Shown: in pieces, positions 1-64,000 of the stretch | Layout of the letters: every line of letters begins with the position of its first letter | How positions within the stretch are numbered: position 1 is the first letter of the stretch | Origin: Avibacterium sp. 20-132 | GTDB taxonomy: Bacteria; Pseudomonadota; Gammaproteobacteria; Enterobacterales; Pasteurellaceae | NCBI RefSeq assembly: GCF_023611925.1 | Contig: NZ_CP091456.1 | Span: forward strand, 930,001-994,000 | DNA: 64,000 bases | Direction: 5' to 3' | Notes under the pieces: model-generated | Told to the model about the DNA's origin: nothing | The model's input: only the letters and a program-made list of their open reading frames with translations | The model's database searches: none | Position numbers and translations under genes: made by a program

Positions 1-34
1 AAGGAATGAGGGTTAAACATCATTCCTTTTTTAT
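1..34 (+). terminator. Rho-independent terminator of a gene left of the window
   Basis: A perfect 9-bp stem (AAGGAATGA at 1-9, TCATTCCTT at 20-28) is followed by a run of T. It most likely ends a gene that lies before the window. Confidence 0.75.
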
Positions 35-130
35 TTTTCTTGTATATTTAAATTTTGTCAAAAATTTCCCCTTATTTTTAAGTGATTTTAATATTCTCCA
101 CGCGAATTCCTGAGAAATCCCCTCTCCCGC

Positions 131-159
131 TTGACAATAAAATCATAAAACTCTATAAC
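131..159 (+). promoter_or_regulatory. Sigma-70 promoter of brnQ
   Basis: TTGACA at 131-136 and TATAAC at 154-159 are separated by exactly 17 bp. Transcription would start near 166, giving brnQ a 5' leader of about 70 nt. A second -10-like TATAAT at 202-207 has no good -35 partner. Confidence 0.65.
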
Positions 160-238
160 TTTCCCATTTTCTAGTGGAAAATCATTTTGATTATTTATTA
201 ATATAATATTAAATGCTGAGTTTTAAGAGGTTAATAAA

Positions 239-1540
239 ATGTTATCTGGAAAAGATGTTGCGATTTTGGGAATGATGATTTTTTCTCTCTTCTTAGGTGC
301 TGGGAATATTATTTTTCCACCAATGGAAGGATATTATGCTGGAAGTCTGTGGTTTTGGGGGGCGTTAGGGTTTCTATTAACAGGCGTACTTATGCCTTTT
401 ATTACCTTAATTGTCGTAACCTTAAAAGGCTGTGGGGAAGAACTTTCCCTCGATTTACCTAAGTGGGCTCAGGTGGCGTTCTGGACAATTTTATATTTAG
501 TCATTGGCTCAACCTTTGCAATGCCGAGAGTCACAAATGTTGCTTATGAAATGGCGTGGCAGCCCTTGAATTTATTGTCTGGTGAGTATTCCCATATTAT
601 TTTTGTGACGGTATTTAACTTAATCGGAATGAGTTTTATGCTAGGGCGCAGTACAATGATTTCTAGCATTGGGAAATTTATGGCGCCTGCATTACTGGTA
701 CTATTAACCATTGTTGGGTTTGAAGTGGTGAATGCACCACTTTCAGATATTGTTGAACCAAGTCAGGCTTATAAAGATCATTCTGCGATTGCAACGGGGT
801 TGATTGGTGGCTATCAAACAATGGACGTGCTTTCCGCAATGGCATTTGGCGGCATTGTCGCACGAGCATTAGCGGTGAAAGGGGTTTCAAATAAACGTGC
901 GATTTTACGTTATACCCTGACGGCGGGCGCTGTCTCAGTGGTGTTATTGAGTTTACTTTACTTATGTCTCTTCTATTTAGGCGCGACGGGTGAACAAGTG
1001 GCTCAAACATCAACCAATGGTGGACAACTTTTTGCGCAATATGTGAATGCGTTATTTGGGCGTGAAGGATCTTGGATTATGAGTGCTATCGTACTGTTAG
1101 CTAACTTAACAACCCTTGTGGGCGTCACCAGTGCTTGTGCAGATTATTTTTCAAAATTCCATCCTCGTTTAAATTACACCTTCTTCGTGGTGTTATTTAC
1201 CATTTGTACCATTATTATTTCTGAAACAGGATTGAACACGTTATTACGCGTTACCATTCCAGCATTGTTATTAATTTATCCTATCGCCATTATGCTGGTT
1301 GTAATGCAGTTATTACGTCATAAGTTAGGCATTACTCGCACAGGGTACAACTTTATTATGGGGATTACTGCCTTATTTAGCGTAACCGATAGCCTAAAAA
1401 ATATGGAATTATTACCGCACTTTATTCAGAACCTATTAGCGCATATACCGCTCCATCAGGAAGGCCTAACGTGGTTATTGCCAACCTTAGCAATGATGAT
1501 GCTCTGCACGCTATTTAAAACAAAAAACGTTTCTGCCTAA
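239..1540 (+). CDS. brnQ: Branched-chain amino acid transporter BrnQ
   Basis: Inner-membrane symporter of the LIVCS family, which takes up leucine, isoleucine and valine with a cation. The 433-residue protein is close to the usual family length, and hydrophobic segments span the whole chain. The N-terminal stretch SLFLGAGNIIFPP and the later GSTFAMPRVTNVAYE are typical of BrnQ. The start follows the purine-rich TTTTAAGAGG. The gene has its own promoter upstream and a terminator directly downstream, so it is probably transcribed alone. Family assignment is firm; which branched-chain amino acid is preferred cannot be read from sequence. Confidence 0.93.
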   Translation: MLSGKDVAILGMMIFSLFLGAGNIIFPPMEGYYAGSLWFWGALGFLLTGVLMPFITLIVVTLKGCGEELSLDLPKWAQVAFWTILYLVIGSTFAMPRVTNVAYEMAWQPLNLLSGEYSHIIFVTVFNLIGMSFMLGRSTMISSIGKFMAPALLVLLTIVGFEVVNAPLSDIVEPSQAYKDHSAIATGLIGGYQTMDVLSAMAFGGIVARALAVKGVSNKRAILRYTLTAGAVSVVLLSLLYLCLFYLGATGEQVAQTSTNGGQLFAQYVNALFGREGSWIMSAIVLLANLTTLVGVTSACADYFSKFHPRLNYTFFVVLFTICTIIISETGLNTLLRVTIPALLLIYPIAIMLVVMQLLRHKLGITRTGYNFIMGITALFSVTDSLKNMELLPHFIQNLLAHIPLHQEGLTWLLPTLAMMMLCTLFKTKNVSA

Positions 1541-1544
1541 CATT

Positions 1545-1570
1545 AAGCCCTCCTTGTGAGGGCTTTATAT
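1545..1570 (+). terminator. Terminator after brnQ
   Basis: Stem AAGCCCTC (1545-1552) and GAGGGCTT (1558-1565) with a 5-nt loop, followed by a short T-rich tail. Confidence 0.7.
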
Positions 1571-1655
1571 TAAAGTGTGGTGCTTTTTTTATTATTTTGA
1601 TCTTTCATTATTCAGCGGTAAAATTCGCATACGGAAATTGAACGAGAAAAAAATG

Positions 1656-2135
1656 ATGCTAGATATTGTCTTATATGAGCCAGAAATTCCCCAAAATACA
1701 GGAAATATTATTCGCCTATGTGCGAACACGGGATTTCGTTTGCATTTAATTGAGCCACTTGGCTTTACTTGGGATGATAAACGTTTGCGCCGTTCTGGCT
1801 TGGATTATCATGAATTTGCCGAAATTAAAAAGCACAAAACCTTTGCGGATTTTCTTGCCACAGAACAGCCTAAACGCTTATTTGCAATGACAACCAAAGG
1901 GCGTTTAGCACATAGCCAAGTTTCGTTTCAAGCTGGGGATTATTTAATGTTTGGGCCAGAGACCCGTGGTATTCCAATGGCGATTTTAGATGAAATGCCA
2001 ATGGAACAAAAAATTCGCATTCCAATGACAGAAAATAGTCGCAGTATGAATTTATCTAATTCTGTTGCGGTAGCGGTTTATGAAGCGTGGCGGCAACTTA
2101 ATTATTCTGGGGCGATCAATTTTGATCCCGAATGA
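1656..2135 (+). CDS. trmL: tRNA (cytidine(34)-2'-O)-methyltransferase TrmL
   Basis: SPOUT-class enzyme that methylates the 2'-O of the wobble base C34/U34 in leucine tRNAs, formerly YibK. The protein begins [17 protein letters not shown], and the SPOUT knot motifs FGPETRGIP and [17 protein letters not shown] near the C-terminus bind S-adenosylmethionine. I chose 1656, which gives 159 residues, the usual length. An upstream in-frame extension to 1575 runs through the brnQ terminator region and is unlikely; the ATG at 1653 is an equally possible start. A GAGAAAAAA stretch serves as ribosome site. A shared terminator separates it from the convergent nfuA. Confidence 0.93.
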
Positions 2136-2138
2136 TAA

Positions 2139-2170
2139 TAAAAAGGCACGAAATAATTCGTGCCTTTTTA
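2139..2170. terminator. Bidirectional terminator between trmL and nfuA
   Basis: A 12-13-bp stem (AAAAGGCACGAA / TTCGTGCCTTTT) with A-rich and T-rich arms on either side can stop transcription from both convergent genes. Confidence 0.85.
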
Positions 2171-2182
2171 TTTGTTTTACGA

Positions 2183-2767
2183 TTAATAATAAGAATGTTC
2201 ACCGCGTTGATGCTCGGTTACATCTTTAGCGCCTTTCAATTCATCAGGGAACAAACTGACTAATTGTTTTTCAACCCCATCTTTAAGGGTAACATCAACC
2301 ATTGAACAACCATTACAACCGCCGCCAAATTGTAAAATAGCATAGCCCTCTTCGGTTAAATCAATCAGCGTAATATGCCCACCGTGTCCTGCCAGTTGCG
2401 GATTAATTTGGGTTTGAATGACATATTCTACACGCTCAATTAAAGGCGCATCATCTGCGACTTTACGCATTTTCGCATTGGGTGCTTTGAGCGTAAGCTG
2501 AGAGCCTAATTCTTCTGTCACATAATCAATTTCAGCGTCTTCCAAAAACGGTAAGCTCACCTCATCAACAAAGGCGGAAAAGGTATCGTATTTCATTTCG
2601 GTATCGGTAGCTTCTACACTGTTTGGCGGGCAGTAAGACACCCCACATTCCGCGCTTGGTGTTCCCGGATTAACCACAAAAATACGAATATTCGTGCCTT
2701 CTTCTTGTTGATCTAATAAACGGCGAAAATGAGCTTGCGCCGCATCAGAAATCGTAATTTGTTGCAT
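2183..2767 (-). CDS. nfuA: Fe-S biogenesis protein NfuA
   Basis: Carrier that binds a [4Fe-4S] cluster and passes it to target enzymes, particularly under oxidative stress or iron shortage. It has 194 residues with an N-terminal degenerate A-type domain (to about residue 95) and a C-terminal Nfu domain. The Nfu domain holds the cluster-binding CxxC motif GGGCNGCSM near residue 150. Length and architecture equal those of enteric and Haemophilus NfuA. It lies downstream of comF on the same strand with about 100 bp between them; NfuA and ComF are commonly adjacent in gamma-proteobacteria. Confidence 0.94.
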
Positions 2768-2872
2768 TATTTATTCCTCAGTAATACTTGAGCTAGATAG
2801 TCAGGCATCATACCCCTAGATAGATTTTTTTTCCACCTTTTCTTTTATTCGGTATTTTCTATACACAAGATA

Positions 2873-3565
2873 CTACTCGGTGTGGAAAGCCCGCGCTAAT
2901 CCCCAAACTTGAATATTTTCCACGCCTAATTGACGAAAATGTTGAGCGATTTCATTTAAGGTTGAGCCAGTGGTGATCACATCATCAATCAATGCAATAG
3001 AGCGGTAATTGAATGTTTGGTTTTCAAACCTAAAGGCGTGTTTTAAATTTTGTTTACGCGCTTTAGCGTTTAAACCAAGCTGAGGGGGCGTGTGTTTTAT
3101 GCGTTGAATAAATGATGAATGACAAGGAATAGCTAACCATTTTGCTAAACGCTTGGCGATTAAATCAGCCTGATTATAGCCTCGTTTCCACTGGCGAAAA
3201 TGGTGCAGTGGCACAGGAAAAATGGCTTCTGGAAAGTGAAGGGAATGTTGTCGCCTTGCCTCATAAACCGCTAATAAAAGCAAGCGTGCTAGGGTATTGT
3301 CTAACCAAAAGAGATGGTGGAATTTAAATTGCTGAATTAATTTCGATAAAGGTGGATCATATTTGCTAACCATAACAATTTGATCCCAGCGAGGAGGAGT
3401 TGCTGTGCAATGTCCACAATGTTTAACGTAACTTGGCGTTGGCATTCCGCAACAACCACAATAGACGTAACGTTTCATTGCTTTATTGCAAGTTGTGCAT
3501 ATACCCTGTTTCTCTTGCGATAAAACTTGATGGCATAAGACACAACGAAAACCGAAAAAATTCAC
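2873..3565 (-). CDS. comF: Competence protein ComF (phosphoribosyltransferase fold)
   Basis: ComF is needed for natural transformation in Haemophilus and is thought to act in the cytosol on incoming single-stranded DNA. The N-terminus holds paired CxxC zinc-ribbon cysteines (VLCHQ, CTTC, CGCC, HCGHC). The C-terminal half has the PRTase motif ALIDDVITTGSTLNE. The reading frame stays open back to 3733, but that would overlap the divergent HAD gene. The region VNFFGFRCVLC matches where known ComF proteins begin, so I prefer the GTG at 3565 (a GTG at 3577 is an alternative). A USS core, ACCGCACTT, sits at the 5' end (3576-3584). Its presence fits an organism that takes up DNA by transformation. 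Confidence 0.85.
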   Translation of the reverse strand: MNFFGFRCVLCHQVLSQEKQGICTTCNKAMKRYVYCGCCGMPTPSYVKHCGHCTATPPRWDQIVMVSKYDPPLSKLIQQFKFHHLFWLDNTLARLLLLAVYEARRQHSLHFPEAIFPVPLHHFRQWKRGYNQADLIAKRLAKWLAIPCHSSFIQRIKHTPPQLGLNAKARKQNLKHAFRFENQTFNYRSIALIDDVITTGSTLNEIAQHFRQLGVENIQVWGLARAFHTE

Positions 3566-3706
3566 CAATTTTTCCACCGCACTTCTCTTTTGGTTGAACC
3601 CACTATAATTGATTTTTCTAAGAAAAACACTTTTTCTGATCAATTTTCCGATCTTGATCGCAAAAAATGGTAAAATTTGCTCAAAATTTAGTAAAAGAGG
3701 ATAAAA

Positions 3707-4519
3707 ATGACCGTACCTAACTATCGCAAGCAAATTAAAGCCGTTTTTTTTGATATTGATGAAACCTTATTTGTAAAAAATAAAGTTCATTTTCCAGAAA
3801 GTGGCAGACTTGCCATTCAAAAATTGCACGCGAACGGGATTTTAGTCGGCATAGCAACAGGGCGCGCACGTTGCAGTTTTCCCGCTAAAATTAATGAAAT
3901 GGTGGCGCAAGAAGGGATTCACACTTTCGTCACAACCAACGGACAATTTGCTGTGCATAATGAAGAAGTGATTGAAAAACACCCTATTCCAACAGAAAAA
4001 GTGCAACGGCTAGTGAATTTCTTTGATCTTCATCATATTGCCTATGCGTTTGTTTCTAATGATAAAATTCGTGTTTCTGAAATGACGCCAATGTTAAAAC
4101 ACGCCCTTGATCCAATCACCACAGATTATCAAGTGGATAAAACCTATTATCAACAAAATGATGTGTACCAAGTGTTAGCATTTTATGCAGAAGACAAAGA
4201 TGAACTCGTCGCGCAGGCACATATTTTGGACGATCTCAAAACCGTGCGTTGGCACGAAAATTCTGTCGATATTTTTGATGCGGAAGGCTCAAAAGCGAGA
4301 GGAATTGAAGCGATTGCCCATCATCTTGGCTTTTCGATGGAAAATGTTATGGCATTTGGAGACGGCTTAAATGATCTCGAAATGCTCAGCGCAGTTGGCG
4401 TTGGCGTAGCAATGGGAAACGGACACGATACCTTAAAAGCTGTTGCCAATCACGTTACCGATCATATTGAACAAGACGGTATATATAATTTTCTTGTAAA
4501 ATCTGGTTTGATTGAATAA
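3707..4519 (+). CDS. Cof-type HAD-superfamily phosphatase
   Basis: Cytosolic hydrolase of the HAD superfamily, Cof subfamily, which usually dephosphorylates sugar phosphates or nucleotides. Motif I is FDIDETL near residue 15, with the nucleophile and acid/base aspartates; motif II is the IATGR region; motif IV is GDGLNDLEM near residue 220. The length of 270 residues is normal. It starts 12 bp before a putative glycosyltransferase gene and is probably cotranscribed with it. The substrate is unknown. Confidence 0.88.
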   Translation: MTVPNYRKQIKAVFFDIDETLFVKNKVHFPESGRLAIQKLHANGILVGIATGRARCSFPAKINEMVAQEGIHTFVTTNGQFAVHNEEVIEKHPIPTEKVQRLVNFFDLHHIAYAFVSNDKIRVSEMTPMLKHALDPITTDYQVDKTYYQQNDVYQVLAFYAEDKDELVAQAHILDDLKTVRWHENSVDIFDAEGSKARGIEAIAHHLGFSMENVMAFGDGLNDLEMLSAVGVGVAMGNGHDTLKAVANHVTDHIEQDGIYNFLVKSGLIE

Positions 4520-4531
4520 GAAGGAAAACTA

Positions 4532-5374
4532 ATGCTAAACCTTGATGCACTAAAAACAATGCGTCCCGTTATTATGACGCCAAGCCACGACGGGAAATAT
4601 TTTCATAATTATGTGATTTCATTACTTAATTTAACAAGCTCAGCAGCAAACCTTGGTTTGCACTTACAGATTTCTTTACAGCGTGGCGAAAGTTTAATTA
4701 CACGAGCAAGAAATAATGCTGTCGCAGAATTTTTAGCCAATAAACAGTGGACACATTTATTTTGGATTGACTCCGATATTGGTTTCTCTGTTGATGCAGC
4801 TTTGCGTTTACTACTTTCGGACTATGATATTGCCGCGGGAGTTTATCCCCTAAAATACGAACAATTTCCAAGTGAAATTCCTGCTGGAATGACAAAGCAA
4901 GAATTTGAATCTGCCAGCACAAGATACACGGTAAATACTGGAGGTGTAGAAGGCGATAAAGTGCAATTAGAAATTTTACCTGATGGTTTTATGGAAATGG
5001 ATGAAGCCCCAACAGGATTTATGTGCATAAAACGTGAAGTCTTTGAGAAAATGATCGCGTATTATCCCGAATTACAATATGTGCCAGATAGCATTGGCTA
5101 TCAAGATTTAGGGCTACATTATCGTTTTTTTGATGTAATGATTGATCCACAGACTCACCGCTATCTTTCTGAAGATTACGGTTTTTGCTATTTATGGCGT
5201 AAAATGGGCGGCAAAGTATATATTGATTGCCAGTCTAATCTTACCCACCAAGGGGCAAAATTATATACTGGCGATTTTGCCAATTCACTTATTCATAACT
5301 TACCAAATGCAATTGGTGCGCCAGCAGGCAAAATGATGCAAGTGAATGGATTGCAATATTTAAAAACGGAATAA
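4532..5374 (+). CDS. Putative GT-A-fold glycosyltransferase
   Basis: The 280-residue protein has no signal peptide or membrane segment. Features suggesting a GT-A nucleotide-sugar transferase are the opening MRPVIMTPSHDGKYFHNYV, the segment ITRARNNAVAEFL and the DxD-like WIDSDIGF near residue 80, which could bind a metal and a UDP-sugar. Later PTGFMCIKREVFEKM and LSEDYGFCYLWRKMGG resemble acceptor-side motifs (ED..FC..W). It follows the HAD gene by 12 bp. I do not recognise a named family member. The assignment rests on motif pattern only, and target and sugar are unknown. Confidence 0.55.
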   Translation: MLNLDALKTMRPVIMTPSHDGKYFHNYVISLLNLTSSAANLGLHLQISLQRGESLITRARNNAVAEFLANKQWTHLFWIDSDIGFSVDAALRLLLSDYDIAAGVYPLKYEQFPSEIPAGMTKQEFESASTRYTVNTGGVEGDKVQLEILPDGFMEMDEAPTGFMCIKREVFEKMIAYYPELQYVPDSIGYQDLGLHYRFFDVMIDPQTHRYLSEDYGFCYLWRKMGGKVYIDCQSNLTHQGAKLYTGDFANSLIHNLPNAIGAPAGKMMQVNGLQYLKTE

Positions 5375-5418
5375 AAAACAACCGCACTTATTAAAGTGCC
5401 TCTAACGAAGGAAATAGT

Positions 5419-6336
5419 ATGGCGACTTTACAAAATGTTCTTGATGAACCAAATAAAAATACCATTTTTATGGTGTGGAATTTTCACGATAATCTCGATA
5501 TTAAACCCGCATTCCAACAGCTTTGTGGTTTAGTGGGTAACTTAAATAATACAGCAAAAACACGTTTTCCCGATGCGAAAGCCAGCGTGGTGATGGGCAT
5601 TGGACACGATGCGTGGCTACGCCTTGATTTACCTAAACCATTACCGAAAGAACTTGCCCCTTTTGAACCAATAAAGGGATCAAAATACACTGCGGTGGCA
5701 ACGCGTGGTGATTTACATTTTCATATCCGTTGCGATCAACCAAGTTATTGCTTTGATATTGCACAAAATATCGCAGATGTGTTGCGCGATGTGGCAAAAT
5801 GTGTGGTCGATATTCAAGGGTTTCGTTATTGGGACGGGCGTAGTATTCTCGGTTTTGTGGACGGCACAGAAAACCCGCACGATCCAGAAGAACGCATATT
5901 ATTCGGTACCATCGGTGAAGAAGATCCCGCTTACCAAGGCGGTAGTTATTTGTTCGTACAAAAATATGTACACGATATGCAAGCGTGGCGTGCATTACCT
6001 GTAAATGAGCAAGAAAAAGTATTTGGTCGTTCTAAAGCCGATGACATTGAAATGGACGATGATAGCAAGCCAAGCAACAGCCACAGTGCATTAGCCAATG
6101 TGGGCGATGATCGCAAAGTCATTCGCGACAATATGCCATTCTCCGCAAACGGCGAGGTGGGAACCTATTTTATTGCTTACGCAAATACCTTTACCACAGT
6201 GCAAGCAATGCTAAACAATATGTTTATTGGTAACCCCGCTGGTAATTATGACCGCTTGCTTGATTTCAGCCGCACCCGCACAGGAACACTTTTCTTCGTC
6301 CCAACGTTAGATATGTTAGATGAATTTGCGGAGTAA
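5419..6336 (+). CDS. yfeX: Dyp-type heme peroxidase (YfeX-like)
   Basis: Cytosolic heme protein of the dye-decolorizing peroxidase family; E. coli YfeX acts on porphyrinogens and has been linked to heme iron release. The family signature GFVDGTENP (distal catalytic Asp in the GxxDG motif) lies near residue 150, and RTGTLFFVPTLDMLDEFA is the usual C-terminus. There is no Tat or Sec signal, unlike EfeB. It has 305 residues, as expected. An AACGAAGG ribosome site precedes the ATG. A truncated USS hairpin (ACCGCACTT with a following AAGTGC) stands in the gap before the gene. Confidence 0.9.
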   Translation: MATLQNVLDEPNKNTIFMVWNFHDNLDIKPAFQQLCGLVGNLNNTAKTRFPDAKASVVMGIGHDAWLRLDLPKPLPKELAPFEPIKGSKYTAVATRGDLHFHIRCDQPSYCFDIAQNIADVLRDVAKCVVDIQGFRYWDGRSILGFVDGTENPHDPEERILFGTIGEEDPAYQGGSYLFVQKYVHDMQAWRALPVNEQEKVFGRSKADDIEMDDDSKPSNSHSALANVGDDRKVIRDNMPFSANGEVGTYFIAYANTFTTVQAMLNNMFIGNPAGNYDRLLDFSRTRTGTLFFVPTLDMLDEFAE

Positions 6337-6349
6337 TTTTCATTAAATA

Positions 6350-6393
6350 ACAAAAAGCCACTTTATTATGTGTGATGTGGCTTTTTGTTTATT
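6350..6393 (+). terminator. Terminator after the Dyp peroxidase gene
   Basis: Long stem AACAAAAAGCCAC / GTGGCTTTTTGTT with T-rich end; it can also act from the other strand for the convergent lipoprotein gene. Confidence 0.8.
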
Positions 6394-6458
6394 ACGCTTT
6401 AATTTTGTAATGATGCTACGGCATTTTCTTTCAAACTAAAATAACAATAAATTTAAAA

Positions 6459-7247
6459 TTATTTATTAGCTTGATTTAATACTGTTATACTTTTCCAACC
6501 TTCATTAGTGAGAATTAACACCGTACGTTGTTGATTTTTCGCTTTATCAAACAGGCGTCCAAATAATTTTTCTACATCGTTATTTGTTGCCCAAGAAGCA
6601 ACATTTTCATAGCTTACCGTATAATTTACTTGAGAAAGTTTTCCCCCTGATGCTCGTTCATTAGGTTCAGTGAATGTACCCACAGAATCTAATTTTAATG
6701 CCCCCGTACAAAATTTAGTTCGCGAAAACATCCCTGTGCTGAAAAATGGTTTACCTTGTTCAGTAACTTCATAAACATTCACGTTAAGGATTTTTTTCTT
6801 TCCCCAATCTAGTTTTTCAAGTTTGTCTGCTTTTGAAGTAAGCAGTCCTGCTTTGACGAAATAATCTGCCTGAGCAAGTGATTGTTGTATACGCTGATCA
6901 GATACATCTGTGTTTAAAATCAATGCAGCATTATGAAGTGGTGATTGGTCAGAAACGTATGTACCAGAAGGTAACGAAATACAAATAGCTGGGCTTTTTT
7001 GTAATGCCAATTGTTCTTCAATCGCTTTTGCGAAATTCTCTTTATTGGCTTCTTTAGGATCATTACAAGCGGTTAAAAATAAGCTTGCAAAGAGAGTTGA
7101 GAATATTAGTTTATTGCGGATTGCGGATTGCGGATTGCGGATTGCGGATTGCGGATTGCGGATTGCGGATTGCGGATTGCGGATTGCGGATTGCGGATTG
7201 CGGATTGCGGATTGCGGATTGCGGATTGCGGATTGCGGATTAGTCAT
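6459..7247 (-). CDS. Putative phase-variable lipoprotein with N-terminal NPQSAIR repeats
   Basis: Starting at the ATG at 7247 (ribosome site AAGGAG 7 nt upstream) the protein reads MT, then six tandem copies of NPQSAIR. A hydrophobic segment (NKLIFSTLFASLFLTAC) follows with a lipobox LTAC, then about 215 residues of unknown family. The repeats are coded by 18 copies of the heptamer CCGCAAT, placed between the start codon and the lipoprotein signal. Because 7 is not divisible by 3, gain or loss of one or two units shifts the frame, so the gene is probably switched on and off by slipped-strand mispairing; at 18 units it is in frame. Whether the long hydrophilic leader still allows export is unclear. 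The mature part contains two cysteines and I do not recognise it. Confidence 0.7.
   Translation of the reverse strand: MTNPQSAIRNPQSAIRNPQSAIRNPQSAIRNPQSAIRNPQSAIRNKLIFSTLFASLFLTACNDPKEANKENFAKAIEEQLALQKSPAICISLPSGTYVSDQSPLHNAALILNTDVSDQRIQQSLAQADYFVKAGLLTSKADKLEKLDWGKKKILNVNVYEVTEQGKPFFSTGMFSRTKFCTGALKLDSVGTFTEPNERASGGKLSQVNYTVSYENVASWATNNDVEKLFGRLFDKAKNQQRTVLILTNEGWKSITVLNQANK
7113..7238. repeat. Heptanucleotide tandem repeat, 18 units of ATTGCGG
   Basis: The 126-bp run consists of perfect ATTGCGG units followed by a partial ATT. It lies inside the coding region just after the start codon of the lipoprotein gene. The tract is long and pure, as in contingency loci of Haemophilus and Neisseria. 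Confidence 0.97.
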
Positions 7248-7367
7248 TGTATTCTCCTTAATAGTGAAACAATCAAGATTTACAGTTGAATTAATAAATA
7301 TGAACAACATTCTAACAAAGCCCTTTTAAAACACAATATCACGCCTAAAAGTCTATTATTATTTTTC

Positions 7368-8081
7368 TCAAAACTTCAAATAAAACGCCTTCGTCAATTC
7401 CACAAAATCAGGGTGATATTGATTATTTTCGTCATAAATAATCAGTTGGGAATGTTGCATTGGCGCGGGGTGTTTGCGGAAAGTAAGCAACAGGCGTTGC
7501 GCGGGCTTGCCGATTTTGGTGATCACATCACATTGTTTTGTACAGTAAAGTGCGGTGCTTTTTTGCAAGATTTTTCCTGCGTTATAAGGAAGAATAAATT
7601 GGATTTTGCCCTGTTCATTCAAACATTGTGCTGCGATATTTAGCCAATCATTATGGCTCTGTTCAAGTGTATAGCGAGCAAGATTGCGTTGGGGTGTTTT
7701 GCAATCTTGTGCAGGGGAAAAATAGGGCGGATTGGCTACAATTAAATCAAAAAGATGTGGGGGATTTTGTGCGAATGTTGCAATATCTGTATGATATAAG
7801 GTCATTTTTTTCGCCCAAGGGGAATGTTCAAGATTTTCTTTTGCCTGCTCTGCGGCTGCGTGATCTCGCTCAACGGCACTAATCTGGCAATGTTGTGCGG
7901 TACGCTGGGCTAACATTAAGGCGATCAACCCTGTGCCTGTGCCAAGATCTAACAGCGTCTGAGCCTCTTGGATATCTGCCCAAGCCCCAAGCAAAATGCC
8001 ATCTGTTCCGACTTTCATCGCACAGCGATGGTGATTCACGTGAAATTGTTTAAAGCTAAAGCCCTGATTTTCCTTTGTCAT
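7368..8081 (-). CDS. trmN6: tRNA1(Val) (adenine(37)-N6)-methyltransferase TrmN6
   Basis: Methylates N6 of A37 in valine tRNA (YfiC in E. coli). The Rossmann-type S-adenosylmethionine motif LLDLGTGTGLIALMLAQR lies near residue 40, and the N6-adenine methyltransferase motif IV, NPPYF, near residue 120. I chose the ATG at 8081 with AGGAAG upstream, giving 237 residues; the frame is open eight codons further. It is divergent from srmB. A truncated-palindrome USS pair fills the gap between them. Confidence 0.9.
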   Translation of the reverse strand: MTKENQGFSFKQFHVNHHRCAMKVGTDGILLGAWADIQEAQTLLDLGTGTGLIALMLAQRTAQHCQISAVERDHAAAEQAKENLEHSPWAKKMTLYHTDIATFAQNPPHLFDLIVANPPYFSPAQDCKTPQRNLARYTLEQSHNDWLNIAAQCLNEQGKIQFILPYNAGKILQKSTALYCTKQCDVITKIGKPAQRLLLTFRKHPAPMQHSQLIIYDENNQYHPDFVELTKAFYLKF

Positions 8082-8098
8082 AAACTTCCTAAAAATTG

Positions 8099-8129
8099 AC
8101 CGCACTTTAAACGCAAAGTGCGGTATAAT
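8099..8129. promoter_or_regulatory. Inverted pair of USS and -10 box before srmB
   Basis: ACCGCACTT (8099-8107) and AAGTGCGGT (8116-8124) face each other, and the second runs into TATAAT (8124-8129), a likely -10 for srmB. No well-spaced -35 was found. Confidence 0.5.
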
Positions 8130-8162
8130 TCGCGATAATTTTCCTTAATAGTAACAAGAAAT

Positions 8163-9482
8163 ATGAACTTAGCACAATTTGAACAATTGGATCTCGCCCC
8201 TGAATTATTAAAAGCCTTGGCAAAAAAAGGCTATCAACGCCCTACTGCCATTCAGTTAGAAAGCATTCCAGCAGCGATGGCGGAACGAGATGTGCTAGGT
8301 TCAGCGCCAACTGGCACAGGAAAAACTGCCGCTTTTTTATTACCTGCGTTGCAACATTTGCTTGATAATCCACGTCGCAAACCCGGCACGCCAAGGGTGT
8401 TGGTTCTCACGCCAACCCGCGAATTAGCGATGCAAGTGGCAGAACAAGCGGAGCAATTGGCACAATTTACCTCTCTTGATATCACTACGATCACCGGTGG
8501 CGTCGCTTATCAAAATCACGGCGAGGTGTTTAATGATAATCAAGATTTGGTCGTCGCCACTCCCGGACGTTTATTGCAATATATTCAAGAAGAAAATTTT
8601 GATTGCCGTTCCGTAGAAATACTGATTTTTGACGAAGCGGATCGAATGTTACAAATGGGCTTTGGGCAAGATGCGGAAAAAATTGCGGCGGAAACGCGCT
8701 GGCGCAAACAAACTTTACTCTTCTCAGCCACTTTAGAAGGTGAACTATTGAGGGATTTTGCGGGGCGATTACTCAATGATCCCGTACAGATTGATGCCGA
8801 ACCAAGTCGCCGTGAGCGCAAAAAGATTCAACAGTGGTACTATCACGCAGATAGCGATGAACATAAAGTAAAATTGCTTGCCCGTTTTATTGAACAAGAA
8901 AAAGTGAGTAAAGGCATTATTTTCGTTCGTCGCCGTGAAACCGTGCGTGAGCTTTCTGATACCTTGCGGAAACGCGGCATTCGTAGCACCTATTTAGAAG
9001 GGGAAATGGCGCAAACGCAACGCAATAATGCCATTGATAAACTCAAAAATGGCGTCGTTACCGTGCTAGTTGCCACCGATGTTGCAGCACGCGGTATTGA
9101 CATTGATGACATCAGCCACGTGATGAATATGGATTTGCCTTACAGTGCAGACACCTATTTACACCGTATTGGACGCACTGCTCGAGCAGGTAAAAAAGGC
9201 GTCGCCGTGTCTTTTGTTGAAGCCCACGATTATAAGCTGCTTGGCAAAATTAAACGTTATACTAAAGAGCTACTCAAACCACGCCTTATTGAAGGGTTAG
9301 AACCTCGCACTAAAGCCCCGAAAGATGGTGAAGTAAAAAGTGTCAGCAAAAAACAAAAAGCACGTATTAAACAAAAACGTACAGAAAAGAAAAAATCGGC
9401 ACAACAGAAAAAAACCAAACTCCGCCATAAAGATACGAAAAATATTGGCAAACGACGCCAGCCAAGCGGAGGAGAGGGATAG
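8163..9482 (+). CDS. srmB: ATP-dependent RNA helicase SrmB
   Basis: DEAD-box helicase that assists assembly of the large ribosomal subunit. All family motifs are in order: the Q motif (GYQRPTAIQ), Walker A (APTGTGKT), TPTREL, TPGR, DEAD, SAT, then in domain 2 the motifs ARGID and HRIGRTAR. A lysine- and arginine-rich tail of about 70 residues follows, as in SrmB. The length of 439 residues fits. The stop codon TAG lies in the loop of its own terminator hairpin. Confidence 0.93.
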   Translation: MNLAQFEQLDLAPELLKALAKKGYQRPTAIQLESIPAAMAERDVLGSAPTGTGKTAAFLLPALQHLLDNPRRKPGTPRVLVLTPTRELAMQVAEQAEQLAQFTSLDITTITGGVAYQNHGEVFNDNQDLVVATPGRLLQYIQEENFDCRSVEILIFDEADRMLQMGFGQDAEKIAAETRWRKQTLLFSATLEGELLRDFAGRLLNDPVQIDAEPSRRERKKIQQWYYHADSDEHKVKLLARFIEQEKVSKGIIFVRRRETVRELSDTLRKRGIRSTYLEGEMAQTQRNNAIDKLKNGVVTVLVATDVAARGIDIDDISHVMNMDLPYSADTYLHRIGRTARAGKKGVAVSFVEAHDYKLLGKIKRYTKELLKPRLIEGLEPRTKAPKDGEVKSVSKKQKARIKQKRTEKKKSAQQKKTKLRHKDTKNIGKRRQPSGGEG

Positions 9483-9497
9483 CCCTCTCCTTTATTT
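9471..9497 (+). terminator. Terminator overlapping the end of srmB
   Basis: GGAGAGGG (9471-9478) pairs with CCCTCTCC (9483-9490), followed by TTTATTT. The 4-nt loop contains the stop codon of srmB. Confidence 0.8.
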
Positions 9498-9652
9498 CTA
9501 CTTACTTTCCATTATTTTCTATTCGATACAAAAATTTGCAAACCGATTTCTTATAACTAAAAGAAATATCTCTTCTCAATTAATTATTGGCTAGCCATAA
9601 AAAATTTCTCGCATAATACCTGCGCTTAATAAAGAAATGAGAGGAGAAGTTT

Positions 9653-10708
9653 ATGCTTTGGACGATTTTTTCGGGAGGAATTCTCGGTGTTATTTTTGGC
9701 TTTGTATTGCAGCGTACGCGTTTTTGTATGACGGGTGGTTTTCGTGATATGTACACGGCGAAAAATAACAAAATGTTTTATGCCTTTTTACTGGCGATTT
9801 TAATTCAAAGCGTGGGGGTGCTGACGCTTGTAGAGCTAGGTTATGTTTCATCGCCTTACGAAGATTTTTCTTTGCTAGGCACGGTTTTGGGATCTTACCT
9901 ATTCGGTATTGGCATTGTACTTGCTAGTGGTTGTGCTACGGGGACGTGGTATCGTGCAGGCGAAGGGTTAATCGGAAGCTGGCTGGCGTTGGCAATGTAT
10001 ATGCTGAGCGCGGCGATGATGAAATATGGCGTGTTGGTAGAGTTCAAAAACAGTGTCACCCGCTATACCAGAATGAATGATAACCTTGCGGCCCAATTGG
10101 GGATTTCTGTTTGGTGGTTAGTGGGGTTATTGGCGATCGCGGTGGTATTTGGCATCTCGCGCACGTTAAGTAAACGTCCTAAAAATAAAGTGGCAACCTT
10201 ACCGCAAAAATACCAAGGATTACGCCATTGGCTCTTTGAAAAGCGTTATCACCCCTTTGTTGCCGCGGTAGCAATTGGCATTATTGCGTTGGTCGCTTGG
10301 CCAGCGAGTGAAAGCACGGGGCGAGCCGGTGGATTGGGGATCACCACGCCTTCTGCAAACCTGATTCATTTTTTAGTAACGGGTGATGAAAAGCGGTTAA
10401 ATTGGGGCGTGTTTTTGGTGATAGGTATTTTTATCGGTTCTTATCTTGCTGCAAAAGGAAGCCGTGAGTTTAGATGGCGCTTGCCCGATACTAAAACACT
10501 TTATCACAGTGTGCTAGGTGGATTTTCGATGGGCGTTGGCGCATCACTAGCGGGTGGTTGTACTATTGGTAATGGTTTAACAGCGACGGCGGTGATGAGT
10601 TCTAAAGGTTGGATCGCCCTTGCTTTCACCATTTTGGGCGTATGGACAATGGCTCACATTTTATTTATTCGCCCGCGTAAATTGGCGTTGGTGAACGCCT
10701 CAGCATAA
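9653..10708 (+). CDS. tsuA: Thiosulfate transporter TsuA (YeeE/YedE family)
   Basis: Polytopic inner-membrane protein of 351 residues that imports thiosulfate. It has two homologous halves, each with conserved cysteine motifs: RTRFCMTGGF near residue 25 and SGCATGTWYRAGEG near residue 90 in the first, and LAGGCTIGNGLT near residue 300 in the second. The cysteines are thought to relay the substrate. The ribosome site is AGAGGAGAAG. The gene is followed after 27 bp by a TusA-like gene, the usual pairing with tsuB. Confidence 0.88.
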   Translation: MLWTIFSGGILGVIFGFVLQRTRFCMTGGFRDMYTAKNNKMFYAFLLAILIQSVGVLTLVELGYVSSPYEDFSLLGTVLGSYLFGIGIVLASGCATGTWYRAGEGLIGSWLALAMYMLSAAMMKYGVLVEFKNSVTRYTRMNDNLAAQLGISVWWLVGLLAIAVVFGISRTLSKRPKNKVATLPQKYQGLRHWLFEKRYHPFVAAVAIGIIALVAWPASESTGRAGGLGITTPSANLIHFLVTGDEKRLNWGVFLVIGIFIGSYLAAKGSREFRWRLPDTKTLYHSVLGGFSMGVGASLAGGCTIGNGLTATAVMSSKGWIALAFTILGVWTMAHILFIRPRKLALVNASA

Positions 10709-10735
10709 GCATCATTGACAGAGAAGGAGATTAAG

Positions 10736-10957
10736 ATGATCGTAAAATTAGAAACAGCAGGGTTGGTTTGTCCATTTCCATTGGAAGAGGCTAAAGCGGT
10801 AATGGCAAAATTAAATGCTGGTGATGGCATTGAAATTGAATTTGATTGTACTCAAGCCACAGAGGCGATACCCAACTGGGCAGCTGAGGAAGGTTATGAC
10901 GTGACCCATTTCGATCAAATTGGCGATGCGAAATGGACGATTACGGTGGTGAAATAG
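10736..10957 (+). CDS. tsuB: TusA-like sulfur carrier TsuB (YeeD)
   Basis: A 73-residue cytosolic protein with the TusA signature LVCPFPLEEAKAVM. The single N-terminal cysteine would carry persulfide sulfur. The start at 10736 is set by AAGGAGATTAAG just upstream; an in-frame ATG at 10715 lacks such a site. In the TsuAB system it accepts or splits thiosulfate taken up by TsuA. It forms a two-gene operon with tsuA, closed by a USS dyad. Confidence 0.87.
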   Translation: MIVKLETAGLVCPFPLEEAKAVMAKLNAGDGIEIEFDCTQATEAIPNWAAEEGYDVTHFDQIGDAKWTITVVK

Positions 10958-10967
10958 CTTTTCTTTC

Positions 10968-11006
10968 AAGTGCGGTGGAAAATTCTTCATTTTTTCACCG
11001 CACTTT
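10968..11006. terminator. Inverted USS pair acting as terminator after tsuAB
   Basis: AAGTGCGGTGGAAAA (from 10968) pairs with the TTTTCACCGCACTT arm that ends at 11005. Such USS dyads commonly double as intrinsic terminators in this family. Confidence 0.7.
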
Positions 11007-11304
11007 GATCTCGTTCTTTTCCCACATATCCCCTTGACGAATACGCCATTGAAGCGTAACATTCCGCACGATTTAGCAACAAGAGGACACACACTTTGGA
11101 CAGTCATAGTCGATACCCAATTTATCGTTGATCTAAATCTCGTCCTCCACTTATCGGCGAGATTTCGCAGGTAAGTTTCATTACCTCAATTATTAGGTAT
11201 CTTTAATTAAATAATCAAAAATTTTGTACCGCACTTTTGTGTTGATTATTTAGTTTTCTTTTGTTCATCGGGTTTGTTCATAATCCCCCAAGGAGTATGA
11301 CAAA
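11007..11304 (+). other. Long leader region before corA, with hairpins
   Basis: No protein gene is evident. A perfect 8-bp stem, AAATCTCG (11135-11142) with CGAGATTT (11158-11165), is the clearest structure. A single USS core, ACCGCACTT, lies near 11230. The ribosome site of corA (AAGGAG) ends the region. It could hold an RNA leader or attenuator, but nothing identifies it. Confidence 0.35.
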
Positions 11305-12252
11305 ATGATTAATGCTTTTGCACTAGAAAATGCACGTTTAATTCGACTAGATGACGGTGATGAAAATCTTAATGCTGCCATTTGGATTGATTTACTCGAA
11401 CCCTCAGGTGAAGAACGTGAAATGTTGCAACAAGGTTTAGGACAAAGTTTGGCATCCTTCCTCGAATTGGAAGATATTGAGGCATCAGCACGTTTTTTTG
11501 AAGATGAAGATGGCTTACATTTGCACTCGTTTTTCTATTGTGAAGATGAAAATGATTACGCTGACTTGGCTAGCGTGGCGTTCACCTTGCGTGATGGACG
11601 CTTATTCACCCTGCGTGATCGTGAACTTCCTGCTTTCCGTTTATATCGAATGCGTTCACGTAGCCAGCGTTTAATTGAATGTAATGCTTATGAAGTGTTA
11701 TTAGATTTATTTGAGACAAAAATCGAGCAACTTGCTGATGTTATTGAAAACGTCTATGCGGATTTAGAAAAATTAAGCCGTGTTATCTTAGAGGGAAAAC
11801 AAGGTGAGGCGTTTGATGAGGCATTGGCAACCTTAACGGAACAAGAAGATGCCAGTTCCAAAGTGCGCTTATGTTTGATGGATACGCAACGTGCATTGAG
11901 CTTTTTAGTGCGCAAAACACGTTTGCCCGCCAATCAGTTAGAACAGGCGCGTGATATTTTACGCGATATTGAATCTCTCCAACCGCATAATGAATCCTTA
12001 TTCCAAAAAGTGAATTTCTTAATGCAAGCGGCAATGGGTTATATCAATATTGAACAGAATAAGATTATGAAATTCTTCTCAGTTGTTTCGGTAATGTTTT
12101 TACCTGCAACACTTGTCGCATCAACTTATGGAATGAACTTTGAATTTATGCCAGAATTGCATTTAAAATATGGCTATCCAATGGCAATTGGCTTAATGAT
12201 CGTCGCCGCGCTTACGCCTTATATTTATTTTAAACGTAAAGGCTGGTTATAA
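11305..12252 (+). CDS. corA: Magnesium/cobalt transporter CorA
   Basis: Pentameric inner-membrane channel for Mg2+, also passing Co2+ and Ni2+. The large acidic N-terminal cytosolic domain fills about 250 residues. Two C-terminal transmembrane helices follow, with the family signature [11 protein letters not shown] (GMN motif) in the loop between them near residue 275. The basic C-terminus KRKGWL is usual. The length of 315 residues is normal. Confidence 0.94.
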
Positions 12253-12269
12253 TTTTTAAGGAGGAAATA

Positions 12270-12833
12270 ATGGGTTTAAATTCCCTTCAATTTTTAGTTT
12301 ATACATTAATTAATGTGTTTAGTTTCGTCTTAATTTTACGCACTTGGTTTCAATATAGCCGTGTGGATTTTTATAATCCTTTTTCGCAAACCTTAGTCAA
12401 ATTTACACAGCCAGTGGTTGCGCCTTTACAAAAATTTCTTCCTACGGTTAAAGGATTAAATACTGCGGCATTAGTGCTATGTATTATTTTAGGTACAATA
12501 AAATACCCTTTGATTGATTTATTGGGTTCAGCAGAACTTGCGGCAAGCCCACAAGCTTATCTTTTTATTGGCTTGCTACATACCTTACGCACACTCGGGG
12601 AAGCGGTGATTTATGTGTTATTTATCCAAGCCATTTTGAGCTGGTTTAATCGTGGGCAAAATCCATTGCAATATACCCTTTATCAACTGACTGAGCCTTT
12701 GCTTAATCCTATTCGCCGTATTTTACCGAATACAGGAATGATTGATTTTTCCCCAATGTTGTTGGCATTTTTGTTATTTTATGCCAACCGTGTTATGTAT
12801 GATATTGCCCCTATCTTATGGCAACTCGCCTGA
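12270..12833 (+). CDS. yggT: YggT family inner-membrane protein
   Basis: Small integral membrane protein with two YGGT repeats, each about 90 residues with paired hydrophobic helices. The repeat motif is visible as [16 protein letters not shown] near residue 45 and [22 protein letters not shown] near residue 140. The family has been linked to osmotic-shock tolerance, but its mechanism is unknown. It lies 17 bp after corA with a GGAGGAAATA ribosome site, and its TGA overlaps the ATG of yggU. Confidence 0.88.
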
Positions 12834-13120
12834 TGAATGCCGCCGGACAAACAGAGAAAGGAATTCGGTTGCGGATTTTTCTGCAACCGAAAGCAAGTAA
12901 AGACCAACTTGTTGGCTTACACGACAACGAGCTAAAAATTACCCTTACCGCTCCGCCCATTGATGGTCAAGCCAACGCCCATTTAGTTAAATTCCTAAGC
13001 AAACTGTTTAAAGTCCCCAAAAGCAGTATTATTATCGAAAAAGGCGAACTCAACCGCCATAAACAAATTTTTATTCCTGCACCCAAAATTATTCCTGAAC
13101 AGGTTTTGACGTTATTGTGA
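12833..13120 (+). CDS. yggU: YggU family protein (DUF167)
   Basis: Small cytosolic alpha/beta protein of unknown function. The central stretch [24 protein letters not shown] and the [18 protein letters not shown] motif define the family. I chose the ATG in the TGATG overlap with yggT, giving 95 residues and implying translational coupling; an in-frame ATG 15 bp earlier is possible. YggT and YggU are adjacent in many proteobacteria. Confidence 0.88.
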
Positions 13121-13125
13121 TAAGA

Positions 13126-13158
13126 AAAATGCTCTCAATTCGTGAGAGCATTTTTATT
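13126..13158. terminator. Bidirectional terminator between yggU and the lyase autotransporter
   Basis: A long stem AAAAATGCTCTCA / TGAGAGCATTTTT serves both convergent genes. Confidence 0.85.
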
Positions 13159-13160
13159 TT

Positions 13161-16100
13161 TTAGAATTGATAATTAAAGGTTGCTATCATCTTGCGTTCT
13201 TGATGGTTGTTAGTTTGTACACTGAAATCAAAGGTGTAATTACCAATATTTTTGGCAATTCCGAGTTTGCCTATCCATTCTTGTTTTGAACGAGTGAGTT
13301 TGTATTCTTGTCCATTTAATTGAAGACGATATGGTTCATCTAAGTTTACTTTCCAAGCTGGCTCAAGGTAAAGTGCTATGCCACCAATATGGTAGCTAAA
13401 TTTACTTGATAGCTGTGTTTGAACAGCAAAATGATGGGCGAGTTTGCCATTATCTGGCAGTTTGCTATCTAGTAGATAAGAACCTAGCACACCAACGCGT
13501 GGTTGAATGGTAAATTGGTTAATAGCAAAGGTTTTATCATAACCAAGATAAAGGTCGAGATAATCTGCGTGTACAGTGCTATCAAAAACGTGACGATAAC
13601 GAATAAAGCTAGAAAAATCATACCATTTCGCGTTAGCACCAATACCTAACTGATGAATATCATTATAACGATATTCTGCAAACGCCCCGACTTTTGTATG
13701 ATCATTCAAGGATTGGTTAAACCCTGTTTGGAATTTTCCACCTAACCCCTGTTTATTGCTTTCACTTAATGTCGCTGTGAAATAATGATCATAGTTGAAG
13801 TTATCAATGATAGAAACATCTATATCGGTTAGATTTCTTAGGGTTTTCGCATATTTATCAAGATAATCTTGGCTAAACGCAACCTGTTCAGAAGATGTTT
13901 GAGCGGTAAGATTTTCTTCTTCATCATTAGATTCCACCGTTTCTTCTAAGGTTACAGTATGATTATTATCCTCAATTTGAGTTGGTGTAGGAGTTGTGCT
14001 GCCTTTATCATCCTTATCCACATTAGATTCAACGGCATTGTCTGATGTATCCGAGAGTGTATCCGTATTGTTATTTGATGTTACCGCTGGATTATCTTCA
14101 GAATTTTCAGATGTGGTTTCTGTTTTTGGGGGTTCTACGGAGTTATTTTCCTTATACTGGCTTTCCTCAATAGCTGAGAAATATTTTTGGTGATTATCAA
14201 GCTTAAAGGTAAATTCTGTTTTTTCTCCTAAAATTGTGGCAGTGACATTATTACCAACTTGTAAGATATATTTACCAAGTACTGACAAATTAATTTCATC
14301 ATTAAGTGTCAAAGTTGGATCAGCAACATACACATCTAATCGCCCATTTTCTTCTGTTTTGATAACAGAAAGAGGATGATTCACCGTTAAACCATCAACC
14401 TCGCCTGCCTCAAAGAAATTAGCAAAGAGGCTATGGCCTACTTTTACTGCGTGTTGTTGGGCATTTTGTCGTAGAATTTGGATTGAATTTGTATCAAAAT
14501 GGTTTGCTTCATCTGCACGATAACCCGGCATAATGAGGTAAGCATAACTCGCCTCTTTTGGTTTTGTTCCGTGGTTTAACCAAATTTTAGCAAATTCTGT
14601 TGAACCATCTTTACCCTTCTCAATAGCCGTATAGGGTTGCTGCTTATCAAGGATTTTATAACTGATAGTTTGTTGCGTGTCAGGATCGGTAAAAGAAATG
14701 GTATCACCAACCTGAGATAAAGTTTGCTTGCCATTGATGACTCTATTATCAATTGTTGTTAATACTTCACCTTTATCTGTGCTAGCAATATTTGAGCCTA
14801 GCGCGAGTACCATATCACCTAGCAGAACCCAAGATTTTTTCGCAGTCGTCTTATCATTATAAGACGTGAAATCCATTGCAATAATGGCTTTAGTGGCATT
14901 GCCTTGTGAACCATCTGCCTTAATACCATTATCTACACCACCTACAAAGGTTTTACTACTACGATCTTTTAAATATCGACGTTGCTTAGAGCCATCTTTC
15001 CGAATAGCGGTGCTTTCGGTCGTTCCCGGTAGCATATAGGTATCGACATTATGCCAATAATTTGTAAATGAATCGGTACGTTGGTTATCATAAATATAGG
15101 TCATTCCATCACCAGTGTACCAACCTTGAAGGTTCTCACCATTCATACTTTCATAGGCAGCAGTCCGATTAGAATGCATTGCAATAATCACTGTTCCCTT
15201 AGGACTTTTTTGCACAGCACGATCCATAAAAGAAAAGCGTTTTACCCCAATGGTTTCGGTTGGTTTAATATTTGGGTTATCAAGGATATTTTTTAAAATA
15301 TTCCGCACTGTATTGTTTGGCGCATCCTCAATAGAATAATGCTGTTCAAGTAGCGTGCGCTTTAATAGTCCTTGTAATGCTGGTTTGTATTTTTCTGGCG
15401 CACTATCAATTAATAAGGAAATATCACTAATAAAGCGTTTTGCACGGGTAATATCACTACTATTTTCTCGGGTTATAGCACGTCCATTTACAGCGTCATT
15501 CATTCCTCCATTTACTAATAACCAGCTATATCCTTTAAGAAGTGACTCATAAATATTATCCATTTTGGGATCACTAAAAACAAAGTTTGGTGAATCTTTA
15601 AGCATATAAGCAAAAAGTCCTAATCCTTCAATTAAGACAGAGGCATAAGTGCCATTGTAAGCCACAGAAGAGTGTTGAATAAATGAACCATCAGCATAAA
15701 ATCCATCATTTAATGTTGCATCATCTGTATCTCTGATTCCATTTTTAAGCTCGCCCACATCATAAATTGCTTGAATAGCCTGTTGAACCTCCGCATTATT
15801 ATGAGTTAATAAACCGCGTGCCAGTGATACAGTTGAAGTATCCGTGCGGTTTCCACCTGTACTTGTTCTTTCATATTTTGATGTGGAATATTTCGCCGCT
15901 TCAGCATTTGCGCCACTTTTTGTTGGATCTGGTTGGAAATACGTTGTCGCAGCGATTAATTTTTCTTTCAAATCAGCTGGTATGTCATCGTTCATCAAAA
16001 TTAAGACATCATTTAACGATTTGGGAATACCAATTTCCCAGTGCCACCAGTTACCATATTCTTTACCGCCGACTTGATAACCGCCCGTATGAATTTTTTC

Positions 16101-16484
16101 CAAAGAAGAAATAATTAACTGTTTAGTCTCTTGGTTTTGGTAAAATTGTGAACCAGATTTATTATAGCCTACGGCTAAATCTCTGATTGTATTCACTGTT
16201 GAGCGAATTTTTGCGCCAGCTGTTTTTTGTTCACTAAAATCAAACGTATCCTTATTTAATAATGCCTGTTGTGCATTGCTAGCGATATTATTTGTGGTAT
16301 CTACTGATATCCCTGTAAGGTGAGTTTTCCAGTTTTGCAAGATTTGATCATAGGTATTTTGTGTTTTGCCCTGTTCTACGGTTAAAACAGAATTTGTTAC
16401 AGCTTGGACAGGGAAAGTTGGAATGGCGGCTAACATCACGGGAGCTAGCATACACATCACTTTTGATAAACGAAATTGAGGCAT
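13161..16484 (-). CDS. Autotransporter with PL8 (hyaluronate/chondroitin lyase-like) passenger
   Basis: The 1107-residue protein starts with a signal peptide (cleavage near VQAVT, residue 29). Residues about 40-760 resemble polysaccharide lyase family 8. NWWHWEIGIPKS at 145 corresponds to the aromatic/Asn region, and DGSFIQHSSVAYNGTY at 265-280 carries the His and Tyr that are catalytic in streptococcal hyaluronate lyase. NGGMNDAVNGRAITRENS is the next conserved block. A Ser/Thr/Asn/Asp-rich linker (about 775-845) leads to a C-terminal domain of alternating beta strands ending in NYQF, the mark of an autotransporter barrel. It should degrade hyaluronan or chondroitin at the cell surface by beta-elimination. 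PL8 enzymes are best known as secreted Gram-positive or periplasmic Bacteroidetes proteins, so this fusion is unusual. A CRP-like site lies upstream. Confidence 0.87.
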   Translation of the reverse strand: MPQFRLSKVMCMLAPVMLAAIPTFPVQAVTNSVLTVEQGKTQNTYDQILQNWKTHLTGISVDTTNNIASNAQQALLNKDTFDFSEQKTAGAKIRSTVNTIRDLAVGYNKSGSQFYQNQETKQLIISSLEKIHTGGYQVGGKEYGNWWHWEIGIPKSLNDVLILMNDDIPADLKEKLIAATTYFQPDPTKSGANAEAAKYSTSKYERTSTGGNRTDTSTVSLARGLLTHNNAEVQQAIQAIYDVGELKNGIRDTDDATLNDGFYADGSFIQHSSVAYNGTYASVLIEGLGLFAYMLKDSPNFVFSDPKMDNIYESLLKGYSWLLVNGGMNDAVNGRAITRENSSDITRAKRFISDISLLIDSAPEKYKPALQGLLKRTLLEQHYSIEDAPNNTVRNILKNILDNPNIKPTETIGVKRFSFMDRAVQKSPKGTVIIAMHSNRTAAYESMNGENLQGWYTGDGMTYIYDNQRTDSFTNYWHNVDTYMLPGTTESTAIRKDGSKQRRYLKDRSSKTFVGGVDNGIKADGSQGNATKAIIAMDFTSYNDKTTAKKSWVLLGDMVLALGSNIASTDKGEVLTTIDNRVINGKQTLSQVGDTISFTDPDTQQTISYKILDKQQPYTAIEKGKDGSTEFAKIWLNHGTKPKEASYAYLIMPGYRADEANHFDTNSIQILRQNAQQHAVKVGHSLFANFFEAGEVDGLTVNHPLSVIKTEENGRLDVYVADPTLTLNDEINLSVLGKYILQVGNNVTATILGEKTEFTFKLDNHQKYFSAIEESQYKENNSVEPPKTETTSENSEDNPAVTSNNNTDTLSDTSDNAVESNVDKDDKGSTTPTPTQIEDNNHTVTLEETVESNDEEENLTAQTSSEQVAFSQDYLDKYAKTLRNLTDIDVSIIDNFNYDHYFTATLSESNKQGLGGKFQTGFNQSLNDHTKVGAFAEYRYNDIHQLGIGANAKWYDFSSFIRYRHVFDSTVHADYLDLYLGYDKTFAINQFTIQPRVGVLGSYLLDSKLPDNGKLAHHFAVQTQLSSKFSYHIGGIALYLEPAWKVNLDEPYRLQLNGQEYKLTRSKQEWIGKLGIAKNIGNYTFDFSVQTNNHQERKMIATFNYQF

Positions 16485-16565
16485 TTTTTTCTCCTTAACT
16501 AATAGTAGTAATGCACGTTATGCTACGCGGATGAAAAAGAGAACTCAATTTCTCTGTTTTGAAAA

Positions 16566-16581
16566 TATGAACAAGATCACA
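16566..16581 (-). promoter_or_regulatory. CRP-like site before the PL8 autotransporter
   Basis: TATGA-N6-TCACA differs from the consensus TGTGA-N6-TCACA at one core position. It lies about 82 bp before the start codon. Catabolite control would fit a carbon-scavenging lyase. Confidence 0.5.
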
Positions 16582-16874
16582 ATAAAAATAAAACGATTTT
16601 TTATTTTTGTGCATCAGATATCAAATATAAGAGAATAATACATTACAAAGATATGATTATTGAATGGCACACTAAACGGTCGTGAAAGTTAATGAAGGAT
16701 GATATTGAGGAATTGAGCAACAGAGGATTTGTTCTACGAAACAAAAGTGCGGTATATTTTCACCGCACTTTTTATATAACTAAAAAATCTAACCAATAAA
16801 TTTTTATTCTTTTTCAATCAGCAATTTTATTGTTTAAAATGATTGCTCGTTTATGACTTCAATAGGGAAGAAAA
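16582..16874. other. AT-rich gap with inverted USS pair
   Basis: No gene is visible. AAGTGCGGT (16745-16753) and ACCGCACTT (16762-16770) form a dyad with flanking A and T runs. The downstream part must hold the promoter of the ABC operon; I found no convincing -35/-10 pair. AGGGAAGAAAA before 16875 is the ribosome site of the first permease. Confidence 0.5.
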
Positions 16875-17537
16875 ATGAATTGGCAGTATGTTTTTGACAA
16901 TATTCCAAAATTTATTGATGCCAGCATTATCACTTTACAGCTATCGTTTTTGAGTATTGTGTGTTCTCTCCTTATTGGGTTTTTGTGTGCTGTGGTAACC
17001 AGCTATAACGTTCGTTTTTTGCATTCCTTCGCTAAAGTCTATATTGAACTTTCTCGTAATACCCCATTGTTGATCCAGCTTTTCTTCCTTTATTTTGGAT
17101 TATCCAAATTAGGAATTAAGTTAGAGGGATTTACTTGCGCCGTTGTGGGCTTAAGTTTTCTTGGGGGAAGCTATATGGCTGAGGCGATTCGAGCGGGGAT
17201 TGAAGGTGTTCCAAAAGGGCAAGTTGAATCGGCTTTGAGCTTAGGATTAACACCCACACAAGCTTTTATTTATGTCATCACGCCGCAAGCCTTAAGCCTT
17301 TCACTGCCTGCGATTGGGGCAAACTGTCTTTTTTTAATGAAAGAAACCTCTATTGCCAGTGCGATTGCCATTGCAGAATTAATGTTTATGGCAAAAGAGT
17401 TAATTGGCTTAGATTATAAAACGAACGAAGCATTATTTTTATTAGTCACCTTTTATCTCATTATCTTATTGCCAGTTTCATTTTTTATTCATTATTTAGA
17501 AAAACGTAGCCGTTACGCTAAATATGGGAGGATTTAA
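16875..17537 (+). CDS. Amino-acid ABC transporter permease, first subunit
   Basis: Inner-membrane permease of the His/Glu/Gln/Arg (HisMQ) family with about five membrane helices in 220 residues. The EAA loop that docks to the ATPase is seen as SALSLGLTPTQAFIYVITPQALS near residue 125, and ELSRNTPLLIQLFFLYFGL near residue 60 is the usual family signature. Its stop codon overlaps the start of the second permease by one base. It is the first gene of a four-gene operon encoding two permeases, an ATPase and a binding lipoprotein. Confidence 0.88.
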   Translation: MNWQYVFDNIPKFIDASIITLQLSFLSIVCSLLIGFLCAVVTSYNVRFLHSFAKVYIELSRNTPLLIQLFFLYFGLSKLGIKLEGFTCAVVGLSFLGGSYMAEAIRAGIEGVPKGQVESALSLGLTPTQAFIYVITPQALSLSLPAIGANCLFLMKETSIASAIAIAELMFMAKELIGLDYKTNEALFLLVTFYLIILLPVSFFIHYLEKRSRYAKYGRI

Positions 17538-18205
17538 TGGGATTAGCTATTTTATTAGATGGAAATAACCTTCAACGGTTATTAAATGGTTTAGCCGTAA
17601 CCGCAGAAATTGCATTTCTTTCCGTATTATTTTCTTGCGTTTTAGGCATATTACTTGGCATTGCAATGACAAGCCAGCAAAAAATAATACGAGGAGTTTG
17701 TCGTTTATATTTGGAAATAGTGCGAATTATTCCTTTATTAGTTTGGTTATTTATTGCGTATTTTGGTTTAGCTAAGTGGTTCAATATTCATTTAAATGGA
17801 ATGGCAGTATGTATTTTAGTATTTATTTTTTGGGGAACTGCTGAAATGGGCGATTTAATGCGTGGGGCATTAAGTTCTATTGAAAAACATCAAAGAGAAT
17901 CTGCTTATGCCCTAGGATTGAACGCAACACAAACCTTCCTATATGTATTGCTTCCGCAAAGTTTAAAACGGGTTACACCAAGTGCAATTAATTTATTTAC
18001 CCGAATGATTAAAACCAGTTCATTAGCAATGTTAATTGGCGTGTTAGATGTAGTAAAAGTAGGGCAACAAATTATCGAAACCTCCTTATTTACTGATCCT
18101 TCTGCTGCATTTTGGATTTATGGACTTATTTTTCTTTTATATTTCGCAATTTGTTATCCCTTATCTCGATTTTCTCGCTATATGGAAAATCATTGGGAAC
18201 AGTAA
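17537..18205 (+). CDS. Amino-acid ABC transporter permease, second subunit
   Basis: Second HisMQ-type permease, 222 residues, paralogous to its neighbour, with which it would form the heterodimeric channel. Family signature EIVRIIPLLVWLFIAYFGLAKW lies near residue 60, and the EAA loop SAYALGLNATQTFLYVLLPQSLK near residue 120. It begins inside the stop codon of the previous gene (translational coupling), and the ATPase gene follows after 12 bp. Confidence 0.88.
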   Translation: MGLAILLDGNNLQRLLNGLAVTAEIAFLSVLFSCVLGILLGIAMTSQQKIIRGVCRLYLEIVRIIPLLVWLFIAYFGLAKWFNIHLNGMAVCILVFIFWGTAEMGDLMRGALSSIEKHQRESAYALGLNATQTFLYVLLPQSLKRVTPSAINLFTRMIKTSSLAMLIGVLDVVKVGQQIIETSLFTDPSAAFWIYGLIFLLYFAICYPLSRFSRYMENHWEQ

Positions 18206-18217
18206 AAGGAAATCAAA

Positions 18218-18982
18218 ATGGCATTATTAGAAATAAAACAACTGATAAAAAAATATGAAAAAACTACCGCACTTCAAGGAATTAATTTAGCTATAAAAAA
18301 GGGCGAAGTTGTGGTTTTGCTTGGGCCTTCAGGCTGCGGAAAAAGCACCTTACTACGTTGCATTAATGGGCTGGAATCCATTCAAAGTGGCGAAATTACC
18401 TTGCAAGATCAAGGTGTATTAGGCAAACACGTGCCTTGGGTAAAAGCGCGCCAGCATATTGGAATGGTTTTTCAAAACTATGAATTATTTTCTCATCTTT
18501 CAGTGATTGACAATATTTTGCTTGGGCCAATAAAAGTTCAGAAACGCTTGCGTACGGAAGTAGAAAAGCAGGCTGATGAATTACTTAAACGAGTAGGGTT
18601 GCAAGATCGCAAAAATGCCTATCCGCGTGAGCTTTCTGGTGGGCAAAAACAGCGTATCGCGATTGTACGTTCTTTATGTATGAACCCAGAAATTATGTTG
18701 TTTGATGAAGTTACCGCAGCCCTTGATCCCGAAATGGTGCGTGAAGTGTTAGATGTGATTTTAGCACTTGCTAAAGAAGGAATGACAATGCTCATTGTTA
18801 CGCACGAAATGGCGTTTGCTCGCCAAGTGGCGGATCGCATTATTTTTATGGATGCAGGAAAAATTGTGGAGGAAAACACGCCAGACTTATTTTTCACTAA
18901 CCCGACTTCCGATCGGGCAAAAGCCTTTTTAAACATCTTAAACTATGAACCAAGAGGAATAGACTATGCAGAAAACATTTAA
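18218..18982 (+). CDS. Amino-acid ABC transporter ATP-binding protein
   Basis: Cytosolic ATPase of 254 residues that powers the two permeases. Walker A is GPSGCGKST near residue 37, the ABC signature LSGGQKQR near residue 135, Walker [14 protein letters not shown] near residue 157 and the switch histidine TH near residue 192. It belongs to the polar-amino-acid (GlnQ/HisP) type. Its end overlaps the start of the binding-protein gene by 17 bp. Confidence 0.92.
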
Positions 18983-19808
18983 AAAAATCACCGCACTTTT
19001 TGCCACCACATTGCTTGCAGTTAGCTTAACGGCGTGTAATGACAACGAAAGTAATAACGCACAAAATCGTCTTCAGCAGTTACAGAAAGCTGATAGCATA
19101 CGCATTGGCGTTTTTAGTGATAAACCGCCTTTTGGCTATGTAGATAATCAAGGTAAAAGCCAAGGTTTTGATGTGGAAATTGCTAAAGCCATTGGAAAAG
19201 ATTTGCTTGGTGATGAAAACAAAGTGCAATATGTTTTAGTGGAAGCGGCAAATCGCGTGGAATATTTACAGTCTAACAAAGTAGATATTATTCTCGCCAA
19301 CTTTACCGTTACCCCAGCTCGAAAAGAAGCGGTGGATTTCGCCAAACCTTATATGCAAGTCGCGTTGGGCGTGGTATCAAAAGATGGCGCGGTTATCACT
19401 GACATCAATCAATTAGCAGGCAAAACCTTGTTAGTCAATAAAGGCACAACGGCAGATGCTTACTTCAGCAAAAACTACCCCAATATCAAATTATTAAAAT
19501 TTGAACAAAATACAGAAACCTTTGACGCTTTAAGAGATGGACGTGGCGATGCACTTGCCCACGATAACACCTTGCTCTTTGCTTGGGCAAAAGAAAATCC
19601 GGGCTTTACCGTTGGGATAAAAAACCTGGGTGATCAAGATGTTATTGCGCCTGCAGTGAAAAAAGGGGACAGCGCATTGCGTGCGTGGCTAGATCAGGAA
19701 ATCGAGAAATTAAGCAAAGAAGGCATTTTAAAACAAGCTTATGATAAAACCTTGTTGCCTGTTTATGGTGATACCATCAGTGAAAAAGAAATCTTAGTAG
19801 CTTATTAA
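18966..19808 (+). CDS. Amino-acid ABC transporter substrate-binding lipoprotein
   Basis: Family 3 solute-binding protein with a lipoprotein signal (lipobox LTAC near residue 24), so anchored on the periplasmic side. Typical sequences are [33 protein letters not shown] near residue 46 and [24 protein letters not shown] near residue 100. The ligand is likely a polar or sulfur amino acid (glutamine or cyst(e)ine systems look alike) and cannot be fixed. A USS core lies within the signal-peptide codons (ACCGCACTT near 18992), and a USS terminator closes the operon. Confidence 0.9.
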
Positions 19809-19828
19809 GCTTAAACCTGAAGAATAAC

Positions 19829-19860
19829 AAAAAGTGCGGTATGTTTTCACCGCACTTTTT
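19829..19860. terminator. Inverted USS terminator after the ABC operon
   Basis: AAAAAGTGCGGT and ACCGCACTTTTT form a stem ending in T residues; it lies between the convergent ABC operon and the pliG-like gene. Confidence 0.8.
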
Positions 19861-19876
19861 CGTTCCATAAATCCTC

Positions 19877-20257
19877 TTATTTGATTTGAATATTCACTTT
19901 ATAACGTGAAGTTAAATTTTTAATGGATTGAGCTTTAGGCTGGAGTACGCGGACTTCATAACGTCCTGTTTTTGGTAGCGTATAAGGTTCATTTTGTACA
20001 AAATCATCGTTACCATAAATAATCGCTTCCGCTGCGCCTTTTGTGTTTAAGTTAAAGGTTAAGGTTTGCCCTGCTTTGGCATAAAACGCATAAGTGCGAC
20101 ATTGCCAGCCTTTAATTTTTCCATTGTAACTGGCTGAAGACGCACCCTTTTTAAATTTCACATTGGTAACAGGACAATCAGCCGCATAACTTGGTACCGT
20201 TGCTAAAATGGCTGAACCAATGACAATGGCTGAAGCCAAGGTTTTTATCGCTTTCAT
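19877..20257 (-). CDS. pliG: Periplasmic PliG-like inhibitor of g-type lysozyme
   Basis: The 126-residue protein has a clear Sec signal (cleavage after PSYAA). The mature part closely follows E. coli PliG (YcgK): VKFKKGASSASYNGKIKGWQ, then FYAKAGQTLTF, then LPKTGRYEVRVLQPKAQ, and the C-terminus KVNIQIK. PliG proteins bind and block goose-type lysozyme in the periplasm. Two cysteines (CPV and WQC) could form a disulfide. The match is from memory of the family, with length and all blocks in register. It would protect against g-type lysozyme of animal hosts. Confidence 0.78.
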   Translation of the reverse strand: MKAIKTLASAIVIGSAILATVPSYAADCPVTNVKFKKGASSASYNGKIKGWQCRTYAFYAKAGQTLTFNLNTKGAAEAIIYGNDDFVQNEPYTLPKTGRYEVRVLQPKAQSIKNLTSRYKVNIQIK

Positions 20258-20305
20258 AAATAGCTCCTAAATGTGTTTTTGATAAGCCTATTGTTAGACT
20301 TTGCC

Positions 20306-20740
20306 CTACAAACGAAGTTCAAAAATTTGTTTATCTGGGTTTACTTTAAAGCCTGCCATTTCTAACAAATTATGCTGTTGACTACGTTGTTCTACAATAA
20401 GTCGAGTGGCTTGCGTATAACGAACAAACTCCGTTGCTTTCGCAATAAGTGCGGTATAAATTTTTGATGAATTTGCGTGTTGCTGTACAAAAATATCGGT
20501 AAGTTGCCAATAACGTTGAAGTTGTAACGAAGAAAGACGCGGGTAAAGTTGAATAAAACCCAGTGCTTGATTTTGTTCATCGACAGCAAGGAAAAAAATA
20601 CTTTCACTGAAGCGAATTCGATTGGTCAGAAAAATTAAGGTTCGTTCTGGGTTTTCCACCATACCTTGTGAAAGACGATATTGCTCAAAGAGGGGGAGCA
20701 ATAGCTCTAGATTCCATTGTTCAGCTTTAAATATTTTCAT
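20306..20740 (-). CDS. GNAT-family N-acetyltransferase
   Basis: A 144-residue acetyl-CoA-dependent transferase fold. FLAVDEQNQALGFIQLYPRLSS near residue 50 and YWQLTDIFVQQHANSSKIYTALIAKATEFV near residue 80 match the core beta4-beta5 and the pyrophosphate-binding helix, though the Q/RxxGxG/A loop is degenerate (HANSSK). MAGFKVNPDKQIFELRL is the usual C-terminal strand. Substrate unknown. The gene stands alone between pliG and the divergent tpiA. Confidence 0.75.
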   Translation of the reverse strand: MKIFKAEQWNLELLLPLFEQYRLSQGMVENPERTLIFLTNRIRFSESIFFLAVDEQNQALGFIQLYPRLSSLQLQRYWQLTDIFVQQHANSSKIYTALIAKATEFVRYTQATRLIVEQRSQQHNLLEMAGFKVNPDKQIFELRL

Positions 20741-20907
20741 ATTGATGATTTTTTGTGAAATTTATACAGTGAATTGTATCTTTTTAACACAAAATAATCA
20801 TCTTTTCGGAAAAATTTTTTTCAAATTTGCCTAAAATCAACGGTAGAACATAAAAAATTTGATATAGTAATGCGGTTATTTTTTATTAATTACTATGGAG
20901 AAAAATT

Positions 20908-21675
20908 ATGGCACGTCGTCCTTTAGTTATGGGTAACTGGAAATTAAATGGTAGTAAAGCGTTTACCAAAGAATTAATTGAGGGTTTAAAAGCGGAACTT
21001 GCCGGTGTGAATGGTTGTGATGTGGCAATTGCGCCACCTGTGATGTATTTAGCGGAAGCGGAAGCGGCGTTAGCGGGTAGCCAAATTGCGTTAGGCGCAC
21101 AAAACGTTGATGTGAACGTGCAAGGTGCATTTACAGGCGATATTTCAACCGCAATGTTAAAAGATTTTGGCGCGAAGTACATCATTATCGGACATTCTGA
21201 ACGCCGTACTTATCACAAAGAAAGCGATGAATTTATTGCGAAAAAATTTGCGGCATTAAAAGAAGCTGGTTTAATCCCTGTGTTATGTATTGGGGAATCA
21301 GAGGCTGAAAATGAAGCAGGCAAAACAGAAGAAGTATGTGCTCGCCAAATTGATGCTGTGATCAATGCGCTAGGCGTAGAAGCCTTTAATGGTGCGGTGA
21401 TTGCCTATGAACCAATTTGGGCGATCGGTACAGGGAAATCAGCAACGCCTGCACAAGCACAAGCGGTTCACGCCTTTATTCGTGGGCATATTGCTGCCAA
21501 ATCACAAGCTGTTGCCGATCAAGTAATTATTCAATATGGTGGATCAGTAAATGATGCCAATGCGGCGGAATTATTTACTCAGCCAGATATTGATGGTGCA
21601 TTAGTTGGTGGTGCTTCACTAAAAGCCCCTGCTTTTGCGGTGATTGTAAAAGCAGCTGCGGCGGCAAAAAACTAA
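20908..21675 (+). CDS. tpiA: Triosephosphate isomerase
   Basis: Glycolytic enzyme that interconverts dihydroxyacetone phosphate and glyceraldehyde 3-phosphate. Catalytic residues are visible: Lys in GNWKLNGS near residue 11, His in IIGHSERR near residue 96 and Glu in [11 protein letters not shown] near residue 168; the phosphate loop is GGSV and GGASLK near the C-terminus. The length of 255 residues is normal. A TATGGAGAAAAATT ribosome site precedes it and a strong terminator follows. Confidence 0.96.
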
Positions 21676-21704
21676 TTCCATTTTCCTTTTCATTAAATCT
21701 GCTC

Positions 21705-21734
21705 ATCTCGGGCAGATTTTTTTATCTCTCAATT
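21705..21734 (+). terminator. Terminator after tpiA
   Basis: AAATCTGC (21705-21712) pairs with GCAGATTT (21722-21729), followed by TTTT. Confidence 0.85.
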
Positions 21735-21799
21735 TTACTTACACAGTAAGTCTAGCCTTTAAGCATTTAAAACAAATTCCGCACACAAGTTTGCAAAAT

Positions 21800-21815
21800 T
21801 GTGATCCCTATCACT
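21800..21815 (+). promoter_or_regulatory. CRP site before the ROK kinase gene
   Basis: TGTGA-TCCCTA-TCACT has one mismatch to the CRP core. A -10-like CATAGT at 21835-21840 would put the start about 40 bp from the site centre, the usual spacing for a class II CRP promoter. Confidence 0.6.
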
Positions 21816-21820
21816 GCATA

Positions 21821-21840
21821 ACTATGATATTTATCATAGT
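21821..21840 (+). promoter_or_regulatory. Perfect palindrome, likely repressor operator
   Basis: ACTATGATA and its exact reverse complement TATCATAGT are separated by two bases. The palindrome overlaps the presumed -10 box just downstream of the CRP site, the position of a repressor operator. No regulator gene in the window is obviously tied to it. Confidence 0.5.
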
Positions 21841-21899
21841 CTGCTTTGGGTAAATCAGTTATGTTGGAATTTAGGTTTATAAAATAAATGGAGTTGAGG

Positions 21900-22850
21900 A
21901 TGAAATATTACGCAGGTGTGGATATTGGCGGTACAAACACAAAAATTGGTATTTTAGATAGCCATTTTAATATTCTCGCAGAACAAAGCATTGCAACACT
22001 ATCTCAGCAAGGTGCAAGAACCACTTTTTCTCGCATTTGGCAGACTATTTTGGCTTTGCTTGCACAAAACCAGCTTTCAGAAACCCAATTAGAAGGGATT
22101 GGTTTGGGCATTCCCGGCCCCGTAGTGAATCAAGCGGTAGTCAAAATTGCGGCTAACTTTTCTTGGGGAGATGATTTTAATGCCAAACAATTAATGGAAG
22201 ACATCTCTCATAAAAATGTGGTGGTGGAAAACGATGTACGCGCCATTACCTTAGGAGAACATTTATTTGGTGCGGGAAAAGGAATTGCGAATCTTATCGT
22301 TGTCCCCATTGGTACTGGCATTGCTTCAGGTATTTTGTTAAATGGCAAGGTATTGTCTGGTTCTGGCGGCTGCGCAGGCGAATTTGGGCATATAATGGTG
22401 AACGAACAAGGAATGAAATGTGGGTGCGGATTAACAGGTTGCTTAGAAACCTATACCTCTGCACCGGGGTTAGTTAGAGAAGCAAAAAAATTATTACTTG
22501 AAATGAAGTGCGGTGAGTTTTTTCAGCGTTTTTCCACTGATTTAGATGCCCTTCAAGCACATCATATTTTTGAATACGCCAAAAAAGGAGATGAACTAGC
22601 CCTACAAGTGGTGGATAATTTTGCAAAATATTTAGCTTACGGTTTAGGCGTGCTGATCAATATTTTTAACCCTGAACTTATCGTCCTCGCTGGTGGAGTC
22701 GCAAAATCCGCTGAGTTCATCATTGAAAAAGTACAAAAATTTCTACCGCACTATGCCCTAGGCGTTTCCTTACAAAACTTACAAATCAAACCAAGCCAAT
22801 TACTTGATTCCGCAGGCGTAAAAGGGGCAGCGGCATTGGTGATAAAATAG
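21900..22850 (+). CDS. ROK-family sugar kinase
   Basis: Cytosolic ATP-dependent kinase for a hexose or amino sugar. The N-terminal ATP-binding motif VDIGGTNTKIGIL lies near residue 6, the catalytic Asp in VENDVRAITLGEH near residue 110, and the ROK zinc motif GEFGHIMVN...CGCGLTGCLETYTS near residue 160. I chose the ATG at 21900, 6 bp after GGAG, over the ATG at 21888; this gives 316 residues. N-acetylglucosamine, N-acetylmannosamine or glucose kinases are all possible. CRP control and the convergent sulfatase operon suggest a role in amino-sugar use. Confidence 0.85.
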   Translation: MKYYAGVDIGGTNTKIGILDSHFNILAEQSIATLSQQGARTTFSRIWQTILALLAQNQLSETQLEGIGLGIPGPVVNQAVVKIAANFSWGDDFNAKQLMEDISHKNVVVENDVRAITLGEHLFGAGKGIANLIVVPIGTGIASGILLNGKVLSGSGGCAGEFGHIMVNEQGMKCGCGLTGCLETYTSAPGLVREAKKLLLEMKCGEFFQRFSTDLDALQAHHIFEYAKKGDELALQVVDNFAKYLAYGLGVLINIFNPELIVLAGGVAKSAEFIIEKVQKFLPHYALGVSLQNLQIKPSQLLDSAGVKGAAALVIK

Positions 22851-22863
22851 TGCTATGACACAA

Positions 22864-22899
22864 TAAAAAAGTAGGAAATGATTTCCTACTTTTTATTTT
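22864..22899. terminator. Bidirectional terminator between ROK kinase and sulfatase
   Basis: AAAAAGTAGGAAAT and ATTTCCTACTTTTT form a 14-bp stem around a single base, with T or A runs on both sides. Confidence 0.85.
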
Positions 22900-22918
22900 T
22901 TGCATTTATGCTATCAGT

Positions 22919-24400
22919 TTACTGAATTTTTTCTTTCACCTTTACATCCACTTTTTCCTGCAATTCCGCTTCTGCAGAAAAAATAAATTTACTGGTGTAT
23001 TTGTTGAACGTGTTTTCTGCATAGCCTCCCCATTCTCCCGCAAACGTACGCTGTCCACCGCCATAAACAGGCAAGGTGGCCCCATCTATTTCCTTATTAA
23101 TATATTGATTAAACCACCTGTTTAATTCTCGCCGCATTTCAGTGATCTGTTGTTGATAATCGGGATTGTTTATTTGATTATGACGTTCATCAAGATCATT
23201 ACGCAGATCATAAAATTCATAAGGCCCATCAGGATAACGATGAATATATTTAAACGAGCGATTACGGATCATTCTAGTTGGTCCATATTCATCAAAGATC
23301 ACTAGATGATTTTCTTCTAACGGATTTGAGGAATCTTGCTTCAGTAGGGAAGCAAAACTTTTTCCGGGATAGCGTACCTGTGCTTGCTGTTCATCATTGA
23401 TATTGAGATATTCCAACAAGGTATGGCGGAAATCATAATGGCTTAACAGATTATCTACGGTATCTGTGGATAAATGATTTTTGTGATAGAGAATAAACGG
23501 TACTTTTACAGAGGTATCGAACATATTCACAGGGCTTGTGCCATTGCCTTTACCAAAAATACCGTGATGCCCCATATTCATACCATTATCACTGGTAAAA
23601 ATAATCAGTGTATTTTCTAAAATTCCTTTTTCTTCAAGCGAATGAAGAATTCGTCCAATATTAAAATCCATTGAAGTCAATGCTGCAAAATAGCCGCGTA
23701 ATATCTCTAAACGTGCTGTTTCATCACCTTCAAAGGTTTCATAAATTTTCCATGGATGATAAGGATCCCGTGGGCAAGATTCAAATTGACAATCAGCATA
23801 AAGATCAAGCATTTCCTGTGGATGATTTTTTCTATCCCAAGGAGAATGCGGTGCGGTATAACTTAAATTAAGAAAAAATGGCTGTTTCGCATTATGTACC
23901 TTTTCAATAAAGTCTAGCCCATAGTCGGTAATTTTATCCGTAATATATTCAGGTTCTTCAATGAATACGCCATCTTGATACATTGGCGCATTAAAATAAG
24001 GACCACCACCACGCTGATGGGAATACCAATGATCAAAACCACATTGTGGCATATCTGCCATTCCTAAATGCCATTTTCCACTCATTGCACAGTGGTATCC
24101 GTGCTGTTTTAATTGATCAACAAAAGTGGATTGCCCTTTTAAATAATGTTCTGTGGTAGCGCCATTTTCCCATTCTTCTAACCAATCGTGAATACCGTGC
24201 TGGGAAGGTATTCTCCCCGTAAAAATAGATGCTCGAGCTGGAGAACATACTGGCGATACGCAGAAAAAGTTTTCAAATTTTTTTCCTTGCTGAGCAAGGC
24301 GATCAATATTTGGGGTAATCGCGTCTTTATTGCCATAACAACCTAATGCCCAATACCCCAAATCATCAGCGATTATCATTACAACATTCGTTTTTTTCAT
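22919..24400 (-). CDS. Type I sulfatase, probably cytoplasmic
   Basis: Alkaline-phosphatase-fold sulfatase of 493 residues that removes sulfate ester or N-sulfate groups. VVMIIADDLGYWALGCYG gives the metal-binding Asp pair. CSPARASIFTGR near residue 52 is the C-x-P-x-R signature whose cysteine must be converted to formylglycine, and SGKWHLG and FTSDNGMNMGHHG complete the site. There is no signal peptide, so it appears to act in the cytosol on imported sulfated sugars. No sulfatase-activating enzyme is coded in the window. It is the last gene of the symporter operon. Length and the C-terminal FYDLRNDLDERHN fit the glycosaminoglycan-type S1 family; the exact substrate is unknown. Confidence 0.88.
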   Translation of the reverse strand: MKKTNVVMIIADDLGYWALGCYGNKDAITPNIDRLAQQGKKFENFFCVSPVCSPARASIFTGRIPSQHGIHDWLEEWENGATTEHYLKGQSTFVDQLKQHGYHCAMSGKWHLGMADMPQCGFDHWYSHQRGGGPYFNAPMYQDGVFIEEPEYITDKITDYGLDFIEKVHNAKQPFFLNLSYTAPHSPWDRKNHPQEMLDLYADCQFESCPRDPYHPWKIYETFEGDETARLEILRGYFAALTSMDFNIGRILHSLEEKGILENTLIIFTSDNGMNMGHHGIFGKGNGTSPVNMFDTSVKVPFILYHKNHLSTDTVDNLLSHYDFRHTLLEYLNINDEQQAQVRYPGKSFASLLKQDSSNPLEENHLVIFDEYGPTRMIRNRSFKYIHRYPDGPYEFYDLRNDLDERHNQINNPDYQQQITEMRRELNRWFNQYINKEIDGATLPVYGGGQRTFAGEWGGYAENTFNKYTSKFIFSAEAELQEKVDVKVKEKIQ

Positions 24401-24530
24401 CTTTGCTGACCCCTAACATTGTTTTAATATTTTGAAATCCTTTTTTACCTACGATAAAAATAGTACATACATACCAAATTAATCCACAAAGAATTAATCC
24501 TTTCCAAAATAAAATGAGTATCTCTGTCAT
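24366..24530 (-). CDS. Small membrane protein, probable symporter accessory subunit
   Basis: A 54-residue reading frame begins at 24530 after a strong AGGGGGAAAT ribosome site. It contains one hydrophobic helix (ILILFWKGLILCGLIWYVC) followed by a charged tail. It starts 8 bp after the symporter stop, and its end overlaps the first 35 bases of the sulfatase gene in another frame. Several SSS-family symporters have such tiny partner proteins encoded directly downstream. It would be missed by a length cut-off. No experimental homologue is known to me. Confidence 0.65.
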   Translation of the reverse strand: MTEILILFWKGLILCGLIWYVCTIFIVGKKGFQNIKTMLGVSKDEKNECCNDNR

Positions 24531-24538
24531 ATTTCCCC

Positions 24539-26002
24539 CTATTTACGCAATGCATTTTTTAGCAATGAACCCACAATCATTGCAATCCAAGCAAAAACAA
24601 ATGCTGCAATACCTGAATAATAAGGACCAATTTGACTCGCAATCGGTTCAAGGGCGGGAATTTGCTGTGCAACTAAGTATGAAAGTGGCGTTAATGCACC
24701 GACCACAATTGTTGCATACGCCCCCCAGTTATTGGCTTTTTTGAAATAACAAGCTGAAATAAGTAATGTTGATACCGCCACAGAATAGATTGTCGCCGTT
24801 AAGGTCATATAGACCCAAAGATCACTTTTCAATGGATACCATAATCCATAAAAGAGCAAGAAAATACCAATTAAAGCGACTAATACTCGATTCACGGCAA
24901 TAGATTTACGTTCGGACCATTTATTTTGATGGAAAATGATCAAAACATCATTATAAATAACACTTGCCCAACCTAATAAATATGATGAATTCGTGGACAT
25001 ATCTGCCGCCAACATAGCCGCAACAAGCAAACCGATAATACCTGTTGGAATCACAATGGATAGCATTGTTGGCATCGCTTGAATCGGTTTGCCTCCTACA
25101 CTTTCTAAACTAACTAATGATAAAGCGGCAACACCCCACATCACAGGAATTAAAGAACGAACGATATAAAATAAACTTGTACGGGTGTACATTTGTTTCG
25201 CCACTTTCTCATCTTTTGCTGACAGGACACGTGAAACCATCGTTTGCCAAGTTAGCACGGTGGCAGTTAAGACTAAAGCGGTGTAAAGCACATATTGCCA
25301 ACCTAAATTTGGATTAACAAAAGGGTTAATTCCTCCCATACCATAATTTGAAATAGCCGTATCAAATAAAGTATCCCAACCAATTTGATAAAAAATAGTG
25401 CAAGTGGTAAGAACTAAGCCAACACTCATTAAAATAAATTGCATATAATCTGTCACTAAAACAGAAAGCATACCGCCCAATATGGTATATAACGCAACAA
25501 CAAGTAATAAAATCGTCATCGTAATTTCTAAATATTCAGGCTTAAGTCCTGCTACCGCAACTAAAAATTCCCCGCCTGTACGCAAGAAAACGCCCATATT
25601 AAGTAAGCCACCAAGAACAATAACGACACCAGCAGCCCATCGCACTTTTTTACCAAACTTATGCTCAAAGAACTCGGGAATAGTTACCACGCCTGCTTTA
25701 CGTAAAGGTTCAATACAAAATCCTGTTTTCCCTACAGTGAACATCACGATAGTCATAATTAATCCCACCGTTGCCCCCGCAAAACCATATTTATAGCCTA
25801 GTTGAGCTGCAGCCATACAGGTAATGATGCCAAATTCCGTGGCAGCCAAAGAGGCAATCCCTACGTGTAAATCTACATTTCTACCTGCAACGAGGAAATC
25901 ATTCACATTTTTGACATATTTACGCACAATAATGCCGACAACAAGACTTAATAAAATATAAAGTCCAACAATACTGCCATCTATACTCCAGTTAAATTGC
26001 AT
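24539..26002 (-). CDS. Sodium/solute symporter (SSS family)
   Basis: Inner-membrane symporter of 487 residues with about 13 helices. The family signature region NDFLVAGRNVDLHVGIASLAATEFG lies near residue 33, followed by GVVTIPEFFEHKFG near residue 105 and LAADMSTNSSYLLGWASVIYND near residue 330, which includes the sodium-site serines of the LeuT-like fold. It heads an operon with a small membrane protein and a sulfatase, so the cargo may be a sulfated sugar or glycosaminoglycan fragment. A perfect CRP site lies upstream. Confidence 0.88.
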   Translation of the reverse strand: MQFNWSIDGSIVGLYILLSLVVGIIVRKYVKNVNDFLVAGRNVDLHVGIASLAATEFGIITCMAAAQLGYKYGFAGATVGLIMTIVMFTVGKTGFCIEPLRKAGVVTIPEFFEHKFGKKVRWAAGVVIVLGGLLNMGVFLRTGGEFLVAVAGLKPEYLEITMTILLLVVALYTILGGMLSVLVTDYMQFILMSVGLVLTTCTIFYQIGWDTLFDTAISNYGMGGINPFVNPNLGWQYVLYTALVLTATVLTWQTMVSRVLSAKDEKVAKQMYTRTSLFYIVRSLIPVMWGVAALSLVSLESVGGKPIQAMPTMLSIVIPTGIIGLLVAAMLAADMSTNSSYLLGWASVIYNDVLIIFHQNKWSERKSIAVNRVLVALIGIFLLFYGLWYPLKSDLWVYMTLTATIYSVAVSTLLISACYFKKANNWGAYATIVVGALTPLSYLVAQQIPALEPIASQIGPYYSGIAAFVFAWIAMIVGSLLKNALRK

Positions 26003-26168
26003 ATTTTTCTCCCTGTGATATATAGAAACTATAGTTGTTGAAGTTGGGAATAAAACAACGCGATCTAAGTGTGTTTTATTTCAACATTGCCTGACGATAT
26101 TTTTCATCGCTAATAGCAGTTTAGAGAAAATGGTAAGAGAGGAAATATGATGAGAATCATAAAGTGCC

Positions 26169-26184
26169 TGTGATGTAGATCACA
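26169..26184 (-). promoter_or_regulatory. Perfect CRP site before the symporter-sulfatase operon
   Basis: TGTGA-TGTAGA-TCACA matches the CRP core exactly. On the minus strand a -10-like CATATT (26144-26149) would place the start about 40 bp from the site centre. The resulting leader is about 135 nt. Confidence 0.7.
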
Positions 26185-26223
26185 GATTGAAAAATTACTC
26201 ATTGAAAATGTGGAAAATTTTCA

Positions 26224-26332
26224 CCGCACTTTAGATTTAATCGTTATTGATTACTGAGAGGGAAGAATCACCTTAATCAATATGTAAGTGTATATGGCGA
26301 TGCGAAAACATCGCCATATTAGAAAGTGCGGT
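26224..26332. other. USS cores and an 11-bp hairpin after cpdB
   Basis: ACCGCACTT lies near 26224 and AAAGTGCGGT near 26324. Between them ATATGGCGATG (26292-26302) pairs perfectly with CATCGCCATAT (26309-26319). The hairpin could end cpdB transcription, though no T run follows. Confidence 0.5.
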
Positions 26333-28306
26333 CTATTTTTGGCTTAAATTTATTTTATAGACTGCAAAACCAAGTTCATCTTGACCGATATAATCCATAG
26401 GGTATTGGGCTTTTTCTTTGATAAACGTATTGGCTTTCTCACTTGGTGACGTTTCCACTTGGATATTGAGTGGTATCTTTGTTGCAATAGGGGCTAATCG
26501 CCAGTTATTGTCTGCTGAAGGTATCACCTCGCCTTTTTCTTTTGTGGTTTGGCTGATATAGTTCGCTAAAATTTGGCGATTTTCATCTGGTGCGGCAAAG
26601 ACAATATGCGCATCCCCCGTTCCCGGGAATTTGCCAGAATATGCGCGATAATTATTCGTTGCGATTAAAAACTGATCGCTCTCTTGCACGGGCTTACCTT
26701 GGTAAGTCAGGTTGACAATGCGCGAGGCGGTAGGATTGATGAGTTTGCATTCTCCATCATAACGTGCGGGTTGGCTCACATCAATTTGATAATTAACCCC
26801 ATCAATGACGTCAAAATTATAGGTGCGGAAGCCATTCCAGTTTAATAAAGGTTGTGCTTTATCACTCTGTGGATCAATCTGATTAAACATTCCCGCACTG
26901 CATTCAAGCCATTGTTTAAGTTCTGCCCCACTCACTTTTACGATCACTAAGGTGTTGGGATAAAGGTAGAGATCGGCGGCGTTGCGGAAGGTTAAATTCC
27001 CTTTATCTACCTCAACATAGGCGGTTGGATCGTTTTTACGTCCGCCAACTTTAAAAGGGGCAGCCGCGCTTAACACGGGAATTCCTGCCAGCTCTGGTAG
27101 GTTTTTAACGACATTTTCAGCATAGGCTTTCTGTGCTTGATTAACAATTTGTACCGTTGGATCATCTTGGAATAGCGCGAGGAAACTATACATATTGTCT
27201 GATGCTTTACCAATCGGTTGTGCAACAAATTCACGCGTTGCTTGATGAATAGGTGCAAGTAATGCCGCAATTTCAGGATGGTTGCCTATGAGGGCTTTCT
27301 TTTTATCCGCATCATAAATTGGGCGCAATGCCGCTTTACCGTCAGTCACAAACCATTTGCCATTATGTTGGTTTAAGGTTAAATCAACCACACTGATATT
27401 ATTTGCCCAGTAACCCGCCATACTTTCAGGTACGCCGTTCATTGTGCCTTTTTCAATATCTGCGCCTTTACTGTGGGCAAATTCTTTATTCGGGAATAAA
27501 CGGTGTGAATGCCCAAAGATAATCGCATCAATTCCTTTTACATCAGCTAAATGGAATGCGGCATTTTCTTCCCCTTCTTTATAAGGTTCATCGGAAGGCC
27601 CTGTATGTGCCAACGCCACAATAATATCTGCCCCTTTTGCTTTTACAATAGGGACATAGTGTTCTGCGGTTTTCTTAATATCATAGGCTTTGACTTTACC
27701 TTCTAAATTTGCTTTATCCCACACCATAACCTGTGGTGGAACGAAACCAATATAACCAATCTTAATCTGATGCGATTTTCCGGCATTATCTGTCACGGTT
27801 TTTTCTTGAATAAAATAAGGTTGGAAATACGGTTTTTCATCGTTGGCATTGACGACATTTGCATTAATAATTGGAAAATCAGCTTGCTTAATGGCGCGAT
27901 CTAAATAGGCTAAACCATAATTAAATTCGTGATTACCAATTGTTCCCACATCATAATGCATCGCATTTAAGGCTAAAATAGCGGGGTTAGGTTTCCCCTC
28001 TTTATCACCTTTTGCGGCTTGATAATCTGCGATCGGGTTGCCTTGAATTAAATCGCCATTATCGACTAACACGGAATTTTTCACTTCTTGCCGTGCTGCT
28101 GCGATTAAACTGGCAGCACGTGTAAAACCAAATTTATCGGTTGGTGCATCTTTATAATAATCAAAATCGGTTAAAAAACCGTGAATATCTGTTGTCGCAA
28201 TAATGCGCAAAGACAACGCATTATTTTGTTCAGCCGCGCTTAATTTTAAACTATTTATCGCAAATAAACTTAATGCCCCTACGCGTAAGAAATGTCGTCT
28301 ATCCAT
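26333..28306 (-). CDS. cpdB: 2',3'-cyclic-nucleotide 2'-phosphodiesterase / 3'-nucleotidase CpdB
   Basis: Periplasmic metallophosphoesterase that salvages nucleotides. The start at 28306 follows AAAAGGAGAAAAAA; the open frame upstream to 28447 is not needed. The N-terminus [17 protein letters not shown] looks like a twin-arginine signal. The metallophosphatase motifs are [33 protein letters not shown] and FGHSHRLFP. The C-terminal 5'-nucleotidase domain includes [20 protein letters not shown]. The mature length of about 630 residues fits CpdB. It is the last native gene before the island. Confidence 0.92.
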
Positions 28307-28675
28307 TTTTTTCTCCTTTTGATGTTCACTAAAAGCGTGATGATTGTACGTTGTTTCTTTCCTCGCTTCTAGTGACGTTTTGTGATTAAAATCAAGTGCG
28401 GTGGTTTTTTGAGAGATTTTTTTACATTTTAGGCGATTGCTTAGCAAGGCTGTTTTCTGTTCCTGATGTATTAGCGGTGCCTTTTAAATCGTACTGGTTT
28501 CTCTGCTTTTGGGATAAACGGTAATAAATCAAAGTTCATTGTTCATCTTATAAGATAATCAACTTTTGGTGTTAATGTAGTTGCGTTTTCGATTTTTTGT
28601 TATTTGAAATAACCCAATAAGGCTTGCTGTTATGGTGAAAAATAGCAAAGCAAGCCTGTTCCGTATGATTTAAGA
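28307..28675. other. Left junction of the island
   Basis: A last Pasteurellaceae USS (AAGTGCGGT) lies near 28396. AGGCTTGCT (28620-28628) pairs with AGCAAGCCT (28649-28657) and probably terminates the following minus-strand hydrolase gene. Composition and codon style change across this gap. I see no integrase, tRNA or matching direct repeat at the opposite junction. Confidence 0.5.
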
Positions 28676-29338
28676 TCACTGCGTGATATTTATTAGCCAC
28701 GCCGCTAAATCATCAATTTCCATCTGGCTGATTTCATGACCAATCGGATAGCTGTGGAAGCTGAAGTTTTCCCGTTTGGCAAGGGCATTGACGGCAGGCT
28801 GTATCTGCGTTTCAGTGATAAGCTTATCGTATTGCCCCTGTGCCATAAAAATCGGCGTGTGCAGATTGGCGTCCGTTTCATAATCTTTGCGGGATTCTGC
28901 AAGCGGCAGGTAGCCCGATAGGCTAAACAATCCGCCAAGCGGCTGTATGGCAGTCAGTCCTGCCAGTAAGGAAACCGCACCACCTTGCGAAAAACCGCCC
29001 AGCACGATGTTTTGACTGGCAATGCCTTGCCGCTGCACTTCTGCAATCAGGCGATGCACGTAGGCGGCTGCCTCTTGCAATCCGTCTTTATCTTCATTTT
29101 GCAAAAAATTATCACCGCGTAAGTCATACCAGCCTGAAGTGTTGCCGCCAGCCCAAGTAACTGGGCGAATCGGGGCGTGCGGCAGGATAAAGGCGGTATG
29201 CGGCAGTTTTTGCTGCAAATATTCAGCCAGCGAACGGAAATGTTGTCCGCTTGTGGTCAATCCATGCAGAAAAATCACGCAGGATTGAGCAGCGTCAGGG
29301 GCAATGACGAGCGGTTCGGTACGTGGGATTAATGGCAT
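28676..29338 (-). CDS. Carboxylesterase/phospholipase-type alpha/beta hydrolase
   Basis: Cytosolic serine hydrolase of the carboxylesterase II (EstB-like) family. CVIFLHGLTTSGQHF gives the oxyanion region, GGFSQGGAVSL near residue 110 the nucleophilic Ser, GQYDKLI the Asp and PIGHEIS the His. I chose the ATG at 29338, which overlaps the stop of the preceding frnE-like gene and leaves 220 residues. The two genes are translationally coupled and form an operon controlled by the nearby ArsR-type regulator. Confidence 0.85.
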   Translation of the reverse strand: MPLIPRTEPLVIAPDAAQSCVIFLHGLTTSGQHFRSLAEYLQQKLPHTAFILPHAPIRPVTWAGGNTSGWYDLRGDNFLQNEDKDGLQEAAAYVHRLIAEVQRQGIASQNIVLGGFSQGGAVSLLAGLTAIQPLGGLFSLSGYLPLAESRKDYETDANLHTPIFMAQGQYDKLITETQIQPAVNALAKRENFSFHSYPIGHEISQMEIDDLAAWLINITQ

Positions 29339-30009
29339 CCATCTACTCCGCATGAAGCCCCTTCAATAGCTTGCTGATTTTGCTGCTGCCAAGCGTCTTG
29401 CAGTACCGCCAAGAAATGTGATACTGGCAAAGCACCGTTGATGGGTATGCCGTCCACTTCAAAATATGGCACCGCGTGTACGCCTTTTTGCTGGGCGGCA
29501 GTTTCATCGGCACGCACCGCTTCGGCAAATTCATCAGAGGCAAGCATTTGCTCCACACGGCTGCGCTCAATGCCCACTTCTTCGGCAAGGCGGCAGAGCG
29601 TTTCGTGGTCGGCAAGAATCAGGCTGTCGGTGAAATAGGCGGCAAACAGACGTTCGGCCATTTGTTCTTCTTTACCCAGCGTGGCGGCCAGTTTGGTTAA
29701 GCGGTGTGCATCAAACATATTGGTGTTTTGGGCTTCGGCGTAGCGCATATTGATGCCTGCGAGATTGGCTTTTTGTTCAATGCCGCGAATCATCGCGAGG
29801 GCATCGCTTGGGCTTTTTTGGTATTTCCATTCAATCCGTCCTTGCGTGGTGTTGGTAACGGTTTTGCCTGCCTGCGGATAGAGTTCAAAGGCTTTGTGAT
29901 GGATTTGCACTTGGTCGGCATGCTCAAATTGGGCAAGTGCCTGTTCAAGATAGCGTTTGCCGATGTAGCAGAAAGGGCAAGCATAGTCGGAAAAGAGGGT
30001 GATTTGCAT
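29329..30009 (-). CDS. DsbA-family oxidoreductase, FrnE type
   Basis: Cytosolic thioredoxin-fold protein of 226 residues. The active-site motif is CPFC at residues 11-14, close to the N-terminus in the stretch MQITLFSDYACPFCYIGK. The cis-proline region is GVHAVPYFEVDGIPINGA near residue 175. FrnE proteins act as dithiol isomerases in stress tolerance. The C-terminus CGVDGC could be an extra redox or metal site. It lies upstream of the hydrolase gene, and an ATCTA-N6-TAGAT operator precedes it. Confidence 0.85.
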   Translation of the reverse strand: MQITLFSDYACPFCYIGKRYLEQALAQFEHADQVQIHHKAFELYPQAGKTVTNTTQGRIEWKYQKSPSDALAMIRGIEQKANLAGINMRYAEAQNTNMFDAHRLTKLAATLGKEEQMAERLFAAYFTDSLILADHETLCRLAEEVGIERSRVEQMLASDEFAEAVRADETAAQQKGVHAVPYFEVDGIPINGALPVSHFLAVLQDAWQQQNQQAIEGASCGVDGCH

Positions 30010-30039
30010 GGGTTGCTCCTGTATTTTTTAATTCGTTAA

Positions 30040-30055
30040 ATCTAGAAATTTAGAT
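30040..30055 (-). promoter_or_regulatory. ATCTA-N6-TAGAT operator before the frnE-like gene
   Basis: The dyad ATCTA-GAAATT-TAGAT lies 31-46 bp before the start codon. The same dyad stands before the ArsR-type regulator gene (30547-30562), suggesting one regulator controls both. Confidence 0.6.
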
Positions 30056-30061
30056 ATATTC

Positions 30062-30157
30062 TGCCAAATTTAAAGTAATACGGTGTCAAACTCGCTTGCA
30101 GTATTACGGCATACAGCTTCGCTCGTTTTCCTTGTCTTACTTTAAATTTGTTTGAAT
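30062..30157. repeat. MITE-like intergenic repeat, copy A
   Basis: AAATTTAAAGTAA and its complement TTACTTTAAATTT bound a segment containing TTCGCTCG...CCTTGTCTTAC. It resembles copies at 32203-32312 and 39403-39512 and the neisserial intergenic repeat ending in ...CGCCTTGTCCTGATTTAAATTTAATCC. Confidence 0.5.
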
Positions 30158-30197
30158 ATTAGGTTGTAAAAACGCCCCGTAAAGGGCGGTTAAATGC

Positions 30198-30509
30198 TTA
30201 CAAAACTTGCTGTAACTGACTTAAAAACTGTGTGGCGGCGCTCGCATCATAGCGGTAATACGTCCATTTGCCTTCTCGTTTCATGGTCAGCAACCCTGCT
30301 TGTTTTAAGCTGTTTAAATAAGCAGAAACCACTGATTGTGCCAAACCGCTTTTGATGACCACCGCCTGCACGCAGACACCGCCTTCGGCATTGATGGCTT
30401 CAGCGGAAAACTCAGCAGAGGTGAAATGTGCGTGCGGTGATTTGAGCCATTGCAGCATTTGCAGGCGGCCTTCGTTGGCAAGCACTTTAAGGGTATCGGT
30501 AATTGGCAT
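30198..30509 (-). CDS. ArsR-family transcriptional regulator
   Basis: Winged-helix repressor of 103 residues. DTLKVLANEGRLQMLQWL is the first helix pair and SGLAQSVVSAYLNSLKQAGLLTMKREGKWTYYRYD the recognition helix and wing. One cysteine (GGVCVQ, near residue 46) might sense thiol or electrophile stress. It is on the same strand as the frnE-hydrolase genes with about 190 bp between them, and both have the same ATCTA dyad upstream, which points to autoregulation. Confidence 0.85.
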   Translation of the reverse strand: MPITDTLKVLANEGRLQMLQWLKSPHAHFTSAEFSAEAINAEGGVCVQAVVIKSGLAQSVVSAYLNSLKQAGLLTMKREGKWTYYRYDASAATQFLSQLQQVL

Positions 30510-30546
30510 AGTGTTGTCTGATTAGTTAGTTGATGGGGAATATTAT

Positions 30547-30562
30547 ATCTATAAAAATAGAT
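30547..30562 (-). promoter_or_regulatory. ATCTA-N6-TAGAT operator before the ArsR-type gene
   Basis: ATCTA-TAAAAA-TAGAT lies 38-53 bp upstream of the start codon and matches the dyad before the frnE-like gene. Confidence 0.6.
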
Positions 30563-30642
30563 TTGTAAATATGTTTTTTTGAGGATCGTTTTGTTTGATA
30601 ATTAGTCTTTATACTCCTATGCAACATCATTAGCGACATAGC

Positions 30643-30747
30643 CCCAAAGTCTATCTACTACCCGCAAATCTGCAACAAATCAAACCTGTGCAGGCAGCGA
30701 TTGATTTTTTGATGAGAAAGTTTATTGATAAGATGCTTCCGATATAG
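30643..30747 (+). pseudogene. C-terminal remnant of a LysR-type regulator
   Basis: The frame reads PKVYLLPANLQQIKPVQAAI then DFLMRKFIDKMLPI and a TAG stop. This resembles the last 35 residues of LysR-type regulators. No upstream part of the gene is present. Confidence 0.45.
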
Positions 30748-30779
30748 AAAATGCTTTACTGAAAGTTTAGGATATTCAA

Positions 30780-31322
30780 GTAGCCTTTTATTCAATCAAA
30801 ACACAAGATTTCCACCCAAGCCAGTAGAAAAATCATTCAAAAATCAAAACAAAAACCCATCAAATCAGGCTAAAAACCTTGAAGATTTTTGACCGCACTT
30901 TTAATCCCCTTTTTCCAATAAAAATGCAGCCTGAAAATATCAAACTTTCAGGCTGCCTGATTGGGCAAATGCTTTTAAATAGCGGTTTTATTCAATAGGA
31001 ATTTTCACCTGAGTTATTAGAAATAATCATCAAATCAGGCTAAAAACCTTGAAGATTTTTGACCGCACTTTTAATCCCCTTTTTCCAATAAAAATGCAGC
31101 CTGAAAATATCAAACTTTCAGGTAGCCTGATTTGGAAAACGCTTTTAAACAGCGGTTTTGTTTAATATAAATTTTCACCCGAGTCAGTAGAAAAAGGGTT
31201 TAAAGATAAAAGCAAAAATCCATCAAATTACGGCAAAAATAGCAGGATTTTTGACCGCACTTTTAATCCCCCTTTCCCAATAAAAACGCTGCCTGAAAAT
31301 CCTAAAACATTCAGGCAGCTTT
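30780..31322. repeat. Cluster of three intergenic repeat units carrying both USS and DUS
   Basis: A unit of about 180 bp recurs about three times. Each has a segment like TTTTGACCGCACTTTTAATC (Pasteurellaceae USS cores at 30892, 31062 and 31254) followed by an inverted pair of Neisseriaceae-type uptake sequences (arms at 30926/30947, 31096/31117 and 31288/31310). Linking blocks such as GCGGTTTTATTCAATAGG and TTTTCACCCGAGT also recur. The last dyad probably terminates the SDR gene. Confidence 0.85.
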
Positions 31323-31351
31323 TTGCAGCAAAGGGCAATTTGCGGGGCTTG

Positions 31352-32137
31352 CTATACGTCATCACGGCGTGTCATGGCACCGCCGTCCACATGCCAAATG
31401 CTGCCTGTAACCCAGCTTGCTTGGTCGGAGAGCAGGAAAACAGCTGTAGCCGCAACATCTTCTACCGTGCCGTTGCGTCCTAAGGCGTGGTATTTTTTGA
31501 AGTTTTCTAGGGTGTCTTTTACCTGTTCGCCGCTTGCAAAGCGTTCAAAAATGCGGGTTTCAATGATGCCAATCGGCAGAGCATTGACACGGATACCGTA
31601 TTCGGCAAGTTCGGCGGCGGCGTTTTTGGTGAGTGCCTCAAGCCCCCATTTGGCCATGGAGTAGGCCGCCATCGGTGTGGATTTGATGGGCAAGTGCGAT
31701 AAGGCGGCGGTGATGTTGACGATTGAGCCTGCTTTTTTGTTGTCAATCATCAGTTTGGCAACCGCTTGGGTGATGAAAAAGATGGCTTTGTTGATGCCTA
31801 GATAGCCGTCATACTGGGCTTCATCGGTTTCCAAGAAGCGGTTGGGGAAGTACACGCCTGCACTATTGACCAATAAATCTATGTCGCTGTGTTCGGCGTT
31901 GAGCTTGGCTATCAATGCTTGCACGCTTGTCATTGAGAGCAGGTTGGCGGTTAAGGCACTGACTTTTTCTTGTCCGTAGCGTTCGGCTAAGGTTTGACGG
32001 GCGGTTTCGGCTTTGTCGGGATTATTGCCTAAAATAACGGCTTTACCGCCCTGTGCCAAAATGGCTTCAGCAATGGCAAGTCCTACGCCGCTTGTGCCGC
32101 CAACGACCAATAATTTGCGGTTTTCAAAGTTTTTCAT
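31352..32137 (-). CDS. Short-chain dehydrogenase/reductase
   Basis: NAD(P)-dependent SDR of 261 residues. The Rossmann motif VVGGTSGVGLAIA is near residue 12, NSAGVY near residue 90, the catalytic Ser in NITAALSHLP near residue 145 and YSMAK (Tyr-Lys) near residue 160. The C-terminal SWVTGSIWHVDGGAMT is usual for classical SDRs. Substrate unknown. A motif shared with the thioredoxin promoter lies upstream at 32348-32368. Confidence 0.88.
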   Translation of the reverse strand: MKNFENRKLLVVGGTSGVGLAIAEAILAQGGKAVILGNNPDKAETARQTLAERYGQEKVSALTANLLSMTSVQALIAKLNAEHSDIDLLVNSAGVYFPNRFLETDEAQYDGYLGINKAIFFITQAVAKLMIDNKKAGSIVNITAALSHLPIKSTPMAAYSMAKWGLEALTKNAAAELAEYGIRVNALPIGIIETRIFERFASGEQVKDTLENFKKYHALGRNGTVEDVAATAVFLLSDQASWVTGSIWHVDGGAMTRRDDV

Positions 32138-32202
32138 GGGTTATTCCTCTTAAAAGTAAGTGATGTTTGGCAGATGTGTTATCTGCGTTAGGGTCAAATC
32201 TC

Positions 32203-32312
32203 GTCATTTAACTTCAAACGAATACAGAGTTGAAGGCTCCCTCATGTACTGCCTGTACACCTCGGTCGCCTTCGCCTTGTCTTCGTGTGAATTTAAGCGG
32301 CTATAATAGCGT
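32203..32312. repeat. MITE-like intergenic repeat, copy B
   Basis: Ends TCATTTAACTTCAAACGAA and TTCGTGTGAATTTAAGCGG are imperfect inverted repeats. The inside has CTGTACACCTCGGTCGCC and TTCGCCTTGTC, shared with copy C (39403-39512). Confidence 0.65.
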
Positions 32313-32347
32313 TTTTCTGCTATCTTGATTTGCCCAAAAGAAGCTTT

Positions 32348-32368
32348 TTCTTGCCTAATATGATAAAT
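32348..32368. promoter_or_regulatory. Motif shared with the trxA-like promoter, candidate AraC site
   Basis: Nineteen of 21 bases equal those at 34749-34769 (core TTCTTGCCTAAT then TGA, A-rich end). It overlaps the 3' end of the thioredoxin-like gene and lies about 210 bp before the SDR gene. Confidence 0.4.
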
Positions 32369-32687
32369 CTTGGTAGCTGCTAAGTTTTGCTCCAAAGTCG
32401 TTTAGGCGGATAAAATGTGCCTGCCGTAAGATTTCTTGTTGCTTCCAAAAAAGCAGCAGCGTGGGGGCGGTAAAGACCAAAAACCGCCCTGCAAGACTTG
32501 GCAACTGTGCGATGTCTGCTTCTATGACGGCAAGCTGTTCACGTTCGGCAAAGTTTTTGAGCTTGTGATGCAAGACGCTGCACACGCCGCATTTTGGGGC
32601 AGTGATATAAACAAGACTTAAATCATGCTCCGTGATATGACGCTCAACCTCGGCAAGGCTTGTGGCTTTTTTCATGTATTCTGCCAT
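32355..32687 (-). CDS. Thioredoxin-like protein
   Basis: A 110-residue thioredoxin-fold protein. The active site is CGVC in VYITAPKCGVCSVLHHKLK near residue 33, and the cis-proline is in FTAPTLLLFWKQQEI near residue 74. It probably reduces disulfides or mixed thiols in the cytosol. The start overlaps the end of the nitronate monooxygenase-like gene by 16 bp (an internal ATG at 32675 is an alternative), so the two are coupled. Confidence 0.8.
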   Translation of the reverse strand: MAEYMKKATSLAEVERHITEHDLSLVYITAPKCGVCSVLHHKLKNFAEREQLAVIEADIAQLPSLAGRFLVFTAPTLLLFWKQQEILRQAHFIRLNDFGAKLSSYQDLSY

Positions 32688-33658
32688 GAGAGCATATCGG
32701 CCATCGCCTCTGCCACGCTTTTAATGCGGTGGATATGGCCAACGCCTAAGCCAAAGCTGCCCCAACCGCTGTCAAGGTCGCCTTGCATCATGCCTGTGCC
32801 AAATCCTGATAAACCTGCCAGACGCTGGCTGATTTCGGCATCATCTGCACCGTTTAGGGATTTTTCGGCAAGTTCTTTGGCCAGTTTGCCAGCGGTTGAG
32901 CGGACAAAGCTTGGCGGTGCCCGAAAGAGCAAGAGATCGGTCGGCTGGCTGTCTATGAGTGCTTGTTTGACCTTGGGGTGGGCTGGGTTTTCGTGGGTTG
33001 CCAGCAGGGCGGTGCCAACAAAGATGCCTTCTGCCCCCAAGGCAAAGGCGGCTTTGGCGGTTCGTGCATCGGCGATACCGCCTGCTGCCAGCACGGGGGC
33101 TTGACGCACGGCATCGGCAATCATGGGCACAATGGCAAAGGTGCCAATGGCACGTTCTGGCATCAATCCGCCTTCATCAAAGCCTGTGGCAACGATGATG
33201 TCGGCACCTGCCTCTTCTGCCTGACGGGTGTTTTGGACGGTTGGGGTGATGGCCCGATAGAGTATTTTGATGCCTGCCTGTTTGAGTTCGGCAAAGATTT
33301 CAGGCAGCACCGTGCCTTCGCCCATGCCCATCCACACCACGGCATGAACGCCTTCTTCTTTGATGACGTTGAGAATGGGGCGTGTCCATGGGTCTTTGGC
33401 TTGGTCGGCATTGGGGGCGAGGTTGACGCCAAAGGGCTTGTCGGTCAAGGCTTTGGTTTTGCGGATTTCTTGACGCATACGTTCTGCCGTCTCTTCGGGG
33501 CTTGTGGTCAAGGTGGTTTGTCCTGCGTTGGGCCCAAGTACGCCCAGTCCGCCTGCGTTGCTGACGGCGGCGACAAATTCGGCATTGGTTACCCAAGACA
33601 TCGGGGCTTGGATAAAGGGTTTTTCAATATTAAGCAGCGATACAATACGGTTTGACAT
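32672..33658 (-). CDS. Nitronate monooxygenase-like flavoprotein 1
   Basis: FMN-dependent TIM-barrel protein of 328 residues in the 2-nitropropane dioxygenase/NMO family, which oxidises alkyl nitronates. Seen are the opening KPFIQAPMSWVTNAEFVAAVSNAGGLG, KPFGVNL, and the flavin-phosphate motifs GADIIVATGFDEGG, VLAAGGIADARTAKAAFALGAEGIFVGTALLA. The usual catalytic His of the family (GxEAGGH) is replaced by Asp/Glu-rich GFDEGG, so the reaction may differ. A paralogue lies at 37265-38218. Confidence 0.82.
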   Translation of the reverse strand: MSNRIVSLLNIEKPFIQAPMSWVTNAEFVAAVSNAGGLGVLGPNAGQTTLTTSPEETAERMRQEIRKTKALTDKPFGVNLAPNADQAKDPWTRPILNVIKEEGVHAVVWMGMGEGTVLPEIFAELKQAGIKILYRAITPTVQNTRQAEEAGADIIVATGFDEGGLMPERAIGTFAIVPMIADAVRQAPVLAAGGIADARTAKAAFALGAEGIFVGTALLATHENPAHPKVKQALIDSQPTDLLLFRAPPSFVRSTAGKLAKELAEKSLNGADDAEISQRLAGLSGFGTGMMQGDLDSGWGSFGLGVGHIHRIKSVAEAMADMLSWQNT

Positions 33659-33728
33659 GATTTTCCTTAAAAAAATATGAGGTTCACGTGATAAAAGTTC
33701 ACACGATAAAAGTTAAAAAGCCATCGGC

Positions 33729-33761
33729 AAAGAAAGCCAAAGCCAAGCTCAGGCTTTCTTT
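33729..33761 (-). terminator. Terminator between osmC-like and NMO-like genes
   Basis: AAAGAAAGCC and GGCTTTCTTT form a 10-bp stem. Just left, two near-identical 15-bp direct repeats (CAC..GATAAAAGTT) lie at about 33686-33716. Confidence 0.6.
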
Positions 33762-33768
33762 ATTGTCC

Positions 33769-34311
33769 TTACACCGAGCGGTTAATCACGTTAACGGGAT
33801 TGACCAGCGTGTCATACACGGGCGAATGATTGGCGATTTCATCAACCAAGGCATCAAGCTTTTCTTTATCGGTATTTGGACTTTCTAGGTGAATATCCAC
33901 ACGGATTTGGCTTGCACCGCTGCGAACGTCTTTAAACTTCAAAAAGCCATTTAAATCAAAATCCACGCTAAGCTTTAAATCAATACGGCTTAATTCAATG
34001 CCCTTGCCAGCAGCAAGCAGCGTGAGGGTTGCGGTATAACAGCCTGCCAACGCCTGCAAAACATACTCCATCGGGCTTAAGGCACGGTCTTCGCCCAGCA
34101 CCGCCTGCGGTTCATCGCCAAGCGTGATGAATTTATTCACACGGCTGTTATCGGCAACACCGCCTTGCACCGTGATGCCTGTTGCGGTTTTTACGCCAAC
34201 ACCGCCGTTTGATTCACTGCTCATGTGCAGGGTAAATTCGCCAAGTTTGGCATCGTTTTGAATACGGGCGGCAAGCTCGTTAATTTTTGTAACATCAGCA
34301 AAAGGGGTCAT
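33769..34311 (-). CDS. OsmC-family peroxide/thiol protein
   Basis: OsmC/Ohr-fold protein of 180 residues, usually reducing organic hydroperoxides with a Cys pair. Only one cysteine is evident, in VLQALAGCYTATLTLLA, at the position of the resolving/second catalytic Cys of the family. The start at 34311 is set by AAGGAGAACACG; the frame to 34338 overlaps the upstream gene. It follows the thioredoxin gene closely and they are probably cotranscribed. Confidence 0.82.
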   Translation of the reverse strand: MTPFADVTKINELAARIQNDAKLGEFTLHMSSESNGGVGVKTATGITVQGGVADNSRVNKFITLGDEPQAVLGEDRALSPMEYVLQALAGCYTATLTLLAAGKGIELSRIDLKLSVDFDLNGFLKFKDVRSGASQIRVDIHLESPNTDKEKLDALVDEIANHSPVYDTLVNPVNVINRSV

Positions 34312-34321
34312 CGTGTTCTCC

Positions 34322-34636
34322 TTAAAGTTCTTTATCAATCAATTGTGCAAGGGCAGATTTGGGCATCGCACCTGCGTGGCGTGCTGTCATTTGCCCTGCT
34401 TTAAAGGTCATCAGCGTTGGGATATTGCGAATGCCATATTGGGCAGAAAGCTTAGGATTGTCATCAACATTGACTTTCACCACCTTGGCCTTGCCTGCGT
34501 AATCCTCTGCCAATTCATCAAGCAAAGGGGCAATCATTTGGCAAGGCGGACACCAATCGGCATAAAAATCAACCAGCACGGGCGTGTTTGCATTTAACAC
34601 TTCATCAGAAAAGGTCTTGTCTGTGGCATAAATCAT
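34322..34636 (-). CDS. Thioredoxin
   Basis: Classical thioredoxin of 104 residues. The active site is WCPPC in VDFYADWCPPCQMIAPLL near residue 32; the usual WCGPC has Pro for Gly here. The cis-Pro motif NIPTLMTFKAG is near residue 72. I chose the ATG at 34636 with GGAG upstream. It is divergent from an AraC-type regulator that likely controls it. A 16-bp direct repeat (ATGTTGAAAAGCTTT, twice, 34664-34695) lies in the shared gap. Confidence 0.88.
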   Translation of the reverse strand: MIYATDKTFSDEVLNANTPVLVDFYADWCPPCQMIAPLLDELAEDYAGKAKVVKVNVDDNPKLSAQYGIRNIPTLMTFKAGQMTARHAGAMPKSALAQLIDKEL

Positions 34637-34748
34637 AAAAAATACTCCGCTTAAAAAGTTTTGATGTTGAAAAGCTTTCATGTTGAAAAGCTTTGATGGC
34701 GTTATTATCGGTTAAATCCTGCCGCCATATTTGCCAAAACGAAGCCAA

Positions 34749-34769
34749 TTCTTGCCTAATTTGACAAAT
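34749..34769. promoter_or_regulatory. Candidate AraC-regulator site in the trxA/araC gap
   Basis: The 21-bp motif (TTCTTGCCTAAT-TTGACAAAT) recurs with two changes at 32348-32368. Its place between divergent genes fits the site of the neighbouring AraC-type activator. Confidence 0.45.
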
Positions 34770-34809
34770 TCCCTTAAAATCACCCTAAAAACATTTAGGA
34801 AGCCGCATC

Positions 34810-35721
34810 ATGTATCAAGACCCATGGGAAAAACTTGCCAGCCTCATCAAACGCTTCACCCAGAAAGAAGGCAGCTTTTCTGACACCGCCCTGCCCGCCT
34901 TAAACCTCTGCCGCCGCAACCACCGCACCCACCCCGTGCCTTGCATCTATCCGCTTAGCCTGTTTGTGGTCGTGCAAGGCGTGCAACACGTCAATTTTGG
35001 CAACGAAATCATGCAGCTTGCCCAAGGCGATGCCGCATTGACCACCCTTGATTTGCCTGTGGTATCGCACGTTTTGCAGGCAAGCCAAAACACGCCCTAC
35101 CTCAGCTTAAGAATTGAACTTGATGTGATGCTCTTGCGTGAACTTGCCGAACAGACCGACTGGCAGACCAAGCAATCAAGCCTTTCGGATAGCCTATCGG
35201 TCGCCCCGATTGATGAGGGATTGCTTGATGCGGTGGTGCGTTACACCGCCCTGCTTGACGAACCCCAATGGCAGCCGCACCTTGCCCCCTTGATTGAACG
35301 TGAAATCGCCGTACGCCTCTTAAACGGCGTGCATCAGCCCATGCTAAAAAGGCTCTTGATGCAAGGCAGTGCCGAACGCAACATTGCCAAAATTATTGCC
35401 TATTTTAACGAGCATTACACCCAAAAGACCGACATCAACCAACTGGCAGAACAGGCACACATGAGCCCATCGTCCTTTCGCCAGCACTTTAGAAAACTGA
35501 CAGGCGTAAGCCCCTTGCAATACCAAAAGCAGCTTCGCCTCCAGCACGCCAGACGGCTGATGTTTAAAGAAAATCAAGATGCCACCACCGCCGCCTTTGC
35601 CGTGGGCTATGAAAGCCCGACCCAATTTAACCGTGAATACGCCCGACTGTTTGGCGAACCGCCCCACCGTGATATACAGCGGCTCAAAGACAATGAAATG
35701 CAGTTTGGCAGGATTGTTTAG
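34810..35721 (+). CDS. AraC-family transcriptional regulator
   Basis: 303 residues. The N-terminal part (about 30-180) matches the AraC_N type cupin (FVVVQGVQHVNFGNEIMQLAQGDAALT). The C-terminal part carries two helix-turn-helix motifs: TDINQLAEQAHMSPSSFRQHFRKLTGVSPLQYQK near residue 215 and TTAAFAVGYESPTQFNREYARLFG near residue 260. It is divergent from the thioredoxin-osmC genes and probably activates them. A DUS dyad (35728-35761) terminates it. Confidence 0.88.
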   Translation: MYQDPWEKLASLIKRFTQKEGSFSDTALPALNLCRRNHRTHPVPCIYPLSLFVVVQGVQHVNFGNEIMQLAQGDAALTTLDLPVVSHVLQASQNTPYLSLRIELDVMLLRELAEQTDWQTKQSSLSDSLSVAPIDEGLLDAVVRYTALLDEPQWQPHLAPLIEREIAVRLLNGVHQPMLKRLLMQGSAERNIAKIIAYFNEHYTQKTDINQLAEQAHMSPSSFRQHFRKLTGVSPLQYQKQLRLQHARRLMFKENQDATTAAFAVGYESPTQFNREYARLFGEPPHRDIQRLKDNEMQFGRIV

Positions 35722-35726
35722 GATTT

Positions 35727-36262
35727 TAGGCTGCCTGAAAATGTAAACTTTCAGGCAGCCTAATTAAAAAAATACTTTTAAACGGGAATTTTATTCAATA
35801 GGAATTTTCACCCGAGTTATTAGAAAAAGGGGTTAAAGATAAAAGCCAACAATCCATCAAATCAGGATAAAAACTTAAAGATTTTTGACCGATTTTTTAT
35901 CCTTTGACAATAAAAAAGGCTACCTGAAAACTTAAAATAAAAACTTTCAGGTAGCCTAATTAAAAAAATACGCCTTTAAATAGCGGTTTTATTCAATAGG
36001 AATTTTCACCCGAGTTATGAGAAAAAGGGGTTAAAGATTAAAGCGAAAAATACCCGTTTTTTCACTGATTTTTTTATTTCATTTCATAAAAAAACCGCCT
36101 GGAAATATCAAACTTTCAGGCAGCCTAATTAAAAAAATACGCCTTTAAATAGCGGTTTTATTCAGTAGGAATTTTCACCCAAGTTATTAAAAAAATCATC
36201 AAAACAGCGATAAAAACTTCAAGATTTTTGACCGCTCTTTAATCCAAACACTTACCCAAGCC
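35727..36262. repeat. Cluster of three intergenic repeat units with DUS pairs
   Basis: Same family as 30780-31322. Uptake-sequence arms lie at 35728/35750 (AGGCTGCCTGAA pair), 35927/35946 (AGGCTACCTGAA pair) and 36115. The segment that elsewhere reads GACCGCACTT is here GACCGATTTT (about 35887) and GACCGCTCTT (about 36230), so no USS core is present. Confidence 0.85.
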
Positions 36263-36272
36263 AATCCCCGCT

Positions 36273-37157
36273 TTAGTAAGCAGCCTTTTGCTTATAGAGC
36301 GGGCTTTTGTGTTTGACAAAATCAATAAAGGTCTTAATCGTTCTTGATGGGTAGCGGTGGGCGGCATAAAGCATATACAGCTCATGGGCAGGCTGCGGAT
36401 AATCCACCAACACCTCGACCAACCCCTCTTTTTGTATCAAATCATCGGCAAGAAAGTCAGGCAGCTGACAAATCGCCATGCCTGCTTTGGCCGCAAAAAC
36501 CAAAGCGTAAGAATCATTGCTTGCAAAGCGATAGTTAAGGTTTAACCGCTCATCGCCCAGCTGCCAAGTCATCATGGCATCACCCCTGCCCCAGCCTGCA
36601 CAAGGCAAGCGGCTCAAGGCCTGCGGGTCTTGAGGCACACCCCATTTTGCCAAAAGACTTGGGTGGGCAACCAGCTTGGCACGGCTTTGCAAAATGGGCT
36701 TGGCAATCAGATGATCGGCCTGCAAATTGCCCACGCGAAAGGCAATGTCAATGCCATCGGCCGCCAAATCCAAAACCCTCTCGGTCAATTGGCAATGCAC
36801 CTGCACCTTGGGATAACGCTGACAAAATTCATCAACCCACGCAAGCAAAGGGGTGCAGGTCGGTATCGCCGAAAGCCGTAGCCTGCCTGCCAGCTCGTTT
36901 TGTTCGTGAAACAAGGCCTCTTGGGCGTTGAGCAGATTATCCATCGGCAAATGCACCTGTTCATAAAGCCTCAAACCCGCTTCAGTCGGCTTAACGCCTG
37001 CCTTAAAGCGATTAAATAGCTGCACCTGCAACGCAGCTTCCAATTTGACAATCTGACGGCTTAAGGTCGCAAGCGGAATATCAAGCTGCTGACTGGCTTT
37101 AGAAAGACTGCCGCACTGCACCGCCGCCACAAATAAACGCAGAGCATTTAAATCCAT
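36273..37157 (-). CDS. LysR-type regulator next to NMO-like gene 2
   Basis: 294 residues. The N-terminal winged helix reads MDLNALRLFVAAVQCGSLSKASQQLDIPLATLSRQIVKLEAAL, followed by a periplasmic-binding-like effector domain. It diverges from the nitronate-monooxygenase-like gene at 37265 with 107 bp between them, the usual layout of a LysR regulator and its target. Confidence 0.9.
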   Translation of the reverse strand: MDLNALRLFVAAVQCGSLSKASQQLDIPLATLSRQIVKLEAALQVQLFNRFKAGVKPTEAGLRLYEQVHLPMDNLLNAQEALFHEQNELAGRLRLSAIPTCTPLLAWVDEFCQRYPKVQVHCQLTERVLDLAADGIDIAFRVGNLQADHLIAKPILQSRAKLVAHPSLLAKWGVPQDPQALSRLPCAGWGRGDAMMTWQLGDERLNLNYRFASNDSYALVFAAKAGMAICQLPDFLADDLIQKEGLVEVLVDYPQPAHELYMLYAAHRYPSRTIKTFIDFVKHKSPLYKQKAAY

Positions 37158-37264
37158 TATCTTTCCATAAATGAAAATTTGGTTCTTATTTTAATGGGTT
37201 ATCTTTTTAATTTCAAGAATATATAATCTCATCATAATCATCTACATCAACAAGGAGTCTTCCC

Positions 37265-38218
37265 ATGAACCGTATTTGCGACCTTCTGCACATCACCCAC
37301 CCCATTATCCAAGCCCCCATGTCGTGGCTGACCGATGCCAAGCTGGTTGCCGCCGTCAATGAAGCGGGCGGGCTTGGCTTTTTGGCTCCCCATGCGGGAC
37401 AAAACAGCAATCCAAGCTCAAACGATGAAGTCTTAAGCCGTATGCGTGCCGAAATTGCCAAGGTTCGGACTTTGACCGACAAGCCCTTTGGCGTGCCTGT
37501 GGTGGTTTCTTATGATTTGTCTTTGATGCCACGTATGGCCGATTTGCTGATTGAAGAGCAGGTGCCTGTGGTGCTTGATAATGGTTATTTAGATGAAACA
37601 CTGTATCGGCGTTTTAAAGATGCTGGCATGACCATCATCTGCCGTCTTGGCAACCCAAACCTTCAAGATGCCCAAAAAGCCGAAGCACTGGGGGCAGATA
37701 TTTTGGTTGTTACAGGCTTTGATGAAGGCGGTACGCTGCCGCAAAAAGAGGTGGGCAGCTTTAGCGCGCTGGCGGATTTTGTCGGCAAAGTCAAATTGCC
37801 CTTGATGCTGGCTGGCGGTATTGCCGATGCCGATAGCGTGCGTGCGGCCATGGTTTTGGGTGCAGAGGGTGTTTATGTTGGCACCGCCTTTATTGCCACC
37901 CATGAATGCCGTGCCGCCCAAAGTGTCAAAGAATGGCTGACTCAAGCCAGTGCGGACGATTTGCTGCTGTATCGCACAGAGCCTTACTACTATCGCTCAC
38001 TGCCGACCGCCCTTGGCAAAAAACTGCACGCCATGAGCGAAGAGGGAGCAAGCCGTGCCGAGATTGCCAAGCTGATGAATGGCGGTACAGGTATGCGTCT
38101 TGGTATGCTGGAGGGCGATTTTGAACAGGGCTATGTTTCCGTTGGCACAGGTGTGAGCAGAATCAACCGCATCGTATCGGTCAAAGAGCTGATTAACCAG
38201 CTGATGGCAGCCGTATAA
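37265..38218 (+). CDS. Nitronate monooxygenase-like flavoprotein 2
   Basis: 317 residues, paralogue of the protein at 32672-33658. It shares IQAPMSWLTDAKLVAAVNEAGGLGFLAPHAGQNS, KPFGVPV, GADILVVTGFDEGGTLPQ, LMLAGGIADADSVRAAMVLGAEGVYVGTAF. The histidine of characterised nitronate monooxygenases is again missing in GFDEGG. AACAAGGAG is the ribosome site. The two copies differ in their operon and regulator. Confidence 0.82.
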   Translation: MNRICDLLHITHPIIQAPMSWLTDAKLVAAVNEAGGLGFLAPHAGQNSNPSSNDEVLSRMRAEIAKVRTLTDKPFGVPVVVSYDLSLMPRMADLLIEEQVPVVLDNGYLDETLYRRFKDAGMTIICRLGNPNLQDAQKAEALGADILVVTGFDEGGTLPQKEVGSFSALADFVGKVKLPLMLAGGIADADSVRAAMVLGAEGVYVGTAFIATHECRAAQSVKEWLTQASADDLLLYRTEPYYYRSLPTALGKKLHAMSEEGASRAEIAKLMNGGTGMRLGMLEGDFEQGYVSVGTGVSRINRIVSVKELINQLMAAV

Positions 38219-38242
38219 AATGCCCAAGTTTTGGCCATAAAA

Positions 38243-38412
38243 AGGCTGCCTGAAAATATCAAACTTTCAGGCAGCCTGATTTAGAAAATGCTTTTAAATA
38301 GCGGTTTTATTCAATAGGAATTTCCACCCGAGTGATTAGAAAAAGGGTTTAAAGATAAGAGCCAAAAATCCATCAAATCAGGATAAAAACTTAAAGATTT
38401 TTGACCGCACTT
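38243..38412. repeat. Single intergenic repeat unit with DUS pair and USS
   Basis: AGGCTGCCTGAA arms at 38243 and 38266 form a dyad that can terminate the NMO-like gene. The same linking blocks as in the other clusters follow. A USS core, ACCGCACTT (38404-38412), directly adjoins the stop codon of the convergent DMT transporter gene. Confidence 0.85.
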
Positions 38413-39381
38413 TTAATCCCCTTTTTTGATACAAGGGCTTGCTGAAGAGAGCGAAATGCCCACTTGTTTACGGGATTTTTTGCCATGCAGGCTTGCAGCT
38501 TTGGGCAGCCGTTTCACACGGTAGAGCAGCAACGCAAGCAAAATCAGCACGCAGCCGATGATTTTTGACGTGCCAAGCATTTCTTGCATAAACATCACGC
38601 TAAGCAGCATTGTCCAAACGGGTTCTAAAATCATGATTAACGCCCCATTGCCGACATCGCTTAATTTTTGCCCAAAGGTTTGCAGCAAAAAGCGGGCATT
38701 GGTGCCAATCAAGACGCTAAGGGCAAGCCAAAGCCACGTCATCAAGCCAACAGAAGACGGCATATCTTCTGCCAACAGTGCATAAAAACCGCTTGACAGC
38801 CCAACCATCGCAAGCTGGATAAAGGTCAGCGGTAAAATCGGCACCGACTTTGCGTAGCGGCTGTTTAACACAAACTGAATACCCGCCCAAAGTGCCGTCA
38901 ATAAAAAGAACAGCGTATCAAGCCCAAATCCGCCGCCCGAAGAAAGACCGCTTGATGCCAAAAAAATCATGCCCAAAACGGCAATCGGCAGGGCAAGCCA
39001 AAACCGCCTTACGGGTCGCTCTTGATAAATCAGCCACGCAATCAACGGGGCGGCAAGCATCGCAAGGCTTAACAAAAACGCCCCTTTGCCGAGCTCTTGG
39101 GTGTGCTTGACACCAAGCACCCAGAAAAAAAGATACAGGCTAAAAGATAAGCCAACAAGCAGGCTTTGCTGCCACTGTTTACGGCTTAACCGCCCAAGTC
39201 CACGAAAAGCAAAGGGAAAAAAGATAAGGGCCGCCGCACCAAAACGCAAGCTCACAAAGGTTACCGCTGGCAATTCGGCGATCGCACTTTTGGAAAACAG
39301 CCAGCCAAAGGCGGCGGCAAGGGTGGCAAGCAGCAAAATCCACTCACCACGGTAATGTGTAAAATAATGTTTTAAGAACAT
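38413..39381 (-). CDS. EamA/DMT-superfamily exporter
   Basis: Inner-membrane protein of 322 residues with ten predicted helices in two EamA repeats. Starting motifs are LLATLAAAFGWLFSKSAIAELPAVTFVSLRFG and, in the second repeat, LTALWAGIQFVLNSRYAKSVPILPLTFIQLAM. EPVWTMLLSVMFMQE near residue 265 is the family's typical late motif. Such proteins export amino acids, metabolites or drugs. It faces away from a LysR gene at 39601, with a MITE-like repeat between. Confidence 0.85.
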   Translation of the reverse strand: MFLKHYFTHYRGEWILLLATLAAAFGWLFSKSAIAELPAVTFVSLRFGAAALIFFPFAFRGLGRLSRKQWQQSLLVGLSFSLYLFFWVLGVKHTQELGKGAFLLSLAMLAAPLIAWLIYQERPVRRFWLALPIAVLGMIFLASSGLSSGGGFGLDTLFFLLTALWAGIQFVLNSRYAKSVPILPLTFIQLAMVGLSSGFYALLAEDMPSSVGLMTWLWLALSVLIGTNARFLLQTFGQKLSDVGNGALIMILEPVWTMLLSVMFMQEMLGTSKIIGCVLILLALLLYRVKRLPKAASLHGKKSRKQVGISLSSASPCIKKGD

Positions 39382-39402
39382 GGTTTTTCCTGTTTTTCAG
39401 TA

Positions 39403-39512
39403 GCGTCATTTAAATTCAAGCAAATACGGCGTTTAAAGCTTCCTCATGGACCATCTGTACACTTTCGACCGCCTTCGCCTTGTCTTCATTTGAATTTAAG
39501 CGACTAGAACAA
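39403..39512. repeat. MITE-like intergenic repeat, copy C
   Basis: Terminal segments GTCATTTAAATTCAAGCAAA and TTCATTTGAATTTAAGCGAC are imperfect inverted repeats. The inner CTGTACACTTTCGACCGCC and TTCGCCTTGTC match copy B. Confidence 0.65.
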
Positions 39513-39600
39513 TCAAAGATTTAAGCGTATTTTATCCGTTGTTTTTTCACATAAATAGACTTAAAATTGACAGTAATGTTTATTTTTTCACGATTAAGCG

Positions 39601-40434
39601 ATGAATTTAGACTGGAACGATGTGCATTATTTCATCTTACTGATGGAAAAAGAGACCTTAACGGCGGCGGCAAATGCCCTAAATGTCGAACATGGTACGG
39701 TATCACGGCGGATTGAACGTCTGGAAAAACAGCTTGGACTACACCTCTTTGACCGCATCAACAAGCGTTATCTGCCGACCGATGATGGCAGAGAGCTGTA
39801 CCAAGAAGCCAAAAAATTGCAGCTAAACATCAAGCAATTTGCCCAAACGGCACAGGATAAGCGGGAATCGGTGGGTGAAGTGGCGGTTTCGGCACCGCCC
39901 TTTGTCGCCAACAGCCTGCTGGCACCCACCCTTGCCGTCTTTTATCAGCGGTTTTCGCATATCCGCTTGATTATCCAGAGCGATTCGGTCATCAGCAATC
40001 TGCACGCCCGCCAAGCCGACATCGCCCTAAGGATTGCCGAGCCGCTGCAAGAAGACTTGGTGGCACGCCGTTTGTGCTACGTCAAATACCGCTGGTTTGC
40101 CCATCGCTCCTATCTTCAGCACGAGCCGCAAGAAAGCTGGCAATACTTAAGCCTACAGCTTGCTGGCACGCACGAAAAATGGCTGCAAACCGAGCTTAAC
40201 AGCAAGCCGATTCGCTTTGCCTGCAATGATTTTCAGGTGATGAAGGCGGCGATTGCCCAAAAAATGGGCATTGGTTTATTGCCGATTTGCCATGCCGACC
40301 ACCCTGATTTTGCTGCCGTTGAGGAGATGGAAGACTTCACCGCCCCGCTTTATTTGGTGATGCATGAGGACGTTCGTGCGTCAAAAAAAGTGCGGACGGT
40401 GGCCGATTTTCTGATTGAAATGCTTGCCGATTAG
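39601..40434 (+). CDS. LysR-type regulator next to DMT exporter
   Basis: 277 residues. MNLDWNDVHYFILLMEKETLTAAANALNVEHGTVSRRIERLEKQLG is the winged helix. It is closely related along its length to the regulator at 42916-43752 (shared LHLFDRINKRYL, FYQRFSHIRL, RQADIALRI, DLVARRLC), so the two arose by duplication. The divergent DMT exporter gene is the probable target. Confidence 0.9.
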   Translation: MNLDWNDVHYFILLMEKETLTAAANALNVEHGTVSRRIERLEKQLGLHLFDRINKRYLPTDDGRELYQEAKKLQLNIKQFAQTAQDKRESVGEVAVSAPPFVANSLLAPTLAVFYQRFSHIRLIIQSDSVISNLHARQADIALRIAEPLQEDLVARRLCYVKYRWFAHRSYLQHEPQESWQYLSLQLAGTHEKWLQTELNSKPIRFACNDFQVMKAAIAQKMGIGLLPICHADHPDFAAVEEMEDFTAPLYLVMHEDVRASKKVRTVADFLIEMLAD

Positions 40435-40529
40435 CTTTGTGATGGGGCGAAAAGCATCAAGGCTAAATGAAGGGGCTGGGTGAAAGTTTTTAGATAAGTT
40501 TTTATGGCAAAAGCCATGCTTTCCCTTAA

Positions 40530-40624
40530 AGAGCGATAAAAACTTCAAGATTTTTGACCGCTCTTTTATTCTTCAACAATAAAAAGGCTACCTGAAAACT
40601 TACATTTGACTTTCAGGCAGCCTT
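40530..40624. repeat. Partial intergenic repeat unit with DUS pair
   Basis: The USS-position segment reads GACCGCTCTT here (about 40557), so no core. AGGCTACCTGAA (40585-40596) faces TTCAGGCAGCCT (40612-40623). The dyad can terminate both the LysR gene and the convergent flavin reductase gene. Confidence 0.8.
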
Positions 40625-40655
40625 TTCTAACACAATCTCCTTATCCCATCACCGC

Positions 40656-41786
40656 TTACACATCTCTTGGCTGCCAGTCGGCACCTTTTAGCGGCGGCAG
40701 CCATGATGGGCCTTGCAGTTGCTGTTGCCATAGGGCTTCTGGGTAGCGGTAGGCGGTTTTTCTTTCGGGGTCAATGGCGGTTTGTATTTGCTCTTCTTTG
40801 CCTGTTTTGATAAGGGTGGCAAAGTTTGGGTTGATGAGCGAGGCTTTGCCTACCGCCAAAAATTCTGCCCAGCCTGTTTGGTAGGCGGCGATGAGGTCGT
40901 CTGCGGTAAAGAGGTTGCCTACGCCGATAAGCGGGAGTTTGCCGCCAATGCGTTCGTGGATAAGCTGCATGCGGCTTTGGTTTGTGTCGGCACCTCGGCG
41001 GGCTTTTTTGTAGAAGTCCCATAGGGATACGTGCAGGTATTGCAGGGGTTTGTCAAGGAGGCGGTCGATGAGCTGCAAGGTGTCGTGCATGGTGAGTCCG
41101 TCTTCGCCTGCTTCTTCGGGTGAGAAGCGGTAGCCGATGATGAAGTCGTCTCGCTGATGGCGTTGTTTGGCGGCAACGGCAGCGTCAATCACGGCAAGCG
41201 GAAACCGCATGCGGTTTTCTGGGCTGCCGCCCCATTGGTCGGTGCGGCGGTTGGTTTTGGCTGAGTAAAATTGTTGCAATAGGTAGTCGTTGGCACCGTG
41301 GATTTCTATGCCGTCAAAGCCTGCTTGCAGGGCAAGTTCGGTGGCTTGTCCAAAGGCGTTGATGATGGCGTGAATTTCGCTGTCTTCTAGGGCTTTGGCT
41401 TGGTTGATGGCACTTGGGGCAAGGGGGTGTTTGATGAGTCCAAAGTCTGCTGCACGAGCTCCGCCGTGGTGGATTTGTAAGATGGCTTTGGCGTTTTGTT
41501 TTTTAATCCGTTCGGCAAGAGCGGTCAGCCGTGGCAGGTTTTCTTGTCCGATGGCGTGGGGCTGGCCAGGAAAGGTTTTGCCGTTTTCGGCGACAAGGGT
41601 GGCGGCGGTGATGAAGAGTCCAAAGTCAGCGGCTCTGCCTTCAATGAAGCGGGCTTCTTCTTCGCCTAGGCTGCCATCTGGGTTGGCTCCGAAGTGGGTC
41701 ATCGGGGCAACAGCAAGGCGGTTTTTGATGGTGATGCCGTTATTAAGGGTAAAGGGGGTAAAGAGCGGTGCGTAACGGTCGTTCAT
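40656..41786 (-). CDS. Old Yellow Enzyme-family NADH:flavin oxidoreductase
   Basis: FMN-dependent TIM-barrel ene-reductase of 376 residues. YAPLFTPFTLNNGITIKNRLAVAPMTHFGANPDG is the usual start. LQIHHGGARA gives the substrate-binding His pair, FDGIEIHGANDYLLQQFYSAKTNRRTDQWGGSPENRMRFPLAVI the family signature, and PLIGVGNLFTADD the phosphate site. It reduces activated alkenes or quinones. It follows the metallo-beta-lactamase-fold gene by 18 bp in one operon, with a divergent LysR gene. Confidence 0.9.
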   Translation of the reverse strand: MNDRYAPLFTPFTLNNGITIKNRLAVAPMTHFGANPDGSLGEEEARFIEGRAADFGLFITAATLVAENGKTFPGQPHAIGQENLPRLTALAERIKKQNAKAILQIHHGGARAADFGLIKHPLAPSAINQAKALEDSEIHAIINAFGQATELALQAGFDGIEIHGANDYLLQQFYSAKTNRRTDQWGGSPENRMRFPLAVIDAAVAAKQRHQRDDFIIGYRFSPEEAGEDGLTMHDTLQLIDRLLDKPLQYLHVSLWDFYKKARRGADTNQSRMQLIHERIGGKLPLIGVGNLFTADDLIAAYQTGWAEFLAVGKASLINPNFATLIKTGKEEQIQTAIDPERKTAYRYPEALWQQQLQGPSWLPPLKGADWQPRDV

Positions 41787-41804
41787 GGTGTTCTCCTTGG
41801 GTGT

Positions 41805-42812
41805 TTAGTGTTGGTCAAGGGGGCGGTATTGTACGGGGATAAAGCGGTAGCCTTCGCCGTCTTTTTGTAGGTGTCCAAGCCCTGGAAATGGCAGATGTGC
41901 ACCTGCGATGAGTGTTTTTTCCGCCACGATGTTTTTGAGCATGGTCTGACGGGTTTTTCGGGCTTGCTCGGCATTGGCATCAAAGTCTATGGCGACTTCT
42001 GGGTGCGGCATTTGTATGGCTGGGCTGTGCATGAGGTCGCCCCAGATAAGCAGTTTTTCGCCTTTGGATTCAATGAGAAAGCCGCTATGCCCTGCGGTAT
42101 GCCCAAAGAGCGGTATGGCGGTTAGGTTTTCAAAGATTTCTTTGCCCGATGGGTAGTATTTGACCCGCCCTGCTTTGGCATAGGGTCGGACGGCTTGGCG
42201 TGCCAGTTCAACATAGGGGCGGACGGTTTCAGGCAGCCTGTTTATGGGTGTGTCAAGCCAAAAGGCTTTTTCTTGTTCTGCCAGATAGAGGGTTGCGTTT
42301 TTGAAGGTGCGTTTGCCTTTGTGGACGATGCCGTTTAGGTGGTCGGCGTGCATGTGGGTGGGCAAGATGATGTCGATTTGTTCGGGGCGGTAGCCTGAGG
42401 CGCGCAGGCTGTCAAGGAGCCTCCCTTGTTTGTCCAAAAAGATGGGGGCTTGGACTTCGCCTTTGCCTGCATCAATGAGGATAAGGTGGCGGCCTGTGTT
42501 GATTAAAAAGCCAATGATGGTGCCTTCCATGCCGCCAAGATGGGTTCGGGGAACAAAGGCATCATCAAGCAGTTGGTTGAGTGTTTGTTCGCTAAGGTCG
42601 GTGTGCTTTGCCATCAGGGCGGTGTCCAGATTGCCTACGCCGTCATAAAGGGCGGTAACTTCGTAATCGCCGACCATTTGGCGAAAGTAGCCTGCAACCT
42701 GTGTTTTTTGCATGGGAACGAGGTTGGCTTTGGGCTGATGGACGGGCTGTGCCATCGCAGGCAAAGCGGTCAATCCAAACAGTAAGGCAGCGGTAATCAG
42801 CGGTTTTTTCAT
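41805..42812 (-). CDS. Exported metallo-beta-lactamase-fold hydrolase
   Basis: 335 residues with a Sec signal peptide (cleavage near PAMAQ, residue 22). The zinc motif THMHADHLNGI lies near residue 152, then LFGHTAGHSGFLI near residue 235 and WGDLMHSPAI near residue 258 supply the further His and Asp ligands. Lactonase- or quorum-quenching-type enzymes have this layout, but substrate is unknown. A Neisseriaceae uptake sequence (TTCAGGCAGCCT, 42228-42239) lies inside the coding region. It starts the operon with the flavin reductase. Confidence 0.85.
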   Translation of the reverse strand: MKKPLITAALLFGLTALPAMAQPVHQPKANLVPMQKTQVAGYFRQMVGDYEVTALYDGVGNLDTALMAKHTDLSEQTLNQLLDDAFVPRTHLGGMEGTIIGFLINTGRHLILIDAGKGEVQAPIFLDKQGRLLDSLRASGYRPEQIDIILPTHMHADHLNGIVHKGKRTFKNATLYLAEQEKAFWLDTPINRLPETVRPYVELARQAVRPYAKAGRVKYYPSGKEIFENLTAIPLFGHTAGHSGFLIESKGEKLLIWGDLMHSPAIQMPHPEVAIDFDANAEQARKTRQTMLKNIVAEKTLIAGAHLPFPGLGHLQKDGEGYRFIPVQYRPLDQH

Positions 42813-42915
42813 GGTTTTTTCTCCAAAAATTATTTGATGTGGGGTTATTTTACCGCTTGTTATTGTTCAATAATATGGATAAAATGCAAAACAATGACGA
42901 TTTATGCACATTCTT

Positions 42916-43752
42916 ATGCAACTTGATTGGAACGATATTCACTATTTTTTGTTGCTGGTTGAAAAACAGACGCTCACCGCCACCGCCGAGGCTTTGGGTG
43001 TAGAGCACAGCACGGTCGCCCGCCGTATTGAACGCTTGGAAAAACAGCTCAATCTGCATCTTTTTGACCGCATCAATAAACGCTATTTGCTCACGGCAGC
43101 AGGGGAACGGCTTTATCCTGAAGCGAAAAAACTGCAATTTAATATCCGCCAGTTCCACCAAACCGCCGAAGATAGCCAGCAGGCGGTCAGCGAGGTGTTG
43201 CTGTCGGTTTCGCCCTTTGTTGCTCATGCCTTGATTGCCCCGCTGTTGCCGCTCTTTTATCAGCGTTTTTCTCATATTCGCTTGGTATTGACCAGCGACC
43301 CGACCTTAAGCAGCCTGCATCAGCGTCAGGCAGACATTGCCCTAAGGATTACCCAGCCCGAGCAAAACGACCTTGTTGCCCGCCGTCTATGCGATATTGA
43401 TTACCGCTGGTATGGGCATCAAGATTATCTTGCCGACACGCCCAAAGATGCTTGGCAATATCTGGGCTTGCACTTAGGCGGTACGCAGGTCAAATGGGTG
43501 GAGGAACAGCTGGCGGAAAAGCCTGTTTGCTTTGTGTGCAATGATTTTCAGATAATGCAGACCGCCATTGTCCACAAACTTGGCATTGGGCTTTTGCCTT
43601 GTGATTACCACACAGAGGCGATGACCGAACTTACCACCATGCCAAGCCTTAGCACACCGCTTTATCTCATCATGCACGAAGACGTCCGCCATAGCCAAAG
43701 CGTCCGTGATGTGGCGGATTTTTTGGGGACAGAGTTGGGGGATTTTTCATAG
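42916..43752 (+). CDS. LysR-type regulator next to the MBL-flavin reductase operon
   Basis: 278 residues from the ATG at 42916, chosen because MQLDWNDIHYFLLLVEKQTLTATAEALGVEHSTVARR then aligns with the paralogue at 39601; an ATG at 42904 is also in frame. It diverges from the operon at 41805-42812, its probable target. The 92-bp gap would hold both promoters. Confidence 0.9.
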   Translation: MQLDWNDIHYFLLLVEKQTLTATAEALGVEHSTVARRIERLEKQLNLHLFDRINKRYLLTAAGERLYPEAKKLQFNIRQFHQTAEDSQQAVSEVLLSVSPFVAHALIAPLLPLFYQRFSHIRLVLTSDPTLSSLHQRQADIALRITQPEQNDLVARRLCDIDYRWYGHQDYLADTPKDAWQYLGLHLGGTQVKWVEEQLAEKPVCFVCNDFQIMQTAIVHKLGIGLLPCDYHTEAMTELTTMPSLSTPLYLIMHEDVRHSQSVRDVADFLGTELGDFS

Positions 43753-43804
43753 AATGGTTTTATAGTTTATTGACTAATCATTTGAAATCTAATGCGGAAA
43801 AAAT

Positions 43805-44197
43805 ATGATACAGAAAAATAATTTTAAAAATGCTAATTTTTATGGGAACACTCAAATAGTTAACGGGGATGTTCATAATGTAAACATCCAGAATGAATCT
43901 GCTCAAACAAATGAAATAGCCACATACACTCCCGAACCAATTTGGAGAAGTCCTGTTACAATGGCGTGACTCACATGGGCTAGTTTTCTTATTTCTTTAA
44001 TAGGGATATTGCCTATTTATAAATTGATAGTTGAGCCTATATTATATTTAGTAAATAATGGCACCTTTATTCAAAGTGGAATAAATAATAATATCTATCT
44101 TATTATTTTCATAGTTATTGTTATATTATTTCTCATTACTGTTACATTACGTAAAATTTCTAAATATCAAACTAGGTATCCCTTAATATTTAATTAG
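43805..44197 (+). pseudogene. Small membrane-protein gene broken by a stop codon and by IS1016
   Basis: The frame opens MIQKNNFKNANFYGNTQIVN then GDVHNVNIQNE, a polar beta-rich N-terminus. It meets TGA at 43967-43969 (codon 55) and continues in the same frame with two hydrophobic helices (WASFLISLIGILPIYKLIV and IYLIIFIVIVILFLITV). The final TAG uses the first base of the IS element, so the true 3' end was lost to the insertion. Such N-terminal Asn-Gly-Asp motifs and short membrane parts occur in some defence-associated proteins, but I do not recognise this one. Low GC compared with the genes left of it. Confidence 0.6.
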
Positions 44198-44915
44198 GGG
44201 CTGTCCTAGATAACTAGGCTAAATCCCCTTTAACTAATTGTTTTAAAATAGAAATTTGAGATTTTAAGTTACTGTTATTAAAACGCCATGCGCATTCCTT
44301 CAAATAAAGCTCAAAATGCGCTTTAGGAATACCGTTAAATTTGCGTAAATGGCGTTTCGCTTGATTCCAGAAATTCTCAATTCCGTTAATGTGATTTTGT
44401 TTTTCTGCAAAGTGTGTACTGTGATTGATGCGAAAACGGTTAAATTCATTCACGTCAAGTACATCATAACTTCGGTAGAAATCAGTGTAAACAAGACTAT
44501 CAGGCTTTACTTGCTCACGAATGATTGGCAACAATGTCGCAGATTGAGTATTTGGCACCGCGACGGTGTAAACCTTACCATTGCGCTTTAAAAGCCCAAA
44601 TACAGCCGTTTTACCTGCTGCGCCTCACCCCTGCTTGCCTTTGCGAATGCCACAGAAATAGCTTTCATCAGCTTCAATTTCGCCATCGAACATTTCCAAA
44701 TGGGAGCTGTTTTGATAGATAAGTAATCGCAAGCGATGAAAGTAATACGCTGCCGTCGTTTTGTTTACATTTACTCGCTCAGCTGCTGTTCTTGCAGTAA
44801 CACCTGCGACAAACAGCTCAATGAGTTTATTTTGTTTATGCTGACTTAAGCGACTTTTTCTCATTTGGTCATTTTAACCTAAACAGAGTTTTTAGTCGTT
44901 ATCTAGGGCAGCCCC
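44197..44915 (-). mobile_element. IS1016-like insertion sequence (IS1595 family)
   Basis: The ends are inverted repeats: GGGGCTGTCCTAGATAACTA at the left and GGGGCTGCCCTAGATAACGA (complement) at the right. The 719-bp length fits IS1016, known in both Neisseria and Haemophilus. No clear target duplication was found (left flank TTTAATTA, right flank ATAATAAT). It sits between the broken membrane-protein gene and the old end of the CRISPR array. Confidence 0.85.
44214..44864 (-). pseudogene. IS1016-type transposase with in-frame stop
   Basis: The reading frame begins MRKSRLSQHKQNKLIELFVAG and contains the helix-turn-helix and the FDGEIEADESYFCGIRKGKQG segment with the first DDE-type acidic residues. 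It then meets TGA where the family has Arg (KGKQG-stop-GAAGKTAVFGLLKR), and continues in the same frame through YTDFYRSYD, HINGIENFWNQAKRHLRKFNG. A single base change explains the stop. The element is therefore probably unable to move by itself unless the stop is read through. Confidence 0.85.
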
Positions 44916-44928
44916 ATAATAATTATGA

Positions 44929-45557
44929 TTTCTAAGCTATCTATGTGATGGATAATCATATCCCGCCAAAATGACGGATAATTTTTTCTTTCTAAGCCAT
45001 CTATGCGATGGATAACGGTAAACCAAATCACGGGTTAAGGTGGCTTGTATTTCTAATCCGCCTATGCGGCGGATAACGCTTAGCGATGTGGATAAGCTGG
45101 ATATATTTGTTTCTAAGCCGCCTATGCGACGGATAACCTGGTGGGGCGATTCCTACGGTCGCCCAATGGTTTCTAAGCCGCCTATGCGGCGGATAACACT
45201 GTGTCGCTACTTGCTGAATTAATCGCATTTTTCTAAGCCGCCTATGCGGCGGATAACTCAATCACAATCAAACATTACCATTGCCCGCATTTCTAAGCCG
45301 CCTATGCGGCGGATAACAATAATAGCTTGCCGTTTTTCACTGTGGCTATTTTCTAAGCCGCCTATGCGGCGGATAACTTCTGCTTCGCTCCAACGTGCGC
45401 CTGTGGCAATTTCTAAGCCGCCTATGCGGCGGATAACATAATAATTGCCGTCTGTGGTTATCTCATTAATTTCTAAGCCGCCTATGCGGCGGATAACTTA
45501 TCAAAATTTCCCCTGCTGAACAGGGGAAATTTCTAAGCCGCCTATGCGGCGGATAAC
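44929..45557 (-). CRISPR. Type I-F CRISPR array, 11 repeats and 10 spacers
   Basis: Repeats of 28 bp recur every 60 bp; read on the minus strand they begin GTTATCCGCCGCATAGGCGG and end CTTAGAAA, as in type I-F. Repeats start at 44929, 44989, 45050, 45110 and then every 60 bp to 45530. Spacers are 32 bp, one is 33 bp (45017-45049). The first three repeats (low coordinates) and the one at 45110 carry changes, so this is the old end and the leader lies at the csy4 side. The two oldest repeats keep the hairpin by paired changes (CCATC/GATGG). No spacer matches elsewhere in the window by eye. Confidence 0.98.
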
Positions 45558-45705
45558 TGCAATTTTTGCCGTGCAAATGCCCTAGCTGCAAAGGTTTGCC
45601 CCGATTTTATTGTGTTTACCCCATATTTTTCTCCTTATTTTTAACTCATTGTTTTTGTTTGATTTGTTAAATTGCTCGCAAAAAAGGGTCTGCTGCCTGA
45701 AATGC
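45558..45705 (-). promoter_or_regulatory. CRISPR leader
   Basis: The 148-bp stretch between csy4 and the first intact repeat is AT-rich and must hold the leader and pre-crRNA promoter. It includes GTTAAAAATAAGGAG and AAACAAAAACAATGAG on the minus strand. The latter resembles the A/T-rich motif at the csy1 promoter but lacks a CC PAM. Confidence 0.6.
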
Positions 45706-46278
45706 TCACCAATGCGGTACGGTGCTGCCTTGATGGCTAAGCCCATAGCTGTTGTAGCTGCCATGAACGGCGGCATCAGCTGGTTTTTGCAGAATTACAA
45801 GCGGATAGGGTTGGGCGTTGGTCTCACTCGTCATTCTGATAAAGGGCGGGTGAAGCTCTGCTCTGCGGTGGGTTTTGCAATGTGTCAGTGCCTCTTCATA
45901 GCTGATTTGGCGGCGTTTTGCGTGGGCTTTGGCCTGCTGGTCAATTGGGCGGAAACGGTAGCGTTTAACCGTAACTGGCACTGCGTGGTTAGGCACGGCA
46001 GCTGGCTTTTTGATGTGGATATAGTCCGTCAATCTTGCCAGCCATTTTTCTAAATTCAGCGTTGCAAGGGTCGCCTCATCTGGAGCGATGAGGCGGATTT
46101 GATTGCCGAGGCTATGTTGCCCCAGTTCATAGCGGGGAAAACTCACCCCGATGCGGTTCATGCCTTCACGGTTCTGCACATCAGCCAAACCAATGTGCAG
46201 TTGTTTGTAGAGGGCTTCCCAAAGGGCGTGCAGCGGTATTTCTGCTGAGGGAAGCAGGGTAAGCTCTTGGTAAATCAT
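45706..46278 (-). CDS. csy4: CRISPR endoribonuclease Csy4/Cas6f
   Basis: Cas6f binds the repeat hairpin and cuts pre-crRNA at its 3' base, then stays on the crRNA. The 190-residue protein has MIYQELTLLPSAEIPLHALWEALYKQLHIGLADVQN at the N-terminus, where the His in LHIGL (about residue 28) is at the place of the catalytic His. An arginine-rich stretch, KRYRFRPIDQQAKAHAKRRQISYEEA near residue 107, corresponds to the RNA-binding helix. It directly precedes the leader and array on the same strand. Confidence 0.92.
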   Translation of the reverse strand: MIYQELTLLPSAEIPLHALWEALYKQLHIGLADVQNREGMNRIGVSFPRYELGQHSLGNQIRLIAPDEATLATLNLEKWLARLTDYIHIKKPAAVPNHAVPVTVKRYRFRPIDQQAKAHAKRRQISYEEALTHCKTHRRAELHPPFIRMTSETNAQPYPLVILQKPADAAVHGSYNSYGLSHQGSTVPHW

Positions 46279-46280
46279 GG

Positions 46281-47288
46281 TTACTCCTTACCGCTTTCAC
46301 CAAAGACGCCACCACGGATAAGAATCGCGATAACGTAGTGTTGCTCATCTTTTTTGGGGGCTTTGCCTTCTTTTATCCAAGGGTCAAACAGGCTGTAAAA
46401 ATCTTGTTTGTCTTTTGGCTGGCGGTAGGCGGTACCCAGTGTGGTAACCGCACCATAGGGTTCGGCGGCAATGGGGAATGCTGCGTTGGGATACCAGTTA
46501 TCTATGGTGCGGATGGCGTTGCCAATTTTTTGCGAATGGATACCTGCTTGATTTTGTTCACGTCCGACGGTGTAGAGGATTTTGCTTTTGTTTTTGCCCG
46601 TGTCTAGCACCAGTTCTTGGCTTGGGAAGACTTCTTGTCCGTTGCCGATGTTGGCTTGGGCTTCAACCTGCAAGAGGGTAAAGGCTTCGCCGTTAAATCC
46701 TGCTTCTATCCAAGCGGCAAGCTTTGTCAAATCTGGGCTTGCAAAGTCAAAATCATTGAGCGAAATATCACGGGCTTGGTTAAAGGTTAAGGTGTCCTCA
46801 CCGTTTTTGATGGTTACGGTGATGCTTTCGGCACCGATACGGTTACGCCACAGCCAACGGGCGTTAATCAGGTTGATGGCATAGCGTTTGGCAAGTTCGG
46901 CAAAACCTTGTTCTTGTTTGTACTGGGCAACGGTTTCTTCTAATGCTGCCTGAAAGTCTTGGTTGTTGCAGACACTGGGTTTGCCCGTAAAGGGTAAGAT
47001 TTTGCAGGTAAAGCTGGCAATGAGGGTATCGCAGTCTTCATTTAAGAAGGCGGCATCTACACGCTGCAGGTTGGCTTTTTCAATTTCTGCATCAAGTTTC
47101 GCAGGGTTGCTGGCAATCGCATTTTTTAAGCGGTTGCTGATGGTGCCGCGTACGGATTTTTCCCGCACGATAACGGGTTCTTTGACCGCATTTTCTTTTT
47201 GGCTGTTCGTTTGCCAGAGATAGGCGTCAGAAATATCAATTTTGCGTTCAAAGGCGAGTACGGTAACTTTGCTGTCAATTTTTGCCAT
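46281..47288 (-). CDS. csy3: Csy3/Cas7f, crRNA backbone subunit
   Basis: Cas7f forms the six-subunit backbone along the spacer and makes every sixth base flip out. The 335-residue protein opens KVTVLAFERKIDISDAYLW and has RWLWRNRIGAESITVTI near residue 147, both conserved in Csy3. A partial Neisseriaceae uptake sequence (GCTGCCTGAA) lies inside the gene. It ends 2 bp before csy4. Confidence 0.94.
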   Translation of the reverse strand: MAKIDSKVTVLAFERKIDISDAYLWQTNSQKENAVKEPVIVREKSVRGTISNRLKNAIASNPAKLDAEIEKANLQRVDAAFLNEDCDTLIASFTCKILPFTGKPSVCNNQDFQAALEETVAQYKQEQGFAELAKRYAINLINARWLWRNRIGAESITVTIKNGEDTLTFNQARDISLNDFDFASPDLTKLAAWIEAGFNGEAFTLLQVEAQANIGNGQEVFPSQELVLDTGKNKSKILYTVGREQNQAGIHSQKIGNAIRTIDNWYPNAAFPIAAEPYGAVTTLGTAYRQPKDKQDFYSLFDPWIKEGKAPKKDEQHYVIAILIRGGVFGESGKE

Positions 47289-47300
47289 GATGTTTTCCTC

Positions 47301-48200
47301 TTAAGGCTGTTGGACAAGATAAAGATTGTGTTCGGCATCATAGGTTTGATACCAAAAGGCGTGTTGTAAGTCGGCAATACGGTTCGGGAAGACCCATTTG
47401 CCAAGACTGTAAATGGTTTCAACGTATTGAGCTGGGTATTCGGGGTTGCGGCTGTTGTTGAGTTTGCCTGCTGCTATCACAGGGCTGATGCCTTGATAGC
47501 CAACAGGAATCGGCACAAGCCAGCCACGTCCTGTTTTAATGCTTTCACTGTGCCATGTACCGTCATCATCTGGAATTTGGTGGATAACAGCGGTTTCAAT
47601 CAGCGCATCAAGGGGCGAGAGCTGTTTTTCTTCGCAAATGGTGGTCAGTTCTTCGTGGGCATTCATCAAAATGAAAGCAGGCAGAAAATCTTTTTTGCAT
47701 TCATTGATGGTTTCGCTGTAGCTAACAGGGGCTTTGGCATCAATGCCAACCACGCTGCCGCCAGCTATCCGTTGCTGCTGAATTTTTTCAGCGATAAAAC
47801 GTTTTAAGCCGTCCATCTGCTGCTGTTCAAAGTTGCCGTAAATGCCAATGGCAAGGCTGACGGTGAGATGGCAGCGTCCTGATTCAATAATGGCGGCACT
47901 GCTGCCGTCTTTTAAAATCGGATTGCGTGTTTGGTTAAAACTGTAGTTGCTGTAACGGCTGTCGCGGTAACGCTGGATATGGATATCACGGCAGGCAATC
48001 AGCGTGCCATCTAACCGCAGATGGGAAAAATCTTGGCTTTGGGCAAGGGTGCGGCTTAAGGCATGTACGGCACCGACAAAGCCGCTGATGGCAGGGAATC
48101 CATAGGTGAGCGGACTTGACAGGGTATTGGCATTCTCAATACGCAAATTTTTAATAATCAGGTAGCCTGCCTGCGGATAATTGGGGTAAATGTGGCTCAT
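47301..48200 (-). CDS. csy2: Csy2/Cas5f
   Basis: Cas5f caps the 5' handle of crRNA as a Csy1-Csy2 pair. The 299-residue protein starts YLIIKNLRIENANTLSSPLTYGFPAISGFVGAVHALSR, and the GxxGWLVPIPVGYQGISPV region near residue 230 is typical. It overlaps csy1 by 4 bp, indicating coupled translation. Confidence 0.94.
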   Translation of the reverse strand: MSHIYPNYPQAGYLIIKNLRIENANTLSSPLTYGFPAISGFVGAVHALSRTLAQSQDFSHLRLDGTLIACRDIHIQRYRDSRYSNYSFNQTRNPILKDGSSAAIIESGRCHLTVSLAIGIYGNFEQQQMDGLKRFIAEKIQQQRIAGGSVVGIDAKAPVSYSETINECKKDFLPAFILMNAHEELTTICEEKQLSPLDALIETAVIHQIPDDDGTWHSESIKTGRGWLVPIPVGYQGISPVIAAGKLNNSRNPEYPAQYVETIYSLGKWVFPNRIADLQHAFWYQTYDAEHNLYLVQQP

Positions 48201-49555
48201 TGAAATACTCCTTCACCAAGACGCTGTGAGGCTTTAATGGCATCTTCAATCGCAGTTTTCCAATACAGATATTCTGGTGTACCAAAATCACTGCTTTGGA
48301 TTTGGCCGTCTTTTTCAAAGATTTCTTTCAGGCTGCTTTGCAACCAATCGGCGAATTGTGTAGCAACAACATTTTGCCAGTCCTCTTCTTCACGGTCTTG
48401 CTGGTGGTCTTCATCGGGATTGTTTGGATCAAGCCAGAGGCTTTGCTCAAAATTAAGTTTGCTATCCTCGCTCCAGCCTGCAGGCTGCTGCTGTATGGCG
48501 GCTGCGATGGCAAAGGTTTCCATCAGGATTTCGGCAAGTAAATCATCACGTTGTTCACGCAAAGAAACGTTGTTGCGTCTGTCTTTGATAATTTCAGCCA
48601 GCCTTTTGATTTTATAACGCATTTTATGGCGGTAAGCACGGCTTTTAAATAAGCTGCTGTCGTGCTTGGTAAGCTGCACCGTTCCAAAGGCCCGTTTTTG
48701 AAAAATAGGCGGAATAGACGGCAGAAGATATTGGCGGCCGCCCTGACGGCTGTTAAGCAGGCTGATGTTCTGCGGCTTAGTACCGCCAAGCTGGGTTGCG
48801 GCAAGATTTTGCAGTTCTTGATAAGGGGCTTGCGGTTTGTCTGGGTGTTTGTAGCGGTTTTCGCGTGCGGTTTTTTGCTCATCACTATAACGGCGGTGAT
48901 TGATGTTGAGATAGACCTCATGGGTTAATTTGGAAGGGTGCAGCGGTACCAGTGTGCAATATTCGTTTTCATCGGGGTGGATTGCCCAGAGGATTTGCTT
49001 GTTGCGTTCGTGGGTACTTGGCGTATCGGGCTGGGCGGTTAAGCAGCGGTAAAATACTTGCTGATAGTGCTTGGAGTGTTCAGCATCTGTACCAAAACAG
49101 CCGTGAAGTGCAGGCAGTTGGGCAAGAATCACATCACGCATCAGGTATGACCCGCTGACGGGCTGTTCAAAAAAGGCGGCTAACGGCAGTGCGGCGGCAT
49201 TACCGCTGGCATCAAGCTGTGTACTGTCTATGCTGTGCGTGCCGATATAGCTGTGTACTGAGCTGCCGCTAAAGATAATGTTGTCGCCTTTGGCATCGCT
49301 GTGAATGCCTTTAGAGGTGTGGGTGCCAAAATTTAACTGCCCCGCCATTTTTTCAGCAGCCTGAAACCAATGGTCTGCTTGGTATTTTTCTTGAATCGGA
49401 CGCAGGGCTTCACGGGCTTCGGCAATGGCGATGGGATCATTTTCTTGCTCAGCTTTGGCAAGCTGTTTTTGTTCTTTTTCGCTTTTCTTGTGGTATTGGG
49501 CGGTTAAAAAGGCGTTGATTGCCTCTTTAATCTGTTCAGCGGTGATGGTGTTCAT
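48197..49555 (-). CDS. csy1: Csy1/Cas8f, PAM-recognising subunit
   Basis: Large subunit of the Csy surveillance complex that reads the CC PAM. It has 452 residues, near the usual 430-440. Conserved pieces include QLNFGTHTSKGIHSDAKGDNI near residue 70 and the LGGTKPQNISLLNSRQGG block near residue 258. CGAGGT before the ATG is a modest ribosome site. It heads the csy1-2-3-4 operon from its own promoter at 49591-49619, directly beside a candidate Csy target site. Confidence 0.94.
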   Translation of the reverse strand: MNTITAEQIKEAINAFLTAQYHKKSEKEQKQLAKAEQENDPIAIAEAREALRPIQEKYQADHWFQAAEKMAGQLNFGTHTSKGIHSDAKGDNIIFSGSSVHSYIGTHSIDSTQLDASGNAAALPLAAFFEQPVSGSYLMRDVILAQLPALHGCFGTDAEHSKHYQQVFYRCLTAQPDTPSTHERNKQILWAIHPDENEYCTLVPLHPSKLTHEVYLNINHRRYSDEQKTARENRYKHPDKPQAPYQELQNLAATQLGGTKPQNISLLNSRQGGRQYLLPSIPPIFQKRAFGTVQLTKHDSSLFKSRAYRHKMRYKIKRLAEIIKDRRNNVSLREQRDDLLAEILMETFAIAAAIQQQPAGWSEDSKLNFEQSLWLDPNNPDEDHQQDREEEDWQNVVATQFADWLQSSLKEIFEKDGQIQSSDFGTPEYLYWKTAIEDAIKASQRLGEGVFQ

Positions 49556-49590
49556 AGAAGACCTCGTTTGTAATCTGCTTGATGGTGTAT

Positions 49591-49619
49591 ATACTAAGTC
49601 AAAAAAATCAGGTTATCAA
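49591..49619 (-). promoter_or_regulatory. Promoter of the csy operon
   Basis: On the minus strand TTGATA (49614-49619) and TAGTAT (49591-49596) are 17 bp apart. Transcription would start near 49584, about 28 nt before csy1. The -35 box touches the CC of the candidate PAM at 49620-49621. Confidence 0.7.
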
Positions 49620-49640
49620 CCATTGTTTTTTTATTTTTAA
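49620..49640 (+). promoter_or_regulatory. Candidate Csy autoregulation target: CC PAM plus 19-bp protospacer
   Basis: CC at 49620-49621 is followed by ATTGTTTTTTTATTTTTAA. The pseudo-spacer of the nearby crRNA-like gene is ATTGTATTTTTGTTTTTCA. Only positions 6, 12 and 18 differ, the positions not read in type I complexes. The site adjoins the csy1 -35 box. The T-rich sequence makes some chance similarity possible. Confidence 0.7.
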
Positions 49641-49654
49641 TAAAAATTGGTTTT

Positions 49655-49683
49655 TTGTCTTGGTAAGCCTTTTGTGCTACAAT
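49655..49683 (+). promoter_or_regulatory. Promoter of the crRNA-like RNA
   Basis: TTGTCT (49655-49660), 17 bp, then TACAAT (49678-49683) with an extended -10 TG at 49675-49676. The predicted start, about 49690, falls at the base of the first pseudo-repeat hairpin. Confidence 0.65.
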
Positions 49684-49689
49684 GAAAGA

Positions 49690-49757
49690 CCGTCGCATAG
49701 ATGGCTTAGTAAATTGTATTTTTGTTTTTCACTTAGCCGCCGCCTAGGTGGTTTTTT
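49690..49757 (+). ncRNA. Candidate CreR-like crRNA: pseudo-repeat, 19-nt spacer, pseudo-repeat/terminator
   Basis: The first pseudo-repeat (49685-49712) matches the array repeat at 19 of 28 bases and at 17 of 20 over the hairpin and handle, with the stem kept by a paired change (CCGTC/GATGG). It ends in CTTAGTAA, one base from the normal 8-nt handle. The 19-nt pseudo-spacer is 49713-49731. The second pseudo-repeat (49732-49759) also matches 19 of 28, keeps the stem (CCGCC/GGTGG) and is followed by six T, so it can serve as Cas6f site and as terminator. The unit is divergent from csy1 and lies between csy1 and cas2-3. The predicted RNA is about 68 nt. Known parallels are CreR-type RNAs of other type I systems. 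Expression is unproven. Confidence 0.7.
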
Positions 49758-49800
49758 CATAGGTTGCTTAAGCCCTGTCCTCGACTCGTACAGAGTAACC

Positions 49801-49843
49801 TAAGTAAAAAATTTTTCAACCATTGTTTTTTTATTTTTTTATA
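49801..49843 (+). repeat. Second copy of the csy promoter-side motif
   Basis: CAACCATTGTTTTTTTATTT recurs here exactly as at 49618-49637. With its CC PAM at 49820-49821 it matches the pseudo-spacer at 15 of 19 positions (differences at 6, 12, 18 and 19). Flanking sequence (ACTTAG on the minus strand) is also similar, so this part of the gap is a partial duplication. The rest of the gap from 49844 to 49924 shows nothing clear. Confidence 0.65.
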
Positions 49844-49924
49844 ATCATTTCACTATTGAGTTAAGCCCGCCAAAGCAGGTTTTTGGCTGTTCTTTTGATG
49901 GCTTCTTGGGTATCCTTTCCATTT

Positions 49925-52900
49925 TTACTCATTTTCCCAGCAGCCAAAGTATTCATGAAAATACCAAGTATGTTGTCTCTCTGGCAGGGTGATGCCGGCA
50001 AAGCGGATGACGGCGGTATTGTCAGAGATGCCCAGTTTTTCGCTTAATTGGCTGATTTGTGTTTTGAGTGAGGCGGTGAGCCATGGGGTGATGCCTTCAT
50101 TATTATTTTCAAAAGGATAGGGCTTAATCACATCTTGGGCTGTTTTAGCACCCGAAAAACCATGGGCTTCAATTTGTTCTAAGTGATATGGCACATTGCC
50201 ACTGTCTTCGGGGCGGATAAGGTAGTCAGCTTCTTTTTCGCCTTGTCGGAATGGGCTTAGGCGAATCAGGTGGCAGTGATGGCGGTTTAGGAGTTCAGGC
50301 TGCCAGTAGGCATTGACGATATTGATTTTGTCATTTTGCATCAGCTCGGCAAGCACTTGATGTTCTAGGTCGGATAGGCGGTTTTTGGGGTCGGGTTCGG
50401 CTGGCTTGATGATGCGGGGCTGGGCATCAATACGCTTGAGCTGTTCGGCAGGTATGAGGGTTTCGCAATTGTGGCTGTTTAGGCGGTACTCGGCACTTTC
50501 ATAGCCTGGGTGGATAAAGGCACAGTTTTCTTGTTTGATGCCACGGATATTGTGCTGCCAGATGCCAAGGTTGGGCATTTTGGGCTGCCTGTAGGGGCGG
50601 TGGCGGTTGATGCGTCCTGCCAGCTGAATGAGCGATCGCATGGAGCTGGGTTCAGCAATTGCCCAGTCGTAGTCGTGGTCGCGTCCGACTTCACAGACGG
50701 GGCTTGCCAGCACGATAAAGAGGTGATGCTTGGCGTTGGGATAAGCGGCAATCGCGGTTTTGATGGCTGGGTGGTTGGCAGGGTTGTTGCCGTTTTTGCG
50801 GTTTAGTATTGCATCAAGCTGTTGTTCCAGTTGGTTACGCAGTATGAGGGCTTGCCTGCTGTGATAGACGGCAAGGTGGATATGGGTGTCTTTGGCAAGA
50901 CTGTCTTGTGCATACAGGGCAAGTGCGGTCTGCATCATGGGCGTGATGTTCGCCATACGGATGAGCCCAATGCTGATGGTTTTTCCGTTTTCGTCAAAGT
51001 GGTGGCGATGATGGTAATCTGTTGCGTATTCAAGCAGTTGTTTGGCAATTGCTGGATAGAAGCGTTTGGGGTTTTTGCTTACTTTGGCGACCATCGGCAG
51101 GATTTCGCCTATCCGCTGTATGGGCTGTTGTTTCAGGCAGCGTTGGCGTTTTTCCAAAAAGCGTTGGTGGGCTTGGCTGTGCTGGCGGGTGTCGGTGCAG
51201 GTGCTGATGCTGCTGTGGTTTTCATCGCTCCATAGGCAGGGAATGGACGGTGCTGGCAGGTTAAAATTTTCGTTGTAAATTTTGCGTCCTTCTAGGTAAG
51301 CGGTAAATAAGCCATACACTTGGTCGGGCTGTAAGGTAGCTGATGAGAGTATGATGCGGCTGCCGTATAGCCCTGCCAGATGCACAAGCCGTGTGAGGGC
51401 GGGCAGGTCGCTTTCGGAGAAGTCGTCTGGTTCATCAAGGATAAGGTCGCTTGAGAGCAATCGCAGGGTGGGAATGATGTAGTGTCCGCCACGAAGCTGT
51501 TCGCTGGCTTGCATGAGATGGTCAATGGTGCAGCTGACAATGGGGCTGTAGAGCAACAGCTGGGCTTTTTCTTGCTGGGTGAGTACGCCAAGCCCAAGTA
51601 CGTCAAAATCTGATGGCTCAAAGCGGCTGTCCACATAGCTGTCAATGAGTGATTCGGCAGAGAGGCTGCCGTTTTCTTCGCTGTCTTCTTCGGTTTTTTG
51701 ATTAAGTTCAAAAAGCTGTTTATTGGCTCGTCCGCCCACTAAGACGGCGAGTTCTTTTTCGCTTAAGCCAAGGTCTTGTCGCAGGCTGGCACCTGTCTGC
51801 AAGGTGAGTGTCCGCAGTCCTAGGGCAATGGTAAAGCGTGCCCCTTGATGTGTATCGGCCAGTGCATAGGCAATGCGGGCGTTGGCGATGGTTTTGCCGC
51901 AGCCAGTAGACGCCATATTGATGGCAAAAAAGCCATGGGTTTGACTTTGTCCGCTGACTTCTCTTGCCAGTTTGAAGGCTTGGTTTTGCCATTGAAATCT
52001 TGCGGTTGCGGTGTTTTTAGCTAGGCTGTCGTGGTCTTTGAGTTTGGGTAAGGCTGCCTGAATAATGGGCAAGGCTTTGGCGACACGTCCGCAATAGTCC
52101 GCTACGCCAAGCAGATGTTCGTCAAGGGCTTGTTTGGTTTCTTTGGTTTTGCGGTCGGTATTGGCGATAAGTTTATCCTGCCAATCGGTATCGCCTGACA
52201 CGCGTTGTTTGCTGTCTTTGGGCTGTGAAGAGTAGTTGTGGTCGCCTGTCATCAGGATTAAGCGGGAAAGATTCAGCAGCAAGGGATTGCTGATGGGGCT
52301 TTTTGGCTGGCTTAATGCGGTCAATTTGGAGTCGTTTTTGGCTTTTTGGGCAAAGCGTTTAAGCTGCTTCTGCAAGGTTTTGCTATGCAAAACAAGGTAT
52401 TCAAATTGCCAGTTTTGCTTCAGATTTGCGGTAATTTGGGGGTTATGCACCCAATGATTGATGGCACGCAAGCTTTTATAAAAATCTTGAGCAGAGACGT
52501 TGTAGTATCGATTCCCTGCTTGCTGCATTTCCTTGATGGCGTTGGTGGTGTAGCCGTCATCGCTGGCATCTGTGTCTTGCAGCCGTGGCAGGGGCGGCAG
52601 ACGGTGATGGGTAACAATCAGCCAGCCAATCCATTGGGCAAGCGGCGGCAGGTTCTGCATATTGGCGTAGCCATAATCGCTTGTTTCAAATGCGGGCTTA
52701 TGGTTAGCAAGATAATGGTCTAAATGGATTAAGCGGTCAAACACGGCTTCATCGGTTTGACAGTCAGCAACGAGCCATAGAAAGAGTTTTAACGATACCC
52801 ATTCATGGCGGTAGGGTTCGCCTTTTGTGGCGGTTTGCCCTTTGAGTTTCTGCTGGAAACCTAAATTGGATTTGCCAATATCATGCAGTAGGGCGGCAAG

Positions 52901-53251
52901 GGTTGCGATGATTTGCATGGCGGTGAGATATTGCCAATCGTTTTCCCATTCTTGATGCATGATATTTCTCTTGGTGTAATTAACAGGAACAATGCCTAAT
53001 TCATTAAATTTACGTCTGTTGCCAATAATAAAAAGCAGTTCTGTGGTATGACTGGTGCGATTGCGGTGGCAGCTGACGGCGGTGGATTTAGTGGCACTTT
53101 GACGCAGCAGCGCGGCAACGGTATTAAGCCCTTCTTGGGTGATGGCTGTCTGCCAAACGTTATCGCCAATGCGGTTGGCAAAGCTATCGAGTATACGGCG
53201 GGTGCGTTTTAATGCTTTCTTTTCGCATTGGCTGACAAAGGTAACAATCAT
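49925..53251 (-). CDS. cas2-3: Cas2-Cas3 fusion, nuclease-helicase of type I-F
   Basis: The N-terminal 100 residues (MIVTFVSQCEKKALKRTRRI) are the Cas2-like part used in spacer acquisition. An HD nuclease domain follows (LLHDIGKSNLGFQQKL). The superfamily 2 helicase has Walker A STGCGKTIANARIAYA, DExD-box LDEPDD, and motif VI LIQLAGRINRHRPYR. I chose the ATG at 53251 after GGGAGG; the frame extends four codons further, overlapping cas1. It has 1108 residues. Uptake sequences of both kinds lie inside: AGGCTGCCTGAA at 52051 and AAGTGCGGT at 50921. Target degradation requires recruitment by the Csy complex. Confidence 0.95.
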   Translation of the reverse strand: MIVTFVSQCEKKALKRTRRILDSFANRIGDNVWQTAITQEGLNTVAALLRQSATKSTAVSCHRNRTSHTTELLFIIGNRRKFNELGIVPVNYTKRNIMHQEWENDWQYLTAMQIIATLAALLHDIGKSNLGFQQKLKGQTATKGEPYRHEWVSLKLFLWLVADCQTDEAVFDRLIHLDHYLANHKPAFETSDYGYANMQNLPPLAQWIGWLIVTHHRLPPLPRLQDTDASDDGYTTNAIKEMQQAGNRYYNVSAQDFYKSLRAINHWVHNPQITANLKQNWQFEYLVLHSKTLQKQLKRFAQKAKNDSKLTALSQPKSPISNPLLLNLSRLILMTGDHNYSSQPKDSKQRVSGDTDWQDKLIANTDRKTKETKQALDEHLLGVADYCGRVAKALPIIQAALPKLKDHDSLAKNTATARFQWQNQAFKLAREVSGQSQTHGFFAINMASTGCGKTIANARIAYALADTHQGARFTIALGLRTLTLQTGASLRQDLGLSEKELAVLVGGRANKQLFELNQKTEEDSEENGSLSAESLIDSYVDSRFEPSDFDVLGLGVLTQQEKAQLLLYSPIVSCTIDHLMQASEQLRGGHYIIPTLRLLSSDLILDEPDDFSESDLPALTRLVHLAGLYGSRIILSSATLQPDQVYGLFTAYLEGRKIYNENFNLPAPSIPCLWSDENHSSISTCTDTRQHSQAHQRFLEKRQRCLKQQPIQRIGEILPMVAKVSKNPKRFYPAIAKQLLEYATDYHHRHHFDENGKTISIGLIRMANITPMMQTALALYAQDSLAKDTHIHLAVYHSRQALILRNQLEQQLDAILNRKNGNNPANHPAIKTAIAAYPNAKHHLFIVLASPVCEVGRDHDYDWAIAEPSSMRSLIQLAGRINRHRPYRQPKMPNLGIWQHNIRGIKQENCAFIHPGYESAEYRLNSHNCETLIPAEQLKRIDAQPRIIKPAEPDPKNRLSDLEHQVLAELMQNDKINIVNAYWQPELLNRHHCHLIRLSPFRQGEKEADYLIRPEDSGNVPYHLEQIEAHGFSGAKTAQDVIKPYPFENNNEGITPWLTASLKTQISQLSEKLGISDNTAVIRFAGITLPERQHTWYFHEYFGCWENE

Positions 53252-54228
53252 GCTGCCTCCCAATCGGTTTTTAAAGCCAGTGCTTTTATCAGGTCAAATT
53301 GGGTATCTAAGGCATTATGTTTGATGAATTGATTTAAGCATTCTTGGCGAAATTGCTGTTCACTTAGGTTGTCGGCAGCAGCGATAAAGGCAAGCGGTAA
53401 GACTAATGCATCTTTGATGATGTCGGCAATATCAAAAACGAGCGCACCGCGTCTTGTTTTTCCGTGCATCACGGCAAAACCGTGCGGAATGCCTAGCACC
53501 CATGCGGTTGTCGCGCCCAGCCCGTAGGCAAGATAATTGCCGTGATTTAAAAAGCGGTTGGCTTTGTCGATGCCGTCATGTTCGCGGCTAAAGCCTTCTT
53601 GTTTGGTACAGCTTGCGGCGGCTTTATAAAGGGCTTTGGTCAGATGGGCTTCATGTTGGAGCAGATGCGTTATGCTGCTTTGTTGGGCAATGGTGTTTCG
53701 GGCAGTTTCAATGGTGTGCAAAATCGCAGGAGCATTAAATCCACGGGCAATGAGTTCACGGTCTTTTTGCCAAATGGTTAATAGATAATCCATGCGTGCA
53801 GTTTGCAGTATTTTTGCTGCCTGAAGCCGTTTATTATCGTCCCACCACCATGAAAGCCAGCCTTGCACATATTCCGTTGGGCGGTATTCGCTTTGCGGTG
53901 TCAGCCAGCTGATTTCCGTGCCAGCAAAGAGCGGGGTGCCGCCACCGCCGCAAAAGCCGACCAACACACCAGCCTGAGCCAACACACGCATAGCGGCTTG
54001 TGTGATAGAAGTGCCTGTCCCGAGTAAGATAACGGTTGTATTGGCAATGGGAATATTGTAATAGAGATTAGCACGTTCATCTTCAGTGAGATAAAGAACA
54101 CGGCCGTCTTTTTGCATCACGCGGCAATATTCCAAGTAATACATATTGGCACGCTTGCTATGCAGAATGGTTTTGAGATCGGAAACATTGAATCCAGATG
54201 CCTGATAAGGGCTTAGTGCATGAGGCAT
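53248..54228 (-). CDS. cas1: Cas1, type I-F integrase
   Basis: Integrase that inserts new spacers with the Cas2 part of Cas2-3. The 326-residue protein begins SDLKTILHSKRANMYYLEYCRVMQ and has VGFCGGGGTPLFAGTEI near residue 92 and FLNHGNYLAYGLGATTAWVLGIPHGFAVMHGKTRRGALVFDIADIIKDA near residue 230, the type I-F Cas1 pattern with the catalytic Glu/His/Asp region. It starts the cas1-cas2-3 unit, overlapping cas2-3 by 4 bp. The 100-bp gap upstream is AT-rich, without a convincing promoter or Csy target. Confidence 0.95.
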   Translation of the reverse strand: MPHALSPYQASGFNVSDLKTILHSKRANMYYLEYCRVMQKDGRVLYLTEDERANLYYNIPIANTTVILLGTGTSITQAAMRVLAQAGVLVGFCGGGGTPLFAGTEISWLTPQSEYRPTEYVQGWLSWWWDDNKRLQAAKILQTARMDYLLTIWQKDRELIARGFNAPAILHTIETARNTIAQQSSITHLLQHEAHLTKALYKAAASCTKQEGFSREHDGIDKANRFLNHGNYLAYGLGATTAWVLGIPHGFAVMHGKTRRGALVFDIADIIKDALVLPLAFIAAADNLSEQQFRQECLNQFIKHNALDTQFDLIKALALKTDWEAA

Positions 54229-54329
54229 AAAGGCTCCTTTTTAATTTTTGACAACCCTATTTTCTGTTAATACTTGTTCTTTATACAACATATTTAGCAT
54301 AGTTATTTTATGATGTACTGCTTTAACGC

Positions 54330-55280
54330 TCAAATCATTCTCACCTCCCCCCTCCGCCACACTCTCGGGCTTACACGGTGTTTCTTTCTAAAATGCTGGC
54401 GAAAGGCGGTGGCAGAGTGAAAGCCGATTTCGCTGGCAATGTGTTCAATGCCCAAATCCGTGCTTTCTAACAGTTCCCGTCCACGCTGAAGACGCAGGGC
54501 AATCAGCCACTCGGTCAAAGACACACCTGTGGCTTGGCGAAAATGGCGGGTGAAGGTGCTTCGGCTCATATTCAGACGCTTTGCCAGTGCGTCAATACGG
54601 TAATCTTGCTTGAGGTTTTGCTGCATTTGTGCCAGCAGTTCGCTCATGTTTTCGCTTGGGCTTAGGCGGGCGATGGGCTGCTCGATAAATTGTGCCTGTC
54701 CGCCTTCACGGTGCGGTGAAACCACCAGTATGCGGGCGATTTGGTTGGCGATTTTTACCCCGTACGTTCTGCGAATGATGGCAAGACAGCAGTCAAGGGC
54801 GGCCGCCGTGCCAGCAGAGGTCATCAGGCTGCCTTGCTCAATGTAGATGGCTTCAATGCTCAGTTTAACGCCAGGAAAACGCTTGGCAAAATCCGCTTCG
54901 CCCAGCCAGTGGGTAGTCGCCTCTTTGCCGTTTAGCAGTCCGCTGTACGCCAACAAATAAGCACCGTAACAAAGCCCTGCAACCAAAGCCCCACGTTGAT
55001 TGGCTCGGATAAGTGCCTGTTTTAAGGCATCGCTTGGCATTTTTTCAGGCTGCCAGCCAAAGGCAATCACCATATCGGCATGCTCAAGCAGGCGTAAATC
55101 GCCGTCAGCAGGCACGTAAATGCCGTTTTCTCCATAACAGCAGTCGGGATTTTCTGCGACAATTTTCAGATGAAACAGTGGCTTATAATCAATATTGAGC
55201 GAAAAAACACGTTGCGGTATGGCAAATTGAAAGGGGTTAAAATCAGGATACAGCAGCAGGGCAACAGTCGGTGCGGTCAT
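54330..55280 (-). CDS. GlxA-family regulator (DJ-1/PfpI domain plus AraC HTH)
   Basis: 316 residues from the ATG at 55280 (frame open to 55331). The N-terminal DJ-1/PfpI-like domain includes VAGLCYGAYLLAYSGLLNGKEATTHW near residue 105, with Cys at the nucleophile elbow. The C-terminal AraC part has YRIDALAKRLNMSRSTFTRHFRQATGVSLTEWL near residue 230 and IEHIASEIGFHSATAFRQHFRKKHRVSPRVWR near residue 285. It diverges from the exported hydrolase at 55463 and probably regulates it. Confidence 0.88.
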   Translation of the reverse strand: MTAPTVALLLYPDFNPFQFAIPQRVFSLNIDYKPLFHLKIVAENPDCCYGENGIYVPADGDLRLLEHADMVIAFGWQPEKMPSDALKQALIRANQRGALVAGLCYGAYLLAYSGLLNGKEATTHWLGEADFAKRFPGVKLSIEAIYIEQGSLMTSAGTAAALDCCLAIIRRTYGVKIANQIARILVVSPHREGGQAQFIEQPIARLSPSENMSELLAQMQQNLKQDYRIDALAKRLNMSRSTFTRHFRQATGVSLTEWLIALRLQRGRELLESTDLGIEHIASEIGFHSATAFRQHFRKKHRVSPRVWRRGEVRMI

Positions 55281-55462
55281 TTTTTTCTCACTTTTTGAGC
55301 CAATTCTTTCGTTTTTTGATAGATTGGTCAATATTTTTGTTTTTCAAGAAGATGGATAATGCTCGTTCTTGAAAAAGATGGCATTTTACCTGCCATTTTG
55401 ATGATTTTTCACCGCCCAATGCTTTAATTTTCAAGCATGGGCAATCGATTTAAGGAATCACG

Positions 55463-56314
55463 ATGCGTACCAAAACTTTACTTGCCACTGTCCTTTTGGG
55501 GGCGTTATTGAGCGTTCAGGCTTACGCCAGCGACAGCTATCAGCATATCCGCAACGCCACTGCAAAAGTCAGCTATGCGGGACAAACGTTTTTGATTGAC
55601 CCGATGCTTGCCAAAAAAGGGGCGTATGAAAGCTTTGCCAACACGCTAAACAGTCAGCTGCGTAACCCTTTGACCGAACTACCGATGCCGATGAATGAGG
55701 CTTGGCAAGGGGTAACGGCGGTTGTGGTTACCCATACCCATCTTGACCACTGGGACGAGGCAGCACAAAAATATCTGCCTAAAGATTTGCCGATTATCGT
55801 GCAAAATCAAGATGATGCAAAACTGATTCGTGAACAGGGATTTAATGATGTGCGGGTGTTAAACGAGACCTTGAAAATTGGCGATGTCAGCCTGCACAAA
55901 ACAGGCGGTGCTCATGGCACCAAAGAGATGTATGCGGTCGCACCGCTTGGGCAATTGCTGGGCGATGCGATGGGCGTGGTGCTGCGTGCCAAAGACCGTA
56001 AGACGCTTTATATCATGGGCGATACGCTCTGGACGGCTGATGTCAATAAGGCGCTCATCAAGTATAAGCCCGATGTTTTGGTGATGAATACGGGGTCGGC
56101 AAGGGTCAATGGCTTTAATGAAGGCATTATCATGGGTAAAGAAGATGTTGCCCACGCCCATCAGGCAATGCCCAAGGCAAAAATCATTGCCGTGCATATG
56201 GATGCGGTCAATCACGGTGCTGTGAGCCGTCAAGCGATGCGTGCTTTTGTGCAAAAATCTGGGTTAAAAGATTGGGTTGCCATACCAGAAGATGGGGAAA
56301 GTGTTAAGTTTTAA
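55463..56314 (+). CDS. Exported UlaG-like metallo-beta-lactamase-fold hydrolase
   Basis: 283 residues with a signal peptide (cleavage near AYASD, residue 23). The zinc motif is VTHTHLDHWDEA near residue 92, followed by GGAHGTKEM, IMGDTLWT near residue 190 and AVHMDAVNHGAVSR near residue 250. This layout fits the UlaG/RomA-type branch. Substrate unknown. A divergent GlxA-type regulator suggests inducible expression. It is the last gene of the island. Confidence 0.85.
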   Translation: MRTKTLLATVLLGALLSVQAYASDSYQHIRNATAKVSYAGQTFLIDPMLAKKGAYESFANTLNSQLRNPLTELPMPMNEAWQGVTAVVVTHTHLDHWDEAAQKYLPKDLPIIVQNQDDAKLIREQGFNDVRVLNETLKIGDVSLHKTGGAHGTKEMYAVAPLGQLLGDAMGVVLRAKDRKTLYIMGDTLWTADVNKALIKYKPDVLVMNTGSARVNGFNEGIIMGKEDVAHAHQAMPKAKIIAVHMDAVNHGAVSRQAMRAFVQKSGLKDWVAIPEDGESVKF

Positions 56315-56640
56315 AATAGGGGCGTTTAAGGGTGAGATAAGGCAAGACGGTTTGACGCAGCAAGTTGAGCCAATACTGCCGTATTTCAAAAGCAAGAACT
56401 TCTAATTTTGTACTGATATACTTTGATTTTTTCAAACGAAGGCTATCTGAATATATTTTGATGTTGAGATAGCCTTTTATTATAGATAGATTTTGTGTTG
56501 ATCATCAAAGGTAAATTTTAATGAATGGGGTAGAAGAAAGAGATTGATAATTTTTGTTTAAAATATCTCGTGATATTTGAAGTAAAACTGATTACTATGC
56601 TAAACCTATATTTCTATTTGATTAGGTAAATAAGACCCTT
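56315..56640. other. Right junction of the island with terminator
   Basis: AAGGCTATCT (56439-56448) pairs with AGATAGCCTT (56467-56476); the arm AGGCTATCTGAA is one base from the AGGCTACCTGAA uptake sequence. After this the sequence turns AT-rich and native in style. No attachment site or direct repeat was found. Confidence 0.55.
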
Positions 56641-58509
56641 ATGACATCACTATTAACTTCCGCTTTTATCTATCTTTTTGCTGCCGTAGTTGCGGTACCC
56701 ATTTCTAAACGTTTAGGGCTTGGCTCTGTATTGGGATACCTTTTAGCAGGCGTGGCAATTGGCCCTATTCTGGGACTAGTTGGACAAGAAACGGAAAGTA
56801 TTCAACACGTTGCGGAGTTTGGGGTAGTGATGATGCTCTTTCTAATCGGGTTAGAGCTAGATCCAAAATTGTTATGGAAATTACGCAATAAATTATTCGG
56901 ATTAGGAAGTTTACAAGTCGTTCTGACTGTGGGGGCAATAGCAGGTATTGCACATTTATGTGGATTAAGTTGGTCCATGAGCCTTGCAATGGGTTGTGTA
57001 CTGGCTGTTTCGTCAACCGCAATTGTATTACAGACCTTAGGAGAGAAACGCTTATTAAATAGTCCCGGTGGACAAAGTAGTTTTTCAGTTTTGCTCTTCC
57101 AAGATATTGCGATCATTCCTATTTTAGCATTGCTACCTATTCTGGCTTCCCCTGAATTATTAACGAGTTTACAAAGTGCAGAGCAACATAGCGGAAATTT
57201 ATTAGAAGGTGTAAATAATTATGTTAAAACCTTAATAACCCTAAGTGTGATTAGCTCTATCGTCTTTGGTGGTTATTTTCTCGCACGGCCTATTTTTCGC
57301 TATATTGCAGCCTCAAGAATGCGAGAAATTTTCACTGCATTTGCTCTAGCTTTAGTCATTGGGATTGCCGCAATGATGTCAGCCATTGGGCTTTCTCCTG
57401 CTTTAGGCACATTTTTAGCTGGGGTTGTTTTAGCAAACAGTGAATACCGGCACGAATTAGAGAGTAATCTTGAGCCTTTTAAAGGATTGTTATTAGGGCT
57501 ATTTTTTATTACTGTTGGGGCGGATATTAACTTTCGTCTATTTTTTGATGATTTTGCTGTTATTTTGGCTATTACTTTAAGCTTTATTTTAGTGAAAGCG
57601 ATCGTACTATGGGGGTTAGGTTTTATTTTTCGGCTTGATCGCCTAAACCGTTATTTATTTGCTTTAAGCCTTGCACCCGCTGGAGAATTTGGCTTTGTCC
57701 TACTGTCTTTTAGCCAGCAAAATGGGATCTTACCTCAAGAGCTTACTGATAAACTCTTACTTGCTGTCGCCATTTCAATGTTACTGACCCCTTTCTTATT
57801 TATTGCTTATGATAAGTTGATTGTCGCAAGAGCAAGCCATCAACAAAGAGAAAATGATGCCATTGAAGATCAAAATGATGTGATTATCATCGGACATGGT
57901 CGTTACGGGCAAATTATTAGTGGAATGTTGATAAGTTGTGGTTATAAGCCAACGGTTATTGATTATGATGCAACCTTAGTAGAAGGACTTTCACGTTTCG
58001 GCTTAAAAACCTATTTTGGAGATGGATCTCGCTCTGATTTGCTCGAAACAGCAGGTATTGATAAAGCCAGCCTTTTGGTTATCGCCTTAGATGATAAAGA
58101 ACAAGCAATAAAAATTGCACACTTTGCACATCATTTTTATCCTCATTTACCTATTATTACTCGCGCCTATGATCGTTTGCATGTTTATGATCTATACCGT
58201 GCAGGCGCGCGAAATATTGTGCGTGAAACATTTGATTCTGCCATTCGTAGCGGACGCTTTGCACTTGAGGAACTGGGAATGGATAAAGATAAAGCCAAGC
58301 AAGTTGCCGAATTTTATTATCATCGCGATCGCCATAGTCTCGCTGAAATGGCGAGTCTTTATGATCCCGAAATGTCGGTTTTTAGCAATGAACGTATGAT
58401 TGCTCGTGCGAAAGAATTAGAACTCGAAACAAAAGAAATGATGCAAACGCTTCTTCAAGGCGGTGAAGTTGATTGGCAACCCGGAGAGGAAAATCGTTCC
58501 GATAAATAA
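56641..58509 (+). CDS. kefC: KefB/KefC-type potassium/proton antiporter
   Basis: 622 residues. The first 380 form a CPA2-family membrane domain with about 12 helices (LGLGSVLGYLLAGVAIGPILGL; LFQDIAIIPILALLP; GLSPALGTFLAGVVLANSEYRHELESNLEPFKGLLLGLFFITVGADI). The C-terminal RCK_N domain (VIIIGHGRYGQIISGMLISCGYKPTVIDYD) binds nucleotide and glutathione adducts. Such antiporters acidify the cytosol to protect against electrophiles. KefB and KefC cannot be told apart reliably here. It marks the return to native sequence. Confidence 0.85.
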   Translation: MTSLLTSAFIYLFAAVVAVPISKRLGLGSVLGYLLAGVAIGPILGLVGQETESIQHVAEFGVVMMLFLIGLELDPKLLWKLRNKLFGLGSLQVVLTVGAIAGIAHLCGLSWSMSLAMGCVLAVSSTAIVLQTLGEKRLLNSPGGQSSFSVLLFQDIAIIPILALLPILASPELLTSLQSAEQHSGNLLEGVNNYVKTLITLSVISSIVFGGYFLARPIFRYIAASRMREIFTAFALALVIGIAAMMSAIGLSPALGTFLAGVVLANSEYRHELESNLEPFKGLLLGLFFITVGADINFRLFFDDFAVILAITLSFILVKAIVLWGLGFIFRLDRLNRYLFALSLAPAGEFGFVLLSFSQQNGILPQELTDKLLLAVAISMLLTPFLFIAYDKLIVARASHQQRENDAIEDQNDVIIIGHGRYGQIISGMLISCGYKPTVIDYDATLVEGLSRFGLKTYFGDGSRSDLLETAGIDKASLLVIALDDKEQAIKIAHFAHHFYPHLPIITRAYDRLHVYDLYRAGARNIVRETFDSAIRSGRFALEELGMDKDKAKQVAEFYYHRDRHSLAEMASLYDPEMSVFSNERMIARAKELELETKEMMQTLLQGGEVDWQPGEENRSDK

Positions 58510-58519
58510 TATCTTACTT

Positions 58520-58548
58520 GTCGCTAATGTTGAAATTAGCGACTTCAT
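58520..58548 (+). terminator. Hairpin after kefC
   Basis: GTCGCTAAT (58520-58528) pairs with ATTAGCGAC (58535-58543); the T tail is weak. Confidence 0.55.
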
Positions 58549-58612
58549 TCCCACCTCCACTTCCTTTCTTTGTAAAATAAATTTCTTTTATTTTGAAATT
58601 TATTTTTAAAAA

Positions 58613-58655
58613 TGAGACCTTTATCACAAAAACATTTTTCAAAATAAAATATTAT
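58613..58655 (+). promoter_or_regulatory. CRP-dependent promoter of the srl operon
   Basis: TGAGA-CCTTTA-TCACA (58613-58628) differs from the CRP core at one base. A -10 box TATTAT (58650-58655) predicts a start near 58662, about 41.5 bp from the site centre, the exact class II spacing. Confidence 0.65.
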
Positions 58656-58720
58656 TACTTTCGATGATTAAGTTATTAATCAGAAACAAATCTAAAAACT
58701 TTCATTTTGAGAGGTGTGCA

Positions 58721-59266
58721 ATGGAACTTATTACACATAGCGCGGAATGGTTTATTGGGCTATTCCAAAAAGGGGGTGAAGTTTTTGTTAGTATGGTAAC
58801 AGGGATTTTACCGTTACTCATTTCTTTACTCGTTGTAATGAATGCGTTGATTAAATTTATTGGTCAACAACGAATAGAACGTCTTGCACAACGAAGTGCA
58901 GGTAATCCTATTTCTCGTTATTTAATCCTGCCTGTTTTTGGTACTTTTGTATTTTGTAACCCAATGACATTGAGTTTAGGCAAGTTTTTACCAGAACGTT
59001 ATAAGCCAAGCTATTATGCGGCAGCATCTTATAGTTGTCACTCAATGAATGGGTTATTCCCTCATATTAATCCCGGGGAACTATTCGTTTACTTAGGAAT
59101 TGCTAATGGTTTAACTACGCTAGGTTTGCCATTGGGACCATTGGCTGTGAGTTATTTATTAGTGGGTATGGTAACGAATTTCTTTCGAGGCTGGATTACC
59201 GATTTTACAACAGCAATCTTTGAAAAGCGTATGGGAATTCAATTAGATCGAGAAGTCCATCTCTAA
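58721..59266 (+). CDS. srlA: Glucitol/sorbitol PTS enzyme IIC, first subunit (SrlA)
   Basis: Inner-membrane part of the glucitol-specific PTS transporter. The ATG at 58721 follows GAGAGGTG and gives 181 residues; the longer frame to 58664 has no such site. [43 protein letters not shown] and [21 protein letters not shown] match GutA/SrlA. It is the first gene of the glucitol operon. Confidence 0.92.
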
Positions 59267-59281
59267 TGGAGGAAACAAATT

Positions 59282-60265
59282 ATGGTAAAAGCACTTTATA
59301 TTGAAAAAGGTGATAGTGGTTGGGGTGGTCCTTTAACTATTCCGCTAGAAGAAGGAAAAAAAATTCTCTATATGACAGCGGGAACACGTCCCAGCATTGT
59401 TGATCACCTTGTGGCATTAACCGGTTGGGATGCGGTTGATGGTTTTAAAGAAGGTGAGCCTGATAATGAACAAATTGGGATCGCAATTATCGATTGTGGC
59501 GGAGTATTACGTTGTGGGCTATATCCTAAACGCCGCATTCCAACGATTAATATCCATGCAACAGGGAAATCTGGGCCGCTTGCTGAATTTATCGTTGAAG
59601 ATATTTATGTTTCAGCGGTAAAAGAAATGAATATTAAATTAATTGACATTGATGTGCCAAATGCCGCGATAGCCCCAAAAAATCCGCATAACCCAATAAC
59701 AAAAGAATATGACACATCGAAAAAAATTACTGAGCAAAGTGATGGATTACTTGCCAAAATCGGGATGGGGATGGGATCTGTTGTGGCTGTATTTTTTCAA
59801 GCTGGGCGAGACACAATTGATACTGTCTTGAAAACGATCTTGCCATTTATGGCATTTGTTTCCGCGTTAATCGGCATCATTATTGCTTCAGGGTTAGGTG
59901 ATTGGATTGCGCATGGTTTAACCCCTTTAGCAAATAGTCCTATTGGATTGGTCACGTTAGCATTAATTTGTTCTTTTCCTTTCTTATCGCCCTTCTTAGG
60001 ACCGGGAGCAGTGATCGCACAGGTTATAGGAGTGTTAGTGGGGGTTCAAATTGGTTTAGGTAATATTCCGCCTCATTTAGCCCTTCCAGCCTTGTTTGCT
60101 ATTAATGCACAAGCAGCATGTGATTTTATTCCTGTGGGATTATCCCTTGCTGAAGCAAAACAAGATACGGTTCGAGTTGGTGTGCCATCAGTCCTTGTTA
60201 GCCGTTTTTTAACGGGCGCGCCAACCGTACTGATTGCTTGGTTTGTATCTGCATTTATTTATTAA
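59282..60265 (+). CDS. srlE: Glucitol/sorbitol PTS enzyme IIBC (SrlE)
   Basis: 327 residues. The N-terminal IIB domain holds the phosphorylated Cys in [37 protein letters not shown] near residue 78. The C-terminal half is the second membrane part ([45 protein letters not shown]). It lies 15 bp after srlA with GGAGG as ribosome site. Confidence 0.93.
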
Positions 60266-60273
60266 TTTGTGTA

Positions 60274-60309
60274 GTAAAAGTGCGGGAAAAATTTACCGCA
60301 CTTTTAAAA
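60274..60309 (+). repeat. Imperfect USS dyad inside the srl operon
   Basis: AAAAGTGCGGG (one base off the core) faces ACCGCACTTTT. It could reduce transcription between srlE and srlB, giving a partial terminator. Confidence 0.5.
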
Positions 60310-60322
60310 ATAAGGAAAAAGA

Positions 60323-60688
60323 ATGACTGTTATTTACCAAACAAAATTTACCAAAATTGGGCAATTTGCACCTGATGCTTTATTAGAGAATATGCTCATT
60401 ACCTTTAAACAAGATGTGCCACCTGATTTAGAAGATTATTGCTTTGTTCATTGTCATAGCGATCTCTCAGCAGAAGTATGCCGTGGTGATGTATTAATGA
60501 TCAATGATAACTGTTTTAAAATTACAGCAGTTGGTGAGGTTGCAAATTTTAATTTAAAAGAATTGGGTCATATTACCTTTCGTTTTGATAGCAATCTTAA
60601 GGCTGAGTATCCCGGTACGATCCACTTGGCGGGTGAAGTACCAACAGCTATAAAGATTGGTGATGTATTAACTATTATTAAAAATTGA
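60323..60688 (+). CDS. srlB: Glucitol/sorbitol PTS enzyme IIA (SrlB)
   Basis: Cytosolic 121-residue phosphocarrier that passes phosphate from HPr to SrlE. The family block CFVHCHSDLSAEV near residue 42 contains the active His. LGHITFRFDSNLKAEYPGTIHLAG is also typical. Its last bases overlap the frame before srlD. Confidence 0.92.
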   Translation: MTVIYQTKFTKIGQFAPDALLENMLITFKQDVPPDLEDYCFVHCHSDLSAEVCRGDVLMINDNCFKITAVGEVANFNLKELGHITFRFDSNLKAEYPGTIHLAGEVPTAIKIGDVLTIIKN

Positions 60689-60699
60689 GGAGTCGTATT

Positions 60700-61482
60700 A
60701 TGGGAAATAAAGTTGCTGTGATTATTGGTGGGGGACAAACCTTAGGGGCTTTTTTGTCTTCTGGGTTAGCGGAAAATGGTTATGCTGTTGCGATTGCTGA
60801 TTTGAATCAGGCAAATGCAGAAAAAATTGCTCAAGAAATTAATTTAAAAATGTCCTGTAATGTTGCTCGGGGTTTTTATGTAGATGCAACGGATGAGCAA
60901 AGTGTTATTAAACTTGCAAATACGGTTGATACTGTATTTGGACGTGTCGATTTATTGGTTTATAGCGCAGGCATAGCAAAAGCCGCACCAATTACTGAGT
61001 TTAAGGCGCAAGATTTTGATTTATCCTTACAAGTAAATCTTGTTGGCTATTTCCTTTGTGCAAGAGAATTTTCTAAATTAATGATTAGAGAAGGTATTGC
61101 TGGGCGTATCATTCAAATTAATTCTAAATCAGGAAAAGTTGGTAGTAAGCACAATACAGGTTATAGCGCAGCTAAATTTGGTGGTGTTGGCTTAACTCAA
61201 TCTTTAGCACTAGATCTTGCTGAGTATGGCATTACTGTACATTCTTTAATGTTAGGTAATTTGCTTAAATCCCCTATGTTTCAGTCGTTAATTCCGCAAT
61301 ATGCTGAAAAATTAGGGATTCCGGCGGAACAAGTTGAACAAACGTATATTGATAAAGTGCCACTGAAACGGGGTTGTGAGTATCAAGATGTATTAAATGT
61401 TCTACTGTTTTATGCCAGTGAAAAAGCAGAATATTGTACCGGACAATCCATTAACATTACTGGCGGGCAAGTTATGTTTTAA
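60700..61482 (+). CDS. srlD: Sorbitol-6-phosphate 2-dehydrogenase (SrlD)
   Basis: SDR enzyme of 260 residues that oxidises glucitol 6-phosphate to fructose 6-phosphate with NAD. The Rossmann motif IIGGGQTLGAFLSSGLA is near residue 8, and YSAGIAKAAP and NSKSGKVGSKHNTGYSAAKFGG give the catalytic Ser-Tyr-Lys. I chose the ATG at 60700 with GAGGAG upstream rather than 60685. Confidence 0.93.
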   Translation: MGNKVAVIIGGGQTLGAFLSSGLAENGYAVAIADLNQANAEKIAQEINLKMSCNVARGFYVDATDEQSVIKLANTVDTVFGRVDLLVYSAGIAKAAPITEFKAQDFDLSLQVNLVGYFLCAREFSKLMIREGIAGRIIQINSKSGKVGSKHNTGYSAAKFGGVGLTQSLALDLAEYGITVHSLMLGNLLKSPMFQSLIPQYAEKLGIPAEQVEQTYIDKVPLKRGCEYQDVLNVLLFYASEKAEYCTGQSINITGGQVMF

Positions 61483-61524
61483 TATCGGGGGCGTAGTGAT
61501 TACGCCCTATATTAAAGGAGAAAA

Positions 61525-62193
61525 ATGATGGAGTTTTATCTTGATACCGCAGACCCAAAACTTGTTAAGCAATTTATTCATTTGCTTCCTATTGATGGGG
61601 TAACGACAAATCCAAGTTTAATCGCACAAGTGGGGCGTCCACTTTCCGATGTATTGAGTGAATTATGCAATATATTAGGAGAAACGCCACATTTATTTGT
61701 TCAAGTATTAGCAAGGGATACGAATGAAATTGTTGAGGAAACATTAAAGTTAAGTGAGAGATATTCTAATTTGGTTATCAAGATTCCAGCAACATTACAA
61801 GGCATCGCTGCAATAAAGCAACTTTCTGCTTTACAGATCCCCACACTCGGTACAGCAGTGTACAGTGCGGGGCAAGGGCTGTTAGCGGCTTTATCTGGCG
61901 CAAATTATATTGCACCTTATGTTAGCAGAATTGATAATCAAGGAGGAAATGGAATAAAAGTAACAGAAGAATTACAAAAATTATTTACCCTGCATAGCAT
62001 CAATACAAAGGTAATGGCGGCGAGTTTTAAAACGACAAGACAGGTTGTTGATTGTTTATTAACAGGGTGTCAAGCTGTAACTGTTGCGCCAGAGATTGTA
62101 CACAAATTTTTGTCAGATCCTGCAGTCTGTGCCGCAATAGCGCAGTTTGAAGATGATTGGAAATTAGCATTTAATCAATCTTTCATTGAATAA
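61525..62193 (+). CDS. fsa: Fructose-6-phosphate aldolase / small transaldolase
   Basis: 222-residue TIM-barrel aldolase of the FSA/TalC group, which cleaves fructose 6-phosphate to dihydroxyacetone and glyceraldehyde 3-phosphate. The start MEFYLDTADPKLVKQF, the TTNPSL motif, and the Schiff-base Lys in LVIKIPAT near residue 89 are seen. AAGGAG precedes the ATG pair at 61525/61528. Its place between srlD and srlM is unlike the E. coli order and would pull product F6P directly into triose metabolism. Transaldolase activity is an alternative. Confidence 0.87.
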   Translation: MMEFYLDTADPKLVKQFIHLLPIDGVTTNPSLIAQVGRPLSDVLSELCNILGETPHLFVQVLARDTNEIVEETLKLSERYSNLVIKIPATLQGIAAIKQLSALQIPTLGTAVYSAGQGLLAALSGANYIAPYVSRIDNQGGNGIKVTEELQKLFTLHSINTKVMAASFKTTRQVVDCLLTGCQAVTVAPEIVHKFLSDPAVCAAIAQFEDDWKLAFNQSFIE

Positions 62194-62237
62194 GTTTTTA
62201 TAATCAATAAAAAAGATCTACAATAGGGGAAAAATCG

Positions 62238-62600
62238 ATGCACAGTATGATAAATTCACTTATTATTGTTGCCATTATCGCGTGGATATTGCAAATTATA
62301 TTGGGGTGGTGGCAAATTTCGCAATTTAATAAGGCATTCGAAATATTGTGTAAACAAGGGAATGTGGGAATCGGTCGAACATCTGGTCGTTTTAACCCCA
62401 AAGTTGTCATTGCCATTGCTTTTGATCATAACCATTGTGTGGTTAATTCAATTATTTTGAAAGGTGTGAGTGTATTTTCTCGCCCTAAACCAATAACAAA
62501 TTTAACAGGATTATTGCATAGCGAAATTGACCCAGAAGCCATTTTCCCGAAAGATAAATCAAGTCAAGATGCTTTAAGGGAGGCCATTCGATTGCGATAA
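62238..62600 (+). CDS. srlM: Glucitol operon activator SrlM (GutM)
   Basis: 120 residues with one N-terminal membrane helix ([24 protein letters not shown]) and a cytosolic domain ([23 protein letters not shown]), as in GutM, which activates the glucitol operon. The ATG at 62238 or 62247 may be used; GGGGAAAAA precedes. It lies between the aldolase gene and srlR. Confidence 0.88.
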
Positions 62601-62620
62601 ATCCTAATAATGGATTTACT

Positions 62621-63394
62621 ATGAAACCCAAAGAAAGACAGCTTGCTATTCTAGACTACTTACATACAAATGGAAAAACGCCTGTTGAGCAACTTGCCAA
62701 TTATTTTGCCACAACAGGAACAACAATTCGCAAAGATCTCACCGCACTTGAAAAACAGCAGAAAGTTCTCCGTACCTATGGTGGTGTTGTGTTGGCGGGG
62801 CAAGAAAAAGCAGCCGACATTGAGTTACCTATGACAAATAAAACCCATATTAACTTATTGCAAAAGAAAAAAATTGCAAAAGCCGCAATTGGTTTTTTGA
62901 AAGATGGCGATTCGATTATCATTGATTCAGGGAGTACCGTATTGCAAATGATCCCACACCTAGCGGAATTTAATGACCTGACAATTATGACGAATAGTTT
63001 ACATATAATGAATAGCCTAGCCACCTTAGAAAAAGCACATCAATTGCTAATGTGTGGTGGAACTTTTCGCGCAAGATCAGCATCCTTACATGGAATTTTA
63101 GCCGAATCTACATTTGAAAAATTCTCTTTTGATAAACTATTCATTGGCACGGATGGGCTTGATTTAGAATTAGGATTAACAACATTTAATGAGGTTCATG
63201 GCGTAAGTAAAGCAATGACCAACGCAGCGAAACAAATTATTGTCCTTGCTGATTCTTCCAAATTTGGGCGACGTAGCCCAAATATTGTTTGTCCGTTAGA
63301 AAAAATTGATGTGATTATCACAGATAATTTGCTTGACGAAAAAACACATAATGCGTTACTTGATAAAGGTATTTCTGTCGTTATCGCTGATTAA
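62621..63394 (+). CDS. srlR: Glucitol operon repressor SrlR (DeoR family)
   Basis: 257 residues. The N-terminal DeoR helix-turn-helix reads [58 protein letters not shown], and the C-terminal sugar-phosphate-sensing domain has [13 protein letters not shown] and [19 protein letters not shown]. It ends the operon that it probably represses. A USS core (ACCGCACTT) lies within the helix-turn-helix codons. Confidence 0.91.
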
Positions 63395-63432
63395 AGAACA
63401 GGAAAGAAAGAGCGCTTTCTTTCCTCAGGTGA

Positions 63433-63837
63433 TTATTGCACGGCAACTTGCACCTTTACCACTTCCCCATCATCAAAATACAAGGTAAGCGGGAAGGGAC
63501 TACCTTGTTTGATTGGGGTGAGTAAATCAAACACCATAATATGTAAGCCACCACGTTTCAAGCTAATGGTTTGTTTAGCGGGGATTTCTATCCCATCAAG
63601 ATCGATCATCTTACCATTTTGCATACCGTGTAAGGCTAGTCGAGAAGGTTGTTCACTTTCAAGTAAGGCAAGATGTACTGCCTCATCGCCTGTGTTTTGT
63701 AATTGCATAAAAATAGCACTAGGCTCACCAGCTTTTTCTGTTGCAAACATTGTTGCCTGAGAAACAAGCATATCCGCTTGACTGATGAGAGGGAAAAGTG
63801 CGGTGTAAATTAATAAAGATTTTTTTATCCACTGCAT
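63433..63837 (-). CDS. Periplasmic copper chaperone PCu(A)C
   Basis: 134 residues with a signal peptide (cleavage near LISQAD, residue 21). The copper site H-x-M pattern is seen as RLALHGMQNGKMIDLDG near residue 68 and LKRGGLHIMVFDLLTPIKQG near residue 93, with the Met and His ligands. PCu(A)C proteins deliver Cu(I) to cytochrome oxidase in the periplasm. A USS core overlaps the signal-peptide codons. Convergent with srlR. The last 163 bp of the window hold its upstream region and nothing else I can name. Confidence 0.87.
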   Translation of the reverse strand: MQWIKKSLLIYTALFPLISQADMLVSQATMFATEKAGEPSAIFMQLQNTGDEAVHLALLESEQPSRLALHGMQNGKMIDLDGIEIPAKQTISLKRGGLHIMVFDLLTPIKQGSPFPLTLYFDDGEVVKVQVAVQ

Positions 63838-64000
63838 TTTTTTCTCCGTTGAAAGGAATAAAGGCTATCGTGCTAGTATAGCAAGAATTTGTTTTACTGG
63901 GGGAATTTTGCTGCTTAGCTTTCAATAACCTATGAAAAATGCTATATTGCCCACACTTTTTAATATTTCTTTCCACATAATGGTTTTTATCTCCTTATGG

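Follow-up and report, generated by a model that had tools for sequence, protein, structure and literature searches.

The csy locus and its upstream gap

In the type I-F locus of Avibacterium sp. 20-132, two degenerate CRISPR repeats enclosing a short spacer lie in the 369-bp gap between cas2-3 and csy1, which raises the question whether they serve to regulate the operon next to them. The window, i.e. the whole stretch of 64,000 nucleotides analysed here, carries a complete locus of type I-F1 composition, with cas1, cas2-3, csy1-4 and an I-F repeat (Table 1). The array lies on the minus strand and its repeat reads GTTATCCGCCGCATAGGCGGCTTAGAAA in crRNA sense. Csy1 has its closest relative in Avibacterium sp. 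21-595 (95% identity).

Table 1. Features of the csy locus and of the cas2-3/csy1 gap (positions in the window).
Feature	Position	Strand	Details
CRISPR array	44929..45557	-	11 repeats, two at far end degenerate
csy4 (cas6f)	45706..46278	-	TIGR02563; RNase proposed to cut the predicted RNA
csy3	46281..47288	-	TIGR02566
csy2	47301..48200	-	TIGR02565
csy1 (cas8f)	48197..49555	-	TIGR02564, E 2.1e-107
csy1 promoter P1	49591..49619	-	-35 TTGATA 49614-49619, -10 TAGTAT 49591-49596; scan 9/12
Target site 1	49620..49640	+	PAM CC 49620-49621, protospacer 49622-49640; 16/19, mismatches 6, 12, 18
Predicted creR promoter	49655..49683	+	-35 TTGTCT 49655-49660, -10 TACAAT 49678-49683, extended TG; scan 9/12
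PsiR1 (pseudo-repeat 1)	49685..49712	+	19/28 to array repeat, 5/5 stem pairs
Pseudo-spacer (guide), 19 nt	49713..49731	+	matches two CC-flanked sites in gap
PsiR2 (pseudo-repeat 2)	49732..49759	+	19/28, 5/5 stem pairs; 3' hairpin
P2, promoter-like, beside site 2	49792..49819	-	-35 TTGAAA 49814-49819, 16 bp, TACTCT 49792-49797; 8/12
Target site 2	49820..49840	+	PAM CC 49820-49821, protospacer 49822-49840; 15/19, mismatches 6, 12, 18, 19
cas2-3	49925..53263	-	TIGR02562; longest ORF, start codon provisional
cas1	53248..54228	-	TIGR03637

The mini-CRISPR

The coordinates and match counts that the first-pass annotation had given for both pseudo-repeats were reproduced, and all 5 pairs of the stem are kept in each. 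Elsewhere in the 64 kb, the array excepted, no further 28-mer combines at least 18 matches to the array repeat with at least 4 stem pairs. The near-misses are at 43015 (19/28, 2 stem pairs) and 32080 (18/28, 3 stem pairs), and stretches with 17/28 matches and all 5 stem pairs were found at 44955 and 13373. Folded as single hairpins, PsiR1 reaches -8.2 kcal/mol (z -2.66) and PsiR2 -10.2 kcal/mol (z -2.71); the whole fold of 81 nt is not outstanding (z -1.34, 18 of 200 shuffles as good). Rfam called neither pseudo-repeat at E values up to 1.

PsiR1 provides the hairpin for the predicted Csy4 cut together with the 5' handle CTTAGTAA. In PsiR2 a T run largely replaces the last 8 nt, and the terminator scan marked 49735-49753 plus this T run, in agreement with the earlier reading of the second hairpin as a terminator; judged by its sequence, PsiR2 can double as a predicted terminator. 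Terminator-like sites numbered five compared with 0.5 in shuffles. The promoter scan recovered three matches: TTGTCT-17-TACAAT with TG, proposed earlier as the promoter of the RNA, TTGATA-17-TAGTAT in front of csy1, and one more. Since these three compare with 1.3 (sd 1.0) in shuffles, the promoters by themselves prove little. A mini-CRISPR of degenerate repeats beside cas genes is characteristic of CreR; the predicted gene is named creR here.

One guide with two targets

The match of the guide to site 1 was confirmed as first described, with 16 of 19 bases, an adjacent CC and mismatches only at positions 6, 12 and 18. In type I complexes the bases flipped out are those at every sixth position. 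With the guide shuffled, a match of this kind has a chance probability of 0.0025, and none of 28 spacers from other loci matches this gap equally well. Site 1 abuts the -35 box of csy1, as had been claimed, and the complement of its PAM, GG, is joined to the TTG of P1, as in 16 of the 31 targets surveyed below. The 64 nt from the PAM to the csy1 ATG contain, by our reading, the promoter and the ribosome site only. The guide is partly complementary to a cas promoter, a PAM is present and no toxin gene stands between target and csy1, all of which is typical of CreR.

A second target, overlooked in the first-pass annotation, lies beyond the mini-CRISPR, and this is the unusual part of the arrangement. 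The two sites share 23 identical bases (49616-49638 and 49816-49838), a block made up of the PAM, protospacer positions 1-17 and the four leading bases of the -35 box. Beyond this block identity drops to 3/10 in the one flank and, farther away from it in the opposite flank, to 5/10 and 1/10. Next to site 2 stands P2, which is promoter-like in sequence but weak. It scored 8/12 at the same GG joint, a score of at least 8 being reached by 5 of 377 control GGs, and is absent from a stricter promoter scan. By its orientation P2 would read antisense across creR, towards csy1.

In the 2.585-Mb genome, guide positions 1-17 (6 and 12 free) fit exactly at two places, both in this gap. A third place, 2116918-2116936, fits with one mismatch, and the reversed guide, used as a control, found no place in the genome.

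Occurrence in other type I-F loci

The survey drew on the best 80 of 232 Csy1 loci, on 27 matches in 25 of 140 family genomes and on 6 of 16 plasmid records, eight loci being fetched twice; it was made without the gap of the closest relative, Avibacterium sp. 21-595. A search of genome contigs with the window Csy1 alone returned no relative, and an alignment was used instead. At the DNA level the gap has matches of 22-49 bases in 4 of 60 genomes besides its own, which we took as chance, and no relatives in plasmids.

Two repeat-like hairpins separated by 14-32 nt were detected in 33 of 47 cas2-3/csy1 gaps (cas2-3 upstream, gap of at least 100 bp, window included). The enclosed spacer matches a CC-flanked site in its own gap at a shuffle p<0.01 in 28 of these 33 and at p<0.05 in 31, the weak members being L066 (0.036), L080 (0.012) and L083 (0.010). 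With the PAM ignored and ties shared, the best match was nevertheless CC-flanked in 29.75 of 31 loci, near-identical loci being counted separately and L042 and L089 dropped for a detected spacer of 32 nt. Over the 24 distinct spacers among the 28, mismatches fall at position 6 in 16/24, at 12 in 18/24 and at 18 in 15/21; there are 0/24 at each of positions 1-5 and 7, and 1 to 6 at every other position up to 20. The T-rich sequence, which the first-pass annotation had named as its main caution, is answered by the survey.

A scan independent of the array repeat, in which positions 6 and 12 were unscored, was positive in 36 of 110 csy1 upstream regions (including the eight fetched twice, one of them positive); its background was 3 in 913 control pieces and none in 565 shuffles. 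It recovers the Acinetobacter LoGeW2-3 module (L113), which PMC10097628 describes as CreTA and whose Csy1 has just 25.6% identity to a Moraxella Csy1, and it found L049, one of the 14 of 47 gaps in which the pair detector had seen no pair. The other 13 pairless gaps were still empty in a relaxed scan, whose background was 3 matches in 113 shuffles; of its matches, L010 and L015 were catalogued and L023, L025, L058, L064 and L116 left out. A lone repeat-like hairpin is present in the pairless gaps L070, L087, L088, L098, L106 and L111, possibly a one-repeat version.

Among the other Pasteurellaceae loci, 10 of 23 have a mini-CRISPR with a CC target by any scan, and L008, L013 and, more weakly, L010 show the same design without cas2-3 just upstream. 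From these 10 of 23 loci and the 14 pairless gaps of 47 we conclude that the device is common but not universal.

In two loci, L042 and L089, the mini-CRISPR has three repeats, and its 32-nt spacer finds no significant target within the gap; another spacer of L042, of 20 nt, has one. L065, L068 and L080 have two CC-flanked targets per guide, of which the second is weaker; both lie between the mini-CRISPR and csy1.

Position of the targets and conservation of the repeats

All scans were united by hand in a catalogue of 47 loci, 46 of them distinct (L020 equals L063). The csy1-side edge of the target lies at most 140 nt from the csy1 ATG in 34 of the 47 and far from it in 13, and the guide measures 14-31 nt in all 45 with known length. 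Of 31 targets listed by hand, all of them on the strand that does not carry csy1 (L010, L113 and L115 not included), 16 have GG running straight into TTG, compared with 5 of 377 other GGs. The mean promoter score there is 7.1 versus 4.0 (p 5e-14), with site 2 of the window scored apart. TTG after GG was seen in neither CreTA control. The joint and the promoter scores together indicate a frequent design, in which the csy1 promoter would have the Csy complex at its upstream edge.

Identity to the array repeat, compared in 29 loci whose stems were part of their selection, is 0.92 for the last 8 nt of PsiR1, 0.90 for the PsiR2 hairpin and 0.75 for the PsiR1 hairpin; it is 0.56 for the first 5 nt of PsiR2 and 0.33 each for the first 5 nt of PsiR1 and the last 8 nt of PsiR2. 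The best-kept parts are those a mature guide would retain, and the parts outside drift. The covariation of guide and promoter site that the first-pass annotation had proposed to look for in relatives came out mostly in its favour. Among the changes at pairing positions in 10 pairs of loci, 29 affect guide and target alike and 10 do not; the three closest pairs (L039/L040, L099/L103, L041/L072), however, have 4 such changes, all of them one-sided. The pairs were chosen by us and are not independent, Psychrobacter loci recur, the homology of some spacers is uncertain and the targets are best matches, so that the covariation is supportive at most.

Several loci depart from the design in what follows the target. 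In halomonad L083, L090, L099, L102 and L103 the targets lie at about -240 to -270, with 240-268 nt between target promoter and csy1 and with clear hairpins there at least in L090, L099 and L103; this stretch may be a creT-like RNA or a structured leader. In L051 (-256 to csy1), AAGGAG directly follows the target and precedes a short frame with AGG CGG codons, which has a creT-like look. The guide of the two Psychrobacter loci L039 and L040 (20/20 and 19/20) is directed at the promoter of a small gene that stands ahead of csy1 in the cas2-3/csy1 gap and the product of which is in L039 a DUF2188 protein (PF09954, E 1.3e-19). This points to a protein cargo of unknown function under the control of an RNA-guided switch.

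Probable autorepression of the csy operon

The layout, the pairing, the PAM, the promoter joint and their recurrence are directly visible in the DNA. The proposal of the first-pass annotation that a crRNA-like RNA mediates autorepression is still the best reading, and the same arrangement is found in many I-F loci whose sequences are unrelated. On these grounds the element is very probably an autorepressor of the CreR type, acting on csy1-4, the csy operon of this I-F locus. Published analogues make it likely that the RNA is transcribed, cut by Csy4 and bound, that it represses and that repression is relieved when Csy is drawn off.

The RNA would start near 49690, be cut by Csy4 behind the first hairpin and end at the second one with its T run. 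The product, an 8-nt handle, the 19-nt guide and the 3' hairpin, would be bound by Csy1-4 like a crRNA and would pair with the two CC-flanked sites, failing at every sixth base (at site 2 also at 19). Thus placed, the Csy complex would keep RNA polymerase off P1 and probably off P2, too. When Csy proteins are occupied by real crRNAs or by anti-CRISPRs, repression would lift and more Csy would be made. Cas2/3 should not cut the sites, because the R-loop would fall far short of 32 nt. A study on the I-F1 Cascade of Aggregatibacter, also one of the Pasteurellaceae, backs the earlier suggestion that a short spacer allows binding without efficient cleavage. This complex assembles and binds with guides of about 14 nt or more, and Cas2/3 is triggered only by full-length or longer R-loops; the PAM is stated there as C or CT, not CC (PMC7296934). 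The matched guides of the survey, with their 14-31 nt, stay below the length needed for cutting by I-F1 Cas2/3. A short guide and a Cas2/3 that needs the full R-loop would explain why the self-target is tolerated.

With one guide for two target copies, one at P1 before csy1 and one at P2 beyond creR, P2 and creR might form a mutually repressive switch, a reading that we consider rather unlikely. In such a switch the Csy-CreR complex would shut P2, and firing of P2 would silence creR, either through collision or through antisense pairing. If this were true, a shortage of Csy (by infection or an anti-CRISPR) would flip the operon fully on instead of raising it smoothly.

Alternative explanations

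Alternatively it might be that the RNA belongs to a CreTA module, as an antitoxin guide repressing a toxic small RNA (CreT), here made from P2 at site 2. The published LoGeW2-3 module lies in the same gap, has the same guide/CC-target layout and is found by the same kind of scan (PMC10097628). Downstream of P2, a frame of 27 codons does start with ATG and hold AGG CGG CGG, AGG being rare here (1.9 per 1000 of 5912 codons), but no Shine-Dalgarno sequence is suitably spaced in front of it, and most of it is the complement of the two hairpins. The 141-nt minus-strand RNA folds no better than shuffles (z -0.30), behind site 1 we read no more than promoter and ribosome site before csy1 begins, and the published mini-ORF pattern occurred in L113 and L115 only. 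These points make CreTA improbable for the window. A search for a CreT downstream of sites 1 and 2 gave no mini-ORF preceded by a Shine-Dalgarno sequence, as it occurs in I-F CreTA. Since such a frame follows neither site and only the csy1 promoter and ribosome site stand behind site 1, the element is called CreR-like.

There is very little probability that the guide works chiefly on another gene or serves as a decoy filling Csy, with csy1 repression incidental: the target promoter of Psychrobacter L039 and L040 drives a small gene and not csy1 itself, and one further genome place fits the guide with one mismatch, but both exact places lie in this gap and site 1 abuts the csy1 promoter. A decayed array remnant with a fortuitous spacer-target match, for which low complexity, repeats of only 19/28, the silence of Rfam and a promoter scan hardly above shuffles might speak, is just as improbable, given that the match, PAM, mismatch spacing, promoter joint and constraint pattern exceed the controls and recur in unrelated sequences.

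Comparison with known systems

CreR has been described for types I-B, I-E and V-A (PMC13131331), is attributed to type I and V-A generally (PMC12737573) and appears among cas-regulating RNAs also in PMC12948488; it represses cas genes in other CRISPR types (PMC12737573, PMC13131331). Like these, the window element would give a crRNA-like RNA beside cas genes, with a guide partly matching a cas promoter and with no coupling to a toxin gene. Unlike the types reported, it belongs to I-F and has two target copies.

The first-pass annotation knew of no such RNA in type I-F. This has to be corrected, since PMC10097628 places CreTA in the same gap of Acinetobacter I-F loci and CreR is known from other types. 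The Acinetobacter I-F CreA represses transcription via the Csy complex and needs Csy4, and its CreTA shares with our element the cas3-csy1 gap, the order PsiR1-PsiS-PsiR2 and a CC target; in WCHA45 the CreTA guide is 20 nt long and mismatched at 6, 11 and 18. It differs in controlling a toxic RNA with a Shine-Dalgarno sequence and a 33-bp mini-ORF, and in that transcription starts upstream of the target (PMC10097628). The Racr solitary repeats of phages are likewise repeat mimics taken up by I-F Cas6f and Cas7f, but they are prophage-borne inhibitors with one repeat and no guide (PMC10651486).

The literature searched contained no paper on an I-F CreR. Mini-arrays matching cas8 promoters are, however, reported by Shmakov et al. 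2023 to be widespread, and an I-F1 mini-array is reported to act as a regulatory guide; it is of the same kind as the window element. The kind is thus already known, and the double target is possibly the novel aspect.

The predicted CreR would extend RNA-guided autorepression to a Pasteurellaceae I-F locus. The rules from the survey, i.e. a guide of 14-31 nt, a CC PAM often touching the -35 box and free positions at every sixth base, may help to find I-F switches, to distinguish CreR from CreTA and to predict loci derepressed by anti-CRISPRs. As a possible bistable immune switch, the double site lends itself to testing.

Other repeats in the window

The Pasteurellaceae uptake word AAGTGCGGT occurs in 28 copies in the window. 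Two tandem copies of a 170-bp unit (92% matches) were observed at 30858-31193. At 7113-7241 there is a perfect tandem repeat of the 7-nt unit ATTGCGG with 18.4 copies, possibly a phase-variable site, as the unit is not divisible by three.
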